Of a stretch of 49,521 bases of DNA, positions 1 to 49,521 are shown piece by piece. The position numbers and the translations under genes were made by a program. The first letter of the stretch is position 1, and every line of letters starts with the position of its first letter. Source of the stretch: Candidatus Gastranaerophilales bacterium (lineage in GTDB: Bacteria > Cyanobacteriota > Vampirovibrionia > Gastranaerophilales > Gastranaerophilaceae); the NCBI GenBank assembly GCA_944326475.1, contig CALVEC010000017.1, positions 1-49,521 on the forward strand, written 5' to 3'. The notes under the pieces were generated by a model, which made no database searches, was not told the origin of the DNA, and saw only the letters and a list, made by a program, of their open reading frames with translations.

Positions 1-67
1 AGGGTGAGGGGGCAAGAGCGTGTTTTTCTGCTATTTACAGCGCGTTATTTAGAAACAATAAATTAAT

Positions 68-203
68 AAACCCTCACCCCCAGCCCCTCTCCCAAAGAGA
101 GGGGAGTATAGGTTTAACCCTCACCCCAGCCCTCTCCCAAAGAGAGGGGAGTATAGGTTTAACCCTCACCCCAGCCCCTCTCCCGTCGGAGAGGGGAGCA
201 CAG
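68..203. repeat. Three tandem copies of a GC-rich palindromic repeat
   Basis: Three head-to-tail units of about 45 bp, each starting AACCCTCACCCCAGCCC. The first two contain CTCTCCCAAAGAGAGGGG and end in a shared tail; the third has CTCTCCCGTCGGAGAGGGG, so the loop changes while the stem is kept. Diverged single copies lie at 6168-6206 and, inverted, near 23918-23956; the first 16 bases of the window look like the end of another copy. Units are contiguous without unique spacers, so this is not a CRISPR array. Confidence 0.85.
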
Positions 204-212
204 ATTACCCCC

Positions 213-395
213 GCCGACCTTTGCAAAGCGAGTTACAGAAAGTTAATTAAACAACGATTAGTCTCATCTGTTTGAGCAGCCCGTAGTTATTTTCAAGGTC
301 TTTAATTTGTTTATGATTTTTTGCGAAAATATGGGCTGCGAGTTATGAGACTCGGGTGCAATTTACTTTCTGTATGAGCGAAGCAGCAGGTCGGC
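213..395 (+). repeat. Family A nested inverted repeat, copy 1 (183 bp)
   Basis: The ends are GCCGACCT and AGGTCGGC. Inside them are further matched arms: ACAGAAAGT with ACTTTCTGT, AGTCTCAT with ATGAGACT, and GCAGCCC with GGGCTGC, around a loop of about 50 nt. Four other copies are in this window. It is followed at 410-440 by a hairpin with a perfect 14-bp stem (CCACCCGTTCTTTG with its complement) that also follows copies 2 and 3 and, diverged, copy 5. No gene lies between 1 and 971. Confidence 0.9.
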
Positions 396-480
396 ATGTT
401 TCTTAGGCTCCACCCGTTCTTTGCGTCAAAGAATGGGTGGAACAAAAAGTTATAAGCGTATTTTTCCGCAAAAAACTTCT

Positions 481-812
481 GTCATCCTGAAGCGGATTTG
501 CCTTCTTTTTCGGCTGAGCTGAGGCGAAGCCTGAAAAATGGCGTCACGACTATACACTAAGTATGCATATTCGCAATTGTCTGTAAATAGTGACACTCGG
601 CTCCACCCGCCTCTTGAATTTCCTTCTCGCTCGAAAAGTTTCGCCTTTTGTGCTGCTCTGCCGTCTTGTTTATTTACGGATTATTCTGCTCTCTACGCTC
701 CTGACGTTCGTTACAAAATCCTTTGGATTTTTGTCACTCACTACGGAGCTCGAGATGTTACGGGCTCGCTCGCCCTTTGGGCTCGACTCCGCCCTACAGA
801 AAATCCGGCACA
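481..812. repeat. Modular repeat: flank module plus core (copy 1)
   Basis: Bases 481-596 are a flank module starting GTCATCCTGAAGCGG that recurs in the same orientation at 10791-10905 and, inverted, near 18420-18545. Bases about 615-810 are a core found again at about 10950-11145, but there in the opposite orientation relative to the flank. Open frames across it are repeat-derived and have no ribosome-binding site; I do not call them genes. Confidence 0.8.
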
Positions 813-971
813 ATAACATGAAATTATTGATTTAAAAAAAATCATTCTTATACTAAATATCAGGTTGTTACAAGTGATTAATATTCCATCGTTTAAATAA
901 CAATATTTCAGCAAAAAATGTTTTTATTAAATTGATGGAAGAATTTGAAAAAAGTAAATAGAGGTTCTTAC

Positions 972-1133
972 ATGAAAAACAAAAATGTAAAATACAACAT
1001 CAATTCGTTTCTTGCAACAAGAAACTATGACGTCGAAGTACTCGAGTACGTTCCGAAAATCAGACAGTCTTTGCCGAAGATTAAACTAAAAAATCTTCCG
1101 CAGCTCAACTTGCAGCTTGAACTCGCAGGTTAG
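972..1133 (+). CDS. Small hypothetical protein (53 aa)
   Basis: I start at ATG 972, which has AGAGG seven bases upstream; an in-frame TTG at 945 has no such site. The product is short, basic and rich in Leu, Asn and Lys, with a C-terminal stretch of repeated leucine-containing segments (SLPKIKLKNLPQLNLQLEL). There is no signal peptide or membrane segment. I do not recognise a family. It converges on the next gene: the two stop codons overlap by 4 bp. Short, lineage-restricted proteins of this kind are common in reduced gut genomes, so the call rests on the ribosome-binding site and good codon use alone. Confidence 0.5.
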   Translation: MKNKNVKYNINSFLATRNYDVEVLEYVPKIRQSLPKIKLKNLPQLNLQLELAG

Positions 1134-1339
1134 TTCAGAGCAAGAAAATTGTGCACCGGTTTTATGCGCACAAAATATTCCTGAATGCCGCTGTTCAATA
1201 CTCTTTCAAGATTCTTAACAGCCTCGGATTCTGTTTTGCCGTAGCCGATTAACTTCTTCATAATACAGTTTGCAATAAAAACGTGGTTGTTCCTGCTTTT
1301 GTAGATAAGAGCGGGGTATTCGATGTATGCTGAATCCAT
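1130..1339 (-). CDS. HicB-like (UPF0150-type) small protein, orphan
   Basis: About 69 residues. The pattern YPALIYKS...HVFIANC...LIGYGKTESEAVKNLERVL matches the compact HicB/UPF0150 fold, in which a partial RNase-H-like sheet is followed by a helix with the Gly-x-Thr-x-x-Glu-Ala signature. HicB proteins usually neutralise a HicA mRNA interferase. No HicA-like gene is next to it: the neighbour at 972-1133 lacks the HicA His motif. It may be a solitary regulator or the survivor of a lost toxin-antitoxin pair. ATG 1339 is chosen over GTG 1345 because AGAGG lies five bases before the ATG. Family assignment is by sequence pattern only. Confidence 0.6.
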   Translation of the reverse strand: MDSAYIEYPALIYKSRNNHVFIANCIMKKLIGYGKTESEAVKNLERVLNSGIQEYFVRIKPVHNFLALN

Positions 1340-1478
1340 GGGCACCTCTGACTTTTTCTTTGTATTATCGGCTGTTTTTCTGTAATTCTTTAAAAAATCC
1401 GCCCAAAAATCAGAAAAATCATATTTTGGATGTATTTGTATTAAAATGGATAAAAATACATTATTTTAAAGGTACGGT

Positions 1479-1838
1479 ATGTTTCAAACAGGCGTGGATA
1501 TTGAAGATATTTCAAGATTTGAGAACAAAACCCTTGAATCCGATTCACATTTTTTAAATAGGATTTTTACTAAAAATGAGCTTGATTACTGCTTTTCAAA
1601 CGCATTGCCCGCAAAACATCTTGCGGCAAGATTCTGTGCAAAAGAAGCAGTTGTGAAAGCTTTGAGCAACATTATTGACAAAAATATCTCTTACTCTCAA
1701 ATAGAAATTTTGAAAAAAGAAAACGGTTCGCCCTATGTAAATCTCCTCGGCTGCGGCGAAAAAATAGAAATCTCAATTTCTCTGTCCCACGACAGAGAAA
1801 AAGCGATAGCTTTCGCAATTGCAAAAAAAATTGATTAA
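1479..1838 (+). CDS. acpS: Holo-[acyl-carrier-protein] synthase AcpS
   Basis: This 119-residue protein has the normal AcpS length and both signature blocks. GVDIEDISRF at residues 5-14 holds the Mg-binding Asp7. ARFCAKEAVVKAL holds Glu56, the second metal and catalytic acid. SLSHDREKAIAFA near the C-terminus is the usual closing strand and helix. The enzyme moves 4'-phosphopantetheine from CoA to the serine of acyl carrier protein, activating it for fatty-acid synthesis in the cytoplasm. AAAGG lies six bases before the ATG. It is monocistronic here; upstream is the divergent HicB-like gene. All key residues are present. Confidence 0.93.
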   Translation: MFQTGVDIEDISRFENKTLESDSHFLNRIFTKNELDYCFSNALPAKHLAARFCAKEAVVKALSNIIDKNISYSQIEILKKENGSPYVNLLGCGEKIEISISLSHDREKAIAFAIAKKID

Positions 1839-1952
1839 TTTTAAAAAGTCAATTCTTACAAAAAAAACAAGCTTAAACCCTTTAAAAACAATTGTTTCAG
1901 GCAAACGCGCCCAGGTTTAACCCTTGCTGCACTTGCGTTTGAACCGTACCAT

Positions 1953-2029
1953 GCGCCCTATATAAAGAATAATATAATAATAGTTAATAGTATACTATAT
2001 ACTATTATTATATTCTTTATAATGGGCGT
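1953..2029. repeat. Long AT-rich inverted repeat (hairpin or cruciform)
   Basis: The two arms (GCGCCC...ATAAAGAATA and its complement ending GGGCG) pair over about 28 bp with one 3-nt bulge. The centre contains a second perfect palindrome, ATAGTATACTAT. It lies 115 bp after acpS at the edge of the accessory region. It lacks a U-tract in the right place, so it does not look like a terminator. Confidence 0.75.
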
Positions 2030-2446
2030 TTTTGGAAAAATTTTAGGGCTGAAAACCTGTACCGGAGAGCGTTTCGACGCTGGCGGTTTTTTGGGATTTT
2101 CAAAATGGGGTTGTATCCCTTTTGTGACAAGGATTTCCAGGATTTTAGAAAAAATAATTGTAACATTTTTTTTACATTTTTTTTGATTATTTTGATTATT
2201 TTGATTTTACGGACGACAGGGTTGCGGAGCGTAAAAAGGGCTGTTATACTGAGGATGTTCTTATTGAAGTTGGTGCTTAATATCCTGCAAGGCGCGCCCG
2301 CTGTAGAACAGTCCCTGAGGAGGCATTGCTTTTTGCAATGCAAGAGGCAGTATTGCCGGTCGTGTTTTTCCGAAAAACCGGCACTCCGAAAGGGTTATAG
2401 AGTTCTTGTGTCCAAATCACGGAATTTCAGGAGAGGTGGAGAGACT
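2030..2446. other. Non-coding stretch before the prophage remnant
   Basis: No supported gene. A plus-strand frame is open from 2105 into the next gene, but its first 114 codons have no ribosome-binding site and include low-complexity TTTTGATTAT runs near 2180-2207. Two short hairpins are visible: GCATTGC-TTTTT-GCAATGC near 2320, and a GCCGGT/ACCGGC stem near 2356-2383. This may be decayed phage sequence. Confidence 0.5.
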
Positions 2447-2848
2447 ATGTTGAGGTGTTGTTCGGTAAATTTTTTACCGGAGACAAAATTTGTACTGCCC
2501 GCAAAGGGTAATTTATACCGCTGTTTTGAATACGGGGTTTGTCCGCAATGCGGAACTCCGATCTCGCGTATCATCCGGCAGGACGCCCGCTACAACCTTA
2601 CGGCATTCCAGCGTTCAGGAATAAAAGCGGTACGGGAATTGTCAAAAGCTAAAAGCGAACGTCAACGCGCAAATAATGTGCTTATGACCGGTTCATACTC
2701 AAATCAGCACTACTGCTACGGCACTTTCCGGATTTCAAGAAAAAAAGACCATCGCGGAAATACCGTCTATATTCAGCAAAAATGCAATTTTAACAATCAG
2801 GTGCTGGATTTGAACGAGGTTGAAACAAGGTATTACAGCTTGTTTTAG
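2447..2848 (+). CDS. Cys-rich zinc-ribbon-like hypothetical protein, probably phage-derived
   Basis: I start at ATG 2447, preceded by GGTGG at seven bases; the open frame extends upstream without a site. The 133-residue product has a clear CPQCGT knuckle around residue 31 and further cysteines near the N-terminus (CCSVNF) and in the second half (NQHYCYGTF, QQKCNF), so one or two zinc sites are plausible. It is basic, which fits nucleic-acid binding. I do not recognise the family. Its position upstream of tail genes suggests a phage accessory or regulatory protein, but a family A repeat separates them. Confidence 0.5.
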   Translation: MLRCCSVNFLPETKFVLPAKGNLYRCFEYGVCPQCGTPISRIIRQDARYNLTAFQRSGIKAVRELSKAKSERQRANNVLMTGSYSNQHYCYGTFRISRKKDHRGNTVYIQQKCNFNNQVLDLNEVETRYYSLF

Positions 2849-2910
2849 AGCGGGCTTAATGTCATGCTGGCGGATTATTTTATTTTTCCATTTCACGCAT
2901 GTAGCAACCC

Positions 2911-3092
2911 GCCGACCTTTGCATAGCGAATTACAGAAAGTTAATTAAACAACGGTTAGTCTCATCTGTTTGAGCAGCCCGTAGTTATTTTCAAGGTCTT
3001 TAATTTGTTTATGATTTTTGCGGAAATATGGGCTGCGAGTTATGAGACTCGAGTGCAATTTACTTTCTGTATGAGCGGCGCAGCAGGTCGGC
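2911..3092 (+). repeat. Family A nested inverted repeat, copy 2 (182 bp)
   Basis: Same end and internal arms as copy 1. This copy also carries the conserved upstream flank TTTCACGCATGTAGCAAC and the downstream 14-bp CCACCCGTTCTTTG hairpin. A 65-codon minus-strand frame crosses it, but single-base length differences break that frame in copies 1, 4 and 5. Confidence 0.9.
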
Positions 3093-3182
3093 ATGTTTCT
3101 TAGGCTCCACCCGTTCTTTGCGCCAAAGAATGGGTGGAACAAAAAGCTATAATCGTATTTTTCAGCTTTTAACTTTATTCCG

Positions 3183-3244
3183 TAGGTTTTGGTAATCCCC
3201 GATTACCGAAACATTTTGTCTAAATTAAAATTTACCGCAACCTG
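3183..3244. repeat. Family B double palindrome, copy 1
   Basis: The first half pairs GGTTTTGGTAATC with GATTACCGAAAC across CCC. It is followed by an AAATTAAAATTTACCGCAACC module. The same two modules, together or singly, recur at 10542-10576, 11234-11262, 12351-12419, 18577-18615, 24637-24664 and 37215-37242. Confidence 0.75.
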
Positions 3245-3275
3245 TTATGCGCAAAAGAAAACTAACGGAGCAATT

Positions 3276-3659
3276 ATGCAAACAAAACAAATACAAACAG
3301 GGATTTCAGGTTTGCTTGAACAAATCGGGCGTCCGTATGAAATGTTCAACGAAGACGGCACGTATCAAGGCTGTTTTTACCCGATACAATATGTGTATCC
3401 CGAAAAACCGCGTTACAAACTGCGCTCCAAAGATGACGACAAAAACTATTTTTACGGGTTAAGCAAAATTAAAAAACATTGCACGCGGGTTGAAACGCCC
3501 GAAACCGGAGATATAATCGTAACCCGCTACAAAGATGAGCTGCACGTCGCACTTTACTTTGAATACGGCAAGATTATACACGTGTTTCGCGGTCACACAC
3601 TGCAAATCGGGCGTTTAAAACTTTTTAAGGATTATTTAATTTTTAGGGTGAATAAATGA
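3276..3659 (+). CDS. NlpC/P60-like phage tail assembly protein
   Basis: The ATG at 3276 has GGAG five bases upstream; the earlier in-frame start at 3189 lies in a repeat and is rejected. The 127-residue product has a single cysteine in GCFYPIQYVYP near residue 35 and a later GDIIVTRYKDELHVALYF, matching the Cys...GDI...His order of NlpC/P60 cysteine peptidases. In lambda-like phages the equivalent protein (gpK family) sits just before tail tip genes. The stop overlaps the next start by 4 bp (ATGA), so the two are translationally coupled. The canonical D-C-S around the nucleophile is not present, so peptidase activity is uncertain; a purely structural role is possible. Confidence 0.6.
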   Translation: MQTKQIQTGISGLLEQIGRPYEMFNEDGTYQGCFYPIQYVYPEKPRYKLRSKDDDKNYFYGLSKIKKHCTRVETPETGDIIVTRYKDELHVALYFEYGKIIHVFRGHTLQIGRLKLFKDYLIFRVNK

Positions 3660-6052
3660 TTGTATCATCAATAGTATCAGCAGTTACAGCAGTAGCAGCA
3701 ATAATCAGTTCAACGACAATCGGCGCTGCAACTGCATTCACAATCGGCGCACTATCCGTCACATGGGGCGCAATCGCAAGCGCTACTGTGCTTTTTGGCG
3801 GAGTTGCGCTATCAATAATGACTAAAAAGAGCGGCGGCTACTCATCGCCGACCTACGAAGGTATAAAACAAACACAAACCAATCAAGACTTGCCGATACC
3901 GCTTCTGTACGGCACCTGCAAGGTTGCAGGCAACAGAATCTGGCAGGACGAAAACGCTGCACAAACAGTAAAACGTATTGTGGCATTTGCGGAAGGCGAG
4001 ATTAGCGGCTTTGATGAAATAAAGCTCAATGACATACCGATAGCGGAAATCAGCGGTATAAGCGTAAACCGTTACTACGGCACCGATGACCAGATTGTCG
4101 ACCCGATTATCGGCGGCTCCACGCAGGAAGAACGCGCCGAAAAAGTCGGCAGCCTGAGACGCATTGCATACCTCGCAATCAGCGTGCCCCGCACCTCGAA
4201 AATTGATGTGAATTACAACCTTACCGCAGTTGTTAAAGGACGAAAAATCAGGGTTTACACCACAAAAAACCAGTATACGGTTAAATACAGCGAAAACCCC
4301 GCGTGGGTAATGTTTGATTTTCTGACATCATACAACGGGCTCGGACTCGGACTAAACAACGACGGCACTGTAAACGACGACCTGATTGAAGAACTGTTTG
4401 ACCTCGAAAGCTTTATCGAATCCGCCGCATTCTGCGATGAACTTGTAGACGGAGTGCCCCGCTTTACTTTCAACATGATTTTTGACAGCCAGACATCCGC
4501 AAGAAACTTAATTGATGAGATTTATCGGTCTTGCCGCGGCGGGCTGTTTACAAAAAACGGAAAATTGCAGTTCAAAATTGACAAAGCTGAGCCGGTCAGC
4601 AAAATATTCCATGCGCAAGACATTGTCAAAGGTTCTGAAACCTTCTCAACAATTGCGTCAGAAGACCACTATGACATCCTGAAATGTATTTATGTAAGCC
4701 CTGAGCACGAATGGCAAAAGGTGGAAGCTTACGCGGAGGTTCCTGAATACAAAGACGGAGTGCCGGTTGAACACACTGTGAATGTGTACTCCGTCACAAA
4801 TTTCAATCAGGCAAGCAGACTGGCGTGGTACTACGTAAACTCAAAGGTCTTGCAGCCCTACTACGGCAGCTTTAAGACTGACTACAGAGCCTACGATATT
4901 GAAGTCGGCGACGTTATTCAGTTTGACAGCCTGCTTATGGGGCTTAGCAGCTACACCGTAAAGGTCACAAGCATAAGCGACGACGGCACCGGCACTTATA
5001 CAATTAATTGGCGGACATACGACGCGCGGCTTTACGACGACACACTCGGCAGCAAAGAGCCTTACGTACTTGTCTCAAACCTTGAAGACTACTACGACAC
5101 TCCCGACGATGTTCAGGGATTTAACGTTGTACAGTCAAACAACATCTTTAACTACGTCTGGAAACCGACAACCTCAAAAAACGACCGCTACGAAATTCGC
5201 TGCGGTGAAAGCTGGGAATCAGGCGAAGTTTATGTGAAAAATTTCTCCGGAACATCAACCTCCGCGCCCATCAGGTCAAAAGGGCTTTTTAAATTCTGGA
5301 TTAAGGCGTTTAACGGATACAACTACTCCAAAAACGCAGCCCTTGACGTCGTTTACGTCGACTCGGTACCCGAGCTTAACACAATAGTGAATATTGACAT
5401 CCTTGACGATATGCAGGGCGTTTTGAGCGAGTCTTTGAAAGAATTTCATAAGACTTTGAAATTCAAAACAGATAACGTTTTATGGCACACCACAGAAGAC
5501 GCCTGGGGCGAAGGCGACATGTACTACCAAAACGGCGGCTACTGGGGCGCGAATGTCTTTAAAGAGGGCACTTATGAGAGTCAGGTGTACGACATTGGCG
5601 CAAATCTTGTCTGCATAGTGTCAGGGTCAATAAAATACAGCAGCCCCGACGATCAAAGCAGCGCTGTTGTAGAATGGGCATACTCCAGCGACGGAGAAAC
5701 ATTTTCAAACTGGACTATTGTCAACACCGGCGAATACACGTTCAGGTATTGCAAGTTCAGAATTTCTATTGAATCCCCGAACGGCGTGCAGGTAATCGTT
5801 TCAGAATGCACAGCAAACATAGACGTTCCGGACAAGGAAATCAATCTTGAACTTGAAATCACCGACACGCAGGGCTTGACTGTCGAGTACGATTTTCTTG
5901 CACCGCCGTCGATTGTTGCGACAGTCAACGATAATAATGACGCGTACGTGGTAGTCACAGAAAAAACGAATACCTACGCGGTTATCAAGGCGTACACAAA
6001 CGCAGGACAGCTCTGTACCTGCAAGCTCAGCCTGCGTGCCAAGGGGTACTAG
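3656..6052 (+). CDS. Phage tail tip / host-specificity J-like protein
   Basis: 798 residues. The N-terminal 60 or so are hydrophobic and Ala/Ser/Thr rich. Next comes a tail-tip region with QDLPIPLLYGTCKVAGN, RIVAFAEGEISGFDEI and YLAISVPRT, and then PAWVMFDFLTS-YNGLGLG and RFTFNMIFDSQTSARNLIDEI, all typical of the phage tail protein family that includes lambda gpJ. A beta-rich region with fibronectin-like repeats follows (about 470-560 and beyond). Such proteins form the tail tip and recognise the host surface. It is coupled to the NlpC/P60-like gene. No capsid, portal, terminase or lysis gene is visible, so this is a partial prophage or a retained tail module. The reading frame is intact. Confidence 0.8.
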   Translation: MIVSSIVSAVTAVAAIISSTTIGAATAFTIGALSVTWGAIASATVLFGGVALSIMTKKSGGYSSPTYEGIKQTQTNQDLPIPLLYGTCKVAGNRIWQDENAAQTVKRIVAFAEGEISGFDEIKLNDIPIAEISGISVNRYYGTDDQIVDPIIGGSTQEERAEKVGSLRRIAYLAISVPRTSKIDVNYNLTAVVKGRKIRVYTTKNQYTVKYSENPAWVMFDFLTSYNGLGLGLNNDGTVNDDLIEELFDLESFIESAAFCDELVDGVPRFTFNMIFDSQTSARNLIDEIYRSCRGGLFTKNGKLQFKIDKAEPVSKIFHAQDIVKGSETFSTIASEDHYDILKCIYVSPEHEWQKVEAYAEVPEYKDGVPVEHTVNVYSVTNFNQASRLAWYYVNSKVLQPYYGSFKTDYRAYDIEVGDVIQFDSLLMGLSSYTVKVTSISDDGTGTYTINWRTYDARLYDDTLGSKEPYVLVSNLEDYYDTPDDVQGFNVVQSNNIFNYVWKPTTSKNDRYEIRCGESWESGEVYVKNFSGTSTSAPIRSKGLFKFWIKAFNGYNYSKNAALDVVYVDSVPELNTIVNIDILDDMQGVLSESLKEFHKTLKFKTDNVLWHTTEDAWGEGDMYYQNGGYWGANVFKEGTYESQVYDIGANLVCIVSGSIKYSSPDDQSSAVVEWAYSSDGETFSNWTIVNTGEYTFRYCKFRISIESPNGVQVIVSECTANIDVPDKEINLELEITDTQGLTVEYDFLAPPSIVATVNDNNDAYVVVTEKTNTYAVIKAYTNAGQLCTCKLSLRAKGY

Positions 6053-6090
6053 CAAAGCAGAGTGCGTCGTTTAGTCTGTAGCCGAGGTTA

Positions 6091-6206
6091 CGACAGGAGG
6101 ACACCCCCTGTAACCCCCGTTTGGTCTGAAAGATAGCAGGGTGTGGCTGGAGAATCAACCGTTCTGTTAACCCTCACCCCAGCCCTCTCCCAAAGGGAGA
6201 GGGAGA
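6091..6206. repeat. Family C and D palindromic repeats
   Basis: Bases 6091-6127 carry the family C hairpin, a purine arm followed by ACACCCCCTGTAACCCCCG. Other copies are near 23871-23905, 24183-24225, 31762-31801 and 37250-37293. Bases 6168-6206 carry one unit of the CCCTCACCCCAGCC repeat seen at 68-203. Confidence 0.75.
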
Positions 6207-6308
6207 ATAATTAAGCAAAATTCCTCTTTTTTTCTGCAACCGTTTCCCGGCGGAGAATTTCTACTGATATCCTTCCTCCGCCGTTTTTTTTACTTTTAAG
6301 GAGAATTA

Positions 6309-6818
6309 ATGACAAATACAGATTACAAAACAGTATCAAAATTGCTTTTCCCGGATGAAAATGAGAGCAATAAAAAGGCGTCTGAAAAATTTTCGGATTT
6401 GATAAGAGAGCAGGCATATGCACTAAAGCGGAAACATTTTCAACAACCGGAACCGGAGGAGAGTCTTGAACTGAAAAATTGCAGAGAGATTGCGGATTTT
6501 ATGAAAAAACACCTCGCCGCAGCAGGGAAAAAACAGGCTGTGCAAGACTTTCAAACCGGATTGAATTTGTTGAACGGATACAAAAACGAATCGCCGGTTG
6601 AGGCAAAAGTAAAACTTGAAGAGGATTCAGAATTTGGCGAAAAGACCTTTGCCGCGCTGTTTAATGTTCTTAAGAACTATCCCGTCAGCACCGTTGAAAG
6701 GTACGTGAGGCTTGGCGCAATTAACAACAAAATATGGAGCACAAAAAATGACACATCGATAGATACGGACAGTGAGGTTGAGCGCCTGACGGGCATTATG
6801 GAGGTTAAGGATGAGTAA
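6309..6818 (+). CDS. Hypothetical phage-region protein, weakly peptidoglycan-binding-like
   Basis: 169 residues, soluble, strongly charged and mostly helical by composition. AAGGAG lies five bases upstream of the ATG. The only recognisable stretch is EFGEKTFAALFNVLKNY (about residues 113-130), which recalls the GxKTxxAL helix of peptidoglycan-binding domains, followed by VERYVRLGAINNKIW. I do not assign a function. Its stop codon overlaps the next ATG by 8 bp, so it is translated together with the MuF-like protein; it could be a chaperone, scaffold or structural partner for it. Confidence 0.55.
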   Translation: MTNTDYKTVSKLLFPDENESNKKASEKFSDLIREQAYALKRKHFQQPEPEESLELKNCREIADFMKKHLAAAGKKQAVQDFQTGLNLLNGYKNESPVEAKVKLEEDSEFGEKTFAALFNVLKNYPVSTVERYVRLGAINNKIWSTKNDTSIDTDSEVERLTGIMEVKDE

Positions 6819-7974
6819 AATTTTATACGGAAACGTAAAGAAAGAGGAAGTGCAATACGAATGGAAATCAGAATCAGGTGCGTGTGAGGTTTGTCAGGAG
6901 CTTGACGGCACCGTATACGACACTGCAAACGATATTCCTGACAGACCGCACCCAAACTGTAAATGTTGGATAGAGGTGCTTGAACGGGAGCAAGAAACGA
7001 CAGACCCGATAGAGCTTCGCAGAGAACAGGCAAAAGACAAAAAACGTATGCAGCAGGAGCTTGCAAAACTGCTTGGCGACGCAAAATCTCTGGAGGAAGA
7101 AATCGATGAGTATATGAAGCAAATAGAGGAGCAGGAGGAAGAATTAAACCGGATTGAGAGAGCAATCGACACGGATAAACTAGAGACTGCCGACCGCCGC
7201 CGCCTCACCGACGCAAAAGAACAGATTGATTTTGCGAAGAATACTATTTATAAAGCTAAAAATAAGATTATCAGGCTAAAAATTAAAATAGAAAAATCAG
7301 ACGGATTTTACGAAGAAATATTAAGATTAAAACTTGAATTAAACCAAATAATAGATGATTATTTTGTTAAAATCGCAGAACCTTGGAATGTTAGAATGTA
7401 TGGAGAAATCCACTCAACTATTTTTAATATGCCAGAAGCAAACAATTTTTTAAAAATAGCGATAGACAAGAAAAATTATAACAGCGACTATGTTCGGAAA
7501 AATGGGAAACTTTATCATAGCATAGATGATTTAGGCAATGACAATTTATCAAAAGATATAAAATTAAGAATTGCAAAAGAATCAAATCAAAAAGATTGCA
7601 AAGTTGTTGTTTTTAACCCATCTAGTTCAATAGCGAAAAAAATAGAAGAAAGTTATGCACTGAAAGAATTTTTATCAAAAAACATTGAATTATTACAAAG
7701 AAATAAAGCATTACCGAATACAACAATTGAATTTACAAATATTGATAAAGACTTGTATAGCACATTTCATGGGGCAGAAATTAAAAATATTTTTTTTGAT
7801 TCTGAAAAAAATCTTAATTTAAGAATAGAAGATTATTATAATTTTAACCCTAATAGAACAAGTATAAAAGGTAGAGTTGGCGAAAAACTACAAAAACAGG
7901 GGGGTCTTGAACCGTATTATTCCATAACCGTATTAAAAATACCAAAAGAAGTTTGGATAAAGTATGCCAATTAA
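6811..7974 (+). CDS. MuF-like head-protein fragment fused to a candidate toxin domain
   Basis: 387 residues in three parts. Residues 20-55 hold the C25-x2-C28, H47-x2-C50-x-C52 pattern with LDGTVYD and RPHPNCKCWIEV, the end of the Mu gpF-like minor head domain. Residues 65-185 are Glu/Lys/Gln-rich, probable coiled coil. Residues about 190-387 are a separate globular region (RMYGEIHSTIFNM..., FHGAEIKNIFFD, RIEDYYNFNPNRTSIKGRVG, PYYSITVLKIPKEVW). From about base 7245 the DNA becomes much more AT-rich, so the C-terminal part has a different history. MuF-linked polymorphic toxins are known in temperate phages, and this layout fits them. I cannot name the toxin family or its active site. GGAGG lies six bases upstream of the ATG. 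Confidence 0.6.
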   Translation: MSKILYGNVKKEEVQYEWKSESGACEVCQELDGTVYDTANDIPDRPHPNCKCWIEVLEREQETTDPIELRREQAKDKKRMQQELAKLLGDAKSLEEEIDEYMKQIEEQEEELNRIERAIDTDKLETADRRRLTDAKEQIDFAKNTIYKAKNKIIRLKIKIEKSDGFYEEILRLKLELNQIIDDYFVKIAEPWNVRMYGEIHSTIFNMPEANNFLKIAIDKKNYNSDYVRKNGKLYHSIDDLGNDNLSKDIKLRIAKESNQKDCKVVVFNPSSSIAKKIEESYALKEFLSKNIELLQRNKALPNTTIEFTNIDKDLYSTFHGAEIKNIFFDSEKNLNLRIEDYYNFNPNRTSIKGRVGEKLQKQGGLEPYYSITVLKIPKEVWIKYAN

Positions 7975-7980
7975 CACCCT

Positions 7981-8010
7981 CCGGATGTGTACACATCCGG
8001 GCTTGTTTGT
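7981..8010 (+). terminator. Probable terminator of the MuF-like gene
   Basis: CCGGATGTG followed by TACACATCCGG forms a perfect 20-bp palindrome six bases after the stop codon. It is followed by GCTTGTTTGTTTT, a weakly U-rich tail. Confidence 0.55.
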
Positions 8011-8025
8011 TTTACAATTATTTCC

Positions 8026-8568
8026 ATGAAAATAGAGATTGAAAAAATTGTATTTTGGGGATTAAACATTTTTTTCAGTGCTTGCGGTTTTGTCGTTTTT
8101 TTGATTATGAAGTTAAGCTATCTACTGTCAGTGCATTTGCATCACGCCGACCCCTTTGGAGAACAAGACCGTTGGTATGTAATCTGGATATTTTTGTTAA
8201 CGCTGTTTTATTGGCTGTCAAAACTTTTCTTATTTCCGGTTATATATAAATTCAAAAATTTTTTCCCGTATACACATAATATTTTAGCCGGTTTTTTGAC
8301 CGAACGACAATGCCTGATATCGTTAATCAAAAAAGTCGTGATTCTTGATATCAGCATACTAATTTTGACAGCCGGATTATTTGGAATCATTGGAATCATA
8401 GGAATAATTTCTTTTGATGAACTGCCTTTTTTGATATTCGGATTATATTTGGTGCACGGAGGAGGCGCACTCACTGCTTACTTGATTTTTTTCGTTTGTG
8501 CAAAAATATATTCATTATTGCTAAAAATACTGTGTATGTTTCGCAGGATAGTTTGCAAATCGCGCTGA
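8026..8568 (+). CDS. Four-helix membrane protein, candidate immunity protein
   Basis: 180 residues with four hydrophobic segments (about 8-30, 50-72, 105-130 and 135-160). I start at ATG 8026; an earlier in-frame GTG lies inside the terminator palindrome. No clear ribosome-binding site is visible. The segment FLFPVIYKF and the C-terminal LVHGGGALTAYLIFF align with the repeated units of the membrane protein at 11325-12353 (FIFPLIYKY; LGGGGVLMCYLSLV), so the two are paralogues. Lying directly after a candidate toxin and sharing its AT-rich composition, it may be the cognate immunity protein. This is an inference from position; no enzyme motif is visible. Confidence 0.5.
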   Translation: MKIEIEKIVFWGLNIFFSACGFVVFLIMKLSYLLSVHLHHADPFGEQDRWYVIWIFLLTLFYWLSKLFLFPVIYKFKNFFPYTHNILAGFLTERQCLISLIKKVVILDISILILTAGLFGIIGIIGIISFDELPFLIFGLYLVHGGGALTAYLIFFVCAKIYSLLLKILCMFRRIVCKSR

Positions 8569-8667
8569 ATCCGAGCCGCATTGCTATATAATCGTAAATA
8601 TTAAAATTTTTAACCCGAAAAAGGTATTAATGTACTTTTTGTTTATTTTTTCATAAAATACCCGTAT

Positions 8668-9345
8668 ATGAAGAAGAAAATTGATTATAGATTGAATTTT
8701 ATCGATATTGTATTGCTTTTGTGTTTGATTGTCTGTTTGTGTTTAATTTTTCAAGGGCTGTTTGCCTTTATAGACGCTAATTTTGTATTTTGTATTTTTT
8801 GTATCATTCCGCTTTTTATCTTGCTGATTTTAAAGTTTACTTCCTCAAAATTAAAACGGTTTAGGTATTTTTTTAATATTACTGCAGCTATTTTCTTTGT
8901 AATTTTCGTTTTTTACTGGCTATTGATTGAGTATTTTGCTCATATACAGTATTCTCCGTCAAAAATTAATTACTCAAATTCCGTAAATACATTGAAAAAA
9001 AGAGAAGGAGCAGAGCGACTGTCTCATTTCCCCAAAAAAATACCCCAAAATGCAAAAAATTATTTTATGCAAATAGAAAGTTCCTTTGATGGATATGATA
9101 TGAATTACCTAAGCTTTGAAACTGACAAAGCGTATGTCAACAGAATGTTCAACAATTACGAAAAAAATTGCAAAATTCTGGGTTCTTACAGAGAGCTGAC
9201 TGATAAAGGAATAATAATTTAAATTTATATAAATTCATTGGATGATAATGATAAAATTTGCATTCTTAAAAATGAAGGTTACACATCAGGTCTGATATTT
9301 GCACAAACCGGCTCAAAAATTTATTTTTTCTATTCAAATTATTGA
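8668..9345 (+). pseudogene. Membrane protein gene interrupted by an in-frame TAA
   Basis: The frame opens at ATG 8668 and gives three hydrophobic segments (about 10-30, 38-60 and 68-92), then a soluble domain with SFDGYDMNYLSFETDKAYVN. It stops at TAA 9220-9222 after 184 codons. The same frame then continues for 40 more codons (SLDDNDKICILKNEGY, SGLIFAQTGSKIYFFYSNY) to TGA 9343-9345. The continuation looks like the natural end of the domain, with alternating hydrophobic strands. A nonsense mutation in a formerly 225-residue protein is the simplest reading; a functional shorter protein is possible. Its family is unknown to me, and it sits among other membrane-protein genes. Confidence 0.6.
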
Positions 9346-9358
9346 TATAAAATTGCCG

Positions 9359-10150
9359 CTATTCCTTGTTTTCGCAGACATCAGACACTTTGTCCTGATT
9401 ATTTTGCAGCATTGCCGATTTTCTTTTTTCAATCTGGTATTTTATTGTATAACAAATCAAAATTAGCCATACAAGGTTGTATAAATTAAGGAACAGATGG
9501 AAATAAGTAAATTTCATCATAAACATAAGAATAATATTGAATATTACATAAATCCCGCCTAAGACAAACAAAAAGTCGTAAAATCTTCCTTTTATTTTGG
9601 TATTATAAACAATGAAAAATAATACATTTATAACGGGATAATATATTAATCCGATAAAAATAGAAATGAATAATTCAGTGAAAAAAGGTATCCCCATACT
9701 ATCCGCATAACTGTTGTATACGTATTTTTCCAGATCTGTCATATATGCCGGAATATAGCATATACAATACAATAAATAAGATAAATTAATCCAAAGGTAT
9801 ATAAAAATTTTATTTTTAAATATTTTTATGTTTGAAAAACTTCTAAAAAAATCTATTTTGCAGCTAAAAATGAAAAGAAGCAAGACAATAAGCCAGCCCC
9901 ATATTTGAAAAACCGTATTAAAAATTTTGTGCTGCAAACTTTCAAGGGAAGCCGTTGCAGCACCGACCTCAGAAGGTGATACAGTCTGAGCCAGCGCAAG
10001 TGCCTGTTCTCTGTTGTTATAAAAATCAGGCAGAATGAAGTTTGTACCCGCCAGCAAAATAACAGTAAACACAATTGCCAACAAACTAATTATCGTTATT
10101 GGTTTTGTTAAATAAAATTTGATTCTTTGCATTATCAAGCCTATCTCCAT
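9359..10150 (-). CDS. Hypothetical integral membrane protein (six or so helices)
   Basis: 263 residues from ATG 10150, chosen because GAGGG lies five bases upstream; TTG 10162 is also in frame. Hydrophobic segments are near residues 17-40, 80-100, 115-135, 160-180, 195-220 and 225-245, with a charged tail ending in KVSDVCENKE. A long external loop follows helix 1 (LPDFYNNREQALALAQ). No catalytic motif is visible. Its start lies inside the upstream membrane gene, so the two form a tight pair. It is oriented against the 8026 and 8668 genes. Unknown family; accessory, AT-rich codon use. Confidence 0.55.
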   Translation of the reverse strand: MEIGLIMQRIKFYLTKPITIISLLAIVFTVILLAGTNFILPDFYNNREQALALAQTVSPSEVGAATASLESLQHKIFNTVFQIWGWLIVLLLFIFSCKIDFFRSFSNIKIFKNKIFIYLWINLSYLLYCICYIPAYMTDLEKYVYNSYADSMGIPFFTELFISIFIGLIYYPVINVLFFIVYNTKIKGRFYDFLFVLGGIYVIFNIILMFMMKFTYFHLFLNLYNLVWLILICYTIKYQIEKRKSAMLQNNQDKVSDVCENKE

Positions 10151-10466
10151 AGTCACCCTCAAAAATTTTTTTATTAATAATATAATTAATTATTTCAATC
10201 CCGACAATAAGAATTAACAAATCATAAAAAACAGAAACAAATATAACAAAAGAATCCATTAACAAATCAAGTCGTCCGCTAAGAACATACAGATTCATCG
10301 CGTCGTACAGAAAAAACTGTATAACAAACATCGCCAGCAAAGTTGCCAACTTTATACAGAGACTTGCCGCTATTACAGAAATAATTGCACCCAAGGGCAG
10401 CCAAAAGAATATAAATATTACTTGGCATACAGGATATTTTTTATAAAACGGGATGTTTTCGTTCAT
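10086..10466 (-). CDS. Hypothetical membrane protein upstream of 9359-10150
   Basis: 126 residues with three hydrophobic segments (about 12-38, 42-62 and 70-95) and a charged, Asn-rich C-terminal tail (KIFEGDYGDRLDNAKNQILF). It overlaps the following gene by 65 bp, which suggests co-translation. N-terminal KKYPVCQVIFIFFW starts the first helix. No family recognised. No clear ribosome-binding site is visible. The pair may form a membrane complex. Confidence 0.5.
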   Translation of the reverse strand: MNENIPFYKKYPVCQVIFIFFWLPLGAIISVIAASLCIKLATLLAMFVIQFFLYDAMNLYVLSGRLDLLMDSFVIFVSVFYDLLILIVGIEIINYIINKKIFEGDYGDRLDNAKNQILFNKTNNDN

Positions 10467-10541
10467 AAATCTATTATAAACAATCTGTTGATATTAATTT
10501 GAGCAAAATCCCCTTTTGTAACATATCTTCATAGTTTTTTC

Positions 10542-10576
10542 GCAGGTTTTGGTAATCAAAGATTACCAAAACCTGC
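10542..10576. repeat. Family B hairpin, perfect 16-bp stem
   Basis: GCAGGTTTTGGTAATC, loop AAA, then the exact complement. It lies upstream of the minus-strand membrane genes. Between 10467 and 11324 there are no genes, only repeats, including a GTCATGCTGAAGCG-type module near 10590-10740. Confidence 0.85.
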
Positions 10577-10790
10577 CTATAATAACACGTCATGCTGAAG
10601 CGTCAGACGTTTGTGTCCGCTTTAATATCTCCATGTTCAGCATCTTACCGGCTCGGCGTATAGCGCAAAACGCGAAGTGTGTAAGATCCTGAACACACAC
10701 GATTGTCACTGCGTTCCTGATTTATCGCTTCAGGATGACACTCTATTGAAAGTAAAAATACACATTCTTGACCCCCAACCCCAAAATTCG

Positions 10791-11150
10791 TCATCCTGAA
10801 GCGGATTTGCCTTCTTTTTCGGCTGAGCTGGGGCGAAGCCTGAAAAATGGCGTCACGACTATACGCTAAGCTGGCATATTCGCAATGGTCTGTAAATAGT
10901 GACACGGACGGGCGCCGTGTGAACGAAGTGAACCCAGCCCGGGGAGCGAGACGGATTTTCTGTAGGGCGGAGTCGAGCCCAAAGGGCGAGCGAGCCCGTA
11001 ACGTCTCGAGCTCCGCAGTGAGTAACAAAAATCCAAAGGATTTTGTAACGAACGTCAGAAGCGTAGAGAGCAGAATAATCCGTAAACGAAGCAGACGGCA
11101 GCGCAGCGTAGTCTGTGGCAGCAGCGAGCGAGAAGAAAATCCAAGACACT
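10791..11150. repeat. Modular repeat, copy 2, with core inverted relative to copy 1
   Basis: The flank module at 10791-10905 matches 481-596 in the same direction. After GTGACAC the core (about 10950-11145) is the reverse complement of the copy 1 core at about 615-810, with scattered base changes. The region also carries the ACTTGTCTCAGGATCTGTACCA module at about 11148-11170. Long open frames on both strands are by-products of the repeat. Confidence 0.8.
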
Positions 11151-11324
11151 TGTCTCAGGATCTGTACCAGCGTTGATTGTAAAAACAATCTGCGAGACTC
11201 GTTAAAAATTAACGAACCTTAGTTTTTGTTACCCTAAATTAAAATTTACCACAACCTACAGACTGTTGAAACTTTTTTCAGCAATCACATTGTTTTGCGA
11301 AAGTGAATTTGATATATTAAATTT

Positions 11325-12353
11325 ATGAACAAAAGGTTGTTTTTATTATTAAATTTAGCCATTTCTTCAAATCTGCTGTTTATAGTGCTGTTTTTTATTG
11401 TTTATTATTCAATCCTGTGTGCATATTCGCTTAAGCCTGACGGCGAACCACTGGGAATGGCTGTATATATAATCTTTTTTTTCATGATTTTCGTATGGCT
11501 CTCTAAAGTATCAATTTTCATAATCCTTGCACATAAAGGAAAGCAAAACTCATATATATCACAGTTTTTTGACAGAATAAAATTTGAAAAAAATTTCAGA
11601 TACAAAATACTTTTGATTGCTATACTCTGCGATTATTTGTTCCATCGAATTGTTCCGGCTGTCTTGAATTTTGCGGGATATATATTAAAAGACTTAAACT
11701 CTGTGTGTTCACATATGGCAGACTCATATGGTTTGCTGTTTCCGGCGTGGCTGGGCGGGGTGTTTGTGTGTTACCTGTCTTTGGTTGTGTGGTTTTGGAT
11801 TACAAAACGCCTGGGGAAACAGAAAAACATAGAGCAACATAACGAACCTGTACATTGTGAAGTATCTGGGAGTTCAAATTTTATTTATATTCTATTTTGG
11901 ATTTTAAATTTATTTTTTACCCCGATTACCCCGATATTAATACTTTGTACAATCTTAATTTTTTCTGTATTCAGCAAAATGGCAAGTTTTCCTGTTGTTT
12001 CTTGGAAAATATTTCTTTTCGTGTTTGCTATCTGTGTTATGTTGATTTTCTATATTGCAAGATTCTTTATATTTCCGCTGATTTACAAATATTCCCGAAA
12101 CAGGCAAATCATCAGTTTTTTCGACAGAATTAAAAATGAGTGTAAATTCAGGAAAAAAGTGTTCACAACCACGTTTTTAGTTGATATTTCAATGATAATT
12201 TTGTTTCTGAGCGAAGTACCCCTTTCGTCAATCAAAGATTACATAATTGGATTTATATTTTTTACTGTTCTTGGCGGAGGCGGGGTGCTTATGTGTTACC
12301 TGTCTTTGGTTGTGTGGTTTTGGATTACAAAACGCCTGGGGAAAGTTCCGTAG
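11325..12353 (+). CDS. Eight-helix membrane protein made of two duplicated units
   Basis: 342 residues. Unit 1 (about 1-165) and unit 2 (about 186-342) each have four hydrophobic segments and end in CYLSLVVWFWITKRLGK. At the DNA level the two unit ends are identical over 53 bp (11767-11819 and 12292-12344), while the rest has diverged. Internal motifs repeat too: SQFFDRIKFEKNFRYK in unit 1 and SFFDRIKNECKFRKK in unit 2. Both units resemble the 180-residue protein at 8026-8568. The stop codon TAG is supplied by the start of a family B repeat. Function unknown; an immunity or lipid-associated role would be a guess. Confidence 0.6.
   Translation: MNKRLFLLLNLAISSNLLFIVLFFIVYYSILCAYSLKPDGEPLGMAVYIIFFFMIFVWLSKVSIFIILAHKGKQNSYISQFFDRIKFEKNFRYKILLIAILCDYLFHRIVPAVLNFAGYILKDLNSVCSHMADSYGLLFPAWLGGVFVCYLSLVVWFWITKRLGKQKNIEQHNEPVHCEVSGSSNFIYILFWILNLFFTPITPILILCTILIFSVFSKMASFPVVSWKIFLFVFAICVMLIFYIARFFIFPLIYKYSRNRQIISFFDRIKNECKFRKKVFTTTFLVDISMIILFLSEVPLSSIKDYIIGFIFFTVLGGGGVLMCYLSLVVWFWITKRLGKVP
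11767..11819 (+). repeat. 53-bp exact direct repeat, first copy
   Basis: Identical to 12292-12344. It encodes the end of each unit of the duplicated membrane protein. Exact identity in otherwise diverged units points to recent recombination or gene conversion. Confidence 0.95.
12292..12344 (+). repeat. 53-bp exact direct repeat, second copy
   Basis: Second copy of the repeat at 11767-11819. It ends 9 bp before the stop codon of the same gene. Confidence 0.95.
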
Positions 12354-12419
12354 GTTTTGGTAATCTCCGATTACCCGAAACATTATTGTTGCGGTAAATT
12401 AAAATTTAGCGCAGCCTAC
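12351..12419. repeat. Family B double palindrome, copy 3
   Basis: TAGGTTTTGGTAATC pairs with GATTACCCGAAAC, then GTTGCGGTAAATT with AATTTAGCGCAAC. It lies between the convergent ends of the duplicated membrane-protein gene and the HAD gene and contains the stop codon of the former. Two hairpins in tandem could act as a bidirectional terminator, but U-tracts are absent. Confidence 0.7.
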
Positions 12420-12442
12420 AGGCTTTCCGATATTGATAAATA

Positions 12443-12778
12443 TTATTTCCAATAAACTTTGAAGTTTTTAATATCTTCAAGAGTTTTGTGATAATTCCCC
12501 TTAAAACAAATCGTTCTGTCGTCAATATAAAGATAAGACGGCAATTTTATATTAGTGACATCTTTAAAAAATTTATCTAAATTATTATTAATTAGCCATT
12601 TAGTCGCAAGCAACAAATTTCTTGAGGTAAAAAGATACAATTCAGCATTTTGAGATAAAGTTTCTAAAAACTCGTAAGCTCCTGCCTTAATGTCAGGAAT
12701 ATGATTCTCGTTAAATTTTTCTTTCCCGTACTCATTTAGCACGCCGTCTAAATCAATAAGTATCTTTTTTCTGTGCAT
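12443..12778 (-). CDS. Small HAD-superfamily phosphatase
   Basis: 111 residues. ILIDLDGVLNEY (about residues 6-17) is HAD motif I with the nucleophile Asp and the general-acid Asp; LYLFTSRN is motif II (Thr/Ser); a Lys in the region NIKLPSYLYIDDRTICF and the DD in YIDDR serve as motifs III and IV. The protein is a minimal HAD core without a large cap, like small nucleotide or polynucleotide-associated phosphatases. The substrate is unknown. AAAGG lies six bases upstream of the ATG. It is divergent from an XRE regulator, with a repeated operator between them, so the regulator probably controls both. Confidence 0.7.
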   Translation of the reverse strand: MHRKKILIDLDGVLNEYGKEKFNENHIPDIKAGAYEFLETLSQNAELYLFTSRNLLLATKWLINNNLDKFFKDVTNIKLPSYLYIDDRTICFKGNYHKTLEDIKNFKVYWK

Positions 12779-12796
12779 AACTAACCTTTATCATTG

Positions 12797-12834
12797 CTAG
12801 TGTTACTAGTTGTATGTATTGCTAGTATAACTAA
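12797..12834. promoter_or_regulatory. Paired operator in the HAD/XRE divergent promoter
   Basis: Two sites 25 bp apart centre to centre: CTAGTGTTACTAG, a perfect 5-3-5 palindrome, and CTAGTATAACTAA, an imperfect one. They sit within a longer direct repeat, TTGCTAGTGTTACTA versus TTGCTAGTATAACTA. The location between two divergent starts and the small XRE protein make autoregulation likely. Confidence 0.65.
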
Positions 12835-12844
12835 CAATTTAAAA

Positions 12845-13060
12845 ATGGACAAGCCTTTTTTGGAAAAATTAGCAAAAAGATTAAAGTATTTAAGAGAAGA
12901 AAGAAAATTAACACAAGATGATATTGGCGTTAATGGTGTTTCCAGATCAATGATTAGTTTGCTTGAACTTGCAAAAACAGATGTTACTGTTACTAAATTA
13001 AAAATTATAGCTGATAATTTGGGGCTTGAAGTTAAGGATTTGTTTGATTTTAAAGATTAA
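12845..13060 (+). CDS. XRE-family HTH transcriptional regulator
   Basis: 71 residues from ATG 12845; an earlier in-frame start at 12794 would read through the operator and is rejected. The sequence RLKYLREERKLTQDDIGVNG...SRSMISLLELAKTDVTVTKLKIIADNLGLEVKDLF is a complete five-helix Cro/C1 domain and little else. Such single-domain regulators dimerise and bind short palindromes. The repeated CTAGT sites just upstream are the likely target, controlling this gene and the divergent HAD gene. It may be a remnant of a phage or toxin-antitoxin control unit. Confidence 0.8.
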   Translation: MDKPFLEKLAKRLKYLREERKLTQDDIGVNGVSRSMISLLELAKTDVTVTKLKIIADNLGLEVKDLFDFKD

Positions 13061-13656
13061 TAAATAAAAATTACATTACAAATTTCATTAAAAACTTATT
13101 AAAAGTGAACACTCGTAAAATTTACAAAGCTTCGTAGGTTGCGTCGATTATATCAGGCAACCAACAAGACGTCATCCTGAGCTTGTCTCAGGATCTGTAC
13201 CAACGCCGACGGCAGCAATAATCCCCGCAACCGGTCAGAAAAACCAAATCACAGCTTGAAAAATAAACAGAACATTAAATCGAAAAATTATAGCCGACAA
13301 GTTTTTTGAACGTTCATTTATTTCTTTTGTTGCGAGCAAAAGAGAAAAAACGGAACCAAAAAAGAGAAAATACGCTTATCAATACAGACTCTAAGCATTT
13401 ATCTTCAAAATATAATTTATAATTACTATACGGCACGGAGAAACTTCGTTTCTCACTTTGCCTGCCTCTAAAAAAACGATACTTAATCGTTTTTCCAGAG
13501 TTCTTGGCACGGAGAAACTTCGTTTCTCACTTAGCCTGCCTCCATCCGTAACGTGACATTTAGTCACCTTCCGGACGGAGTCCTTCCTCCCCGGCTCGGG
13601 GAGGGGTAGGGTGGGGAGTGACCCGTAAGGGGGCAGCCGGCGTTTAATTCGCCGGG
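13061..13656. repeat. Repeat-filled intergenic region
   Basis: No gene. Contents: a GTCATCCTGAGCTTGTCTCA hairpin near 13171; a module near 13229-13400 with TTGAACGTTCATTTATTTC followed by an inverted CTTTTGTT/AGCAAAAGAG stem, also found at 23497-23640 and, inverted, at 31860-32010; a direct repeat GGCACGGAGAAACTTCG at 13434 and 13507; and a GGTCACTCCCCACCC-type module (family E) at about 13552-13640. Confidence 0.7.
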
Positions 13657-13684
13657 TAAAAAAAAGCCGCGGATTAACGCGGCT
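13657..13684 (-). terminator. Rho-independent terminator
   Basis: On the minus strand AGCCGCG-TTAATC-CGCGGCT is followed directly by a run of eight or more T. It lies 35 bp after the stop of the gene at 13719-14237. Confidence 0.85.
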
Positions 13685-13718
13685 AAGCAATAAGTAATAT
13701 TGTGAAAGTATGAGGTTA

Positions 13719-14237
13719 TTATGCGATTAAACCTAAGTGTTTTTCTTCCTGTTTATCTTTGTTTGCGTTTGCATTCATAGAGAAGAAAGAAAAAGGATTA
13801 GAGCCTCTTTTATCTTTGTCAAGACCGCCGTTCAAGACGAGTTCAACATTCTGGGGAAGTGCTTCGACAGTAGCTTTTTGTGCTGCTTCACCTTCTGCAA
13901 CCGGTGCAATCAATTTGCCTTCAACATTTTTAGAAGTTCTTGAAGGAGCCATTGCAGCCTGGGTGTTAAGGTATTGAACGTTAGCGATAAATGTTTCGTT
14001 GAGGTTTATATCAAGACCTGCATTTCTTACAGCGATTTTGGTAGCTGTATTAGCGTCGGTTCTTCCGTTGTAAAGGTCGAGTCCGAGTTCGGGTCTTCTG
14101 AATTTTGAAAGGTCGGCATTGTTGATGTCGAAGGTTTTGTTCTGTGCTCTTGTGAAAATCTGTTTTGCAACTTCGTTGATAGAAGTTGTGTCGATGTAAT
14201 TTCTGTTTGCGTTTAAACTTGTAATGCCAAGACTCAT
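13719..14237 (-). CDS. Lineage-specific hypothetical protein (172 aa)
   Basis: I start at ATG 14237: AAGGGG lies ten bases upstream, while for the in-frame ATG 14246 the gap would be only one base. The product starts MSLGITSLNANRNYI and is rich in Asn, Ala and Thr, with no signal peptide or membrane segment. A middle block, FRRPELGLDLYNGRTDANTA followed by TKIAVRNAGLDINLNETFIA, looks conserved in style, and the tail is low-complexity (NANANKDKQEEKH). Its own strong terminator and good ribosome-binding site suggest high expression. I do not recognise a family. The N-terminus faintly resembles secreted filament proteins, but that is not enough for a call. Confidence 0.65.
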   Translation of the reverse strand: MSLGITSLNANRNYIDTTSINEVAKQIFTRAQNKTFDINNADLSKFRRPELGLDLYNGRTDANTATKIAVRNAGLDINLNETFIANVQYLNTQAAMAPSRTSKNVEGKLIAPVAEGEAAQKATVEALPQNVELVLNGGLDKDKRGSNPFSFFSMNANANKDKQEEKHLGLIA

Positions 14238-14395
14238 TTTTATCATACCCCTTATTGCTTATGTTAGTTTTATCGGCATTTGAAATATAAAACTTTAGGA
14301 TTTTGGATTAATTGTTTACAAAGCTTTACAAAAAAAATTATGGTGATAATATAGTATTCCCCGACTTTGAAAAACAGAAAAACGGAAAAAAGGAA

Positions 14396-15202
14396 ATGAA
14401 CGTAAACAACATAACCACAAAATACACACCGGCAAGCAATCAAAACAGTAACAGACCGCCTGAATATCCTTCTCATTCGATATTTAAGCCGCTTTTGTAT
14501 ACTTATTTAACCGCGCTTGCCGTTATACCGCCAAACACCGGAGACTATTTTGAAAAAAGGGAGCAGCTTGAGGAGACAAAAGAAAAAATCTACAGACCCT
14601 TATTTAAAAATGAACCGCCGCAGTATCTGTCAGAAAGATTCAACCCTGACAGCACAAATACAAATATTGCCTATCAGCTTACAATGGCAAACAAAATCGA
14701 CCTTGCGCAGCTTGAAAAAGTTGATGACGACAAATTCCGTTACACACTAATGCTGGACAGCAAAAAGGTAAAAGGCAGACTGAAATTCATTAACGAGGAC
14801 AAAATAATTTTCGGAACGGCTGTTATCAACGACCTCTCCAAAGAAATTTCAAAATCCAGAGAATACAAATTTAAAATAGTGCTGCCGAATAAAAAATCCG
14901 ACACCTTTATGATGAAAATACTGGATGCAAACGGCAACGGCGATGAAAAGCAGTTTTACACCCTTAAAAGAGAAAAAGACGGAACGCTTGTGTTCAAAGA
15001 TTCCGTAAACACACAGGTTTTGAACAAAAAGAATGCCGATATCCGCCAAAAAATTAACACAATAGAATCAGAGCTGAATGAAATGGGGATTGAGCTTCAA
15101 AAAGAGAAAGACTCGCAAAGAGCACTGCAATTGATTCTTGCGTTTGTATTTCTGATTGAATTTATGGCGGGAATAAGCAGGCAGGCTGCTAATCAAGAAT
15201 GA
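14396..15202 (+). CDS. Hypothetical protein with C-terminal membrane anchor
   Basis: I choose ATG 14396; a TTG at 14312 in the same frame would precede a GATAAT box at 14345-14350 that could be the promoter. The 268-residue product has a hydrophobic stretch at about 32-48 (LLYTYLTALAVIPP), a soluble beta-rich middle (DDDKFRYTLMLDSKKVKGRL, EDKIIFGTAVINDL), a coiled coil near 215-240 (RQKINTIESELNEMGIELQK) and a hydrophobic C-terminus (LQLILAFVFLIEFMAGI). It probably sits on the cytoplasmic membrane. No family recognised. Its end overlaps the carbonic anhydrase gene by 14 bp, tail to tail. Confidence 0.6.
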   Translation: MNVNNITTKYTPASNQNSNRPPEYPSHSIFKPLLYTYLTALAVIPPNTGDYFEKREQLEETKEKIYRPLFKNEPPQYLSERFNPDSTNTNIAYQLTMANKIDLAQLEKVDDDKFRYTLMLDSKKVKGRLKFINEDKIIFGTAVINDLSKEISKSREYKFKIVLPNKKSDTFMMKILDANGNGDEKQFYTLKREKDGTLVFKDSVNTQVLNKKNADIRQKINTIESELNEMGIELQKEKDSQRALQLILAFVFLIEFMAGISRQAANQE

Positions 15203-15761
15203 CAATCTCGCCTGTATCAAATTTAAAATACGCGCGAACTATCTCGAGTTCGCCTTTTGCATAGGCTTTTCTCAAAATCTCGGAGCGTTTTAAGAGTTTT
15301 CTCTTTTTCACAAGCGTGTAATCACGTGCAAGCTCGTTGTAGCATTTTGTCTTATTGTCTATGATTTCATAAACTGATTTTATTAAAAGCTTAAATACAG
15401 ACGGTTCTTCGGGATAAGAACTTTTTGCCGCTTTCATAACACCGCAGTCATCGTGGCTCATAACAATAACAAGCGGAACTTTCAGATGGTCAACCGCATA
15501 CTCCACACTTTCCAAGATGTTCGGACCTATTACCGCACCTGCGCCTCTTACAACAAACAGGTCTCCGATACCTTTGTCAAAAATCAACTCAGGCACCACT
15601 CTTGAATCAGAGCAGGTAACTATGCAGGCTATGGGGGATTGTCCGTTTTTGTTTGCAATGAGAGCGTTTACATCTCTGTTATTTGCGCAGGACTTTCCGT
15701 TGACAAAATTTTTATTCCCTTCAATAAGTATATCCAGCGCTCTTTTTGCCTTTTCGTTCAT
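15189..15761 (-). CDS. Beta-class carbonic anhydrase
   Basis: 190 residues from ATG 15761, with AGGAG seven bases upstream. The zinc ligands are all present: Cys50 in CSDSR, His103 and Cys106 in SHDDCGV, with the Asp52-Arg54 catalytic dyad. VVRGAGAVIGPNILESVEYA is the conserved helix region. The enzyme interconverts CO2 and bicarbonate; in a fermenter it would feed carboxylation reactions and buffer pH. The gene is monocistronic and convergent with the previous one. Length is normal for the small prokaryotic clade. The symbol (can, cynT) cannot be decided from sequence alone. Confidence 0.92.
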   Translation of the reverse strand: MNEKAKRALDILIEGNKNFVNGKSCANNRDVNALIANKNGQSPIACIVTCSDSRVVPELIFDKGIGDLFVVRGAGAVIGPNILESVEYAVDHLKVPLVIVMSHDDCGVMKAAKSSYPEEPSVFKLLIKSVYEIIDNKTKCYNELARDYTLVKKRKLLKRSEILRKAYAKGELEIVRAYFKFDTGEIVILD

Positions 15762-15863
15762 TATATTTCTCCTGTTTGTGCTGTTTGTTAAATATAATAC
15801 CATAGTCTGTTTAGAAAAAATAAAATCTTGTACTATCTTAAATATCTTATTATACTAAAATGT

Positions 15864-16364
15864 ATGAGAATTTTAGGTATAGATCCCGGACTTGCAATAG
15901 TCGGATACAGTATATTGGATATAGACACGGAGCTTGACAGATATGAACTTGTTTCATCAGGTTCTATCCAAACCGACAAAACAAAAGATGACGCAAGCAG
16001 ATTGAATGAAATATGCTGTGACCTTGAAGAAATAATAAAAATGTTCAAACCGGACGAAGCCGGCATTGAAAAACTGTTTTTCTTCAAAAACCAGAAAACA
16101 GTAATACCCGTAGCGCAGGCGCGCGGAGTTATTCTTATGGTTTTGAACAAAAATTCGATAAAGGCATACGAATACACTCCTATCGAAGTGAAGCAGACAT
16201 TGACGGGATACGGCAGAGCGACAAAAGATGAAGTTGCATTTGCCGTTGCACAAATAGTACAGGGCAGAATACCAAAACTCGACGACACGGTTGACTCAAT
16301 CGCAATTGCAGTCTGCCACGCAAGAAACAAACTCTGTACGCTCGAAAAATATGCACAGGTATAA
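15864..16364 (+). CDS. ruvC: Holliday junction resolvase RuvC
   Basis: 166 residues from ATG 15864 (MRILGIDPG); an in-frame start at 15828 adds an unlikely tail. The four acidic catalytic residues are visible: Asp7 in GIDPG, Glu69 in GIEKLFF, and Asp141 and Asp144 in DDTVDSIAIAVCH. It cuts four-way junctions made during recombination, acting with RuvAB, neither of which is in this window. YGRATKDEVAFAV is the usual DNA-contacting region. No Shine-Dalgarno sequence is visible. The next gene starts 22 bp downstream and may be co-transcribed. Confidence 0.93.
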   Translation: MRILGIDPGLAIVGYSILDIDTELDRYELVSSGSIQTDKTKDDASRLNEICCDLEEIIKMFKPDEAGIEKLFFFKNQKTVIPVAQARGVILMVLNKNSIKAYEYTPIEVKQTLTGYGRATKDEVAFAVAQIVQGRIPKLDDTVDSIAIAVCHARNKLCTLEKYAQV

Positions 16365-16386
16365 TAAAAAATACGGAGATTAAAGA

Positions 16387-16857
16387 ATGAACGAATTATT
16401 AATGAAAAGAATGGCATTACTGTCCGCCATATTCGGACTTGCCGCCGGTGTAATCACTGTTATACCTTTTATAAGCAGCCTGTCATTTTTAGCCTTAATG
16501 GTTTTTGCAGCTGTAATTGTGCTTATTTATATGAAAAAGAAAAATTTTATAGGCTACCTTGAACCCAAAGAAGGCTCAATATACGGTGCAATCATCGGAT
16601 TTGTTTCGTTTATTGCGTTTTGTGTGTCTTTTCTGCCGCTTGCGGCGATAATCGGGCTGATGTACAAAGGTTCTTTTTATTTGGGGATTAGCCTTATAGT
16701 ACGCTCCGGAATATTTTTTATAATCCTGACGGTGTTGTTTGTTGCAATGCTTAGTGCGCTGGTAAATGCGTTTTCCGGGCTTGTCACCGCGTATATTTAT
16801 TCACAAATAGAAGAAAAACCGGATGAAAACAAAACTAATATAGAATTTGAAGAATAA
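16387..16857 (+). CDS. Hypothetical four-helix membrane protein
   Basis: 156 residues with hydrophobic segments near 8-30, 32-50, 66-90 and 102-137 and a charged tail (YSQIEEKPDENKTNIEFEE). The ATG has GGAG eight bases upstream. It lies between ruvC and mtnA with gaps of 22 and 13 bp, so the three are probably one transcript. No functional motif is visible; Gly and small residues in the helices suggest a compact bundle. It resembles the many small DUF membrane proteins found beside housekeeping genes. Confidence 0.65.
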   Translation: MNELLMKRMALLSAIFGLAAGVITVIPFISSLSFLALMVFAAVIVLIYMKKKNFIGYLEPKEGSIYGAIIGFVSFIAFCVSFLPLAAIIGLMYKGSFYLGISLIVRSGIFFIILTVLFVAMLSALVNAFSGLVTAYIYSQIEEKPDENKTNIEFEE

Positions 16858-16870
16858 GAGGAAAATTTAA

Positions 16871-17923
16871 ATGGAATTTAAGTCAAAGATAAAAACAATT
16901 GAATGGGTAAATGATTGTTCAAGAATGGTAAATCAAACGCTCGTCCCTTATGAATACAAAATGGTAGACATAAAAACCTCGAGAGACATGTTTGACGCAA
17001 TCAGAAATATGATAGTCAGAGGGGCGCCGGCAATAGGCATAGCAGGTGCACATGGCGTTGTGCTGGCTGCAATGGAGATTGAGAAAAAGACTCAGGATAA
17101 GACTGAATTTTTGGCTGAACTCCAAAAACACGCAGAGTATTTAAAAAGTGCCCGTCCTACCGCCGTAAACCTCATGTGGGCAGTGGATAAACAGCTTGAA
17201 CTTGCAAAAAATTCAACAAAAAGCATTGCAGAGATTGTTGAAGACCTGAAAGAAAACGGTATAAAACTTGAGAATGAAGACGTTGAAATCAACAAAAAAA
17301 TCGGCGATTTCGGCGCAGAACTTGTCAAAAAAGGAGCGACAATTCTTACACACTGCAACGCCGGTGCTCTTGCAACAGTAGGCTACGGAACCGCGCTCGG
17401 GGTAGTGCGTTCGGCATTTGCAAAAGACAACACTATTCAGGTCTTTGCCGACGAAACCCGCCCGAGACTCCAGGGTGCACGAATCACGACTTTTGAACTT
17501 ATAACGGACGGTATCCCCGTAACCCTTATCACAGACGGGATGAGCGGATATTTTATGAAAAAAGGCATGATTGATATGGTAGTCGTCGGAGCGGACAGAA
17601 TAGCCTCAAACGGTGATACTGCAAACAAAATCGGCACATATAATCTCGCTATTGCCGCAAAATACCACAACATTCCTTTTTATGTGGCAGCGCCGTTATC
17701 AACCATTGATACCTCAATAAATTCCGGTGATGAAATCCCCATAGAAGAAAGAGGGCACGAAGAAGTTACCCACATAAACGGAAAAAGTATTTGCGCAGAG
17801 GGTGTTAAGGTTATTAACCCCGGATTTGATGTGACGCCGAATGAACTCATAAGCGGAATAATAACGGAAAAGGGCGTGCTTTATCCTGATTACAAAGAAT
17901 CAATAAGACGAGCTTTTCACTAA
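16871..17923 (+). CDS. mtnA: S-methyl-5-thioribose-1-phosphate isomerase
   Basis: 350 residues, the family length. Signatures: VRGAPAIGIAGAHG near residue 50, THCNAGALATVGYGTALG near 160 (with the catalytic Cys), ADETRPRLQGARITTFEL near 195 and VGADRIASNGDTANKIGTYN near 240 (with the catalytic Asp). It converts methylthioribose-1-phosphate to the ribulose form in methionine salvage. No other mtn gene is nearby, so the pathway is either scattered or a short version in which MtnA feeds a different branch. GAGG lies eight bases before the ATG. Confidence 0.93.
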   Translation: MEFKSKIKTIEWVNDCSRMVNQTLVPYEYKMVDIKTSRDMFDAIRNMIVRGAPAIGIAGAHGVVLAAMEIEKKTQDKTEFLAELQKHAEYLKSARPTAVNLMWAVDKQLELAKNSTKSIAEIVEDLKENGIKLENEDVEINKKIGDFGAELVKKGATILTHCNAGALATVGYGTALGVVRSAFAKDNTIQVFADETRPRLQGARITTFELITDGIPVTLITDGMSGYFMKKGMIDMVVVGADRIASNGDTANKIGTYNLAIAAKYHNIPFYVAAPLSTIDTSINSGDEIPIEERGHEEVTHINGKSICAEGVKVINPGFDVTPNELISGIITEKGVLYPDYKESIRRAFH

Positions 17924-17999
17924 ACAGAGCTTGCAATCCAAGACGCTTGTCTCAGGATCTTACTATTTTATTTTTCTATTTCACGCATGTAGCAACCCC

Positions 18000-18180
18000 G
18001 CCGACCTTTGCATAGCGAATTACAGAAAGTTAATTAAACAACGATTAGTCTCATCTGTCTGAGCAGCCCGTAGTTATTTTCAAGGTCTTTAATTTGTTTA
18101 TGATTTTTGCGGAAATATGGGCTGCGAGTTATGAGACTCGAGTGCAATTTACTTTCTGTATGAGCGGCGCAGCAGGTCGG
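18000..18180 (+). repeat. Family A nested inverted repeat, copy 3 (181 bp)
   Basis: All internal arms are kept. The upstream flank TTTCACGCATGTAGCAAC and the downstream CCACCCGTTCTTTG hairpin are present. The last base of the 3' end differs (AGGTCGGG). Confidence 0.9.
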
Positions 18181-18633
18181 GAGGTTTCTTAGGCTCCACC
18201 CGTTCTTTGCGCCAAAGAATGGGTGGAACAAAAAGATATAATCGTATTTTTCAGATTTTAACTTAATTCCGCGTTTTGCGCTGAACACCGCGCCGGTAAG
18301 ATGCTGAAATCCGCTTCTTGGATTATTGGCGTTCGCTAGGTTTTGCACTCCGCTTTGATTTGCTTTGCAAATCCCGCGTCGTCAACCTTGCTCACAAGGG
18401 GCGTTCCCTCCGGTCAGCCGTCCGACCTTGTCACTATTTACAGACCATTGCAATTATGCCTGCTTGGCGTAAAGTCGTGACGCCATTTTTCAGGCTTCGC
18501 CCCAGCTCAGCCGAAAAAGAAGGCAAATCCGCCAGCATGACAGTTTGTTTTACGGAAAAAGCATAAAATAGTTTTCGCAGGTTTCAGCAATCTCTGATTG
18601 CCCAAACCTACGAAAAACATAAATCCGACCTAA
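18181..18633. repeat. Repeat-filled intergenic region
   Basis: No gene. It holds the hairpin following copy 3; an inverted copy of the flank module seen at 481-596 (about 18424-18545), here joined to a third, unrelated core on the GTGAC side; and a family B hairpin (CAGGTTTCAGCAATC with GATTGCCCAAACCT) at about 18579-18610. Confidence 0.7.
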
Positions 18634-19746
18634 TTATGCAAGTTCGTTCGGGATTGCATAAAGGACTGTTTCACAGTGGTCAAAGCTGTAGTGCCCTGTA
18701 TGGAATTTGTAATCCTTTAAAATTTCATTCAGATACAGCGGTATTGAAACAAAGTCGTCTGCAGAGTGATAGATTGAAACAGCGAGCTGAGGTCTGTCTG
18801 TTTCCAGCGTATTCAGGGCGCCTTGAAGCACATTCATTTCTGCCCCCTCTACATCGAGCTTTATAAAATCGACTTTTTCTATGTTCAAATTCTGCTTTGC
18901 TTCATCGATTGTGGTCGTTTGGATATTTGAAACATTTTCCTGCGGTTTTATTGAAGATGTTCCCTGCGTTCCTTTTACTCTTGAATGACCTTTGTACTGC
19001 AAATTTTCGCAAAACTCGAGTTCTCCTGTTTCATTCCAGAGTCCTGATTCAACAATAGTCGTAAAATCTCCCTGTTTTATAAAATAATCATAATTTTCAT
19101 CTTTGAATTTTTCATACATAGGTTCAAAAGCATAAATCCTGTTTAGATTTTTCAAATTCTTCTTGAACGCAAATGAGTTTATACCGTTGCAAAATCCCCC
19201 GTCTATGACGGTTAAGACGGCATCTTTGTTTATATATTCAAGATATTGCGCATTGTAATTTCTTACGGGCTGGTATTTAGAAATGCCGTATTTTTTGAAA
19301 ACGTATTGTTCAATTTTGTCATATTTACCCGTGCAAAATGCTTCCCAGCGCAAATTATAAACAAATCTGTCTTCATTTGTGTTGAACAATCCAAGCGCCT
19401 GTTTGAATTTTTCAAAATACGGAAGCATTCTGCAGCTAAATTCCGACTCTCTTGAAACTATCAAAAACGGAATATCAAAATAATTCAGGATAGTAATAGT
19501 TTCTTCCGCAAGGCTTCTGACGGAAACTATAAGTAAATCAAAATCCGCCTTTTTCTCAGGCAGGTCTTTAATGCTGAATACGCCGAGACCTTCGTGTTCA
19601 CCGGTTTTTACGGAGTCAATAAAAAATGTAATACTTATATCCGGTCTGTTCTTTTCAAGAAATTTTTTAATCTCTGCTCCGCCTGTACCTGCGCCGTATA
19701 TTGCAACTCTGATATTAGGTTTTATAATTTTAAATTCTTCAAACAT
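18634..19746 (-). CDS. FkbM-family methyltransferase with N-terminal Rossmann domain
   Basis: 370 residues. The first 110 form a nucleotide-binding-like domain (IRVAIYGAGTGGAEIKKFL, residues 12-30), the same kind of domain as in the glycan genes at 42254 and 43062. The FkbM methyltransferase follows, with VLTVIDGGFCNGINSFAF near 180 and IEKVDFIKLDVEGAEMNVLQ near 290, the family's SAM-binding end. PQLAVSIYHSADDF is the usual C-terminal block. FkbM enzymes O-methylate sugars or polyketides, so surface-glycan modification is likely. There is a GGGGG nine bases before the ATG, but spacing is not ideal. Confidence 0.85.
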   Translation of the reverse strand: MFEEFKIIKPNIRVAIYGAGTGGAEIKKFLEKNRPDISITFFIDSVKTGEHEGLGVFSIKDLPEKKADFDLLIVSVRSLAEETITILNYFDIPFLIVSRESEFSCRMLPYFEKFKQALGLFNTNEDRFVYNLRWEAFCTGKYDKIEQYVFKKYGISKYQPVRNYNAQYLEYINKDAVLTVIDGGFCNGINSFAFKKNLKNLNRIYAFEPMYEKFKDENYDYFIKQGDFTTIVESGLWNETGELEFCENLQYKGHSRVKGTQGTSSIKPQENVSNIQTTTIDEAKQNLNIEKVDFIKLDVEGAEMNVLQGALNTLETDRPQLAVSIYHSADDFVSIPLYLNEILKDYKFHTGHYSFDHCETVLYAIPNELA

Positions 19747-19819
19747 CCTTACGTTCCCCCGTTTTTCCTCCGGATAATTCTTATTTTAATCTATATTCTT
19801 CATTTAATCAATTTTATAC

Positions 19820-19851
19820 AAAAAGACCCGGGATTTTTTCCGGGTCTTTTT
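19820..19851. terminator. Bidirectional terminator
   Basis: AAAAAGACCCGG, an 8-nt loop, then CCGGGTCTTTTT: a 12-bp stem with U-tracts on both strands. It lies 18 bp after the stop of the acetate-CoA ligase gene and serves that gene. Confidence 0.9.
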
Positions 19852-19869
19852 GTGTTCTTTTAACGCTTG

Positions 19870-22035
19870 TTATTTGCTGCAGAGACTGCATTCAGCACCG
19901 CATCCGAAGTATTCTTTAACTTCTTCAACGCGGACTTTGATACGACCGTCTACCGCAATGCCTTCACCTGATTTTTCAGAGATGAGCAGCGGGTTGATAT
20001 CGAGTTCATCAATGAATTTGAAGTCATTAACAAGCTGGGAGAGTCTCAGGAGAGTTTCCTGAATCTGTTCCATATTAGCCGGTTTTGTACCTCTTGCGCC
20101 TTTTAAGAGTTCGTATGCTTTTACTGACTTAATCATTTCATCAGCGTCAACGTCAGTCAACGGAGCAATTCTAAAGGTTACGTCTTTCATTGTTTCAATG
20201 AATACGCCGCCTAAACCGAACATCATCATCGGACCGTACTGCGGGTCTGTTGCAATACCGCAAACCATTTCACGGTTGCCCTTAACCATTTCCTGAATGA
20301 TAACGCCTTCAAGACCTTCAATAAGTCCTTTTTCCGTAAGTTTTTGGATGAGGTCTCGGTATTCTGCTCTTAACTGTTCTTCTGACTGGATGTTTACTCT
20401 TACACCGCCGACATCGGTTTTGTGAGAAGTAGTTTTTGATGTCATTTTCATAACAACCGGATATCCGATTGAGTTGCCGAGTTCAACAACTTCTTCTTCG
20501 TTAGTTGCAAGACCGTATTTGCAAGCTCTGATACCATAAGCGTCCAGTACGTCAATGGATTCTAATGTAGTCAACTGTGCACGTCCGTCAGCTACTGCAC
20601 CTTTAATGATTTTTTCGGCTTTTGCTTTGTCTACGTCGTAGACAGGGATTTTGCCTTCCGGTCTTTCCATCCATTTTCTCTGCTGGTTGAGTCTGTTGAA
20701 TCCGTCTGCAGCTTCTTCGGCGTACATAAAGAACGGCATGTTGACATCCATATTTGAAAGCTGTGTGAAAAATTCATTTTTCGTCATGAAAATACCGATA
20801 ATCGGTTTTTCAGGATTTTTAGCTTTAATTTCCATCAAAGCTTTAGCTACATCAATATCTTTCAAACCGAGGAACGGCAAATAGATTACTGCTATCATAT
20901 CTACGTTTTCATCTGCAATAACGGTTTCAAGTGTTTGTTTGTAGTGTTCGATAGGTGCTGATGCAATCATATCTATCGGGTTTTTAACACTTGCTGCAGC
21001 CGGTAAGAAGCTTCTTAATTTTTCTTTTGTTGCGTCAGAAATTTTTGCCATCTGCATTCCGTATTCGCAAACAGCGTCTGTTGCCATAATTCCGGGACCG
21101 CCTGAGTTGGTGATAATAGCTACTCTGTCGCCTTTCGGGATGGGAGATGTAGCAAAAACTTTAGCGGTTGCAAAAAGATTTTTCAAAGAGTATTCTCTGA
21201 TTACACCGGATTGCATAAGCAATGCGTTTGCAGCTTTGTCTGCACCGGCAAGAGAGCCTGTATGTGAAGAAGCTGCGGAAGCGCCTGCTGCTGAACGACC
21301 TGCTTTAAGTGCCAAAATAGGTTTTTTCTTTGTGATTCTTGAAGCCAGTTTTCTGAAATTAGCAGGGTTCTGGATAGATTCCATATAAAGAAGAATCTGT
21401 TCAACATCGTCTTCGTTTTCCCAGTATTCCATAGCTGTTTCAGCGTTTATGTCAGCCTGGTTTCCGATAGAGATGAACTGTGCAAAACCGAGGTTGAGGT
21501 CTTTTAATATGTTTAAAATACCGCCGCCTAGTGCGCCTGACTGTGAAACAAATCCGATGTTTCCTCTTTCAGGCAGTGATTCTGCAAAACATCCGTCCAT
21601 TCTGATATCCGGTGCTGTGTTTACAACGCCTAAGCAGTTAGGACCGACGCATCTCATACCGTATTCTTTTAATTTTGCAACGAGCTGTTTTTCAGCCTCA
21701 GCGCCTTCTGCGCCTGCTTCTTTAAATCCTGCTGAAATAATGCAGATACCTTTGATTCCCTTTTCGTGGCATTCGTCGATTGCATTCAAAACGAATTTTT
21801 GTGCAATAACGATTATTGCCAAATCAACGTCGCCTGGGATTTCTTTTACGTTTGTATAAGCTTTGAAACCTTGAATTTCTCCGCCTTTCGGGTTTACCGG
21901 ATAAATTTTGCCGGTAAATTCGTATTCTTTAAGCCTTTTCATAATGTCGGAACCGATTGTATGTTCCTTTGTAGAAGCGCCGATTACCGCAATAGCTTTT
22001 GGGCGCATAATTTTGTCCAGTTGTTCTTTTAGCAT
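19870..22035 (-). CDS. Acetate-CoA ligase (ADP-forming), alpha-beta fusion
   Basis: 721 residues with the single-chain layout. The CoA-binding domain comes first (AIAVIGASTKEHTIGSDI, KIYPVNPKGGEI), then the ligase domains with the phosphohistidine loop SSHTGSLAGADKAANALL (around 255-270). The ATP-grasp beta part covers about 490-710 (GYPVVMKMTSKTTSHKTDVG, GGVFIETMKDVTFRIAPL, FIDELDINPLL). It converts acetyl-CoA, ADP and phosphate to acetate, CoA and ATP, giving energy by substrate-level phosphorylation; this is a hallmark of fermenters lacking or supplementing Pta-AckA. AAAGGTG precedes the ATG by five bases. Homologues can also use propionyl-CoA or aryl-acyl-CoA, so substrate range is open. 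Confidence 0.92.
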   Translation of the reverse strand: MLKEQLDKIMRPKAIAVIGASTKEHTIGSDIMKRLKEYEFTGKIYPVNPKGGEIQGFKAYTNVKEIPGDVDLAIIVIAQKFVLNAIDECHEKGIKGICIISAGFKEAGAEGAEAEKQLVAKLKEYGMRCVGPNCLGVVNTAPDIRMDGCFAESLPERGNIGFVSQSGALGGGILNILKDLNLGFAQFISIGNQADINAETAMEYWENEDDVEQILLYMESIQNPANFRKLASRITKKKPILALKAGRSAAGASAASSHTGSLAGADKAANALLMQSGVIREYSLKNLFATAKVFATSPIPKGDRVAIITNSGGPGIMATDAVCEYGMQMAKISDATKEKLRSFLPAAASVKNPIDMIASAPIEHYKQTLETVIADENVDMIAVIYLPFLGLKDIDVAKALMEIKAKNPEKPIIGIFMTKNEFFTQLSNMDVNMPFFMYAEEAADGFNRLNQQRKWMERPEGKIPVYDVDKAKAEKIIKGAVADGRAQLTTLESIDVLDAYGIRACKYGLATNEEEVVELGNSIGYPVVMKMTSKTTSHKTDVGGVRVNIQSEEQLRAEYRDLIQKLTEKGLIEGLEGVIIQEMVKGNREMVCGIATDPQYGPMMMFGLGGVFIETMKDVTFRIAPLTDVDADEMIKSVKAYELLKGARGTKPANMEQIQETLLRLSQLVNDFKFIDELDINPLLISEKSGEGIAVDGRIKVRVEEVKEYFGCGAECSLCSK

Positions 22036-22071
22036 TTTTTCACCTTTCTTAGTTTATAAATACTTTTCACG

Positions 22072-22077
22072 ATTATA
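22072..22077 (-). promoter_or_regulatory. Possible -10 box for the acetate-CoA ligase gene
   Basis: A perfect TATAAT on the minus strand, 36 bp upstream of the ATG. No good -35 hexamer is visible at 17 bp, so this is tentative. Confidence 0.35.
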
Positions 22078-22180
22078 ATCAACAATTGGGATATGACTCC
22101 TCTTGCTTTTTATTATCACGCAAAAAAAAATTTTTGTAAAAAACAAATCTTTTTTGCGCAAAAGAACAACAAGAAAACTC

Positions 22181-23266
22181 TCAGACAATATCAGGAAACA
22201 ACTTTGCTTTTATTGCTTTAAGCCAGACTCCGGTATAGGTGGAAATCACCATTGTTAAAACAAAATAAAGATAGGTTGTTTGTACGGGGTTGTAAATCCA
22301 GTAGATATCGTGGTTTGCACGTTCCGCTATAGGAATTCCGTTAATGTATAAAAATATAGCGGTAATTATATACATAACGAGAAGGTGATTTGCCATAATG
22401 TGGTAGGTAGTTTGTCCGACGTGTTTTAAAAAGGTATTGTCTTTAAAATAGGGGTATACGATATTTATTGTAAACAGCGATGCCCAAATTCCCGTTAAGC
22501 TGGTTAACACAGGTACAAAAAGCTGTTCGTCAAACCTTGCCCATACAAGCACATAACTCAAGCCGATACCGTGTTCCGGGTCATAGTCACGGTTGAACAT
22601 CCACAAAATCGCCTGAATAACAACGATTGTGAAAAACCATTTTACTGTAAAAATATCGTATTTGCCCTCGATATAGTGTGTGTAAAAATAACCGAGGTAC
22701 ACAAAAAACAGTGAAAACATTGTTCTTATTACAACAAGCACAAACGGGTCGACCGCGGTGACTTTTGAAACAGGGATTGCAAGACAGCCGAGTATTGCGA
22801 AAAATGCGAGATGAAAAAATTTGTTGTCATTTAGTTTTTTCAAGAATTTGAACAAAAACAGAAACGTCATCATTGTCATAAACAACTGCGTTACAAACCA
22901 CAGCGGACAGGACAGGTCAAACTGGTGTCCGTTTAAAAACGGAGTTATAAAAAAGTTCTTCAAAGAAATCGGCATTCCCCAGAATTTTCCGGTCAGCTTT
23001 GCAATCAAAACCGTTACGCCGAGGTAAAATATTGAATACAAAAAATATGGCACAAGAAGGCTTTTGACTCTCCTTTTTAAAAATGTGTATGTGCTGTCTA
23101 AATATTTGTCTTTGAACAAACAGCCGGAAATAAAGAAGAACAAAGCAAGCTGGAATGAGTACGGCGGAAATATGCCGAGCAGTGAAAACTCGAGATGCCC
23201 CGAAACAACAAGAGTTATTGCAAGCGCCTTTAGCAGGTTCATTTTGTTTGAAAAAATTTCGTTCAT
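22181..23266 (-). CDS. Acyltransferase family 3 (OafA-like) membrane protein
   Basis: 361 residues from ATG 23266, with GAGGG seven bases upstream; the longer frame from 23329 is rejected. About ten hydrophobic segments. The N-terminal block MNLLKALAITLVVSGHLEF holds the conserved His of acyltransferase-3 enzymes, and LALFFFISGCLFK is the second family motif. These proteins move acetyl or other acyl groups across the membrane onto surface glycans or lipids. It stands near the FkbM methyltransferase gene but is separated from it by acetate-CoA ligase. The exact acceptor cannot be inferred. Confidence 0.82.
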   Translation of the reverse strand: MNEIFSNKMNLLKALAITLVVSGHLEFSLLGIFPPYSFQLALFFFISGCLFKDKYLDSTYTFLKRRVKSLLVPYFLYSIFYLGVTVLIAKLTGKFWGMPISLKNFFITPFLNGHQFDLSCPLWFVTQLFMTMMTFLFLFKFLKKLNDNKFFHLAFFAILGCLAIPVSKVTAVDPFVLVVIRTMFSLFFVYLGYFYTHYIEGKYDIFTVKWFFTIVVIQAILWMFNRDYDPEHGIGLSYVLVWARFDEQLFVPVLTSLTGIWASLFTINIVYPYFKDNTFLKHVGQTTYHIMANHLLVMYIITAIFLYINGIPIAERANHDIYWIYNPVQTTYLYFVLTMVISTYTGVWLKAIKAKLFPDIV

Positions 23267-24375
23267 TCTTTTTCCCTCATGTTTAGATGCGGCTTTATGT
23301 ATTTTGCATAAAACAAAAAAATCTTGCAATGAAAATGATAAACATGCTTATAATAACACGTCATGCTGGTTGCCTGATATCCGACGAGGTTATTGCCGGT
23401 GCGTCAAACGACGCACCCTACTTGCTGCCTGTCATGCTGAACTTGTTTCAGCATCTGTACAAACGCAGAGGGTAGCAATAGTTCTCGCAGCCGGTCAGAA
23501 AGACCAAATTACAGCTTGGAAAATAAACAGAACATTAAATCGAAAAATTGTATCGGACAAGTTTCTTGAACGTTCATTTCTTTTCTTTTGAATTGCGCAT
23601 GCAAAAGAAAAGAAATGAACCAAAGAAAAGAAAACAGGCGCAGACCGAAAGAGCTTGTAGAGTCTTTAAACGAAAATTTTCCGGCACAAGACCGGATAAA
23701 TTTTATTTAACATCATGCCGTTCCCCACCCTACCCCTCCCCAAGCCGGGGAGGGAACAAAACAGGCTTGTAGAACTCCTTCCCCGACTTGGGGAAGGTTG
23801 GGATGGGGAGTGACCCGTAAGGGGGCAACCGGCTACGGGTGTTCTAACAAGCTCTAACCGACGGCTACGCCCGACAGGGGGACACCCCCTGTAACCCCCG
23901 TTTTGTCTGCGATTTATTCCCTCTCCCCTTTGGGGAGAGGGTTGGGTGAGGGGGTCAAGAACCTGTATTTTCACATATAATGGCTGTCATCCTGAAGCGT
24001 CGAATTATGGGCGCAGTGACAATCGTGTGTGTTCAGGATCTTACACACTTCGCGTTTTGTGCTGAACGCCGCGCCGGTAAGATGCTGAACATGGAGATAT
24101 TGAAGCGGGCACAAACGCCGGTCGCTTCAGCATGACAGATAGTCGGTTAGGTTAACATTCTCTGTCATGCCGCTCCCCACCCGACGGCTACGCCCGACAG
24201 GGGGACACCCCCTGTAACCCCCGTTTGGCTCGACAAAAATTCTTTAGGTGTCGGATTTAGTTAATTTTTAACGAATCACAGAGATTATTACTAAAATCGA
24301 CATTTGTACAGATGCTGAAACAAGTTCAGCATGACGTACTATTGTATTTTTCGATTTCACGCATACAGCTACCCC
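23267..24375. repeat. 1.1-kb repeat cluster without genes
   Basis: No gene is supported. In order: a GTCATGCTGAACTTGTTTCA hairpin near 23430; the GAACGTTCATTTCTTTTC module near 23497-23640 with a long CTTTTCTTTTG/CAAAAGAAAAG stem; family E GC-rich palindromes at about 23718-23830; family C hairpins near 23871 and 24183; a CCTCTCCCCTTTGGGGAGAG unit near 23918; and CTGAAGCG-type modules near 23985 and 24300. Confidence 0.7.
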
Positions 24376-24558
24376 GCCGACCTTTGCAAAGCGAATTACA
24401 GAAAGTTAATTAAACAACGATTAGTCTCATCTGTTTGAGCAGCCCGTAGTTATTTTCAATGTCTTTAATTTGTTTATGATTTTTCGCGGAAATATGGGCT
24501 GCGAGTTATGAGACTCGGGTTTAATTTAGTTTCTGTACGAGCGGAGCAGCAGGTCGGC
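24376..24558 (+). repeat. Family A nested inverted repeat, copy 4 (183 bp)
   Basis: Arms are kept, with one mismatch in the TTTCTGTA arm. The upstream TTTCACGCATACAGCTAC flank is present, but the downstream CCACCCGTTCTTTG hairpin is absent: the sequence passes directly into a different palindrome. Confidence 0.88.
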
Positions 24559-24561
24559 AAA

Positions 24562-24664
24562 TTTGCCTTCTTTTCTTAGCGAGCTGGGGCGAAGCCTGAA
24601 AAGAAGGCAAATCCGCCGGCACGACGAACTGTTTTTGTTGCGCTAAATTTTAATTTAGCGCAAC
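24562..24664. repeat. Two perfect hairpins upstream of der
   Basis: TTTGCCTTCTTTTC (24562-24575) pairs exactly with 24598-24611 around GAGCTGGGGCGAAGC. GTTGCGCTAAATT (24637-24649) pairs exactly with 24652-24664. Both belong to families seen elsewhere in the window. Confidence 0.85.
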
Positions 24665-24779
24665 CTACAGACTACAAACATCCTCTCTTTGGAAGATATT
24701 AAATTTTCATCTTATTTGTGAAAACAATTGATTTATATTAATATAGTTATACGATTGTACAAATAACCGGATAAAAAAT

Positions 24780-26111
24780 ATGGCAAGAATACCCGTAGTC
24801 GCTGTAGTCGGCAGACCGAACGTAGGAAAATCAACTTTTGTCAACAGACTTGTCGGGGCAAGACAGTCCATCGTCGATGACCAGCCCGGAGTCACCCGCG
24901 ACAGAATATATTTTGATGTTGAATGGCAGCAAAAAGAATTTACCATAATCGATACCGGAGGAATTATCCCCGGAAACGAGGATGAAATTATGCTTAACAT
25001 TTTCACACAGGCGCAAATTGCCTGTGACGAAGCAGACAGCATAATATTTCTTGTCGACGGGAAAGAAGGCATAAATCCGGTTGATTATGACATAGCAAAC
25101 ATCTTAAGACGCAGCAAAAAACCTGTATACCTTGCCGTGAACAAAATAGATTCACCTGAACGCTCAATGATGACGGCTGATTTTTATGCGCTTGCACTTG
25201 GCGAACCGTTCCCGATATCAGCGCTGCACGGCAGCGGCGGCGTCGGAGATTTGCTTGATGAAATCACGAAAGATTTTGAAAAAAATCAGGAAACAATAAA
25301 AGATGAAAACATAAAAATTGCAATCGTCGGGAAGCCCAATGCCGGCAAATCCTCCATAACCAACGCACTGCTCGGTGAAGACCGCGTTATCGTCAGCGAT
25401 GTCTCAGGCACGACCCGCGACTGCATTGACTCTAAGGTAAAATACGAAGGCGAAGAATTTACGCTCGTTGACACAGCAGGTATCCGCAAAAAATCAAAAG
25501 TCGACTGGGGCGTTGAAAAATTTGCCGTGGACAGAGCTATCAGAGCCATCAAAGACTGTGATATTGCGCTTTTGATAGTTGATGCAACAGAAGGTTTAAC
25601 AGACCAGGACAAAAAAATTTCACAGATTATTGTTGAGGCAGGAAAGGGAATTATTGTCGCAGTCAACAAATGGGACTTAATTGAAGACAAACAGGCAAAC
25701 TCAACCGTTAAATATGAAGAAAAACTGCGGCACGATGCACCGTTTTTGAGTTATGCGCCGATTATTTTTATCAGTGCAAAAACAAAACAAAGACTTGTCA
25801 GCATTTATAAAAAATCAAAAGAAGTATATGAACAGTGCAAAAAGCGTGTTTCAACAAGTATTTTGAACAAAATCATCATTGAGGCGCTTGCAATGAACCC
25901 GCCTTCCACAAAAAAAGGCAAAAAGCTCCGTGTGCTTTACACAACGCAGGTTAAAACAGCCCCTCCGACTTTTATACTGTTCGTGAACAATGAAGATTTG
26001 ATTCAGGAAAGCTACAAAAGATATCTGGAAAACAAAATGAGAGAAGCCTTCGGATTCACGGGAACACCGATACGGCTGTCTTTCAGAGAAAGAAAAGAAA
26101 AACAGCAATAG
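24780..26111 (+). CDS. der: Ribosome-assembly GTPase Der (EngA)
   Basis: 443 residues, family length. Two GTPase domains: the first has VVGRPNVGKSTF (about 8-19), DTGG near 58 and NKID near 120. The second has IVGKPNAGKSSI near 182, DTAG near 230 and NKWD near 295. A C-terminal KH-like domain follows, with PPSTKKGKKLRVLYTTQ and FVNNEDLIQESYKRYLEN. Der helps late assembly of the 50S subunit. It leads an operon with plsY (13-bp gap) and the malic enzyme. The ribosome-binding site is weak. Confidence 0.95.
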   Translation: MARIPVVAVVGRPNVGKSTFVNRLVGARQSIVDDQPGVTRDRIYFDVEWQQKEFTIIDTGGIIPGNEDEIMLNIFTQAQIACDEADSIIFLVDGKEGINPVDYDIANILRRSKKPVYLAVNKIDSPERSMMTADFYALALGEPFPISALHGSGGVGDLLDEITKDFEKNQETIKDENIKIAIVGKPNAGKSSITNALLGEDRVIVSDVSGTTRDCIDSKVKYEGEEFTLVDTAGIRKKSKVDWGVEKFAVDRAIRAIKDCDIALLIVDATEGLTDQDKKISQIIVEAGKGIIVAVNKWDLIEDKQANSTVKYEEKLRHDAPFLSYAPIIFISAKTKQRLVSIYKKSKEVYEQCKKRVSTSILNKIIIEALAMNPPSTKKGKKLRVLYTTQVKTAPPTFILFVNNEDLIQESYKRYLENKMREAFGFTGTPIRLSFRERKEKQQ

Positions 26112-26124
26112 TTGAGGATTTATT

Positions 26125-26724
26125 ATGCTACAAATTCTAATAGCGGCAGTTATCGGCTACCTTATCGGCTCAATTCCGACAGGCTACATTATAGTAAAAC
26201 TCAAAACCGGACAGGATATAAGAAAAATCGGCTCAGGCTCGACCGGTGCAACAAATGTCAAAAGAGTACTCGGGAAAAATTGGTTTTTTATAGTAATGTT
26301 TTTAGACGCAATCAAAGGCGCAGTCCCTGTACTTCTTGCATTTTTCTTCCTGAAAGCGTACGCCCATCTGGGTATAACACCGGTTGTTGCGGCAATAGCA
26401 GTGCTTCTCGGGCATAGCAAATCCGTTTTTCTTAAATTTACCGGCGGAAAATCAGTTGCCTCCGGTGTCGGCACAATACTTGCCCTTTGTTTTCCGGTCG
26501 GAATCTGCATTGCCGTTATATGGGGAATAATTACTTATATCTCAAAATATGTATCACTCGGCTCCATAATCGCTCTGGCGCTTTCACCGCTTTTGATGTA
26601 CCTTTTCAAACAACCAATCGGCTATGTTATTTACTGTGCAATCGGTGCAGTCTATATTATCTGGCTCCACAGAGAAAATATTAAAAGACTTTTAAAAGGT
26701 GAAGAAAACAAGGTCAGGGAATAA
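26125..26724 (+). CDS. plsY: Acyl-phosphate:glycerol-3-phosphate acyltransferase PlsY
   Basis: 199 residues with five or so hydrophobic segments. Family motifs: YLIGSIPTGYIIVKL near residue 13, DIRKIGSGSTGATNVKRVLG near 32, HSKSVFLKFTGGKSVASGVG near 95, and a C-terminal IIWLHRENIKRLLKGEENK. It acylates glycerol-3-phosphate using acyl-phosphate to make lysophosphatidic acid in the membrane. PlsX would be its partner but is not in this window. GAGG lies seven bases before the ATG. It overlaps the next start by one base (TAATG). Confidence 0.95.
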   Translation: MLQILIAAVIGYLIGSIPTGYIIVKLKTGQDIRKIGSGSTGATNVKRVLGKNWFFIVMFLDAIKGAVPVLLAFFFLKAYAHLGITPVVAAIAVLLGHSKSVFLKFTGGKSVASGVGTILALCFPVGICIAVIWGIITYISKYVSLGSIIALALSPLLMYLFKQPIGYVIYCAIGAVYIIWLHRENIKRLLKGEENKVRE

Positions 26725-28232
26725 TGGCGTACAATCAGGGTATAAAAATAGTTCCGAAAATAAAAATTGATAACAAAGAAATCCTCTCGCTCATCTACAC
26801 GCCCGGAGTCGGCTCGTCTTGTCTCAGAATAAGCGAAAATATCGAAGCCGAAAAAATATACACAAACAAAATAGATTCTGTTGCAGTGATATCGTTTGAT
26901 TATGAACAGTCTCTAAAACGCGCAATATTTCTGAAAAGCGCACTTTTGATAGACGCATATCCGCTGTGCATAAAACAAACAACCAAAGACGATTTAAAAT
27001 TTGCTGTCGAAAACATTGTTCCCAATTTTTGCGGTGTAGATTTGAGTCTCATATCAGATTACGCTAAAGAGATGGTCTTTGACGTCGACATCCCTGTTTT
27101 AACAGGAATTGTGCCCGATATAAAAGAATTTTTCGGAACCATTTCAAGAAACGTATTTATGCTTAACCCCGCAAAATTGAAGGGCAGTGTTTCAGAAAAA
27201 TCATTACAGCTCCACGAACTTGCGGGCGGAGTCATTGAAACGGAATTATGCGAAGAAAAATGTAAAAAAATGGTGGCAATAATATCTGACGGAACTGCAG
27301 TACTCGGTTTCGGCAACATCGGAGCAGACGCAGCAATCCCCGTTATGGAAGGGAAATCAGCGCTGTATGCGGCGCTTGCAGGCGTCAGTGCAATGCCTCT
27401 TTGCATAAAAACCCAAAACCCCGATGAAGTTATAAAAATTACACAGCTTCTTGAAGATTCCTTCTCAGGTATTCATCTTGAAGATATTTCAGCGCCGGCG
27501 TGTTTTAAAATAGAAAACACCTTAATAGAAACGCTTAAAATACCGGTGTTCCACGATGACCAGCACGGCACGGCAATAATCGTTCTCGCCGCTGTATTAA
27601 ACGCCCTGACGCTTGCGCACAAAGAACTTTCTGACGTAAAAGTTATAGTAAACGGTGCAGGCGCCGCAGGAAGCGCTGTTGCAAGGCTGCTTATCCGTGC
27701 CGGTGTTAAAGACCTGATTATATTGGACAGCAAAGGGGCTGTTTACAAGGGACGCCCGAAAAATAATGAAAACCTCGAAAATCTGGCACTATACACAAAC
27801 AAAAATCAGGAAAAAGGCACGCTCGACGAGGTAATCAAAGGTGCCGACGTGTTTATCGGGCTTTCAAAGGGAAATCTTTTAACCGAGGATATGGTTAAAT
27901 CAATGAATGAGAATGCAATTGTTTTTGCGCTTGCAAACCCGACCCCTGAAATCATGCCCGACGCCGCAAAATCAGCAGGCGCGTTCATCGTCGGAACCGG
28001 ACGCAGCGATTTTCCCAACCAGATTAACAATTCACTGGCTTTTCCCGGTGTGTTCAAAGGCGCAATTGAGGGGAATATTCACAAAATTACCGACGATATA
28101 AAACTTGACTGCGCGGTTGCACTTGCGTCGATAGTCAGCAAAGACGAACTTTCACCTGAAAAGATTCTTCCCGACCCGCTTGACCCGCGGGTTGTACAAA
28201 AGATTACAGAAGTTATGTCCTCTAAATCTTAA
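26724..28232 (+). CDS. NAD(P)-dependent malic enzyme
   Basis: 502 residues. IYTPGVGSSCLRI (about 24-36) matches the YxPGV start of bacterial malic enzymes, though the first part is more diverged than usual. SDGTAVLGFGNIGADAAIPVMEGKS near 190-215 and IPVFHDDQHGTAII near 270 are the metal and substrate sites; VKVIVNGAGAAGSAVARLL near 305 is the dinucleotide fold. FALANPTPEIMPDAAKSAGA near 395 and FPNQINNSLAFPGVFKGA near 425 complete it. It decarboxylates malate to pyruvate, giving NAD(P)H. It is coupled to plsY. The cofactor cannot be decided by eye. Confidence 0.9.
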   Translation: MAYNQGIKIVPKIKIDNKEILSLIYTPGVGSSCLRISENIEAEKIYTNKIDSVAVISFDYEQSLKRAIFLKSALLIDAYPLCIKQTTKDDLKFAVENIVPNFCGVDLSLISDYAKEMVFDVDIPVLTGIVPDIKEFFGTISRNVFMLNPAKLKGSVSEKSLQLHELAGGVIETELCEEKCKKMVAIISDGTAVLGFGNIGADAAIPVMEGKSALYAALAGVSAMPLCIKTQNPDEVIKITQLLEDSFSGIHLEDISAPACFKIENTLIETLKIPVFHDDQHGTAIIVLAAVLNALTLAHKELSDVKVIVNGAGAAGSAVARLLIRAGVKDLIILDSKGAVYKGRPKNNENLENLALYTNKNQEKGTLDEVIKGADVFIGLSKGNLLTEDMVKSMNENAIVFALANPTPEIMPDAAKSAGAFIVGTGRSDFPNQINNSLAFPGVFKGAIEGNIHKITDDIKLDCAVALASIVSKDELSPEKILPDPLDPRVVQKITEVMSSKS

Positions 28233-28662
28233 ACAGGTTGAAGAATCTCTGATACCATGGAGTTCCGGCGGGAGCAGGCGGTACAGTTGTGCCTTTTATC
28301 ACTCTGATACCTTTAGCCAGAAGCAAAGACGCCCCCAGAGAGAGTATCAGACTCATTGCAATACTTTTTCCTATGTTATTTTTTTTAGGGTTATGAGAAT
28401 GCAATGAAGGCGCCTCTGCCGGAGGTTCTGAATGTATTTGCGTTTTTTGATATGCGTCTGCTGCGGGCTGCTGCGGGATTTGAGCCTGAGGTGCAGCAGG
28501 CACACCCGGCGCCGGTGCCGGAGCCAGCGGCACTCCGCCTCTTTGCGCAACGTACTGCTGCAAATACGGCGACGGAGTTCCCGTTATATAACCCACAAGG
28601 TCATTGTGTATAACTCCGTGTGTCGTTAACAAATCAAAACAATTAGGATAGATAGGCTGCAT
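28222..28662 (-). CDS. Pro/Ala-rich protein with one C-terminal membrane helix
   Basis: 146 residues. The N-terminus (MQPIYPNCFDLLTTHGVIHN, DLVGYITGTPSPYLQQYVAQ) looks globular. A Pro/Ala-rich linker (APAPAPGVPAAPQAQIPQQP) follows. Then comes a hydrophobic segment, SIAMSLILSLGASLLLAKGI, at about 99-118, ending in a short, partly basic tail. No family recognised. Its end overlaps the malic enzyme end by 11 bp, tail to tail. GTGAGAA precedes the ATG. Confidence 0.6.
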   Translation of the reverse strand: MQPIYPNCFDLLTTHGVIHNDLVGYITGTPSPYLQQYVAQRGGVPLAPAPAPGVPAAPQAQIPQQPAADAYQKTQIHSEPPAEAPSLHSHNPKKNNIGKSIAMSLILSLGASLLLAKGIRVIKGTTVPPAPAGTPWYQRFFNLFKI

Positions 28663-28756
28663 AATAATTTCTCACACTACTTTACTTCACATATTATTAA
28701 AGTATTTTTGCGATAAAAAATTGCCTTTTTGAAAAATTTTTGTTGTTTTTCACGAA

Positions 28757-28779
28757 AAAAGCCCCTTTTCGGGGCTTTT
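28757..28779. terminator. Terminator of ileS
   Basis: AAAAGCCCC-TTTTC-GGGGCTTTT, a 9-bp stem with U-tracts on the minus strand, directly after the ileS stop codon. It also reads as a terminator on the plus strand. Confidence 0.9.
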
Positions 28780-28780
28780 C

Positions 28781-31591
28781 TTATTTTTCGCTAAGCGCTT
28801 CTACACATTCAGCGCAAAGTGTCGGATGAGAACTGTCTGTACCGAGTTCACGATATTTCCAGCACCTTTCGCATTTTTTGCCGATTGCTTTTGCAACGTA
28901 TATCGTATAGCCGTCTTCTTCGTATTTGTAAGCGGCATTCTCCGGCGCTTCATCCGCAACAAAAGCCTGTGAAGTAATGAAAATGTTAGAAAGTTCATCT
29001 TCATAGTAATTCAGAAGCTTTTTGTCGCCGCCCTGAATATAAACAGCAACCTCCAGCGAGCTTCCGACTTTTTTTGTAGCTCTGAGCGGTTCAATTGCTT
29101 TTGAAACAATTTCTCTAAGCTTAAGAATTTGTGTAAACTCTTTCTCAAGCTCGTCATTTTGCCATTTAGCGCTTGAAAGCGGCCAATCAGCAAGGAGTAT
29201 ACTTTCCAGTCCGCCTTTTTGCCGTTCAGGTGTGTGCTGCCAGATATCTTCCGCCTGGTGAGGCATAACAGGCGCAATCATTCTTGTTAAAGCCTGTGAT
29301 ATTTCATAAAGTACGGTCTGGCAGGCGCGTCTTGAAAGCGACTTTTTGCCCGCAGTGTAAAGTCTGTCTTTTACAATATCAAGATAGAACGAGCTTAAAT
29401 CTACTGCCGCAAAATTTTGCAAATACTGGAAGTACTTATAAAACTCGTATGCGTCAAATGCCTCTGTTACATTTTCAATTAATGTATTGAGTTTGTGCAG
29501 TGCAAATTTATCGATATCTTTCAGGTCATTGTAATAAACATAGTCGTTTTCGGGGTCAAAATCATAGATATTTCCAAGCAAAAATCTCGAAGTGTTTCTG
29601 ATTTTTTTGAAGATTTCAACCATCTGTTTGACGGCATTTTCTCCGATTTTTACGTCGTTTCTGTAGTCAACTGACGCAGCCCAGAGTCTCAGAACATCCG
29701 TGCCGTAGTATTTTATAATATCCTGCGGCGCAATAACGTTTCCGAGCGACTTGCTCATCTTTTTACCTTCTTCATCGAGCACAAAGCCGTGGGTCAAAAC
29801 GCACAGATATGGCGCCTTGCCTGTCGTCGCAACCGATGTCAGAAGCGAAGACTGGAACCAGCCTCTGTGCTGGTCGGAACCTTCTAAATACAAGTCAACC
29901 GGAGGATGTCCGAGTTCTTCATGTCTTTTTTCAACAACAGCACGGTGTGTTATGCCGGAGTCAAACCACACATCCATAATATCTTTTTCTTTAAGGAAGT
30001 GATGATTCTGGCATTTCGGGCATCTGAAACCGGGCGGAAGCAAGTGTTTTGCATCATATTTAACCCACACGTCAGATGTCTCTTTTTCAAATATTTTAGC
30101 TACGCTGTTGATAGATTCAGGTGTAACAATAACTTCTCCGCAATCCTTGCAGTAAAAGACCGGAATAGGCACACCCCACGTTCTCTGTCTCGAGATACAC
30201 CAGTCGCTTCTTGAGGCAACCATATTTGAAATACGCTGCTCGCCTGACGCCGGTATCCATTGAACATTAGATATAGCATCGAGTGCTTCTTTTCTGAATC
30301 TGTCAACTTTTACAAACCACTGCGGCGTTGCTCTGTATATAACAGGCTTTTTACATCTCCAGCAATGCGGATAGCTGTGAGTTATTTCTTTTTTTGAAAT
30401 AAGTGCATCGTGTTCTAGCAGTTTGTCTACAACTATCTTGTTGCCATCCGTGTAACGTACGCCCTCAAGGTCAGGCACCTGATTTGTCCAGTAACCTTTT
30501 GAATCAAGCGGAGACAAAACATCAAGATCATAGCGCATACCGACTTCCCAGTCCTCAAGACCGTGTCCGGGTGCTGTGTGTACACATCCGGTACCTGCGT
30601 CAGTCGTAACGTGATCGCCCAGAATAATAGGACTTACCCTGTCATAAAGCGGGTGTCTTGTTCTTAAATTTTCTAAGTCCAAACCTTCTACTGTTCCGAG
30701 AACCTTAACTTTTTCCGCTTCAAGCTCTGCATCCTGCACAAAAGAATCCAGAAGCTCCGACGCCACAACAAAAACTTCTTCCTCGTATTCAACAAACGAA
30801 TACTGCAGCCTTGCATTCAAGCAGATAGCAAGGTTGGACGGAATAGTCCAGGGAGTTGTTGTCCAGATAACTGCAAAAAGCGGTTTTTCCGTTTCAACAC
30901 CTGCCTTTGAATAAGCAAGTTTTGCAGCCTGTTCTTCAAATTCAAATTTTACATAAATCGCGGTAGATGTATGGTCAGCGTATTCAACCTCAGCCTCGGC
31001 AAGCGCGGTTTCGCAGTCAGGGCACCAGTAAACGGGTTTTAAGCCTTTTTCAATATATCCTTTTTGATACATTTCACCAAAAATACGTACCTGTTCTGCT
31101 TCTATTTCAGGAGAAATCGTAACATAGGGTTTGCCCCAATTGCCCCAGACGCCGAGACGTTTGAAGTTGTCCTCCTGTCCCATAAGGTTTTTGTAAGCAA
31201 ATTCTCTGCATTTTAGTCTCAACAGGAAAGGAGAAACAGCGTTGCGTCCGCCTTTAATTGTTTTTACAACAGCATTTTCTATAGGCAGTCCGTGTCCGTC
31301 GTATCCCGGAACAAACGGAGAATAATACCCCGACATTGATTTGTATTTTACAACAATGTCTTTCAAAATTTTGTTCAATGCCGTTCCTATATGGATTTTG
31401 TCGGAACTTAAGTACGGAGGTCCGTCATGGAGAATGAATTTGTTCTCTTTGTCCCTCTGTTTCAGGTTCTTTTTATAAATCTGGTTTTGCGCCCAAAATT
31501 CTTGTATTTCTATTTCTCTGTTAGCCGCATTCGCCCTCATAGGGAGTGTGGTTTGCGGAAGGTTAAGCGAATCTTTGTATTCTTCAGTCAT
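28781..31591 (-). CDS. ileS: Isoleucyl-tRNA synthetase, with HIGT in place of HIGH
   Basis: 936 residues, the normal length for the bacterial type with a C-terminal zinc finger. The first class I signature reads PPYLSSDKIHIGTALNKI (HIGT at 67-70), whereas almost all IleRS have HIGH; KMSKSLGNV (about 605) is normal. The editing domain has WTTTPWTIPSNLAI and the conserved TGCVHTAPGHGLEDW with DAGT. The zinc knuckle near the end reads CERCWKY...LCAEC. GAGGG lies four bases upstream of the ATG; no T-box leader is visible. The DNA at the altered position is clear. It charges tRNA-Ile and edits valine. No disruption elsewhere, so it is presumed functional. Confidence 0.95.
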   Translation of the reverse strand: MTEEYKDSLNLPQTTLPMRANAANREIEIQEFWAQNQIYKKNLKQRDKENKFILHDGPPYLSSDKIHIGTALNKILKDIVVKYKSMSGYYSPFVPGYDGHGLPIENAVVKTIKGGRNAVSPFLLRLKCREFAYKNLMGQEDNFKRLGVWGNWGKPYVTISPEIEAEQVRIFGEMYQKGYIEKGLKPVYWCPDCETALAEAEVEYADHTSTAIYVKFEFEEQAAKLAYSKAGVETEKPLFAVIWTTTPWTIPSNLAICLNARLQYSFVEYEEEVFVVASELLDSFVQDAELEAEKVKVLGTVEGLDLENLRTRHPLYDRVSPIILGDHVTTDAGTGCVHTAPGHGLEDWEVGMRYDLDVLSPLDSKGYWTNQVPDLEGVRYTDGNKIVVDKLLEHDALISKKEITHSYPHCWRCKKPVIYRATPQWFVKVDRFRKEALDAISNVQWIPASGEQRISNMVASRSDWCISRQRTWGVPIPVFYCKDCGEVIVTPESINSVAKIFEKETSDVWVKYDAKHLLPPGFRCPKCQNHHFLKEKDIMDVWFDSGITHRAVVEKRHEELGHPPVDLYLEGSDQHRGWFQSSLLTSVATTGKAPYLCVLTHGFVLDEEGKKMSKSLGNVIAPQDIIKYYGTDVLRLWAASVDYRNDVKIGENAVKQMVEIFKKIRNTSRFLLGNIYDFDPENDYVYYNDLKDIDKFALHKLNTLIENVTEAFDAYEFYKYFQYLQNFAAVDLSSFYLDIVKDRLYTAGKKSLSRRACQTVLYEISQALTRMIAPVMPHQAEDIWQHTPERQKGGLESILLADWPLSSAKWQNDELEKEFTQILKLREIVSKAIEPLRATKKVGSSLEVAVYIQGGDKKLLNYYEDELSNIFITSQAFVADEAPENAAYKYEEDGYTIYVAKAIGKKCERCWKYRELGTDSSHPTLCAECVEALSEK

Positions 31592-32104
31592 ATTTCCCTC
31601 TATTTCTTACTATATAGTACTAATTCTATAATAAAGAGCGCATAGGGTCAAAATATTTTTATTTGTTGTATTGAATTTGCGGACAGAGCCGGTTCATAAT
31701 GACAGAAGCGAGAGTGAAAGAAATCCGCTTCAGGATGACGTACTATTTTATGCTTTTTCCGCAGACCAAACGGGGGTTACAGGGGGTGTCCCCCTGTCGT
31801 AACCTCGGTTACAGACTCTTTGCATTTACGCACAAAATTTTCGTGGAGCAGCGCGGCTAGAAAATTTTGAAGATAAATGCTTAGAGTCTGTTTTGATAAG
31901 CGTATTTTCTCTTTTTTGGTTCCGTTTTTTCTCTTTTGCTCGCAACAAAAGAGAAAAAATGAACGTAAAAAACTTGTTCGATACAATTACTCGGTTTTCA
32001 TTTTTTGTATAAAACACAAAATAAAGTTAAAAGCTAAAAAATACGATTATAGCTATATGTTCCACCCATTCTTTTAAAAAGAATAGGTGGAGCCGAAGAA
32101 ATTT
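31592..32104. repeat. Repeat-filled region upstream of ileS
   Basis: No gene. It holds an inverted family C hairpin at about 31762-31801; the inverted GAACGTTCATTT-type module at about 31860-32010 with an inner TTTTGCTCGCAACAAAAG stem; and the inverted CCACCCATTCTTTT hairpin belonging to family A copy 5. Confidence 0.65.
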
Positions 32105-32287
32105 GCCGACCTACTGCTCCGCTCATACAGAAAGTAAATTGCACCCGAGTCTCATAACTCGCAGCCCATATTTCCGCAAAAAAACATAAATAAATTAAAG
32201 TTCTTGAAAATAACTACGGGCTGCTCAGACAGATGAGACTAATCGTTGTTTAATCAACTTTCTGTAATTCGCTATGCAAAGGTCGGC
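32105..32287 (-). repeat. Family A nested inverted repeat, copy 5 (183 bp), inverted
   Basis: The reverse-oriented copy keeps all arms, and its flank TTTCACGCAAGTAGCTAC continues outward at 32288-32310. It lies between ileS and the HNH gene. Confidence 0.9.
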
Positions 32288-32545
32288 GGGGTAGCTACTT
32301 GCGTGAAATGAAAAAATAAAATAGTACGTCATGCTGAACTTGTTTCAGCATCTGTACCAACGTGATATGTAGCGCAAAATGCGGAATTAAGTTAAAATAA
32401 GCAGGTTGGGCATACTTGCACAAAACTTTTTGTCATGCTAAAGCGCGAGGCGTTTGTGTCCGCTTCAATATTTCCATGTTCAGCATCTTACCGACGCGGC
32501 GTTCAGCGCAAAACGCGAAATTAAGTTAAAATCTAAAAAATACGA
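32288..32545. repeat. Further repeat modules at the HNH gene end
   Basis: A GTCATGCTGAACTTGTTTCA hairpin near 32328, a CTAAAGCG-type module near 32434, and from about 32510 the downstream flank of a family A element without its main body. This last module runs into the HNH gene and supplies its stop codon and last few codons. Confidence 0.65.
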
Positions 32546-34570
32546 TTATTGCTGTATGTTCCGCCCGTCCTTTTTCTCAATCCGCGGATATTTAAGCACT
32601 ATAGGTTTTTTATTTTTGCTTGTGAGTTTTCTTATATTCTCCGCAAATTGAGCGGGATAATCCTCATATCCTTTCAAAACTCCGGCTTTTATAAGTCTGA
32701 CAACTTTATTCAAATATTTTTGCATATTTATTCTGAGTTCGGGATTAAAATTGTAATAGTCTTTCAACAGCATATTTGTTTTCTTCTGGTTGCAAAATTT
32801 GCAAAATGCAGCAATATTTTCCTTATCATTCCCCCCGTTTCTGTCTCGGGGAACTATATGATCTGCAGTGATTACAGACAGTTTAAACATATTCTGCAGC
32901 ATCCCCTTAAGCGGACTCATTTTTTGAAGAATATTCGGATGAATATATAGAATAGTTTCTTTTATATGTTGTTCTCTTACTTCACTTCTTGCAATGTCTA
33001 TTAACTCAAACTTTCCCGGATTCTCCATTTTCATAAGTGTTTCACCGATAAGCGCGTTGTATTCACGGTACGGAAACCAGAGTTCCCGTTCTTTATTCAA
33101 AAAATTATTTTTTGTTTTGTTCAAATATTGGCTGATTAATTTTCTGTCACTCCGGTTTAAATCCCAATCCGCTGTATGTTTTTTTATCAAATCTATGGTA
33201 TTCAGAATAATAATATCCATAGATACATCCATCTTTTTCTGCAGTATTTCCAAAATATCGCTCTGGGACATGTTCGGAAATTTGGATACAATATACTTAT
33301 ATTCGTCCAATATTTCAAGAAATTCCGGACGCAAATATTTTTTATTATTCTTTGCTATTGAATATAGCTCCCCGTCGCTTTTTGCATGTTCTATATCTGT
33401 TAGCAGTTTTATTCTCTGTTCATGCGTTAATGTAGTTATACCGCAGCTTGCACAGGGAACGCCCTCAAAATTCAGCACCTCAAAATTTATATCACTGCGT
33501 TTTTCTTGAAAAATTTTGCTTTTTAATACGTTTAAAAAACCTTGAATATCCACATCTATACTGGTCAGACGTCTTATGCTTTTCGCCTGCGAGACCGGAT
33601 AAGCCGGCGGAAGGTCTATATCGCCTCTGGCAATCGATTCTGATATCTCCATTAAATAGTTATTGATATAGTTCTTTGCCTGCGGAGTTCTTCTGAGAGT
33701 TTTCACTACATCTTTACCGTTTTTTTCACATCCGCCGCACAGCAAGATTGTGTTTTCGTCTTTAAATTTTTCATTATTCAAATCAGAAAACAGTCCGCCT
33801 GTCCGCTTCAATGACGGCAAAAAGAGACGGGATACAATCTCGGGTGTAATATTCCCATTCGACTCAGCACCGTTTTTAGAGGCTTGCTTAAATATTCCTG
33901 AGTACAAAAATGCATTTTTTAATTTCAACCTTGCCCCGGTATATATCTCATTTTTTCTCGGCGTTTCAAGGGTCAGAATATTTTTTTGCATCAATTCCAT
34001 ATAATAGGAAAATTTTGAGACTTTAACCGTTTTGTCAAGCCACGGTTTCATAAACTCATCTATGCAGATTTCAAGTTTTTTTCTGTCATCATCTGATACC
34101 TGCCCGTAATTCCTAAGCGTTGTAAAATCTTCTGCTGTCCTTTTCAGATACGTTTTTACCCTTGATTTTGATATCCTCGACAAATTTGCAAACAAATCGT
34201 TCATCGTTTGTACATTTGGCTTTTCAAGCATTGCCGCTGTATGCTTTATGATTTTTATATAAAAATCCGGAATGTATTCCTTATTTTTGTTCAAAAACTC
34301 AAAAAACTCGCCGGGTTTTTCTATTTTCTTGCTTTCTTCAATAAGATTCAAATACTTCTCTTTAGAGAGCATTTTTATCCCGCACACGGGACAATGAACA
34401 CCTTCCGCTTTCATAAGTTCTTCATCGACCTTGCCGTGAAAGCTCAAAGGCATATAATACAACCCGTAAGCCGGGGAAGCAGAATAGTTTTTATCCGGTT
34501 CAGTCTTGTTTTGGGGCTGTTTATGATATGCGTTAAAAAATCTTATTGAGGGTAAAAATGTAATTTTCAT
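32546..34570 (-). CDS. Large HNH endonuclease-like protein, two tandem units
   Basis: 674 residues. The C-terminus has an HNH site: ADHIVPRDRNGG (Asp570, His571) with N585 and C590-x2-C593 (FCKFCNQKKTNM). A CxxC at 373/376 (CASCG) is the probable other half of the zinc site, 217 residues earlier. The N-terminal half repeats this plan: C60-x2-C63 (CPVCG) and C278-x2-C281 (CGGC), 218 residues apart, but the DH pair is missing. A helical insert, IEESKKIEKPGEFFEFLNKN in unit 1 and IEHAKSDGELYSIAKNNKKY in unit 2, confirms the duplication. So unit 1 looks like a pseudonuclease and unit 2 may be active. The last residues (KDGRNIQQ) are encoded by repeat sequence. Target unknown; no intron or methylase is nearby. 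Confidence 0.7.
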   Translation of the reverse strand: MKITFLPSIRFFNAYHKQPQNKTEPDKNYSASPAYGLYYMPLSFHGKVDEELMKAEGVHCPVCGIKMLSKEKYLNLIEESKKIEKPGEFFEFLNKNKEYIPDFYIKIIKHTAAMLEKPNVQTMNDLFANLSRISKSRVKTYLKRTAEDFTTLRNYGQVSDDDRKKLEICIDEFMKPWLDKTVKVSKFSYYMELMQKNILTLETPRKNEIYTGARLKLKNAFLYSGIFKQASKNGAESNGNITPEIVSRLFLPSLKRTGGLFSDLNNEKFKDENTILLCGGCEKNGKDVVKTLRRTPQAKNYINNYLMEISESIARGDIDLPPAYPVSQAKSIRRLTSIDVDIQGFLNVLKSKIFQEKRSDINFEVLNFEGVPCASCGITTLTHEQRIKLLTDIEHAKSDGELYSIAKNNKKYLRPEFLEILDEYKYIVSKFPNMSQSDILEILQKKMDVSMDIIILNTIDLIKKHTADWDLNRSDRKLISQYLNKTKNNFLNKERELWFPYREYNALIGETLMKMENPGKFELIDIARSEVREQHIKETILYIHPNILQKMSPLKGMLQNMFKLSVITADHIVPRDRNGGNDKENIAAFCKFCNQKKTNMLLKDYYNFNPELRINMQKYLNKVVRLIKAGVLKGYEDYPAQFAENIRKLTSKNKKPIVLKYPRIEKKDGRNIQQ

Positions 34571-34639
34571 GAAATTATTTCCTGTTAATAGTAAAACGCA
34601 AAAAAATATTTTTTGCCCGTTGATTTTTTAAAATTCAGA

Positions 34640-34846
34640 GTAATAATAGTTTCATATCGTCAACTGACTCCGATTCCATATTGAAGCTGTGCAATGAACA
34701 AGTTCGTTGTTTAAAAACAAACCCGTCACAGCCGGCAAGTGCAAGGAGTCACACCCGCAAACTGTCAGGGTTGACGAAACTCGCAGCGCATATACATTTA
34801 TACAAGCGAGACCGCAGCAGACATAAACTTTTAAAAGGAGAGAAAA
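34640..34846 (+). promoter_or_regulatory. Structured leader candidate upstream of PQ-loop gene
   Basis: A 276-bp gap with no gene. Its centre (about 34725-34815) is clearly GC-richer than its surroundings. CGTCA pairs with TGACG and ACAG with CTGT in nested order around CCGGCAAGTGCAAGGAG; further on, CTCGC pairs with GCGAG. It does not match any riboswitch class I can recall. A strong AAAAGGAGA follows, just before the ATG. Confidence 0.35.
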
Positions 34847-35131
34847 ATGAGTATTTTTGAAGCAGGTATGATGGTTTGTTTCGGAATAAGCTGGCCTATT
34901 GCAGCATACAAAACATACAGATGCAAATGCGTTCACGGAAAAAGCATAACGTTTTCTTATCTTATTCTCTTAGGTTATATCTGCGGAATTTTGCACAAGA
35001 TATTTTTCAGCAGAGATATTGTCATAGTGCTGTATCTTCTAAACACGGCATTTCTTTTGACGGACATGTGCCTCTGGTACCGTTACAGAAACAATCCCGC
35101 TCCGGTAAAAACAACTGTTGAAAATAAATAA
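34847..35131 (+). CDS. PQ-loop / SemiSWEET-like small membrane protein
   Basis: 94 residues with three hydrophobic segments (about 5-22, 33-55 and 58-78). The first has FGISWPIAAYKTYRCKCVHGKS, which matches the PQ-loop pattern (here SWP instead of PQ) of half-transporters of the SWEET/cystinosin type. Such proteins dimerise to move small metabolites. The ligand is unknown. AAAAGGAGA lies five bases before the ATG, one of the strongest sites in the window. A bidirectional terminator follows immediately. Confidence 0.65.
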   Translation: MSIFEAGMMVCFGISWPIAAYKTYRCKCVHGKSITFSYLILLGYICGILHKIFFSRDIVIVLYLLNTAFLLTDMCLWYRYRNNPAPVKTTVENK

Positions 35132-35133
35132 AG

Positions 35134-35159
35134 AAAAGACCCGATTTCCCGGGTCTTTT
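35134..35159. terminator. Bidirectional terminator
   Basis: AAAAGACCC, loop of 8 nt, GGGTCTTTT, with U-tracts on both sides. It serves the convergent PQ-loop and PilZ genes. It is nearly identical to the terminator at 19820-19851. Confidence 0.88.
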
Positions 35160-35169
35160 GTTTTTAATA

Positions 35170-35796
35170 CTAGAGTTTTTCAATCACCATAGTCGCTTTG
35201 TCGGACGACGTCTGGTCTGTATTATCCTGCGCCGCAAACAGATTTATATAGAGAATCTTGTTTGCCGTGGCATTGTCCATATTGATAAATTTCAGACCTG
35301 CCTTATTGCCGCTTACACGGACTACCTGAACCTCAGGCGTGGCGGTAATATTATGATAAGAGAGATTTATCATAAATTCTTCGCCTTTTTTAAGTGTTCC
35401 GTCGTGTTCTACTGCAAGACCGCCTTTTGAAATGTCAAGAATACTTATGATTCTCTTGTTCGCAACTTTTACTTCTTCATCGTCTTTCGCAAGTGAGAAT
35501 CTTATATTTTGACGTTTTGTAGGTTTGTAGGTGTCTTTGTCAATATCATCAAACTCGGGTGTAGTCGTAGTTTTTTGGATTTTGTCATCCTTAAACGTCA
35601 ATCTGTAGAAGCTGTTTTCCGTTCTCGGAAGATTTACAACTTCGTAAGGATTGTAGTACACAACAGGCGCCTTTGTAAGCTGGTCAATAGTATTGCCCAT
35701 GTGAAGCGCATACGAACCTGTCAGTTTTGTGTAAAGCTGAGTCGTAAGATTTATACCGAAAAGAGATGATATATTTCTCTGATAGTCATTGTCCAC
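35170..35796 (-). CDS. PilZ-domain protein, 5' end uncertain or lost
   Basis: 208 residues if started at GTG 35796, but the frame is open without an ATG up to 35895 (NYGEFRNGNRGGDGGAHD), and no ribosome-binding site is visible at any start. The C-terminal part (about residues 92-195) is a PilZ domain: KRQNIRFSL supplies the first Arg motif and SILDISKGGLAVEH is the D-x-S-x-x-G motif, followed by NKAGLKFINMD. PilZ domains bind cyclic di-GMP. The N-terminal 85 residues are unassigned. The gene appears truncated at its 5' end, head to head with another truncated gene. Confidence 0.7.
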   Translation of the reverse strand: MDNDYQRNISSLFGINLTTQLYTKLTGSYALHMGNTIDQLTKAPVVYYNPYEVVNLPRTENSFYRLTFKDDKIQKTTTTPEFDDIDKDTYKPTKRQNIRFSLAKDDEEVKVANKRIISILDISKGGLAVEHDGTLKKGEEFMINLSYHNITATPEVQVVRVSGNKAGLKFINMDNATANKILYINLFAAQDNTDQTSSDKATMVIEKL

Positions 35797-35867
35797 GATA
35801 GTCAGCCATCTGTAACCGCCGCCAACATCGTGGGCACCGCCGTCACCGCCTCTGTTTCCGTTTCTGA

Positions 35868-36137
35868 ACTCGCCGTAATTTGTTACAAAAGCATCTTAAC
35901 TCCGATGACTACATCGTCAGCTGCGGTTTCGGTTTGAGAATTGCACTCCCGGGAGACGCGTCAGCAAGGCTCTACTGGGGTATTCCTCTTATGCACAACA
36001 ACCACGAAGTCTACAGACGCAACCCCAGATTCAGTTTTGAACTCTCTTTAGCGCCTGACTTTGACAGGATACTTGAATTAAGACGGAATCTCAAAGCGAA
36101 AAAAGAAGCACAAGACGCCGAAAAAAATACACTCTAG
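35868..36137 (+). pseudogene. 3' fragment of an Omp85/FhaC-type outer-membrane protein gene
   Basis: The frame is open from 35868; the only possible starts near the beginning (TTG 35880) have no ribosome-binding site. The translation shows the last beta-barrel strands: SCGFGLRIALPGDASARLYW, GIPLMHNN, and RFSFELSLAPDFDRIL, typical of the C-terminus of ShlB/FhaC/BamA family proteins. A charged tail follows (ELRRNLKAKKEAQDAEKNTL), odd for this family, which normally ends in an aromatic residue. More than four-fifths of such a protein is missing. It implies an outer membrane in this organism. Confidence 0.6.
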
Positions 36138-36204
36138 TCAAGACATTCGTCTAATGCAGCAACAGCACAAATCCTTTATTGTATCTACAAAAAGGAGGAA
36201 CAAA

Positions 36205-37179
36205 ATGTCTGAGCCGTCATCAAAATTACCAAACTTAACTGCCGCAACAGAAGAATTTACCGACAAAACAGAAGCAAATGCGGCAGCTCCGCTGTATACA
36301 CTTTCGCCGATAGAAGCAAGAAATTTTCTTCTTACCGTTCAGGAGGAAAATCCGGTGCAAAAAATCGACGTACAAATAACGGACAAAAGGATAGAGCTGA
36401 ATGACGCAGAAGATGTTGAAATAAGAATAATAAAGCCCAAAAATGCAAAAGATACGCTTCCGGCAATACTATACATTCACGGCGGAGGCTGGATTATGGG
36501 CGACAAAACAACGCACGACACTCTCATAAGAAAGCTTTGCGTCTCTGCAAATTCTGCTGTGATTTTTCCGTCCTACAATCCGTCTCCGGAAGCTCATTAC
36601 CCCGAAGCGCTTAATCAAATCTACGGGATATTAAAATATTTACACAAAAACGCGCAAGAACTCAATATAAATCCGGATAGAATAGCAATTGCGGGAGACA
36701 GCGCCGGCGGAAATATGGCTGCGGCAATCTGCCTTATGTCCAAAAGAGAAAACACGCCAATGCCGGTTATACAAGCACTTTTCTACCCCGTCACAAATGC
36801 GGATATGGACACAAAATCCTACGAACTTTTCAAAGACGGACCCTGGCTTACAAAAAAGGCAATGGAATGGTTCTGGGACGCCTACGCTCCGGATAAAAAG
36901 GAAAGAGACTCTGTTTTTATTTCTCCGCTAAAAGCTGAAATCGACGATTTGAAAGGGCTTCCGCCTGCTCTGGTTATCACGGTTGAAAATGACGTGTTGA
37001 GAGATGAAGGGGAAGCTTATGCAAGAAAGCTTGAACAAGCGGGGGTGAAGGTCATTTCTGCAAGAATAAACGGAACAATTCACGATTTTATGATGCTCAA
37101 TGCACTTGCGGAGACAGAACCCGTAAAAGGTGCTTTCACCCTTGCTTGCAATGTTTTAAAAGACGTTTTATACCGCTAA
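36205..37179 (+). CDS. Alpha/beta-hydrolase, acetyl-esterase (HSL) family
   Basis: 324 residues from ATG 36205, preceded by AAGGAGG at six bases; the earlier in-frame start at 36154 is rejected. Motifs: LYIHGGGWIMG (oxyanion hole), AIAGDSAGGNMAAA (nucleophile Ser), ENDVLRDEGEAYA (acid Asp) and GTIHDFMML (His). The order and lengths fit the hormone-sensitive-lipase type of carboxylesterases that cut short acyl or acetyl esters. No signal peptide is visible, so it is probably cytoplasmic. The N-terminus (about 1-50) is a helical cap. Monocistronic. Confidence 0.88.
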   Translation: MSEPSSKLPNLTAATEEFTDKTEANAAAPLYTLSPIEARNFLLTVQEENPVQKIDVQITDKRIELNDAEDVEIRIIKPKNAKDTLPAILYIHGGGWIMGDKTTHDTLIRKLCVSANSAVIFPSYNPSPEAHYPEALNQIYGILKYLHKNAQELNINPDRIAIAGDSAGGNMAAAICLMSKRENTPMPVIQALFYPVTNADMDTKSYELFKDGPWLTKKAMEWFWDAYAPDKKERDSVFISPLKAEIDDLKGLPPALVITVENDVLRDEGEAYARKLEQAGVKVISARINGTIHDFMMLNALAETEPVKGAFTLACNVLKDVLYR

Positions 37180-37533
37180 TCGTGGGGATTGGGTGAGGAC
37201 TGGTTAATAAGCAGGTTGCGGTAAATTTTAATTTACCGCAACAAAAACCAGACCAAACGGGGGGTTACAGGGGGTGTCCCCCTGTCGGGCGGAGTCGTCT
37301 GTTAGAGCTTGTTAGAACACCCGTAGCCGGTTGCCCCCTTACGGGTCACTCCCCACCCTACCCCTCCCCAAGCCGGGGAGGAAGGACTCCGTCCGGAAGG
37401 TGACTAAATGTCACGTTACGGATGGAGGCAGGCAAAGTGAGATACGAAGTATCTCCGTGCAGTATAAAAATTAAAAGAGTAACTCCAACGCCGGCTGCGC
37501 CCCAAACGGTCTGAGAGCTGCACACCGCGCAGG
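37180..37533. repeat. Repeat-filled intergenic region
   Basis: No gene. It carries a perfect family B hairpin (GTTGCGGTAAATT and complement) at 37215-37242, an inverted family C hairpin at about 37250-37293, and an inverted family E block at about 37340-37460, ending in GATACGAAGTATC. Confidence 0.7.
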
Positions 37534-39351
37534 TTATCTGTCCAGCGTTTTTTCACAAATATCTTCAAGAGCAGTTAATGCCCTATCTGTTGATTTTCCG
37601 TCTCTTAAGCCAAGATAATAGGTTATTTTGTTATTTCTTTCTTTTTGGAATTTATCTTCCTTTGCAATACTATCCAGAGATTTGAGCAAATCTTCTTTTT
37701 TATTAATTAAATATCCGAAGCTAAAAATATCTTCCCAGAAATACTCTTGCAGATTGTCTCTTACGGAGAGGTACAGAATGTGCGCATTAGGGTTAAGATA
37801 CGGAACCTCGCAGGCGGCGCCGCTTTTTGCGTCAATCAACGCAATATCGGCAAGCACGGCGGCACGCGAAAAACTGTAATTCCCCTCAAGCACTATATCG
37901 GATATTTCCTGTAAAATCCTTAAATCCGATTCTTTCTCTTTAAGTCTGTATGTGCAGTGATGGGCTTTTGTTACGACAAAGTACTCATTTTTCAGTTTTT
38001 TCAGCTCGTCATAAAAGACGGAAACAGAACTGTCTTCATCCCATGTCGGGAAATATACGAGAATCTTTTTATCCGTATGTATATTTAGTTCCGATTTTAT
38101 ATCATTTTGAACCGGAGGATTCTCAAAAAATTCGTCGTGTTTTGGAATACCGATTTCATATATATTATTTTCGTTTATGTAAGCCTTCACTTTTTCTTTT
38201 GTGTAATCACCGTAAACAAATCTTGCGTCAAATCCCTCCGTAGCCCTTTTGGTGCTGCAAAAGTTAGTTTTGTTTAATCCGGCGCCGTATTGAAAATTTA
38301 TTTTAAAATTTAAATATTTTTCAAGATAAGCTATTCGCTGGGTTGTAAAAGCTATTTCCGCATAAGAATTTGCATTCTCTGAATATTTAAGCCCGCGTTC
38401 TTCAAGTATGGATTTTGCCGTGTCATAATCAAACCAATCTTTTGCGACATTAATACGGCAAGGCTCACACACAAATTTTGCATTAAAATTATTGTCATTC
38501 AACATCTTATACAGCGGCAAGAAGTGATAAATTTCAAATGCGTCCATCAAATAAAATTCCACATCAATCTCTGTCGATTTTTGGGCGGTAAGAAATATGT
38601 TATTAGGATTGCCGCCGATTTTGTAGGGAATAATCCCGATATCCCTGACTTTCAGGTATTTATTAACCCAATAGTTCAGCGTTTCTTTACTGAAAAGTCT
38701 CAGGTGGTTTTGCGATTCAACAAGGTTTAAGTAAGGAACCTGAATGTATGCAAGCCCGCCTGTTTTCAGGACTCTCTTTATTTCCGCAAGACTCTGTTTC
38801 AAATCAAAAACGTGTTCCAAAACCTCCTGGGCAATGACTATATCAAACATTTCATCCGGAAACGGAATGTCTTCGGCATAACCAAACGCAATATTTTTCA
38901 GCCTTTTACGATTTTTTACAACCCTCAGTGCAGACAAATCTATGCCGTATACCTCATGCCCGAGTTCCTTCAGTTTATCAAGCATTTTGCAGTTACCGCA
39001 GCCAATGTCGAGAATCCTGAGTTTTTGACAGTTTTTTTGCTTTATCAATTCATAAATTTTCTGCATTCCGAAACGGTTTTCAAAATACTCGTCATCCCAG
39101 AGTTTTTGGTACTTATAATCCTGATTTGCCAGATGCCTTATAAAATATGCATAATCCCCCTGTTTTGCCTTATTAACAAGCAGTCTGTTTTGGGCAGAGA
39201 TAAAATTTGTTCTGTACAGAGCCGTATCATTTGTGAACAAAGCTTTCGAGGGGTTGATTTTTTTGACTTTAGGTTTATTTATTGCGTCTTTAATACGCCT
39301 TGTTATGCTGTATTTAAAAGAAAAAGGTATCACTGTTTTTCTCCCGACCAT
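37534..39351 (-). CDS. Fusion: SAM methyltransferase and TagB-like glycerophosphotransferase
   Basis: 605 residues. Residues about 110-250 are a class I methyltransferase: LRILDIGCGNCKMLDKL, EVYGIDLS, FDIVIAQEVLEHVFD and VLKTGGLAYIQVPY. Residues about 265-600 resemble CDP-glycerol glycerophosphotransferases: FQYGAGLNKTNFCSTKRATE, KKILVYFPTWDED, FVVTKAHHCTYRLKE and ADIALIDAKSGAACEVPYLN, which follow the PTW...H...SS order of TagB/TagF. The fusion would both methylate and phosphoglycerolate (or move a related polyol phosphate onto) a glycan. It overlaps the next upstream gene by 22 bp. The usual D-S-S of the last motif is altered to D-A-K-S-G, so activity of that half needs care. Confidence 0.75.
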   Translation of the reverse strand: MVGRKTVIPFSFKYSITRRIKDAINKPKVKKINPSKALFTNDTALYRTNFISAQNRLLVNKAKQGDYAYFIRHLANQDYKYQKLWDDEYFENRFGMQKIYELIKQKNCQKLRILDIGCGNCKMLDKLKELGHEVYGIDLSALRVVKNRKRLKNIAFGYAEDIPFPDEMFDIVIAQEVLEHVFDLKQSLAEIKRVLKTGGLAYIQVPYLNLVESQNHLRLFSKETLNYWVNKYLKVRDIGIIPYKIGGNPNNIFLTAQKSTEIDVEFYLMDAFEIYHFLPLYKMLNDNNFNAKFVCEPCRINVAKDWFDYDTAKSILEERGLKYSENANSYAEIAFTTQRIAYLEKYLNFKINFQYGAGLNKTNFCSTKRATEGFDARFVYGDYTKEKVKAYINENNIYEIGIPKHDEFFENPPVQNDIKSELNIHTDKKILVYFPTWDEDSSVSVFYDELKKLKNEYFVVTKAHHCTYRLKEKESDLRILQEISDIVLEGNYSFSRAAVLADIALIDAKSGAACEVPYLNPNAHILYLSVRDNLQEYFWEDIFSFGYLINKKEDLLKSLDSIAKEDKFQKERNNKITYYLGLRDGKSTDRALTALEDICEKTLDR

Positions 39352-40958
39352 GCGGCATAAAGTCCGTCTGACCCGTCTTTTGTACCGTATGGAACATTTT
39401 TTATTATCTCCGTTTTAAGCCCTGCACTTTCCATAATATTTTTAAGCTCCTCCGGATTAAACCACTGCTCCCACGGCGGAGTTTCAAGCGCGCCCCGTGC
39501 TTTTATATCTTTGTCTATTATCAAAACCCTGCCGCCTTTTTTGGTTATTCTGGCAAGTTCTTTGACCGCATTTTCAATATCAATTGCGTGCTCCAGAGCT
39601 TCTGACGTCATTGTGAAATCGGAAAATCCGTCTTCAAAAGGTATTGAAAGCAGTGAGCCGATTTTTGTGCCTATAGTTTCAGGAATATTCGCAAGAATCT
39701 CAGGCGCCAAATCCACACCGTAAAAATTTGCCTCAGGTCGCTGTGCCGCCGCTTTTTTCAGTATACGCCCGAGCCCGCAGCCAACATCCACGACGTTTGC
39801 ACCGGATTTTACATGTTTATTTATTTCACCGAGCACCAGCTTCAATCTTCCGTCTTCATCGCTTATATAATCTGACAACGGGTATGTTCCGCCAGTTTGA
39901 GGCACATTTTTGTCCGCTGTTTTTGCAAAATGAGTCGAGATTTTTAATTGCAATGCATCCAGAAAATACTTAACCGCCCAGGATATTTCACGCACCTGCA
40001 AATATCCGGCGCCTTTTCCGTAACTTCCGAGCCAGCCGCCGTTTTTTGTTTGCAGGCTGCAGGCATAGTCAAAAGTTAAATCCGCCTTTGTCTTTTCGCC
40101 GAGTTTGTACCAGACAACCGCAAATTGGAAAAGTCCGGTTGAGCAAGTCCATTTAACATTTTTATATGCCGGTATAAATCCGTCTTTCCGCTGCAATTTT
40201 GAGACCTTGTCCATTGCTTTGCGGGCAATCTCGGTCTCTCCGAGATCCACAAGCGCCTCCATCATATATGCATAAAAATGAGAAAGCGTGTGAAAATCAA
40301 GAAGTTTATCCATACTGTTTTCTTTGTAATAAGCAAGAACGCGTCTCGCTTCCGTTTCGTAGCGGGGACATCCGAAAATACGGGCAGCGTCAATTAATGG
40401 TTTAAGGCAGTAAAGATGTATCAATTCAGTACAAATCCCCTCAGGCCAAAACTCAAGAGACGGAGACGGAAGCTGTCCGTCCGGTCTGATTTGAGACAAA
40501 ATATAGTCACAACCCTTAAGAATTGAGTCCTTAACCTCCGGCATAATCGGATAAATGGCTATCAATCCCTTTAAAATTTGACCTGTATCAAAGACGTAAG
40601 GCGCTTTGTCCAGATAGTCATACCAGGCGCCTTCTTCATGCTGAATGGACAAGAGCCATTTTGCATACTGTTTTGCAAGGTCTCTAAAGCCGTAATGCAG
40701 CAAGCTCGGAATATAATACCCGCTCACCTCGGGATATGCAATATCTGTTTTTGTATCATCTAATCCGACAGACGGTCTTATGCCTTTTCCCGGAACAGTA
40801 TTGGTATAAATCCATTTTCTTGCATTTCTGTACACGGAAAGAAGCTCTATATCTTTATTAAATCTGAAATAATCTTTGTATTTCAGCAGTTTGTTTCTGT
40901 TTTGTATCTTTGAAAAAAGAGTCTTTTTAAACTTCTCGTATACACTGTATCTGTCCAT
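39330..40958 (-). CDS. Fusion: alpha/alpha-toroid domain and SAM methyltransferase
   Basis: 542 residues. Residues about 20-350 have repeated helical hairpins with QHEEGAWYDYLD, GFIPAYKNVKWTCSTGLFQF and SLQTKNGGWLGSYGKGAGYL, the pattern of prenyltransferase/terpene-cyclase-like or glycan-modifying toroids. Residues about 385-535 form a methyltransferase: ANVVDVGCGLGRILKKAA, NFYGVDLAPE, DFTMTSEALEHAIDIENA and ITKKGGRVLIIDKD. The toroid may handle a glycan or act on a polyol; the methyl acceptor is unknown. It lies between a glycosyltransferase gene (5 bp) and the previous gene (overlap), so it belongs to the same operon. Confidence 0.7.
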   Translation of the reverse strand: MDRYSVYEKFKKTLFSKIQNRNKLLKYKDYFRFNKDIELLSVYRNARKWIYTNTVPGKGIRPSVGLDDTKTDIAYPEVSGYYIPSLLHYGFRDLAKQYAKWLLSIQHEEGAWYDYLDKAPYVFDTGQILKGLIAIYPIMPEVKDSILKGCDYILSQIRPDGQLPSPSLEFWPEGICTELIHLYCLKPLIDAARIFGCPRYETEARRVLAYYKENSMDKLLDFHTLSHFYAYMMEALVDLGETEIARKAMDKVSKLQRKDGFIPAYKNVKWTCSTGLFQFAVVWYKLGEKTKADLTFDYACSLQTKNGGWLGSYGKGAGYLQVREISWAVKYFLDALQLKISTHFAKTADKNVPQTGGTYPLSDYISDEDGRLKLVLGEINKHVKSGANVVDVGCGLGRILKKAAAQRPEANFYGVDLAPEILANIPETIGTKIGSLLSIPFEDGFSDFTMTSEALEHAIDIENAVKELARITKKGGRVLIIDKDIKARGALETPPWEQWFNPEELKNIMESAGLKTEIIKNVPYGTKDGSDGLYAAWSGEKQ

Positions 40959-40963
40959 AAATA

Positions 40964-42142
40964 TTACTCCTCAATCCCTATTTCATGAAGTATTTTTTTT
41001 GCTTTAACGCCCCAGGACTCGGAACATGCCGCCTCGTATAATTTGTTTTTTATATTTTCATCACAGGCAAGCTTCATTGCTTCATCCAGTTTATTTATAA
41101 AATCCTCATCGTCCCGTGCAATCAAAACACCCTCGTATCCGTAACACTCCAGAAGGTCTCTTGTACACACTACCGGCTTTTTCATTGCCATATATTCAAA
41201 TAATTTTACGGGGGAAGTCGCTTTTGCTATATCAGCGCATATAAACGGAATAATGGAACAGGTAAAGGTTTTTCCATAGGCAGGAAGGACAGAATAGTCC
41301 TTCCTGCCCAGATAATGTACATTATCGCCGTTTAGCAGTTTTTTATTCTCATTACCAAAAGTTGCCCCGATGTATACAAAATTATACTGAGGTCTGGCTT
41401 TTGCAGCTTTGTTCAAAAGTTCTAAGTCTATCCACGGCGCAATATATCCGTAATACCCAACAATAGGCTTCCCTTCATCAACAACAGCCTTTATGTCCCC
41501 GGGTAAATCATCTTGCCCGTATTCCCGGGAAAAATCCTCAACTGTTACGCCGTTTTTTACAAGGATATTATGACCGCCCGGAAGATGTTCGTTTAACTCT
41601 TTAAATAGTTTATCAGATGACGCAATGCACAAAACCGGTTTCAGTTTCCTCAGGTTTTTCCAGATTTTCTTAATATGATCGTTAAGCGCAAGCATCTCTG
41701 TCATCTCATCCATATAGTCATAGATGAGTTTGTAGCCGTTTTTTGTATTCTTCAAAAGTTTCCTGTACGGGTATGTGTTGACCGAAGTCGTATAATAATA
41801 TACATCTGCGTCTTTGAATTTAATATCCGGCAGCCACTTTGACAGCCAAATATTATTTTCCCATTTTTTCACGGTAATTTGAGCTAAAGATTTATAAATT
41901 ACCAAATCAAAATGTTTTGAAAAGAATTGGGCAAAATGATGGGAGCGTTGTTTAAACATATCGGGCCTGAACGATGAACAGTTCATGACAAGTATTCTTT
42001 TCGGATTTGTTCTTTTTATCAAATTCAGGCAGCTCTGTTTCGCGTTACGGCAATCAATCAGGTATTTTAACCATCTTACAAATTTTTCGTAAAGCGTATA
42101 TTTTATATTTGAAAAATTTGTTTCGTCCGCCCTGTCTCCCAT
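40964..42142 (-). CDS. Glycosyltransferase (GT-B, GT4-like)
   Basis: 392 residues from ATG 42142, with GAGG seven bases upstream. The N-terminal half holds a Rossmann-like domain (KRILVMNCSSFRPDMFKQRS, HHFAQFFSKHFDLVIYKSL, LIYDYMDEM). The C-terminal half has KPIVGYYGYIAPWIDLELL, NVHYLGRKDYSVLPAY and IAKATSPVKLFEYMAMKKPV, the SPxKLFEYMAxxKPVV signature of GT-B glycosyltransferases that use nucleotide sugars. It would add a sugar during synthesis of a surface glycan. It is the first gene of the minus-strand operon ending at 37534. A palindrome lies in the divergent region before it. Confidence 0.85.
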   Translation of the reverse strand: MGDRADETNFSNIKYTLYEKFVRWLKYLIDCRNAKQSCLNLIKRTNPKRILVMNCSSFRPDMFKQRSHHFAQFFSKHFDLVIYKSLAQITVKKWENNIWLSKWLPDIKFKDADVYYYTTSVNTYPYRKLLKNTKNGYKLIYDYMDEMTEMLALNDHIKKIWKNLRKLKPVLCIASSDKLFKELNEHLPGGHNILVKNGVTVEDFSREYGQDDLPGDIKAVVDEGKPIVGYYGYIAPWIDLELLNKAAKARPQYNFVYIGATFGNENKKLLNGDNVHYLGRKDYSVLPAYGKTFTCSIIPFICADIAKATSPVKLFEYMAMKKPVVCTRDLLECYGYEGVLIARDDEDFINKLDEAMKLACDENIKNKLYEAACSESWGVKAKKILHEIGIEE

Positions 42143-42194
42143 ATCCAAACCTCAGTCACATAAACTTCTATAAAAATCAAAATCCGTTTTATAA

Positions 42195-42226
42195 ATTTGT
42201 ATTTTATTATATAATAAAATACAAAT
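42195..42226. promoter_or_regulatory. Perfect 32-bp AT-rich palindrome in divergent promoter region
   Basis: The left half ATTTGTATTTTATTAT is exactly complementary to the right half, with no loop. It sits midway between the divergent starts at 42142 and 42254, so it may be an operator for both or extrude as a cruciform. No known regulator site matches. Confidence 0.6.
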
Positions 42227-42253
42227 AACTGCTATTCTTGGAAGGAAATTTTT

Positions 42254-42658
42254 ATGGAGCTGGAAAAATACTTAGAAGAAATTGACGCACAAAAACAAAT
42301 TGACAGGCTCGCTAAAAAATGTAAAAACAAAAAAATCCTTTTGTACGGAGCCGGTTCATATTTTGATTTGATACAAAAAAATTATGACCTTTCAAAACTA
42401 AATATAGCCGCAATATCTGATAAAAAATTTGAAACAACTACAGACTCAAACAAAACCCCTTACAAGGCAATCAAGCCGGAGGAAATGAAAAATTTTGACT
42501 GCGATGTAATAGTTATGTCGCTAATAAACGACCTTTCGGTTGCAAAATCTATTGATAAAAACATTTTGAAAGGTTCAAAAAACGAAAAAACGCCCATAAT
42601 TCCTTTGCTTTCTCCGACATTTTCGTATCTTTTAAAAATGTTTTTTAAAAAAATCTAA
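42254..42658 (+). CDS. Stand-alone Rossmann-type domain protein of the glycan cluster
   Basis: 134 residues. KNKKILLYGAGSYFDLIQKN (about 24-43) is a glycine-rich nucleotide-binding-like loop; NIAAISDKKF and DCDVIVMSLIND are further strands. The same plan opens the protein at 43062 (GKKIIVYAAGSFFRYICEN, NIIGVSDAKF) and the FkbM protein at 18634. So this is a free copy of a domain otherwise fused to transferases. It may sense or bind a nucleotide-linked substrate. AAGGAAA lies five bases upstream. It is convergent with tagD, overlapping by 4 bp. Confidence 0.65.
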   Translation: MELEKYLEEIDAQKQIDRLAKKCKNKKILLYGAGSYFDLIQKNYDLSKLNIAAISDKKFETTTDSNKTPYKAIKPEEMKNFDCDVIVMSLINDLSVAKSIDKNILKGSKNEKTPIIPLLSPTFSYLLKMFFKKI

Positions 42659-43065
42659 GACCGGATAAGGGTTTTGTAAGCTTCGTCAAGATAAACCCGG
42701 GCTTTGGTGCTTGAAACATCCGGAGTTCTCGGAAGGATTTTTATTTCACAGTAATCCCGCAAAAAATCGAATTTCCCTTCCCAGTCATCGCCCATGACAA
42801 AAATATCCACGTTGTATTTTTTCACATCATCCGTTTTCTGTTCCCAACTTCTCTCGGGAATAACCAAATCAACATACTTAACAGCCTCCAGAACTGCCTT
42901 TCTCTGTTCGTATGTATAAAACGACGTTTTCCCTTTAAGCGCATTAAACTCATCCGTCGAAAGACCGACTATCAAAAAATCGCCCAGTTCTTTTGCTCTT
43001 TTCAATATATTTATATGCCCGACGTGCAATAAATCGTATGTTCCGTATGTTAAAACAGTTTTCAT
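42655..43065 (-). CDS. tagD: Glycerol-3-phosphate cytidylyltransferase TagD-like
   Basis: 136 residues, the normal length. GTYDLLHVGHINILKRAKEL (residues 8-27) holds the HxGH nucleotide-binding motif and LPRTPDVSSTKARVYL holds the RTxxxST motif of the cytidylyltransferase family. It would make CDP-glycerol from CTP and glycerol-3-phosphate (a related polyol phosphate is possible). It overlaps the upstream gene's stop by 4 bp (ATGA), so it is coupled to the glycerophosphotransferase that would use its product. Teichoic-acid-type chemistry in a bacterium with an outer membrane would decorate a capsule or lipopolysaccharide. Confidence 0.9.
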   Translation of the reverse strand: MKTVLTYGTYDLLHVGHINILKRAKELGDFLIVGLSTDEFNALKGKTSFYTYEQRKAVLEAVKYVDLVIPERSWEQKTDDVKKYNVDIFVMGDDWEGKFDFLRDYCEIKILPRTPDVSSTKARVYLDEAYKTLIRS

Positions 43066-44747
43066 ATTCCAAGTTCCGATTTTAAATCATCAATTATATT
43101 TTTTGCCGCGTAACACTGCGCCAGTTTCATCTCCTCCAGGGCACAAAGCCTTTGAGATTTCATATAATCATCTCTGTTGATAATTACAGTGTCAAGCTGC
43201 TGCTTTAATTCTTCAACATTATGCGCTTTATAATAGTTTTTTACAATATCCGCCGCCGAAGGATTATAGGGTATTGCACAATCTGAAACCATGTGAATCA
43301 AGGGCTGTTTCGTCAGGAAAAATTCCGTCAAAAAAGAACCGCAATCTGTCACCATTGCACGGGCATGCTTGAAAAAATCCATATAATCCCCGTCTTCATA
43401 AGTAACACCCGCGCTGCTCCACTCTGACCAATATTTTTCAGCTTCCTCCGGTGTCATTACATTTTGGTCAATCAAACGGTATTTTAAAATCGGATGAGGC
43501 TTAAACACCCACTGAACCTCAGGATGGGCTTTTGCATATTCAAGCATAAACATACCGCTCCATCTAAAAGTCGCATAGTTTTCCACAGGAACATTTATAG
43601 ACCAGTGCGGTGCGTAAATTACATATTTCTTCTCCGCATTATCAATTTCTTCTCTGTTAAGATAAAAATAATCAAGCTGCGGATGACCCGCAACAACAAG
43701 ATTGGCACCTCCGTTCAACATTCTCTGTGCGTAAAAGTCTTTTATCTTGTCATTCAAAATATAATGCTTAAATACCTGCAAATGAAAATCAAGATTGTAT
43801 TCAATATCACTTCCGGCATTAGCTACAAAATAAGGAACATAGCAGGTGAGAGAGTTTTTGGAATTGGCAAGCGGCGACTGTTTTTCGGCAACATTCCACG
43901 GATGCTGGTAAAAAATAATATCGGGTTTAAATTTTTTAAAAGATATGTACCGTTTCTTTTCCCAATCATAACCCTTTAAAACTCTGTAATTCCTTTTTTC
44001 AAAAAACTCTACCGTTTCATCAAAATGTTCGCGCTTCATGCTCGGATATTCAGGATTTGCAACATACGGAATCGTAACAATAACGTACGGGTCAAAAAGT
44101 TCATCCTTTTCCATCAGTCTGTATATAGTTTCGCATTTCCATCTGGGCGCCTGATGGAGAGTGAAAACAACTTTGAGTTTTTCTTTTTTTGCCTTTTCTC
44201 TAAGCCGTTTCAGAACTCTTTCGCCATCTGATTTTGCGGTTTCATAGAATGACTTTCTGCAACTTTCCCAAAGCACCTTTTTTAATTCATTCTTTTTATT
44301 TTTGGAATTTAATATTTTTGACCAGTCTGTTTTGAAAATCTGTGTCAACATTTTTAAATCGCGTTTACACTCGCTTATGCCAATTCTCTTTGCCAGCGGG
44401 ACAATAGAAATCCCCGTATTATAAAAAACATTTGTTTCAAAGTCAAAAAGCAAAGAATAATAATTCTGCATTGCAACAAGAATTACATCGGGTTTGTAAT
44501 CCAAAATTTTGTTTTTAGGGATGATTCTAAACCCGTTAAAGTCTTTTCCTTCGTCCTCAATACCAAACTTTGCATCGGACACACCGATTATGTTAAACAT
44601 TGACATATCAAAGTTTTCACAAATATACCTAAAAAAACTGCCCGCGGCATAAACAATAATTTTTTTGCCTTTTAAATCTTTTACCAATTTTTTATAATAC
44701 GGCAGAAAATTAATTTGTTTTAGATATTCCGAAAAATCAGTTGTCAT
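43062..44747 (-). CDS. CDP-glycerol glycerophosphotransferase with N-terminal Rossmann domain
   Basis: 561 residues. The first 125 carry the domain described at 42254 (KKIIVYAAGSFFRYICENFD). From about 190 the TagF/TagB-type transferase follows: KLKVVFTLHQAPRWKCETIY, FKPDIIFYQHPWNVAE, YVIYAPHWSINVPVENYATF, WVFKPHPILKYRL and ARAMVTDCGSFLTEFFLTKQPLI. The HPW and TDxxSxxxEF blocks are the family's donor and catalytic signatures. It adds glycerol phosphate units from CDP-glycerol. It is directly upstream of tagD. AGGG lies just before the ATG. The gap of 163 bp to the next gene marks the border with the AT-rich island. Confidence 0.87.
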   Translation of the reverse strand: MTTDFSEYLKQINFLPYYKKLVKDLKGKKIIVYAAGSFFRYICENFDMSMFNIIGVSDAKFGIEDEGKDFNGFRIIPKNKILDYKPDVILVAMQNYYSLLFDFETNVFYNTGISIVPLAKRIGISECKRDLKMLTQIFKTDWSKILNSKNKKNELKKVLWESCRKSFYETAKSDGERVLKRLREKAKKEKLKVVFTLHQAPRWKCETIYRLMEKDELFDPYVIVTIPYVANPEYPSMKREHFDETVEFFEKRNYRVLKGYDWEKKRYISFKKFKPDIIFYQHPWNVAEKQSPLANSKNSLTCYVPYFVANAGSDIEYNLDFHLQVFKHYILNDKIKDFYAQRMLNGGANLVVAGHPQLDYFYLNREEIDNAEKKYVIYAPHWSINVPVENYATFRWSGMFMLEYAKAHPEVQWVFKPHPILKYRLIDQNVMTPEEAEKYWSEWSSAGVTYEDGDYMDFFKHARAMVTDCGSFLTEFFLTKQPLIHMVSDCAIPYNPSAADIVKNYYKAHNVEELKQQLDTVIINRDDYMKSQRLCALEEMKLAQCYAAKNIIDDLKSELGI

Positions 44748-44910
44748 ATCCCTGCTCTCTTATATGGTGACTCAATAATATCAAATTGCAAGCTTTATGG
44801 CAAATTGTTTAGCTCATTTCATATAGTCAATGTAATTTAACATACAGAACAAGATGTAATTAACTATGAGATGGAGATGAAAACATTATAAATTAAATTT
44901 ATTTTATTAT

Positions 44911-47900
44911 TCAAGATAAGTACTTACTAGAAATAACGCGTTTTTCTTTAGGATATAATATATAATCATTATCATAAACATTAATTTTACCTATATCAGA
45001 AACTGCCATAATATAACCCGCAATATCAATCCAGTATATCTTATTATTTTTTATTATAGGAATTACTCTATATTTTAGTTGTGTATATAATATAGAATTT
45101 CTATCCAATTTTACTTGGAATTGTTCTTCATTATTATGTTCTTCTTCTGCATGTTTATTATATTGAATTTTATATATGTGATACCATTTTTTGATCGTAT
45201 CCGGATTGAAGATTTCATCGTTATTAATGTAACCATAGTTATTATAATAGTTTTGAGAAATTTTTTGAGCATCCACTCTTGTTATAACGGAAGAATCATT
45301 CGCCATTATATATGCAGTAACAGGATCAAGGGTTCCCCATGTTATTATATCTTTTAGCCAAAATATAATCCAAGGCAATCCTGTTTTTTCTTTTTGATTA
45401 CCTTTTAAATCATCTTTGTTTAATAAACATAAAGAAATAAAAGCACCTATGTTTCTAGTAAATTTATATAAAAATTCTTTACTAATAAAATCATAATGAT
45501 TTGAAGCGGTACCTGTAAATAGCGTTTTATCTTTTGAAAACCACCATTCAATATGTTTTTTTATTGTATCAAACTTTTTATCAATTTTGATTTTTTCTAT
45601 TTCATTAAAAATTTGTACAATTTTCATAATATAGTTAATTCTGCAATTGTTTCCGAGAGAAAAGTAAGATTCCCCCTCTTTTAGAATTTTGTATATTTCA
45701 CTAAATTTTGCTGTTAATTCCATTGTAATCTTTGGAGTTAATGAAACTTTATAAAAATAATTACGGAATTTTTTATTTGGATAGATAGTTTTTAGAAGCG
45801 CTTTACATCTGAGGTTAATAACATTTTTATAAAATATATAATCACTATTATTTACATAATTTGCATATGTATTTTCCCAAATTTTTAATATTTTATCTTC
45901 TAAATCACCCTCTTTTGAAACATTATCAATTTCTTCTATAACTGATAATAAAAATTCATCTAAATTATCTAATACATTTACTGCTTCGTTATTTTCATTA
46001 ATTGGCCTAGTATTTTCGATCCATTCAATAAACTTTTCTCGACTTGTTTCTTGTGTAATCTTTTGCCATTTATTATAAATTTTTTCTAATAACTTAAATA
46101 GTGCACTAGTTTCTTCATTTTGTGAATTATTCATAAATTCTTCTAAAATATTTACATAATTTGTATGTAAATATTTTAGTTGTTTTTCTTGTTGTGGTAA
46201 TAAAATATAAGTTTGCCCTTCTGTTGTTAAACAAGGACGTCCAGCCCTTCCTATCAGATTTTTAAAATTTTTTATATCTACTAAACTATTATCATTGATA
46301 TCATATGGTTTTCTTTTTAATGATGTATATGGTAATAAAATAATCTCAAATGGTAAATTTATACCTTCAATTAAAGTAGAATTTGCAATAACTACATTTA
46401 TTATATTTTGTTCTACCAATTGTACTAATATTCTTCCTAATCTTCCCGGCATTTTACCATGATGTAAAACAATTCCTTTTTTTAATAATTTATATTCAAC
46501 AGAATCTTGCCCAAAATAATCTGCACATATTTTTAATGCTTTATTATAAATATCTAATTTATCATTATTAGGTATTACGAAATATTGTGGAATATTTTCA
46601 ACATTAGATAAATCTTCTTCAATGTATTTTAGAAATGGAGTTGCATATTGTGAAACTATATCTTCAATACCTAATATAGAAATTAATACAGTTTTATTTT
46701 TGTCTTTGTTTGTCTGTGAAGCATAGTTAAGTGCTGCCCAAAATAATCTTGGCCTCATTTTTTGAATACTTTTTTCATAATTATTATATTTTTGGGGGAA
46801 AGGACATCTTTCAATAGGATTTAATATATAAGGTCTCTGTTTTTCTTCATTTTCAAGCTTTACAATTTTACCATCTATAATATCAACGTATTGTTCATAT
46901 GTACCCAGTGGTGAATAATAAAGGCGACCGATCGTTTGTCTAGTGCTTCTGTAATCCGATTTGATTGGTCTATCCTTACTACCAATGAATGCAGATAAGC
47001 TTTTTTCAATTCCATCAGCAATAGCAGATAAGCCTATGAATCTAGTATTTGCTTTTAATTTCATTTTTAATCGTGTAATTAATGTTTCCAAACAAAAAGC
47101 ACGAGAGTCTTCGGAATTAATATTATGTGCTTCATCAATAATTACCAATTTAACTTTTTCAAGAAATTCATTTCCAAATAGCCTAATAAGAGCATCCGTT
47201 TTTTCTTGCGTACATATGAGAACAAAAGGATGAATAGCCTCCGTTATTGATATTTCATCTGGTCCATAGTCATTGCCTCCATACAAAGATGTAATTTGAA
47301 TATTTGTATTTAAATTTTGTGTCAAAATTTTAGATAATTTAAATTCAACCTCCGCTGCAAGAGCTCGTTTAGGTACTATATATAAAGCAATGCTATCATT
47401 AATGCTATTATCAGAAATATTTTTAGATAATAAATTCTGTATGATCGCTAGTTCGGCTATAGTTGTTTTACCAGAACCTGTTGGCGTACAAAGTAAAAAA
47501 CTTTCATTTTTTGCTAATTCTTCTATCCCTACTATTTGTGATGTCCATGCAAGAGTTTTATTTTCTAAAAAATTTAATTTTAAATATAAATCTAATGCTT
47601 TTTTACCATCATCATTGACAGTTTCTTTTAATTTTTGAATCCACTTTCTTAATGATGTTTCAAAATATACTTTTATTACTTGATTACAAAGCCTACATAA
47701 AATCCAAGAAAAAGAATCTTTACCGTGTAGCATAAATTTTTCTATTGCTTCAAATTTTTTCATTGCAATATCTAATCTATCATTATCTCCCCAACGGAAA
47801 TAGGAATATGTAATACTTATAACCCTTATAGTTTCGTTTATAATATACTGTTGTAATGATAAGTCTTGAGTTTCAGTATTATCAATGTTTGCAATTATAA

Positions 47901-48381
47901 TATTTATATTATTGGTATAATAGTCAGATAACAATTTTATAATACTTATAAAGTCAGCTTTTAATAATGCTTGTAGTATTTTAGATTGGTGACTATCAAT
48001 ATCATATTTATTTAAAACACCTAACCCTCTTGCAGGGTATTCTGCTAACTGATAACAAGCGGCTGATAATAAATATAATGGTAAATCATTTTTATTTATT
48101 TCGGGATGTGCAAGCCATTCTAAGACTTCTCCTGCACGTTTTAAAGCATTTTTAAATTTATTATTATCTCCTTCCCTTTGTATTTCTGCATATTCAATTA
48201 ATAATAATGCTTTATTCAATTGAGACTCAAACATTTGGTCATTCCAAGATTTTAGTCCCTCTTTTTTGGCTTGTAATCTTGAATGATGTGCATATAGTTT
48301 TGCGAAATCTGAAGGAAATGATTCCCCTGCATATTCTTCAATAATTTTATTTGAAATTTCCAAATCTTGTTTTTTATTCAT
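44911..48381 (-). CDS. Ski2-like SF2 helicase, HamB-like (Hachiman-type defence)
   Basis: 1156 residues from ATG 48381, with GGAG six bases upstream; a longer in-frame reading from 48510 lies inside the nuclease gene. Residues 1-290 are helical and unassigned. The helicase core has CTPTGSGKT (298-306), LVIIDEAHN (412-420), IGLSAIAD (449-456), VVIANSTLIEGINLPFE (663-679) and LIGRAGRPC (709-717), the Ski2 pattern. The rest (about 730-1156) is helical and beta-rich. In Hachiman, HamB is a DNA helicase that with HamA senses and destroys damaged or phage DNA. The 8-bp overlap with the nuclease gene supports a two-gene operon. The DNA is strikingly AT-rich relative to neighbours. Confidence 0.8.
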   Translation of the reverse strand: MNKKQDLEISNKIIEEYAGESFPSDFAKLYAHHSRLQAKKEGLKSWNDQMFESQLNKALLLIEYAEIQREGDNNKFKNALKRAGEVLEWLAHPEINKNDLPLYLLSAACYQLAEYPARGLGVLNKYDIDSHQSKILQALLKADFISIIKLLSDYYTNNINIIIANIDNTETQDLSLQQYIINETIRVISITYSYFRWGDNDRLDIAMKKFEAIEKFMLHGKDSFSWILCRLCNQVIKVYFETSLRKWIQKLKETVNDDGKKALDLYLKLNFLENKTLAWTSQIVGIEELAKNESFLLCTPTGSGKTTIAELAIIQNLLSKNISDNSINDSIALYIVPKRALAAEVEFKLSKILTQNLNTNIQITSLYGGNDYGPDEISITEAIHPFVLICTQEKTDALIRLFGNEFLEKVKLVIIDEAHNINSEDSRAFCLETLITRLKMKLKANTRFIGLSAIADGIEKSLSAFIGSKDRPIKSDYRSTRQTIGRLYYSPLGTYEQYVDIIDGKIVKLENEEKQRPYILNPIERCPFPQKYNNYEKSIQKMRPRLFWAALNYASQTNKDKNKTVLISILGIEDIVSQYATPFLKYIEEDLSNVENIPQYFVIPNNDKLDIYNKALKICADYFGQDSVEYKLLKKGIVLHHGKMPGRLGRILVQLVEQNIINVVIANSTLIEGINLPFEIILLPYTSLKRKPYDINDNSLVDIKNFKNLIGRAGRPCLTTEGQTYILLPQQEKQLKYLHTNYVNILEEFMNNSQNEETSALFKLLEKIYNKWQKITQETSREKFIEWIENTRPINENNEAVNVLDNLDEFLLSVIEEIDNVSKEGDLEDKILKIWENTYANYVNNSDYIFYKNVINLRCKALLKTIYPNKKFRNYFYKVSLTPKITMELTAKFSEIYKILKEGESYFSLGNNCRINYIMKIVQIFNEIEKIKIDKKFDTIKKHIEWWFSKDKTLFTGTASNHYDFISKEFLYKFTRNIGAFISLCLLNKDDLKGNQKEKTGLPWIIFWLKDIITWGTLDPVTAYIMANDSSVITRVDAQKISQNYYNNYGYINNDEIFNPDTIKKWYHIYKIQYNKHAEEEHNNEEQFQVKLDRNSILYTQLKYRVIPIIKNNKIYWIDIAGYIMAVSDIGKINVYDNDYILYPKEKRVISSKYLS

Positions 48382-49222
48382 CAGAATCTCCATTCCGATA
48401 AATTTTGTCGATAAAATTTTTAAGATTTGTGATACACAACTCTGCAGCGACAAGGTTCCTTTTACCAGTATAATAACTGTTAATTTTATCTTTTGAAATC
48501 CAACTGTCATTTTTTATTGGTTTTTGGTTATATAAATAACTAACCATATCATATCTTTCTTTTTGTGTATTTGTTATATTGTTTATCGCATCTACAAAAA
48601 GGAGGCTATCACTATCACCTTTTTCAATTAGTAATTGCTTTATTTTATCTCTGGATACTGGAATTATATTACTCTTGCTTAATTTAGAATGTGCATCATT
48701 GATTAAAGTAACATTATGCGTTAATGTGCATTTGGCTTCTATAAATAATACAGCAATTATTTCATTATTTTTATTACGTAAAAAAGCTAAATTATCATCA
48801 CCAGTTCTTCCAGGTATATCCGTTGATATTTCAGCGTTTTGCAAATACATATCTAACCAATCAAAAACTGTATCATGGAAAGAAAAAAGATGCACCGGAA
48901 TTTCCCAATCAAGGTCAAAAGGTTTTTGAGTAATGGCAATTAAACCTCCAAAAACTTCTCCCAAATAACCTTGTAAAGTTTTCAATGGCAATACCACAGT
49001 ATATATAGGTGGTTGTTCTAAGGGATCTAAATTAAATTCATTTATTTTATCAATATATTTTTTTTGAGCTTGCTCATGTGCAATCTTAATATAAGTAATT
49101 AATTCATCAGGGAAATTTTCACCATCTGCATTTAATAATAAATGTATATATGATGGGTTTTTAGAAACTTTACAATCTAACCATTCTTCTATAGCATCTG
49201 TAATTCTTTTTTCCATGTTCAT
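48374..49222 (-). CDS. PD-(D/E)XK nuclease, HamA-like (Hachiman-type defence)
   Basis: 282 residues. GYLGEVFGG holds Glu89; GRTGDDNLAFL holds Asp142/143; VLFIEAKCTLTHN holds Glu162-x-Lys164. This is the E...D...ExK arrangement of PD-(D/E)XK nucleases, matching HamA-type proteins in motif order and gene position before a helicase. The first 75 residues are helical and the C-terminus is charged. A relative such as AbpA is possible; a profile search would decide. TATAAT ends one base before the first ATG (49222), and a second ATG lies at 49216, so the mRNA may be leaderless with the shorter start. It follows an integrase gene by 17 bp. Confidence 0.7.
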   Translation of the reverse strand: MNMEKRITDAIEEWLDCKVSKNPSYIHLLLNADGENFPDELITYIKIAHEQAQKKYIDKINEFNLDPLEQPPIYTVVLPLKTLQGYLGEVFGGLIAITQKPFDLDWEIPVHLFSFHDTVFDWLDMYLQNAEISTDIPGRTGDDNLAFLRNKNNEIIAVLFIEAKCTLTHNVTLINDAHSKLSKSNIIPVSRDKIKQLLIEKGDSDSLLFVDAINNITNTQKERYDMVSYLYNQKPIKNDSWISKDKINSYYTGKRNLVAAELCITNLKNFIDKIYRNGDSDE

Positions 49223-49223
49223 T

Positions 49224-49229
49224 ATTATA
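49224..49229 (-). promoter_or_regulatory. TATAAT box at the nuclease start
   Basis: A perfect -10 hexamer one base before ATG 49222. A transcript starting six to eight bases later would begin at about 49216, the position of a second in-frame ATG. The -35 region is weak (TGATTT). Confidence 0.45.
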
Positions 49230-49239
49230 CCAAATAATT

Positions 49240-49521
49240 TTACAGCAAATCATTCAGCAAATTCATGCATTTGATTTTTTGTTGAAGGTTTGCTCTGCCA
49301 TAAACATTTAGAGTGAATGATACATTTTTGTGTCCTAAAATTTCTGACAGGGATTTTATATCAAAATCCGATATCTCTATTGCTCTTATAGCAAATGTAT
49401 GGCGAAGTTCATGAAATTTTACCGGTGTTAGTTTATGTTTTTTTACAAATCTTGAGAAAAATTGTCTATAAACTCTCGGTTCTGTTGGGGTTGATTTTCC
49501 TGTTAAGAAATAATGATTCGG
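49240..49521 (-). CDS. Tyrosine recombinase / integrase, C-terminal part (cut by window edge)
   Basis: The frame runs from the window edge to TAA at 49240-49242, giving 93 residues. FHELRHTFAIRAIE holds the catalytic Arg and His; LSEILGHKNVSFTLNVYGRA holds the LGH motif and the nucleophilic Tyr. These are the C-terminal signatures of phage and ICE tyrosine integrases. The 5' end lies beyond base 49521. It is on the same strand as, and 17 bp before, the nuclease gene, so the defence pair is probably carried on an integrative element whose integrase is next to it. Composition is AT-rich like the pair. Confidence 0.88.
   Translation of the reverse strand, partial: PNHYFLTGKSTPTEPRVYRQFFSRFVKKHKLTPVKFHELRHTFAIRAIEISDFDIKSLSEILGHKNVSFTLNVYGRANLQQKIKCMNLLNDLL

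What the first reader, a model, noticed from the sequence alone, without database searches (positions are those of the whole stretch)
44911..49521. Integrase-linked, AT-rich nuclease-helicase pair resembling Hachiman defence
A PD-(D/E)XK nuclease (E89, D142/143, E162-x-K164) overlaps a Ski2-like helicase by 8 bp, 17 bp after a tyrosine recombinase on the same strand. The base composition differs sharply from the glycan cluster. The long unassigned N-terminal 290 residues of the helicase are a possible distinguishing feature.
Basis: partly seen in the sequence, partly recalled or inferred. Interest (0 to 1): 0.6.

Follow-up and report, generated by a model that had tools for sequence, protein, structure and literature searches.

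The report
Hachiman defence on a Mu-type transposon
A gut bacterium carries Hachiman, a known phage-defence pair, at the right end of a jumping DNA element of a family whose ends occur in more than a quarter of related genomes examined and which often ferries different defence systems, so the genes are ordinary but the vehicle appears undescribed.

Summary
The helicase matches HamB (PADLOC 7e-69; solved HamB 8vx9_B is the best PDB hit). In a family profile the nuclease aligns E162 and K164 with E138 and K140, the published HamA active-site residues. The helicase's N-terminal ~280 residues are the NAH domain found in all HamBs, not a distinguishing feature.

The "integrase" is probably not the mover. 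In related loci this recombinase sits beside an inverted hsdS gene and its recombination-like repeat, as hsdS invertases of type I restriction systems do.

The mover is most likely a Mu-type transposon. Homology to two other genera stops at window 44831, at a conserved 48-bp terminus. A pattern from it occurs in 105 of 383 family genomes and 21 of 41 genera. Complete relatives have a MuA/MuB-like transposase, a conserved left end and, in ten cases, matching 5-bp target duplications. In G144, whose copy differs from the window by 1 base in 4,691, both ends are flanked by GAGAT. Cargo next to the terminus is enriched in defence genes.

The window's own left half lies beyond the contig end. Hachiman is known; the transposon family is a new variant of a known kind.

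The parts
48374..49222 (-). hamA, PD-(D/E)XK nuclease, 282 aa (alternative start 49216); catalytic-type residues E89, D143, E162, K164
   Evidence: PADLOC HamA 3.6e-5; invariant residues; profile aligns E162/K164 to E138/K140 of solved HamA 8vx9_A
44911..48381 (-). hamB, Ski2-like DNA helicase, 1156 aa; N-terminal ~280 aa = NAH domain, then Walker A PTGSGKT and DEAH
   Evidence: PADLOC HamB1 6.9e-69; solved HamB 8vx9_B is the best PDB hit of the family profile, 1.6e-54, collinear from residue 59
49240..49521 (-). C-terminal 93 aa of a tyrosine recombinase, cut by the contig end; probable hsdS invertase of an adjoining type I restriction system
   Evidence: Pfam Phage_integrase 1.4e-11; identical to the G144 gene, which adjoins inverted hsdS'; same arrangement in L131, L152, L184
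44831..44878 (-). 48-bp right terminus of the transposon (ATCTCCATCTCATAGTTAATTACATCTTGTTCTGTATGTTAAATTACA)
   Evidence: homology to G144 and G089 breaks here; 34-bp core pattern found in 105 of 383 family genomes, none with the reversed pattern in the genomes listed; 48-bp conservation, unrelated flanks
44826..44830 (.). predicted 5-bp target duplication (TTGAC read on the minus strand); the partner copy is not in the assembly
   Evidence: position next to the terminus; 5-bp duplications seen in ten related elements; not testable here

Best explanation
The window holds the right end of a Mu-type (MuA/MuB) transposon carrying a defence cargo. The nuclease-helicase pair is Hachiman: HamB patrols DNA and holds HamA inactive through its N-terminal helical domain; damaged or phage-replicating DNA engages the helicase, which activates HamA to degrade all DNA (abortive infection). 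This mechanism is inferred from the experimentally studied E. coli HamAB; none of it was tested on this protein. The truncated recombinase upstream belongs to the neighbouring cargo module, a type I restriction-modification system with two inverted hsdS genes that it probably inverts. The unit moves by MuA/MuB transposition at a 5-bp staggered cut, inferred from target duplications in relatives; the window's own left half is missing because the contig ends at 49521.
For: Hachiman: PADLOC HamB1 6.9e-69, HamA 3.6e-5; solved HamB and HamA are best PDB profile hits, active-site E138/K140 aligned with E162/K164; gene order hamA-hamB kept on unrelated plasmids and fused in Calothrix. Transposon: same right boundary in three genera; 48-bp end in many copies; MuA upstream in 13 loci, MuA matching phrog_310 1.8e-86; matching 5-bp duplications in seven of ten cases read within one 20-kb stretch, plus G144 GAGAT and G135 GCGAG and ATGGT; G144 pieces joined by a split gene d and a 77-bp hsdS overlap. 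Cargo enrichment: 579 PADLOC families matched by 114 cargo ORFs against 157 by 139 flank ORFs. Invertase: inverted hsdS pair, 81-bp perfect inverted repeat, conserved CCTCAAGTTATCATCT.
Against: The window genome itself shows no MuA, no left end and no hsdS, so the full element there is inferred from the near-identical G144 copy. HamA is divergent: no Pfam DUF1837 hit. Three of ten left/right pairs lack matching duplications. Some right-end copies adjoin genes that do not look like defence.
Confidence: 0.87

Rival explanations
1. The element is an integrase-type genomic island: the tyrosine recombinase next to hamA integrates and excises it at att sites.
For: A phage-integrase-family protein lies 17 bp from hamA.
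Against: The recombinase is absent from most islands with the same terminus. Where its upstream side is present it adjoins an inverted hsdS. Flanks of 33 termini share no sequence, and 5-bp duplications and MuA point to transposition.
Confidence: 0.05
2. The unit is a remnant of, or satellite mobilised by, a Mu-like phage rather than a self-sufficient transposon.
For: ORF a has a 56% homologue on an IMG/VR contig with MuA, MuB and Gam-like genes; two TSD-flanked elements lack MuA.
Against: Elements with MuA and MuB show no recognisable phage structural genes in the ORF listings (read by eye); no right-end pattern in 2.9 million viral contigs.
Confidence: 0.2
3. The recombinase serves the Hachiman pair or an unrelated element nested in the transposon, not hsdS.
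For: In the window the hsdS genes are not visible.
Against: The same recombinase is followed by different cargo in G045, G277, G242 and G126, but adjoins hsdS wherever that side is present.
Confidence: 0.08

Closest known systems
Hachiman HamAB (E. coli; Tuck et al. 2024, PMC12278908)
   Same: Two-gene order, HamA D-ExK nuclease, HamB Ski2-like helicase with N-terminal NAH domain; solved proteins are best PDB profile hits
   Different: HamA is divergent (no Pfam DUF1837 hit, PADLOC only 3.6e-5); closest plasmid homologues found are in Calothrix and alphaproteobacteria such as Rhizobium and Nitrobacter
Tn7-like transposons with defence cargo (Benler et al. 2021, PMC8649781)
   Same: rve/Mu-transpos_C transposase plus AAA ATPase, asymmetric ends, short target duplications, diverse defence cargo; that survey lists Hachiman in 43 elements
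   Different: Transposase matches Mu-phage-type phrog_310 strongly and solved TnsB only weakly (E 0.0015); no TnsA or TniQ seen among the core ORFs tested of L135
Phase-variable type I restriction systems with an hsdS invertase (PsrA, S. pneumoniae; PMC4948785, PMC7096588)
   Same: Tyrosine recombinase beside inverted hsdS genes sharing inverted repeats
   Different: Here the module rides on a transposon next to a variable defence slot; inversion not demonstrated

Membership tests
Hachiman | HamB helicase matching HamB profiles or solved HamB | tested here: met
   PADLOC HamB1 6.9e-69; 8vx9_B 1.6e-54
Hachiman | HamB N-terminal NAH domain | tested here: met
   profile positions 58-1021 align to 59-990 of solved HamB; conserved in homologues
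Hachiman | HamA D-ExK nuclease with active-site E138/K140 equivalents | tested here: met
   E162/K164 align to E138/K140; D143 invariant
Hachiman | HamA matches DUF1837 models | tested here: inconclusive
   PADLOC HamA 3.6e-5 over residues 141-277 only; no Pfam hit
Hachiman | hamA immediately upstream of hamB | tested here: met
   8-bp overlap
Hachiman | phage defence requiring both activities | not testable with these tools
   bench assay needed
MuA/MuB-type transposon | transposase with rve and Mu-transpos_C domains and AAA partner | tested here: met
   in relatives L135 and G144:C6; not found in the window genome
MuA/MuB-type transposon | defined ends with 5-bp target duplication | tested here: met
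   ten relatives including G144 GAGAT; window copy shows the right end only
Tn7-like transposon | TnsA and/or TnsD/TniQ | tested here: not met
   no Pfam match among six core ORFs of element L135; other elements not scanned in full
hsdS invertase | tyrosine recombinase beside inverted hsdS genes with shared repeats | tested here: met
   L184 contiguous, G144 C15/C2, L131, L152; in the window by identity only
hsdS invertase | inversion of hsdS | not testable with these tools
   needs reads or bench

The most novel reading that the evidence does not exclude
Gut Gastranaerophilales share a MuA/MuB-only transposon family, without TnsA/TniQ or phage structural genes, whose main cargo is interchangeable defence modules (Hachiman, types I and II restriction, Lamassu-like, Thoeris-like, Cas9-CRISPR), and which spreads them nearly unchanged between genera.
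Probability: 0.72. Interest if true: 0.62.

Novelty: new variant of a known kind. Interest (0 to 1): 0.52.

Why it matters
Defence islands are known to move, but the element that moves them is often undefined. Here both ends and target duplications of the vehicle are resolved in relatives, so defence cargo can be delimited exactly in many genomes of a mostly uncultured gut lineage, and genes of unknown function between these ends become candidate defence systems. It also shows how a nearby integrase-like gene can mislead about what moves an island.

Tried and rejected
Integrase att-site model: no conserved flanks, and the recombinase is absent from most islands. Integron-like cassettes: considered because right ends occur in same-orientation tandems, dropped once MuA, left ends and target duplications were found. 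A candidate left end TGTAATTTAACGGGACATTTTA was abandoned; it lies outside right ends. Large structured RNA in the conserved left module: Rfam found only tRNAs; the module is small ORFs. Phage origin: no right-end pattern in viral contigs. Left end in the window genome: only a 2-mismatch hit at G000:C6 without TTGAC before it, judged chance. Structure prediction was not run because sequence evidence sufficed.

Full report
Observation. The nuclease runs 49222..48374 on the minus strand, the helicase 48381..44911, with an 8-bp overlap, and a recombinase stop lies 17 bp upstream of the nuclease. The window is contig C17 of its genome and ends at 49521 inside the recombinase gene, so only its last 93 residues are seen. 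GC is 26.7% from 44831 to the end and 39.6% before it.

Identity of the pair. PADLOC assigns the helicase to HamB1 (6.9e-69) and the nuclease to HamA (3.6e-5). Pfam finds only helicase/ATPase domains in the helicase and nothing in the nuclease, so HamA is divergent. Plasmid homologues of the nuclease have 21-36% identity; in the four regions read, it is followed by a DEAD/DEAH helicase (in one with a small gene between) or, in Calothrix, fused to it. E89, D143, E162 and K164 are invariant in six homologues. A profile of these finds solved HamA 8vx9_A as its best PDB hit (0.0011) and aligns E162/K164 to E138/K140, the pair whose mutation abolishes defence (PMC12278908). The HamB profile finds solved HamB 8vx9_B best (1.6e-54), collinear from residue 59; that paper states the N-terminal helical domain is present in all HamBs. 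The pair is Hachiman, and its mechanism is inferred from that work, not shown here.

Recent transfer. None of the three other genomes in the genus has the pair at comparable identity. Two other genera do: G144 (HamA and HamB 100% rounded) and G089 (HamA 99%, HamB 85%). Window and G144 differ at 1 of 4,691 bases. The window contig fits its genus by a 93% match of a nearby stretch to G001. Between G144 and G089, four-fold sites differ at 58% in the recombinase gene, 2.7% in hamA and 27% in hamB, so hamA was probably exchanged by recombination in one lineage.

The boundary. Homology in both comparisons stops at window 44830/44831 with unrelated flanks. A 34-bp pattern from there occurs in 105 of 383 family genomes and 21 of 41 genera; the reversed control was zero in the genomes listed. 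Aligned copies show 48 conserved bases with no conservation on either side.

The transposon. A module of small leftward ORFs (a-d) lies upstream of about 28 of 90 termini, on the opposite strand in each case; many of the others are cut by contig ends. Further upstream lie MuA-like genes in 13 loci, mostly with MuB. MuA matches rve/Mu-transpos_C and phrog_310 at 1.8e-86, MuB phrog_296. A left end TATAGGTTTTCAGGACAGTT was found, with 5-bp duplications matching the right-end flank: ATAGT, ATTTG, TTAGC, TCCTT, GAGGA, AAAAA and GCGGC with variant left ends; three pairs did not match. As a prediction from right-end flanks alone, left ends elsewhere in the genomes were sought: G144 GAGAT, G135 GCGAG and G135 ATGGT all matched.

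The G144 element. Contig C6 holds the left end, MuA, MuB, two small genes with HTH- or SAM-like matches, ORFs a-c and the C-terminal part of d. C15 begins with the N-terminal part of d and holds hsdR, hsdM, a RhuM-Fic gene and hsdS. Its last 77 bases equal the reverse complement of the start of C2, which holds hsdS', the recombinase, hamA, hamB and the right end. This gives an element of roughly 19 kb. The joins are inferred, not sequenced.

The recombinase. In G126 (L184) one contig shows RhuM-type gene, hsdS, inverted hsdS', recombinase, other cargo and the right end; the two hsdS share an 81-bp perfect inverted repeat starting at CCTCAAGTTATCATCT, a motif also conserved at the same place in the other loci. 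Such recombinases invert hsdS in Streptococcus pneumoniae (PMC4948785, PMC7096588).

Cargo. ORFs inside the terminus matched 579 PADLOC families (114 proteins; two giant ORFs left out for size) against 157 for 139 ORFs outside. These count families, not systems. Examples: a second Hachiman (HamA 5.5e-106) in G002, Lamassu-like and type II methylase genes in L198, TIR genes in L182, MmeI in L135, and a Cas9/Cas1/Cas2 set in L122 named by eye from sequence. Not all cargo is defence.

Novelty. Tn7-like transposons with defence cargo, including Hachiman, are known (PMC8649781). The searches made of the open library found no description of a MuA/MuB defence transposon in Gastranaerophilales, which is weak evidence since most subscription papers are not held. 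I file it as a new variant of a known kind.

Noticed in passing
L087:3250-7213 (G002:C17): A different Hachiman (HamA 5.5e-106, HamB1 E 0) with type II methylases and a DUF4238-type gene, capped by the same terminus in a genome of the same genus.
   Followed up: partly
L042:17316-18164 versus L041:1687-2535: hamA is 98.7% identical between genera while flanking genes are 80-88%; four-fold sites 2.7% versus 58% and 27%, suggesting exchange of hamA alone.
   Followed up: partly
L136:2727-5111 and L200 (G075, G135): hamB-like sequence at about 96% identity beside the terminus without HamA found; in L136 neighbouring ORFs resemble a serine recombinase, so hamB may be interrupted.
   Followed up: no
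L161 and L164, just after the right ends: A second left end begins exactly 5 bp after a right end (ATGAG, TATAG), i.e. head-to-tail elements sharing one duplication.
   Followed up: no
L139 and L182: TSD-flanked elements without MuA or MuB, presumably moved in trans.
   Followed up: partly
L201:1306-10231 (IMGVR_UViG_3300028048_000454): Mu-like phage contig (MuA, MuB, Gam) carrying a homologue of left-module ORF a.
   Followed up: partly
window 37213-37487: Short repeats with dozens of dispersed copies across this genome, fewer in relatives.
   Followed up: no
L235:6001-10704 (Calothrix pCAL6303.01): HamA and HamB fused in a single protein annotated only as a helicase.
   Followed up: partly
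L126:1254-18608 and L173:3368-13276: Giant ORFs (5785 and 3303 aa) near termini; cargo is not only defence.
   Followed up: no
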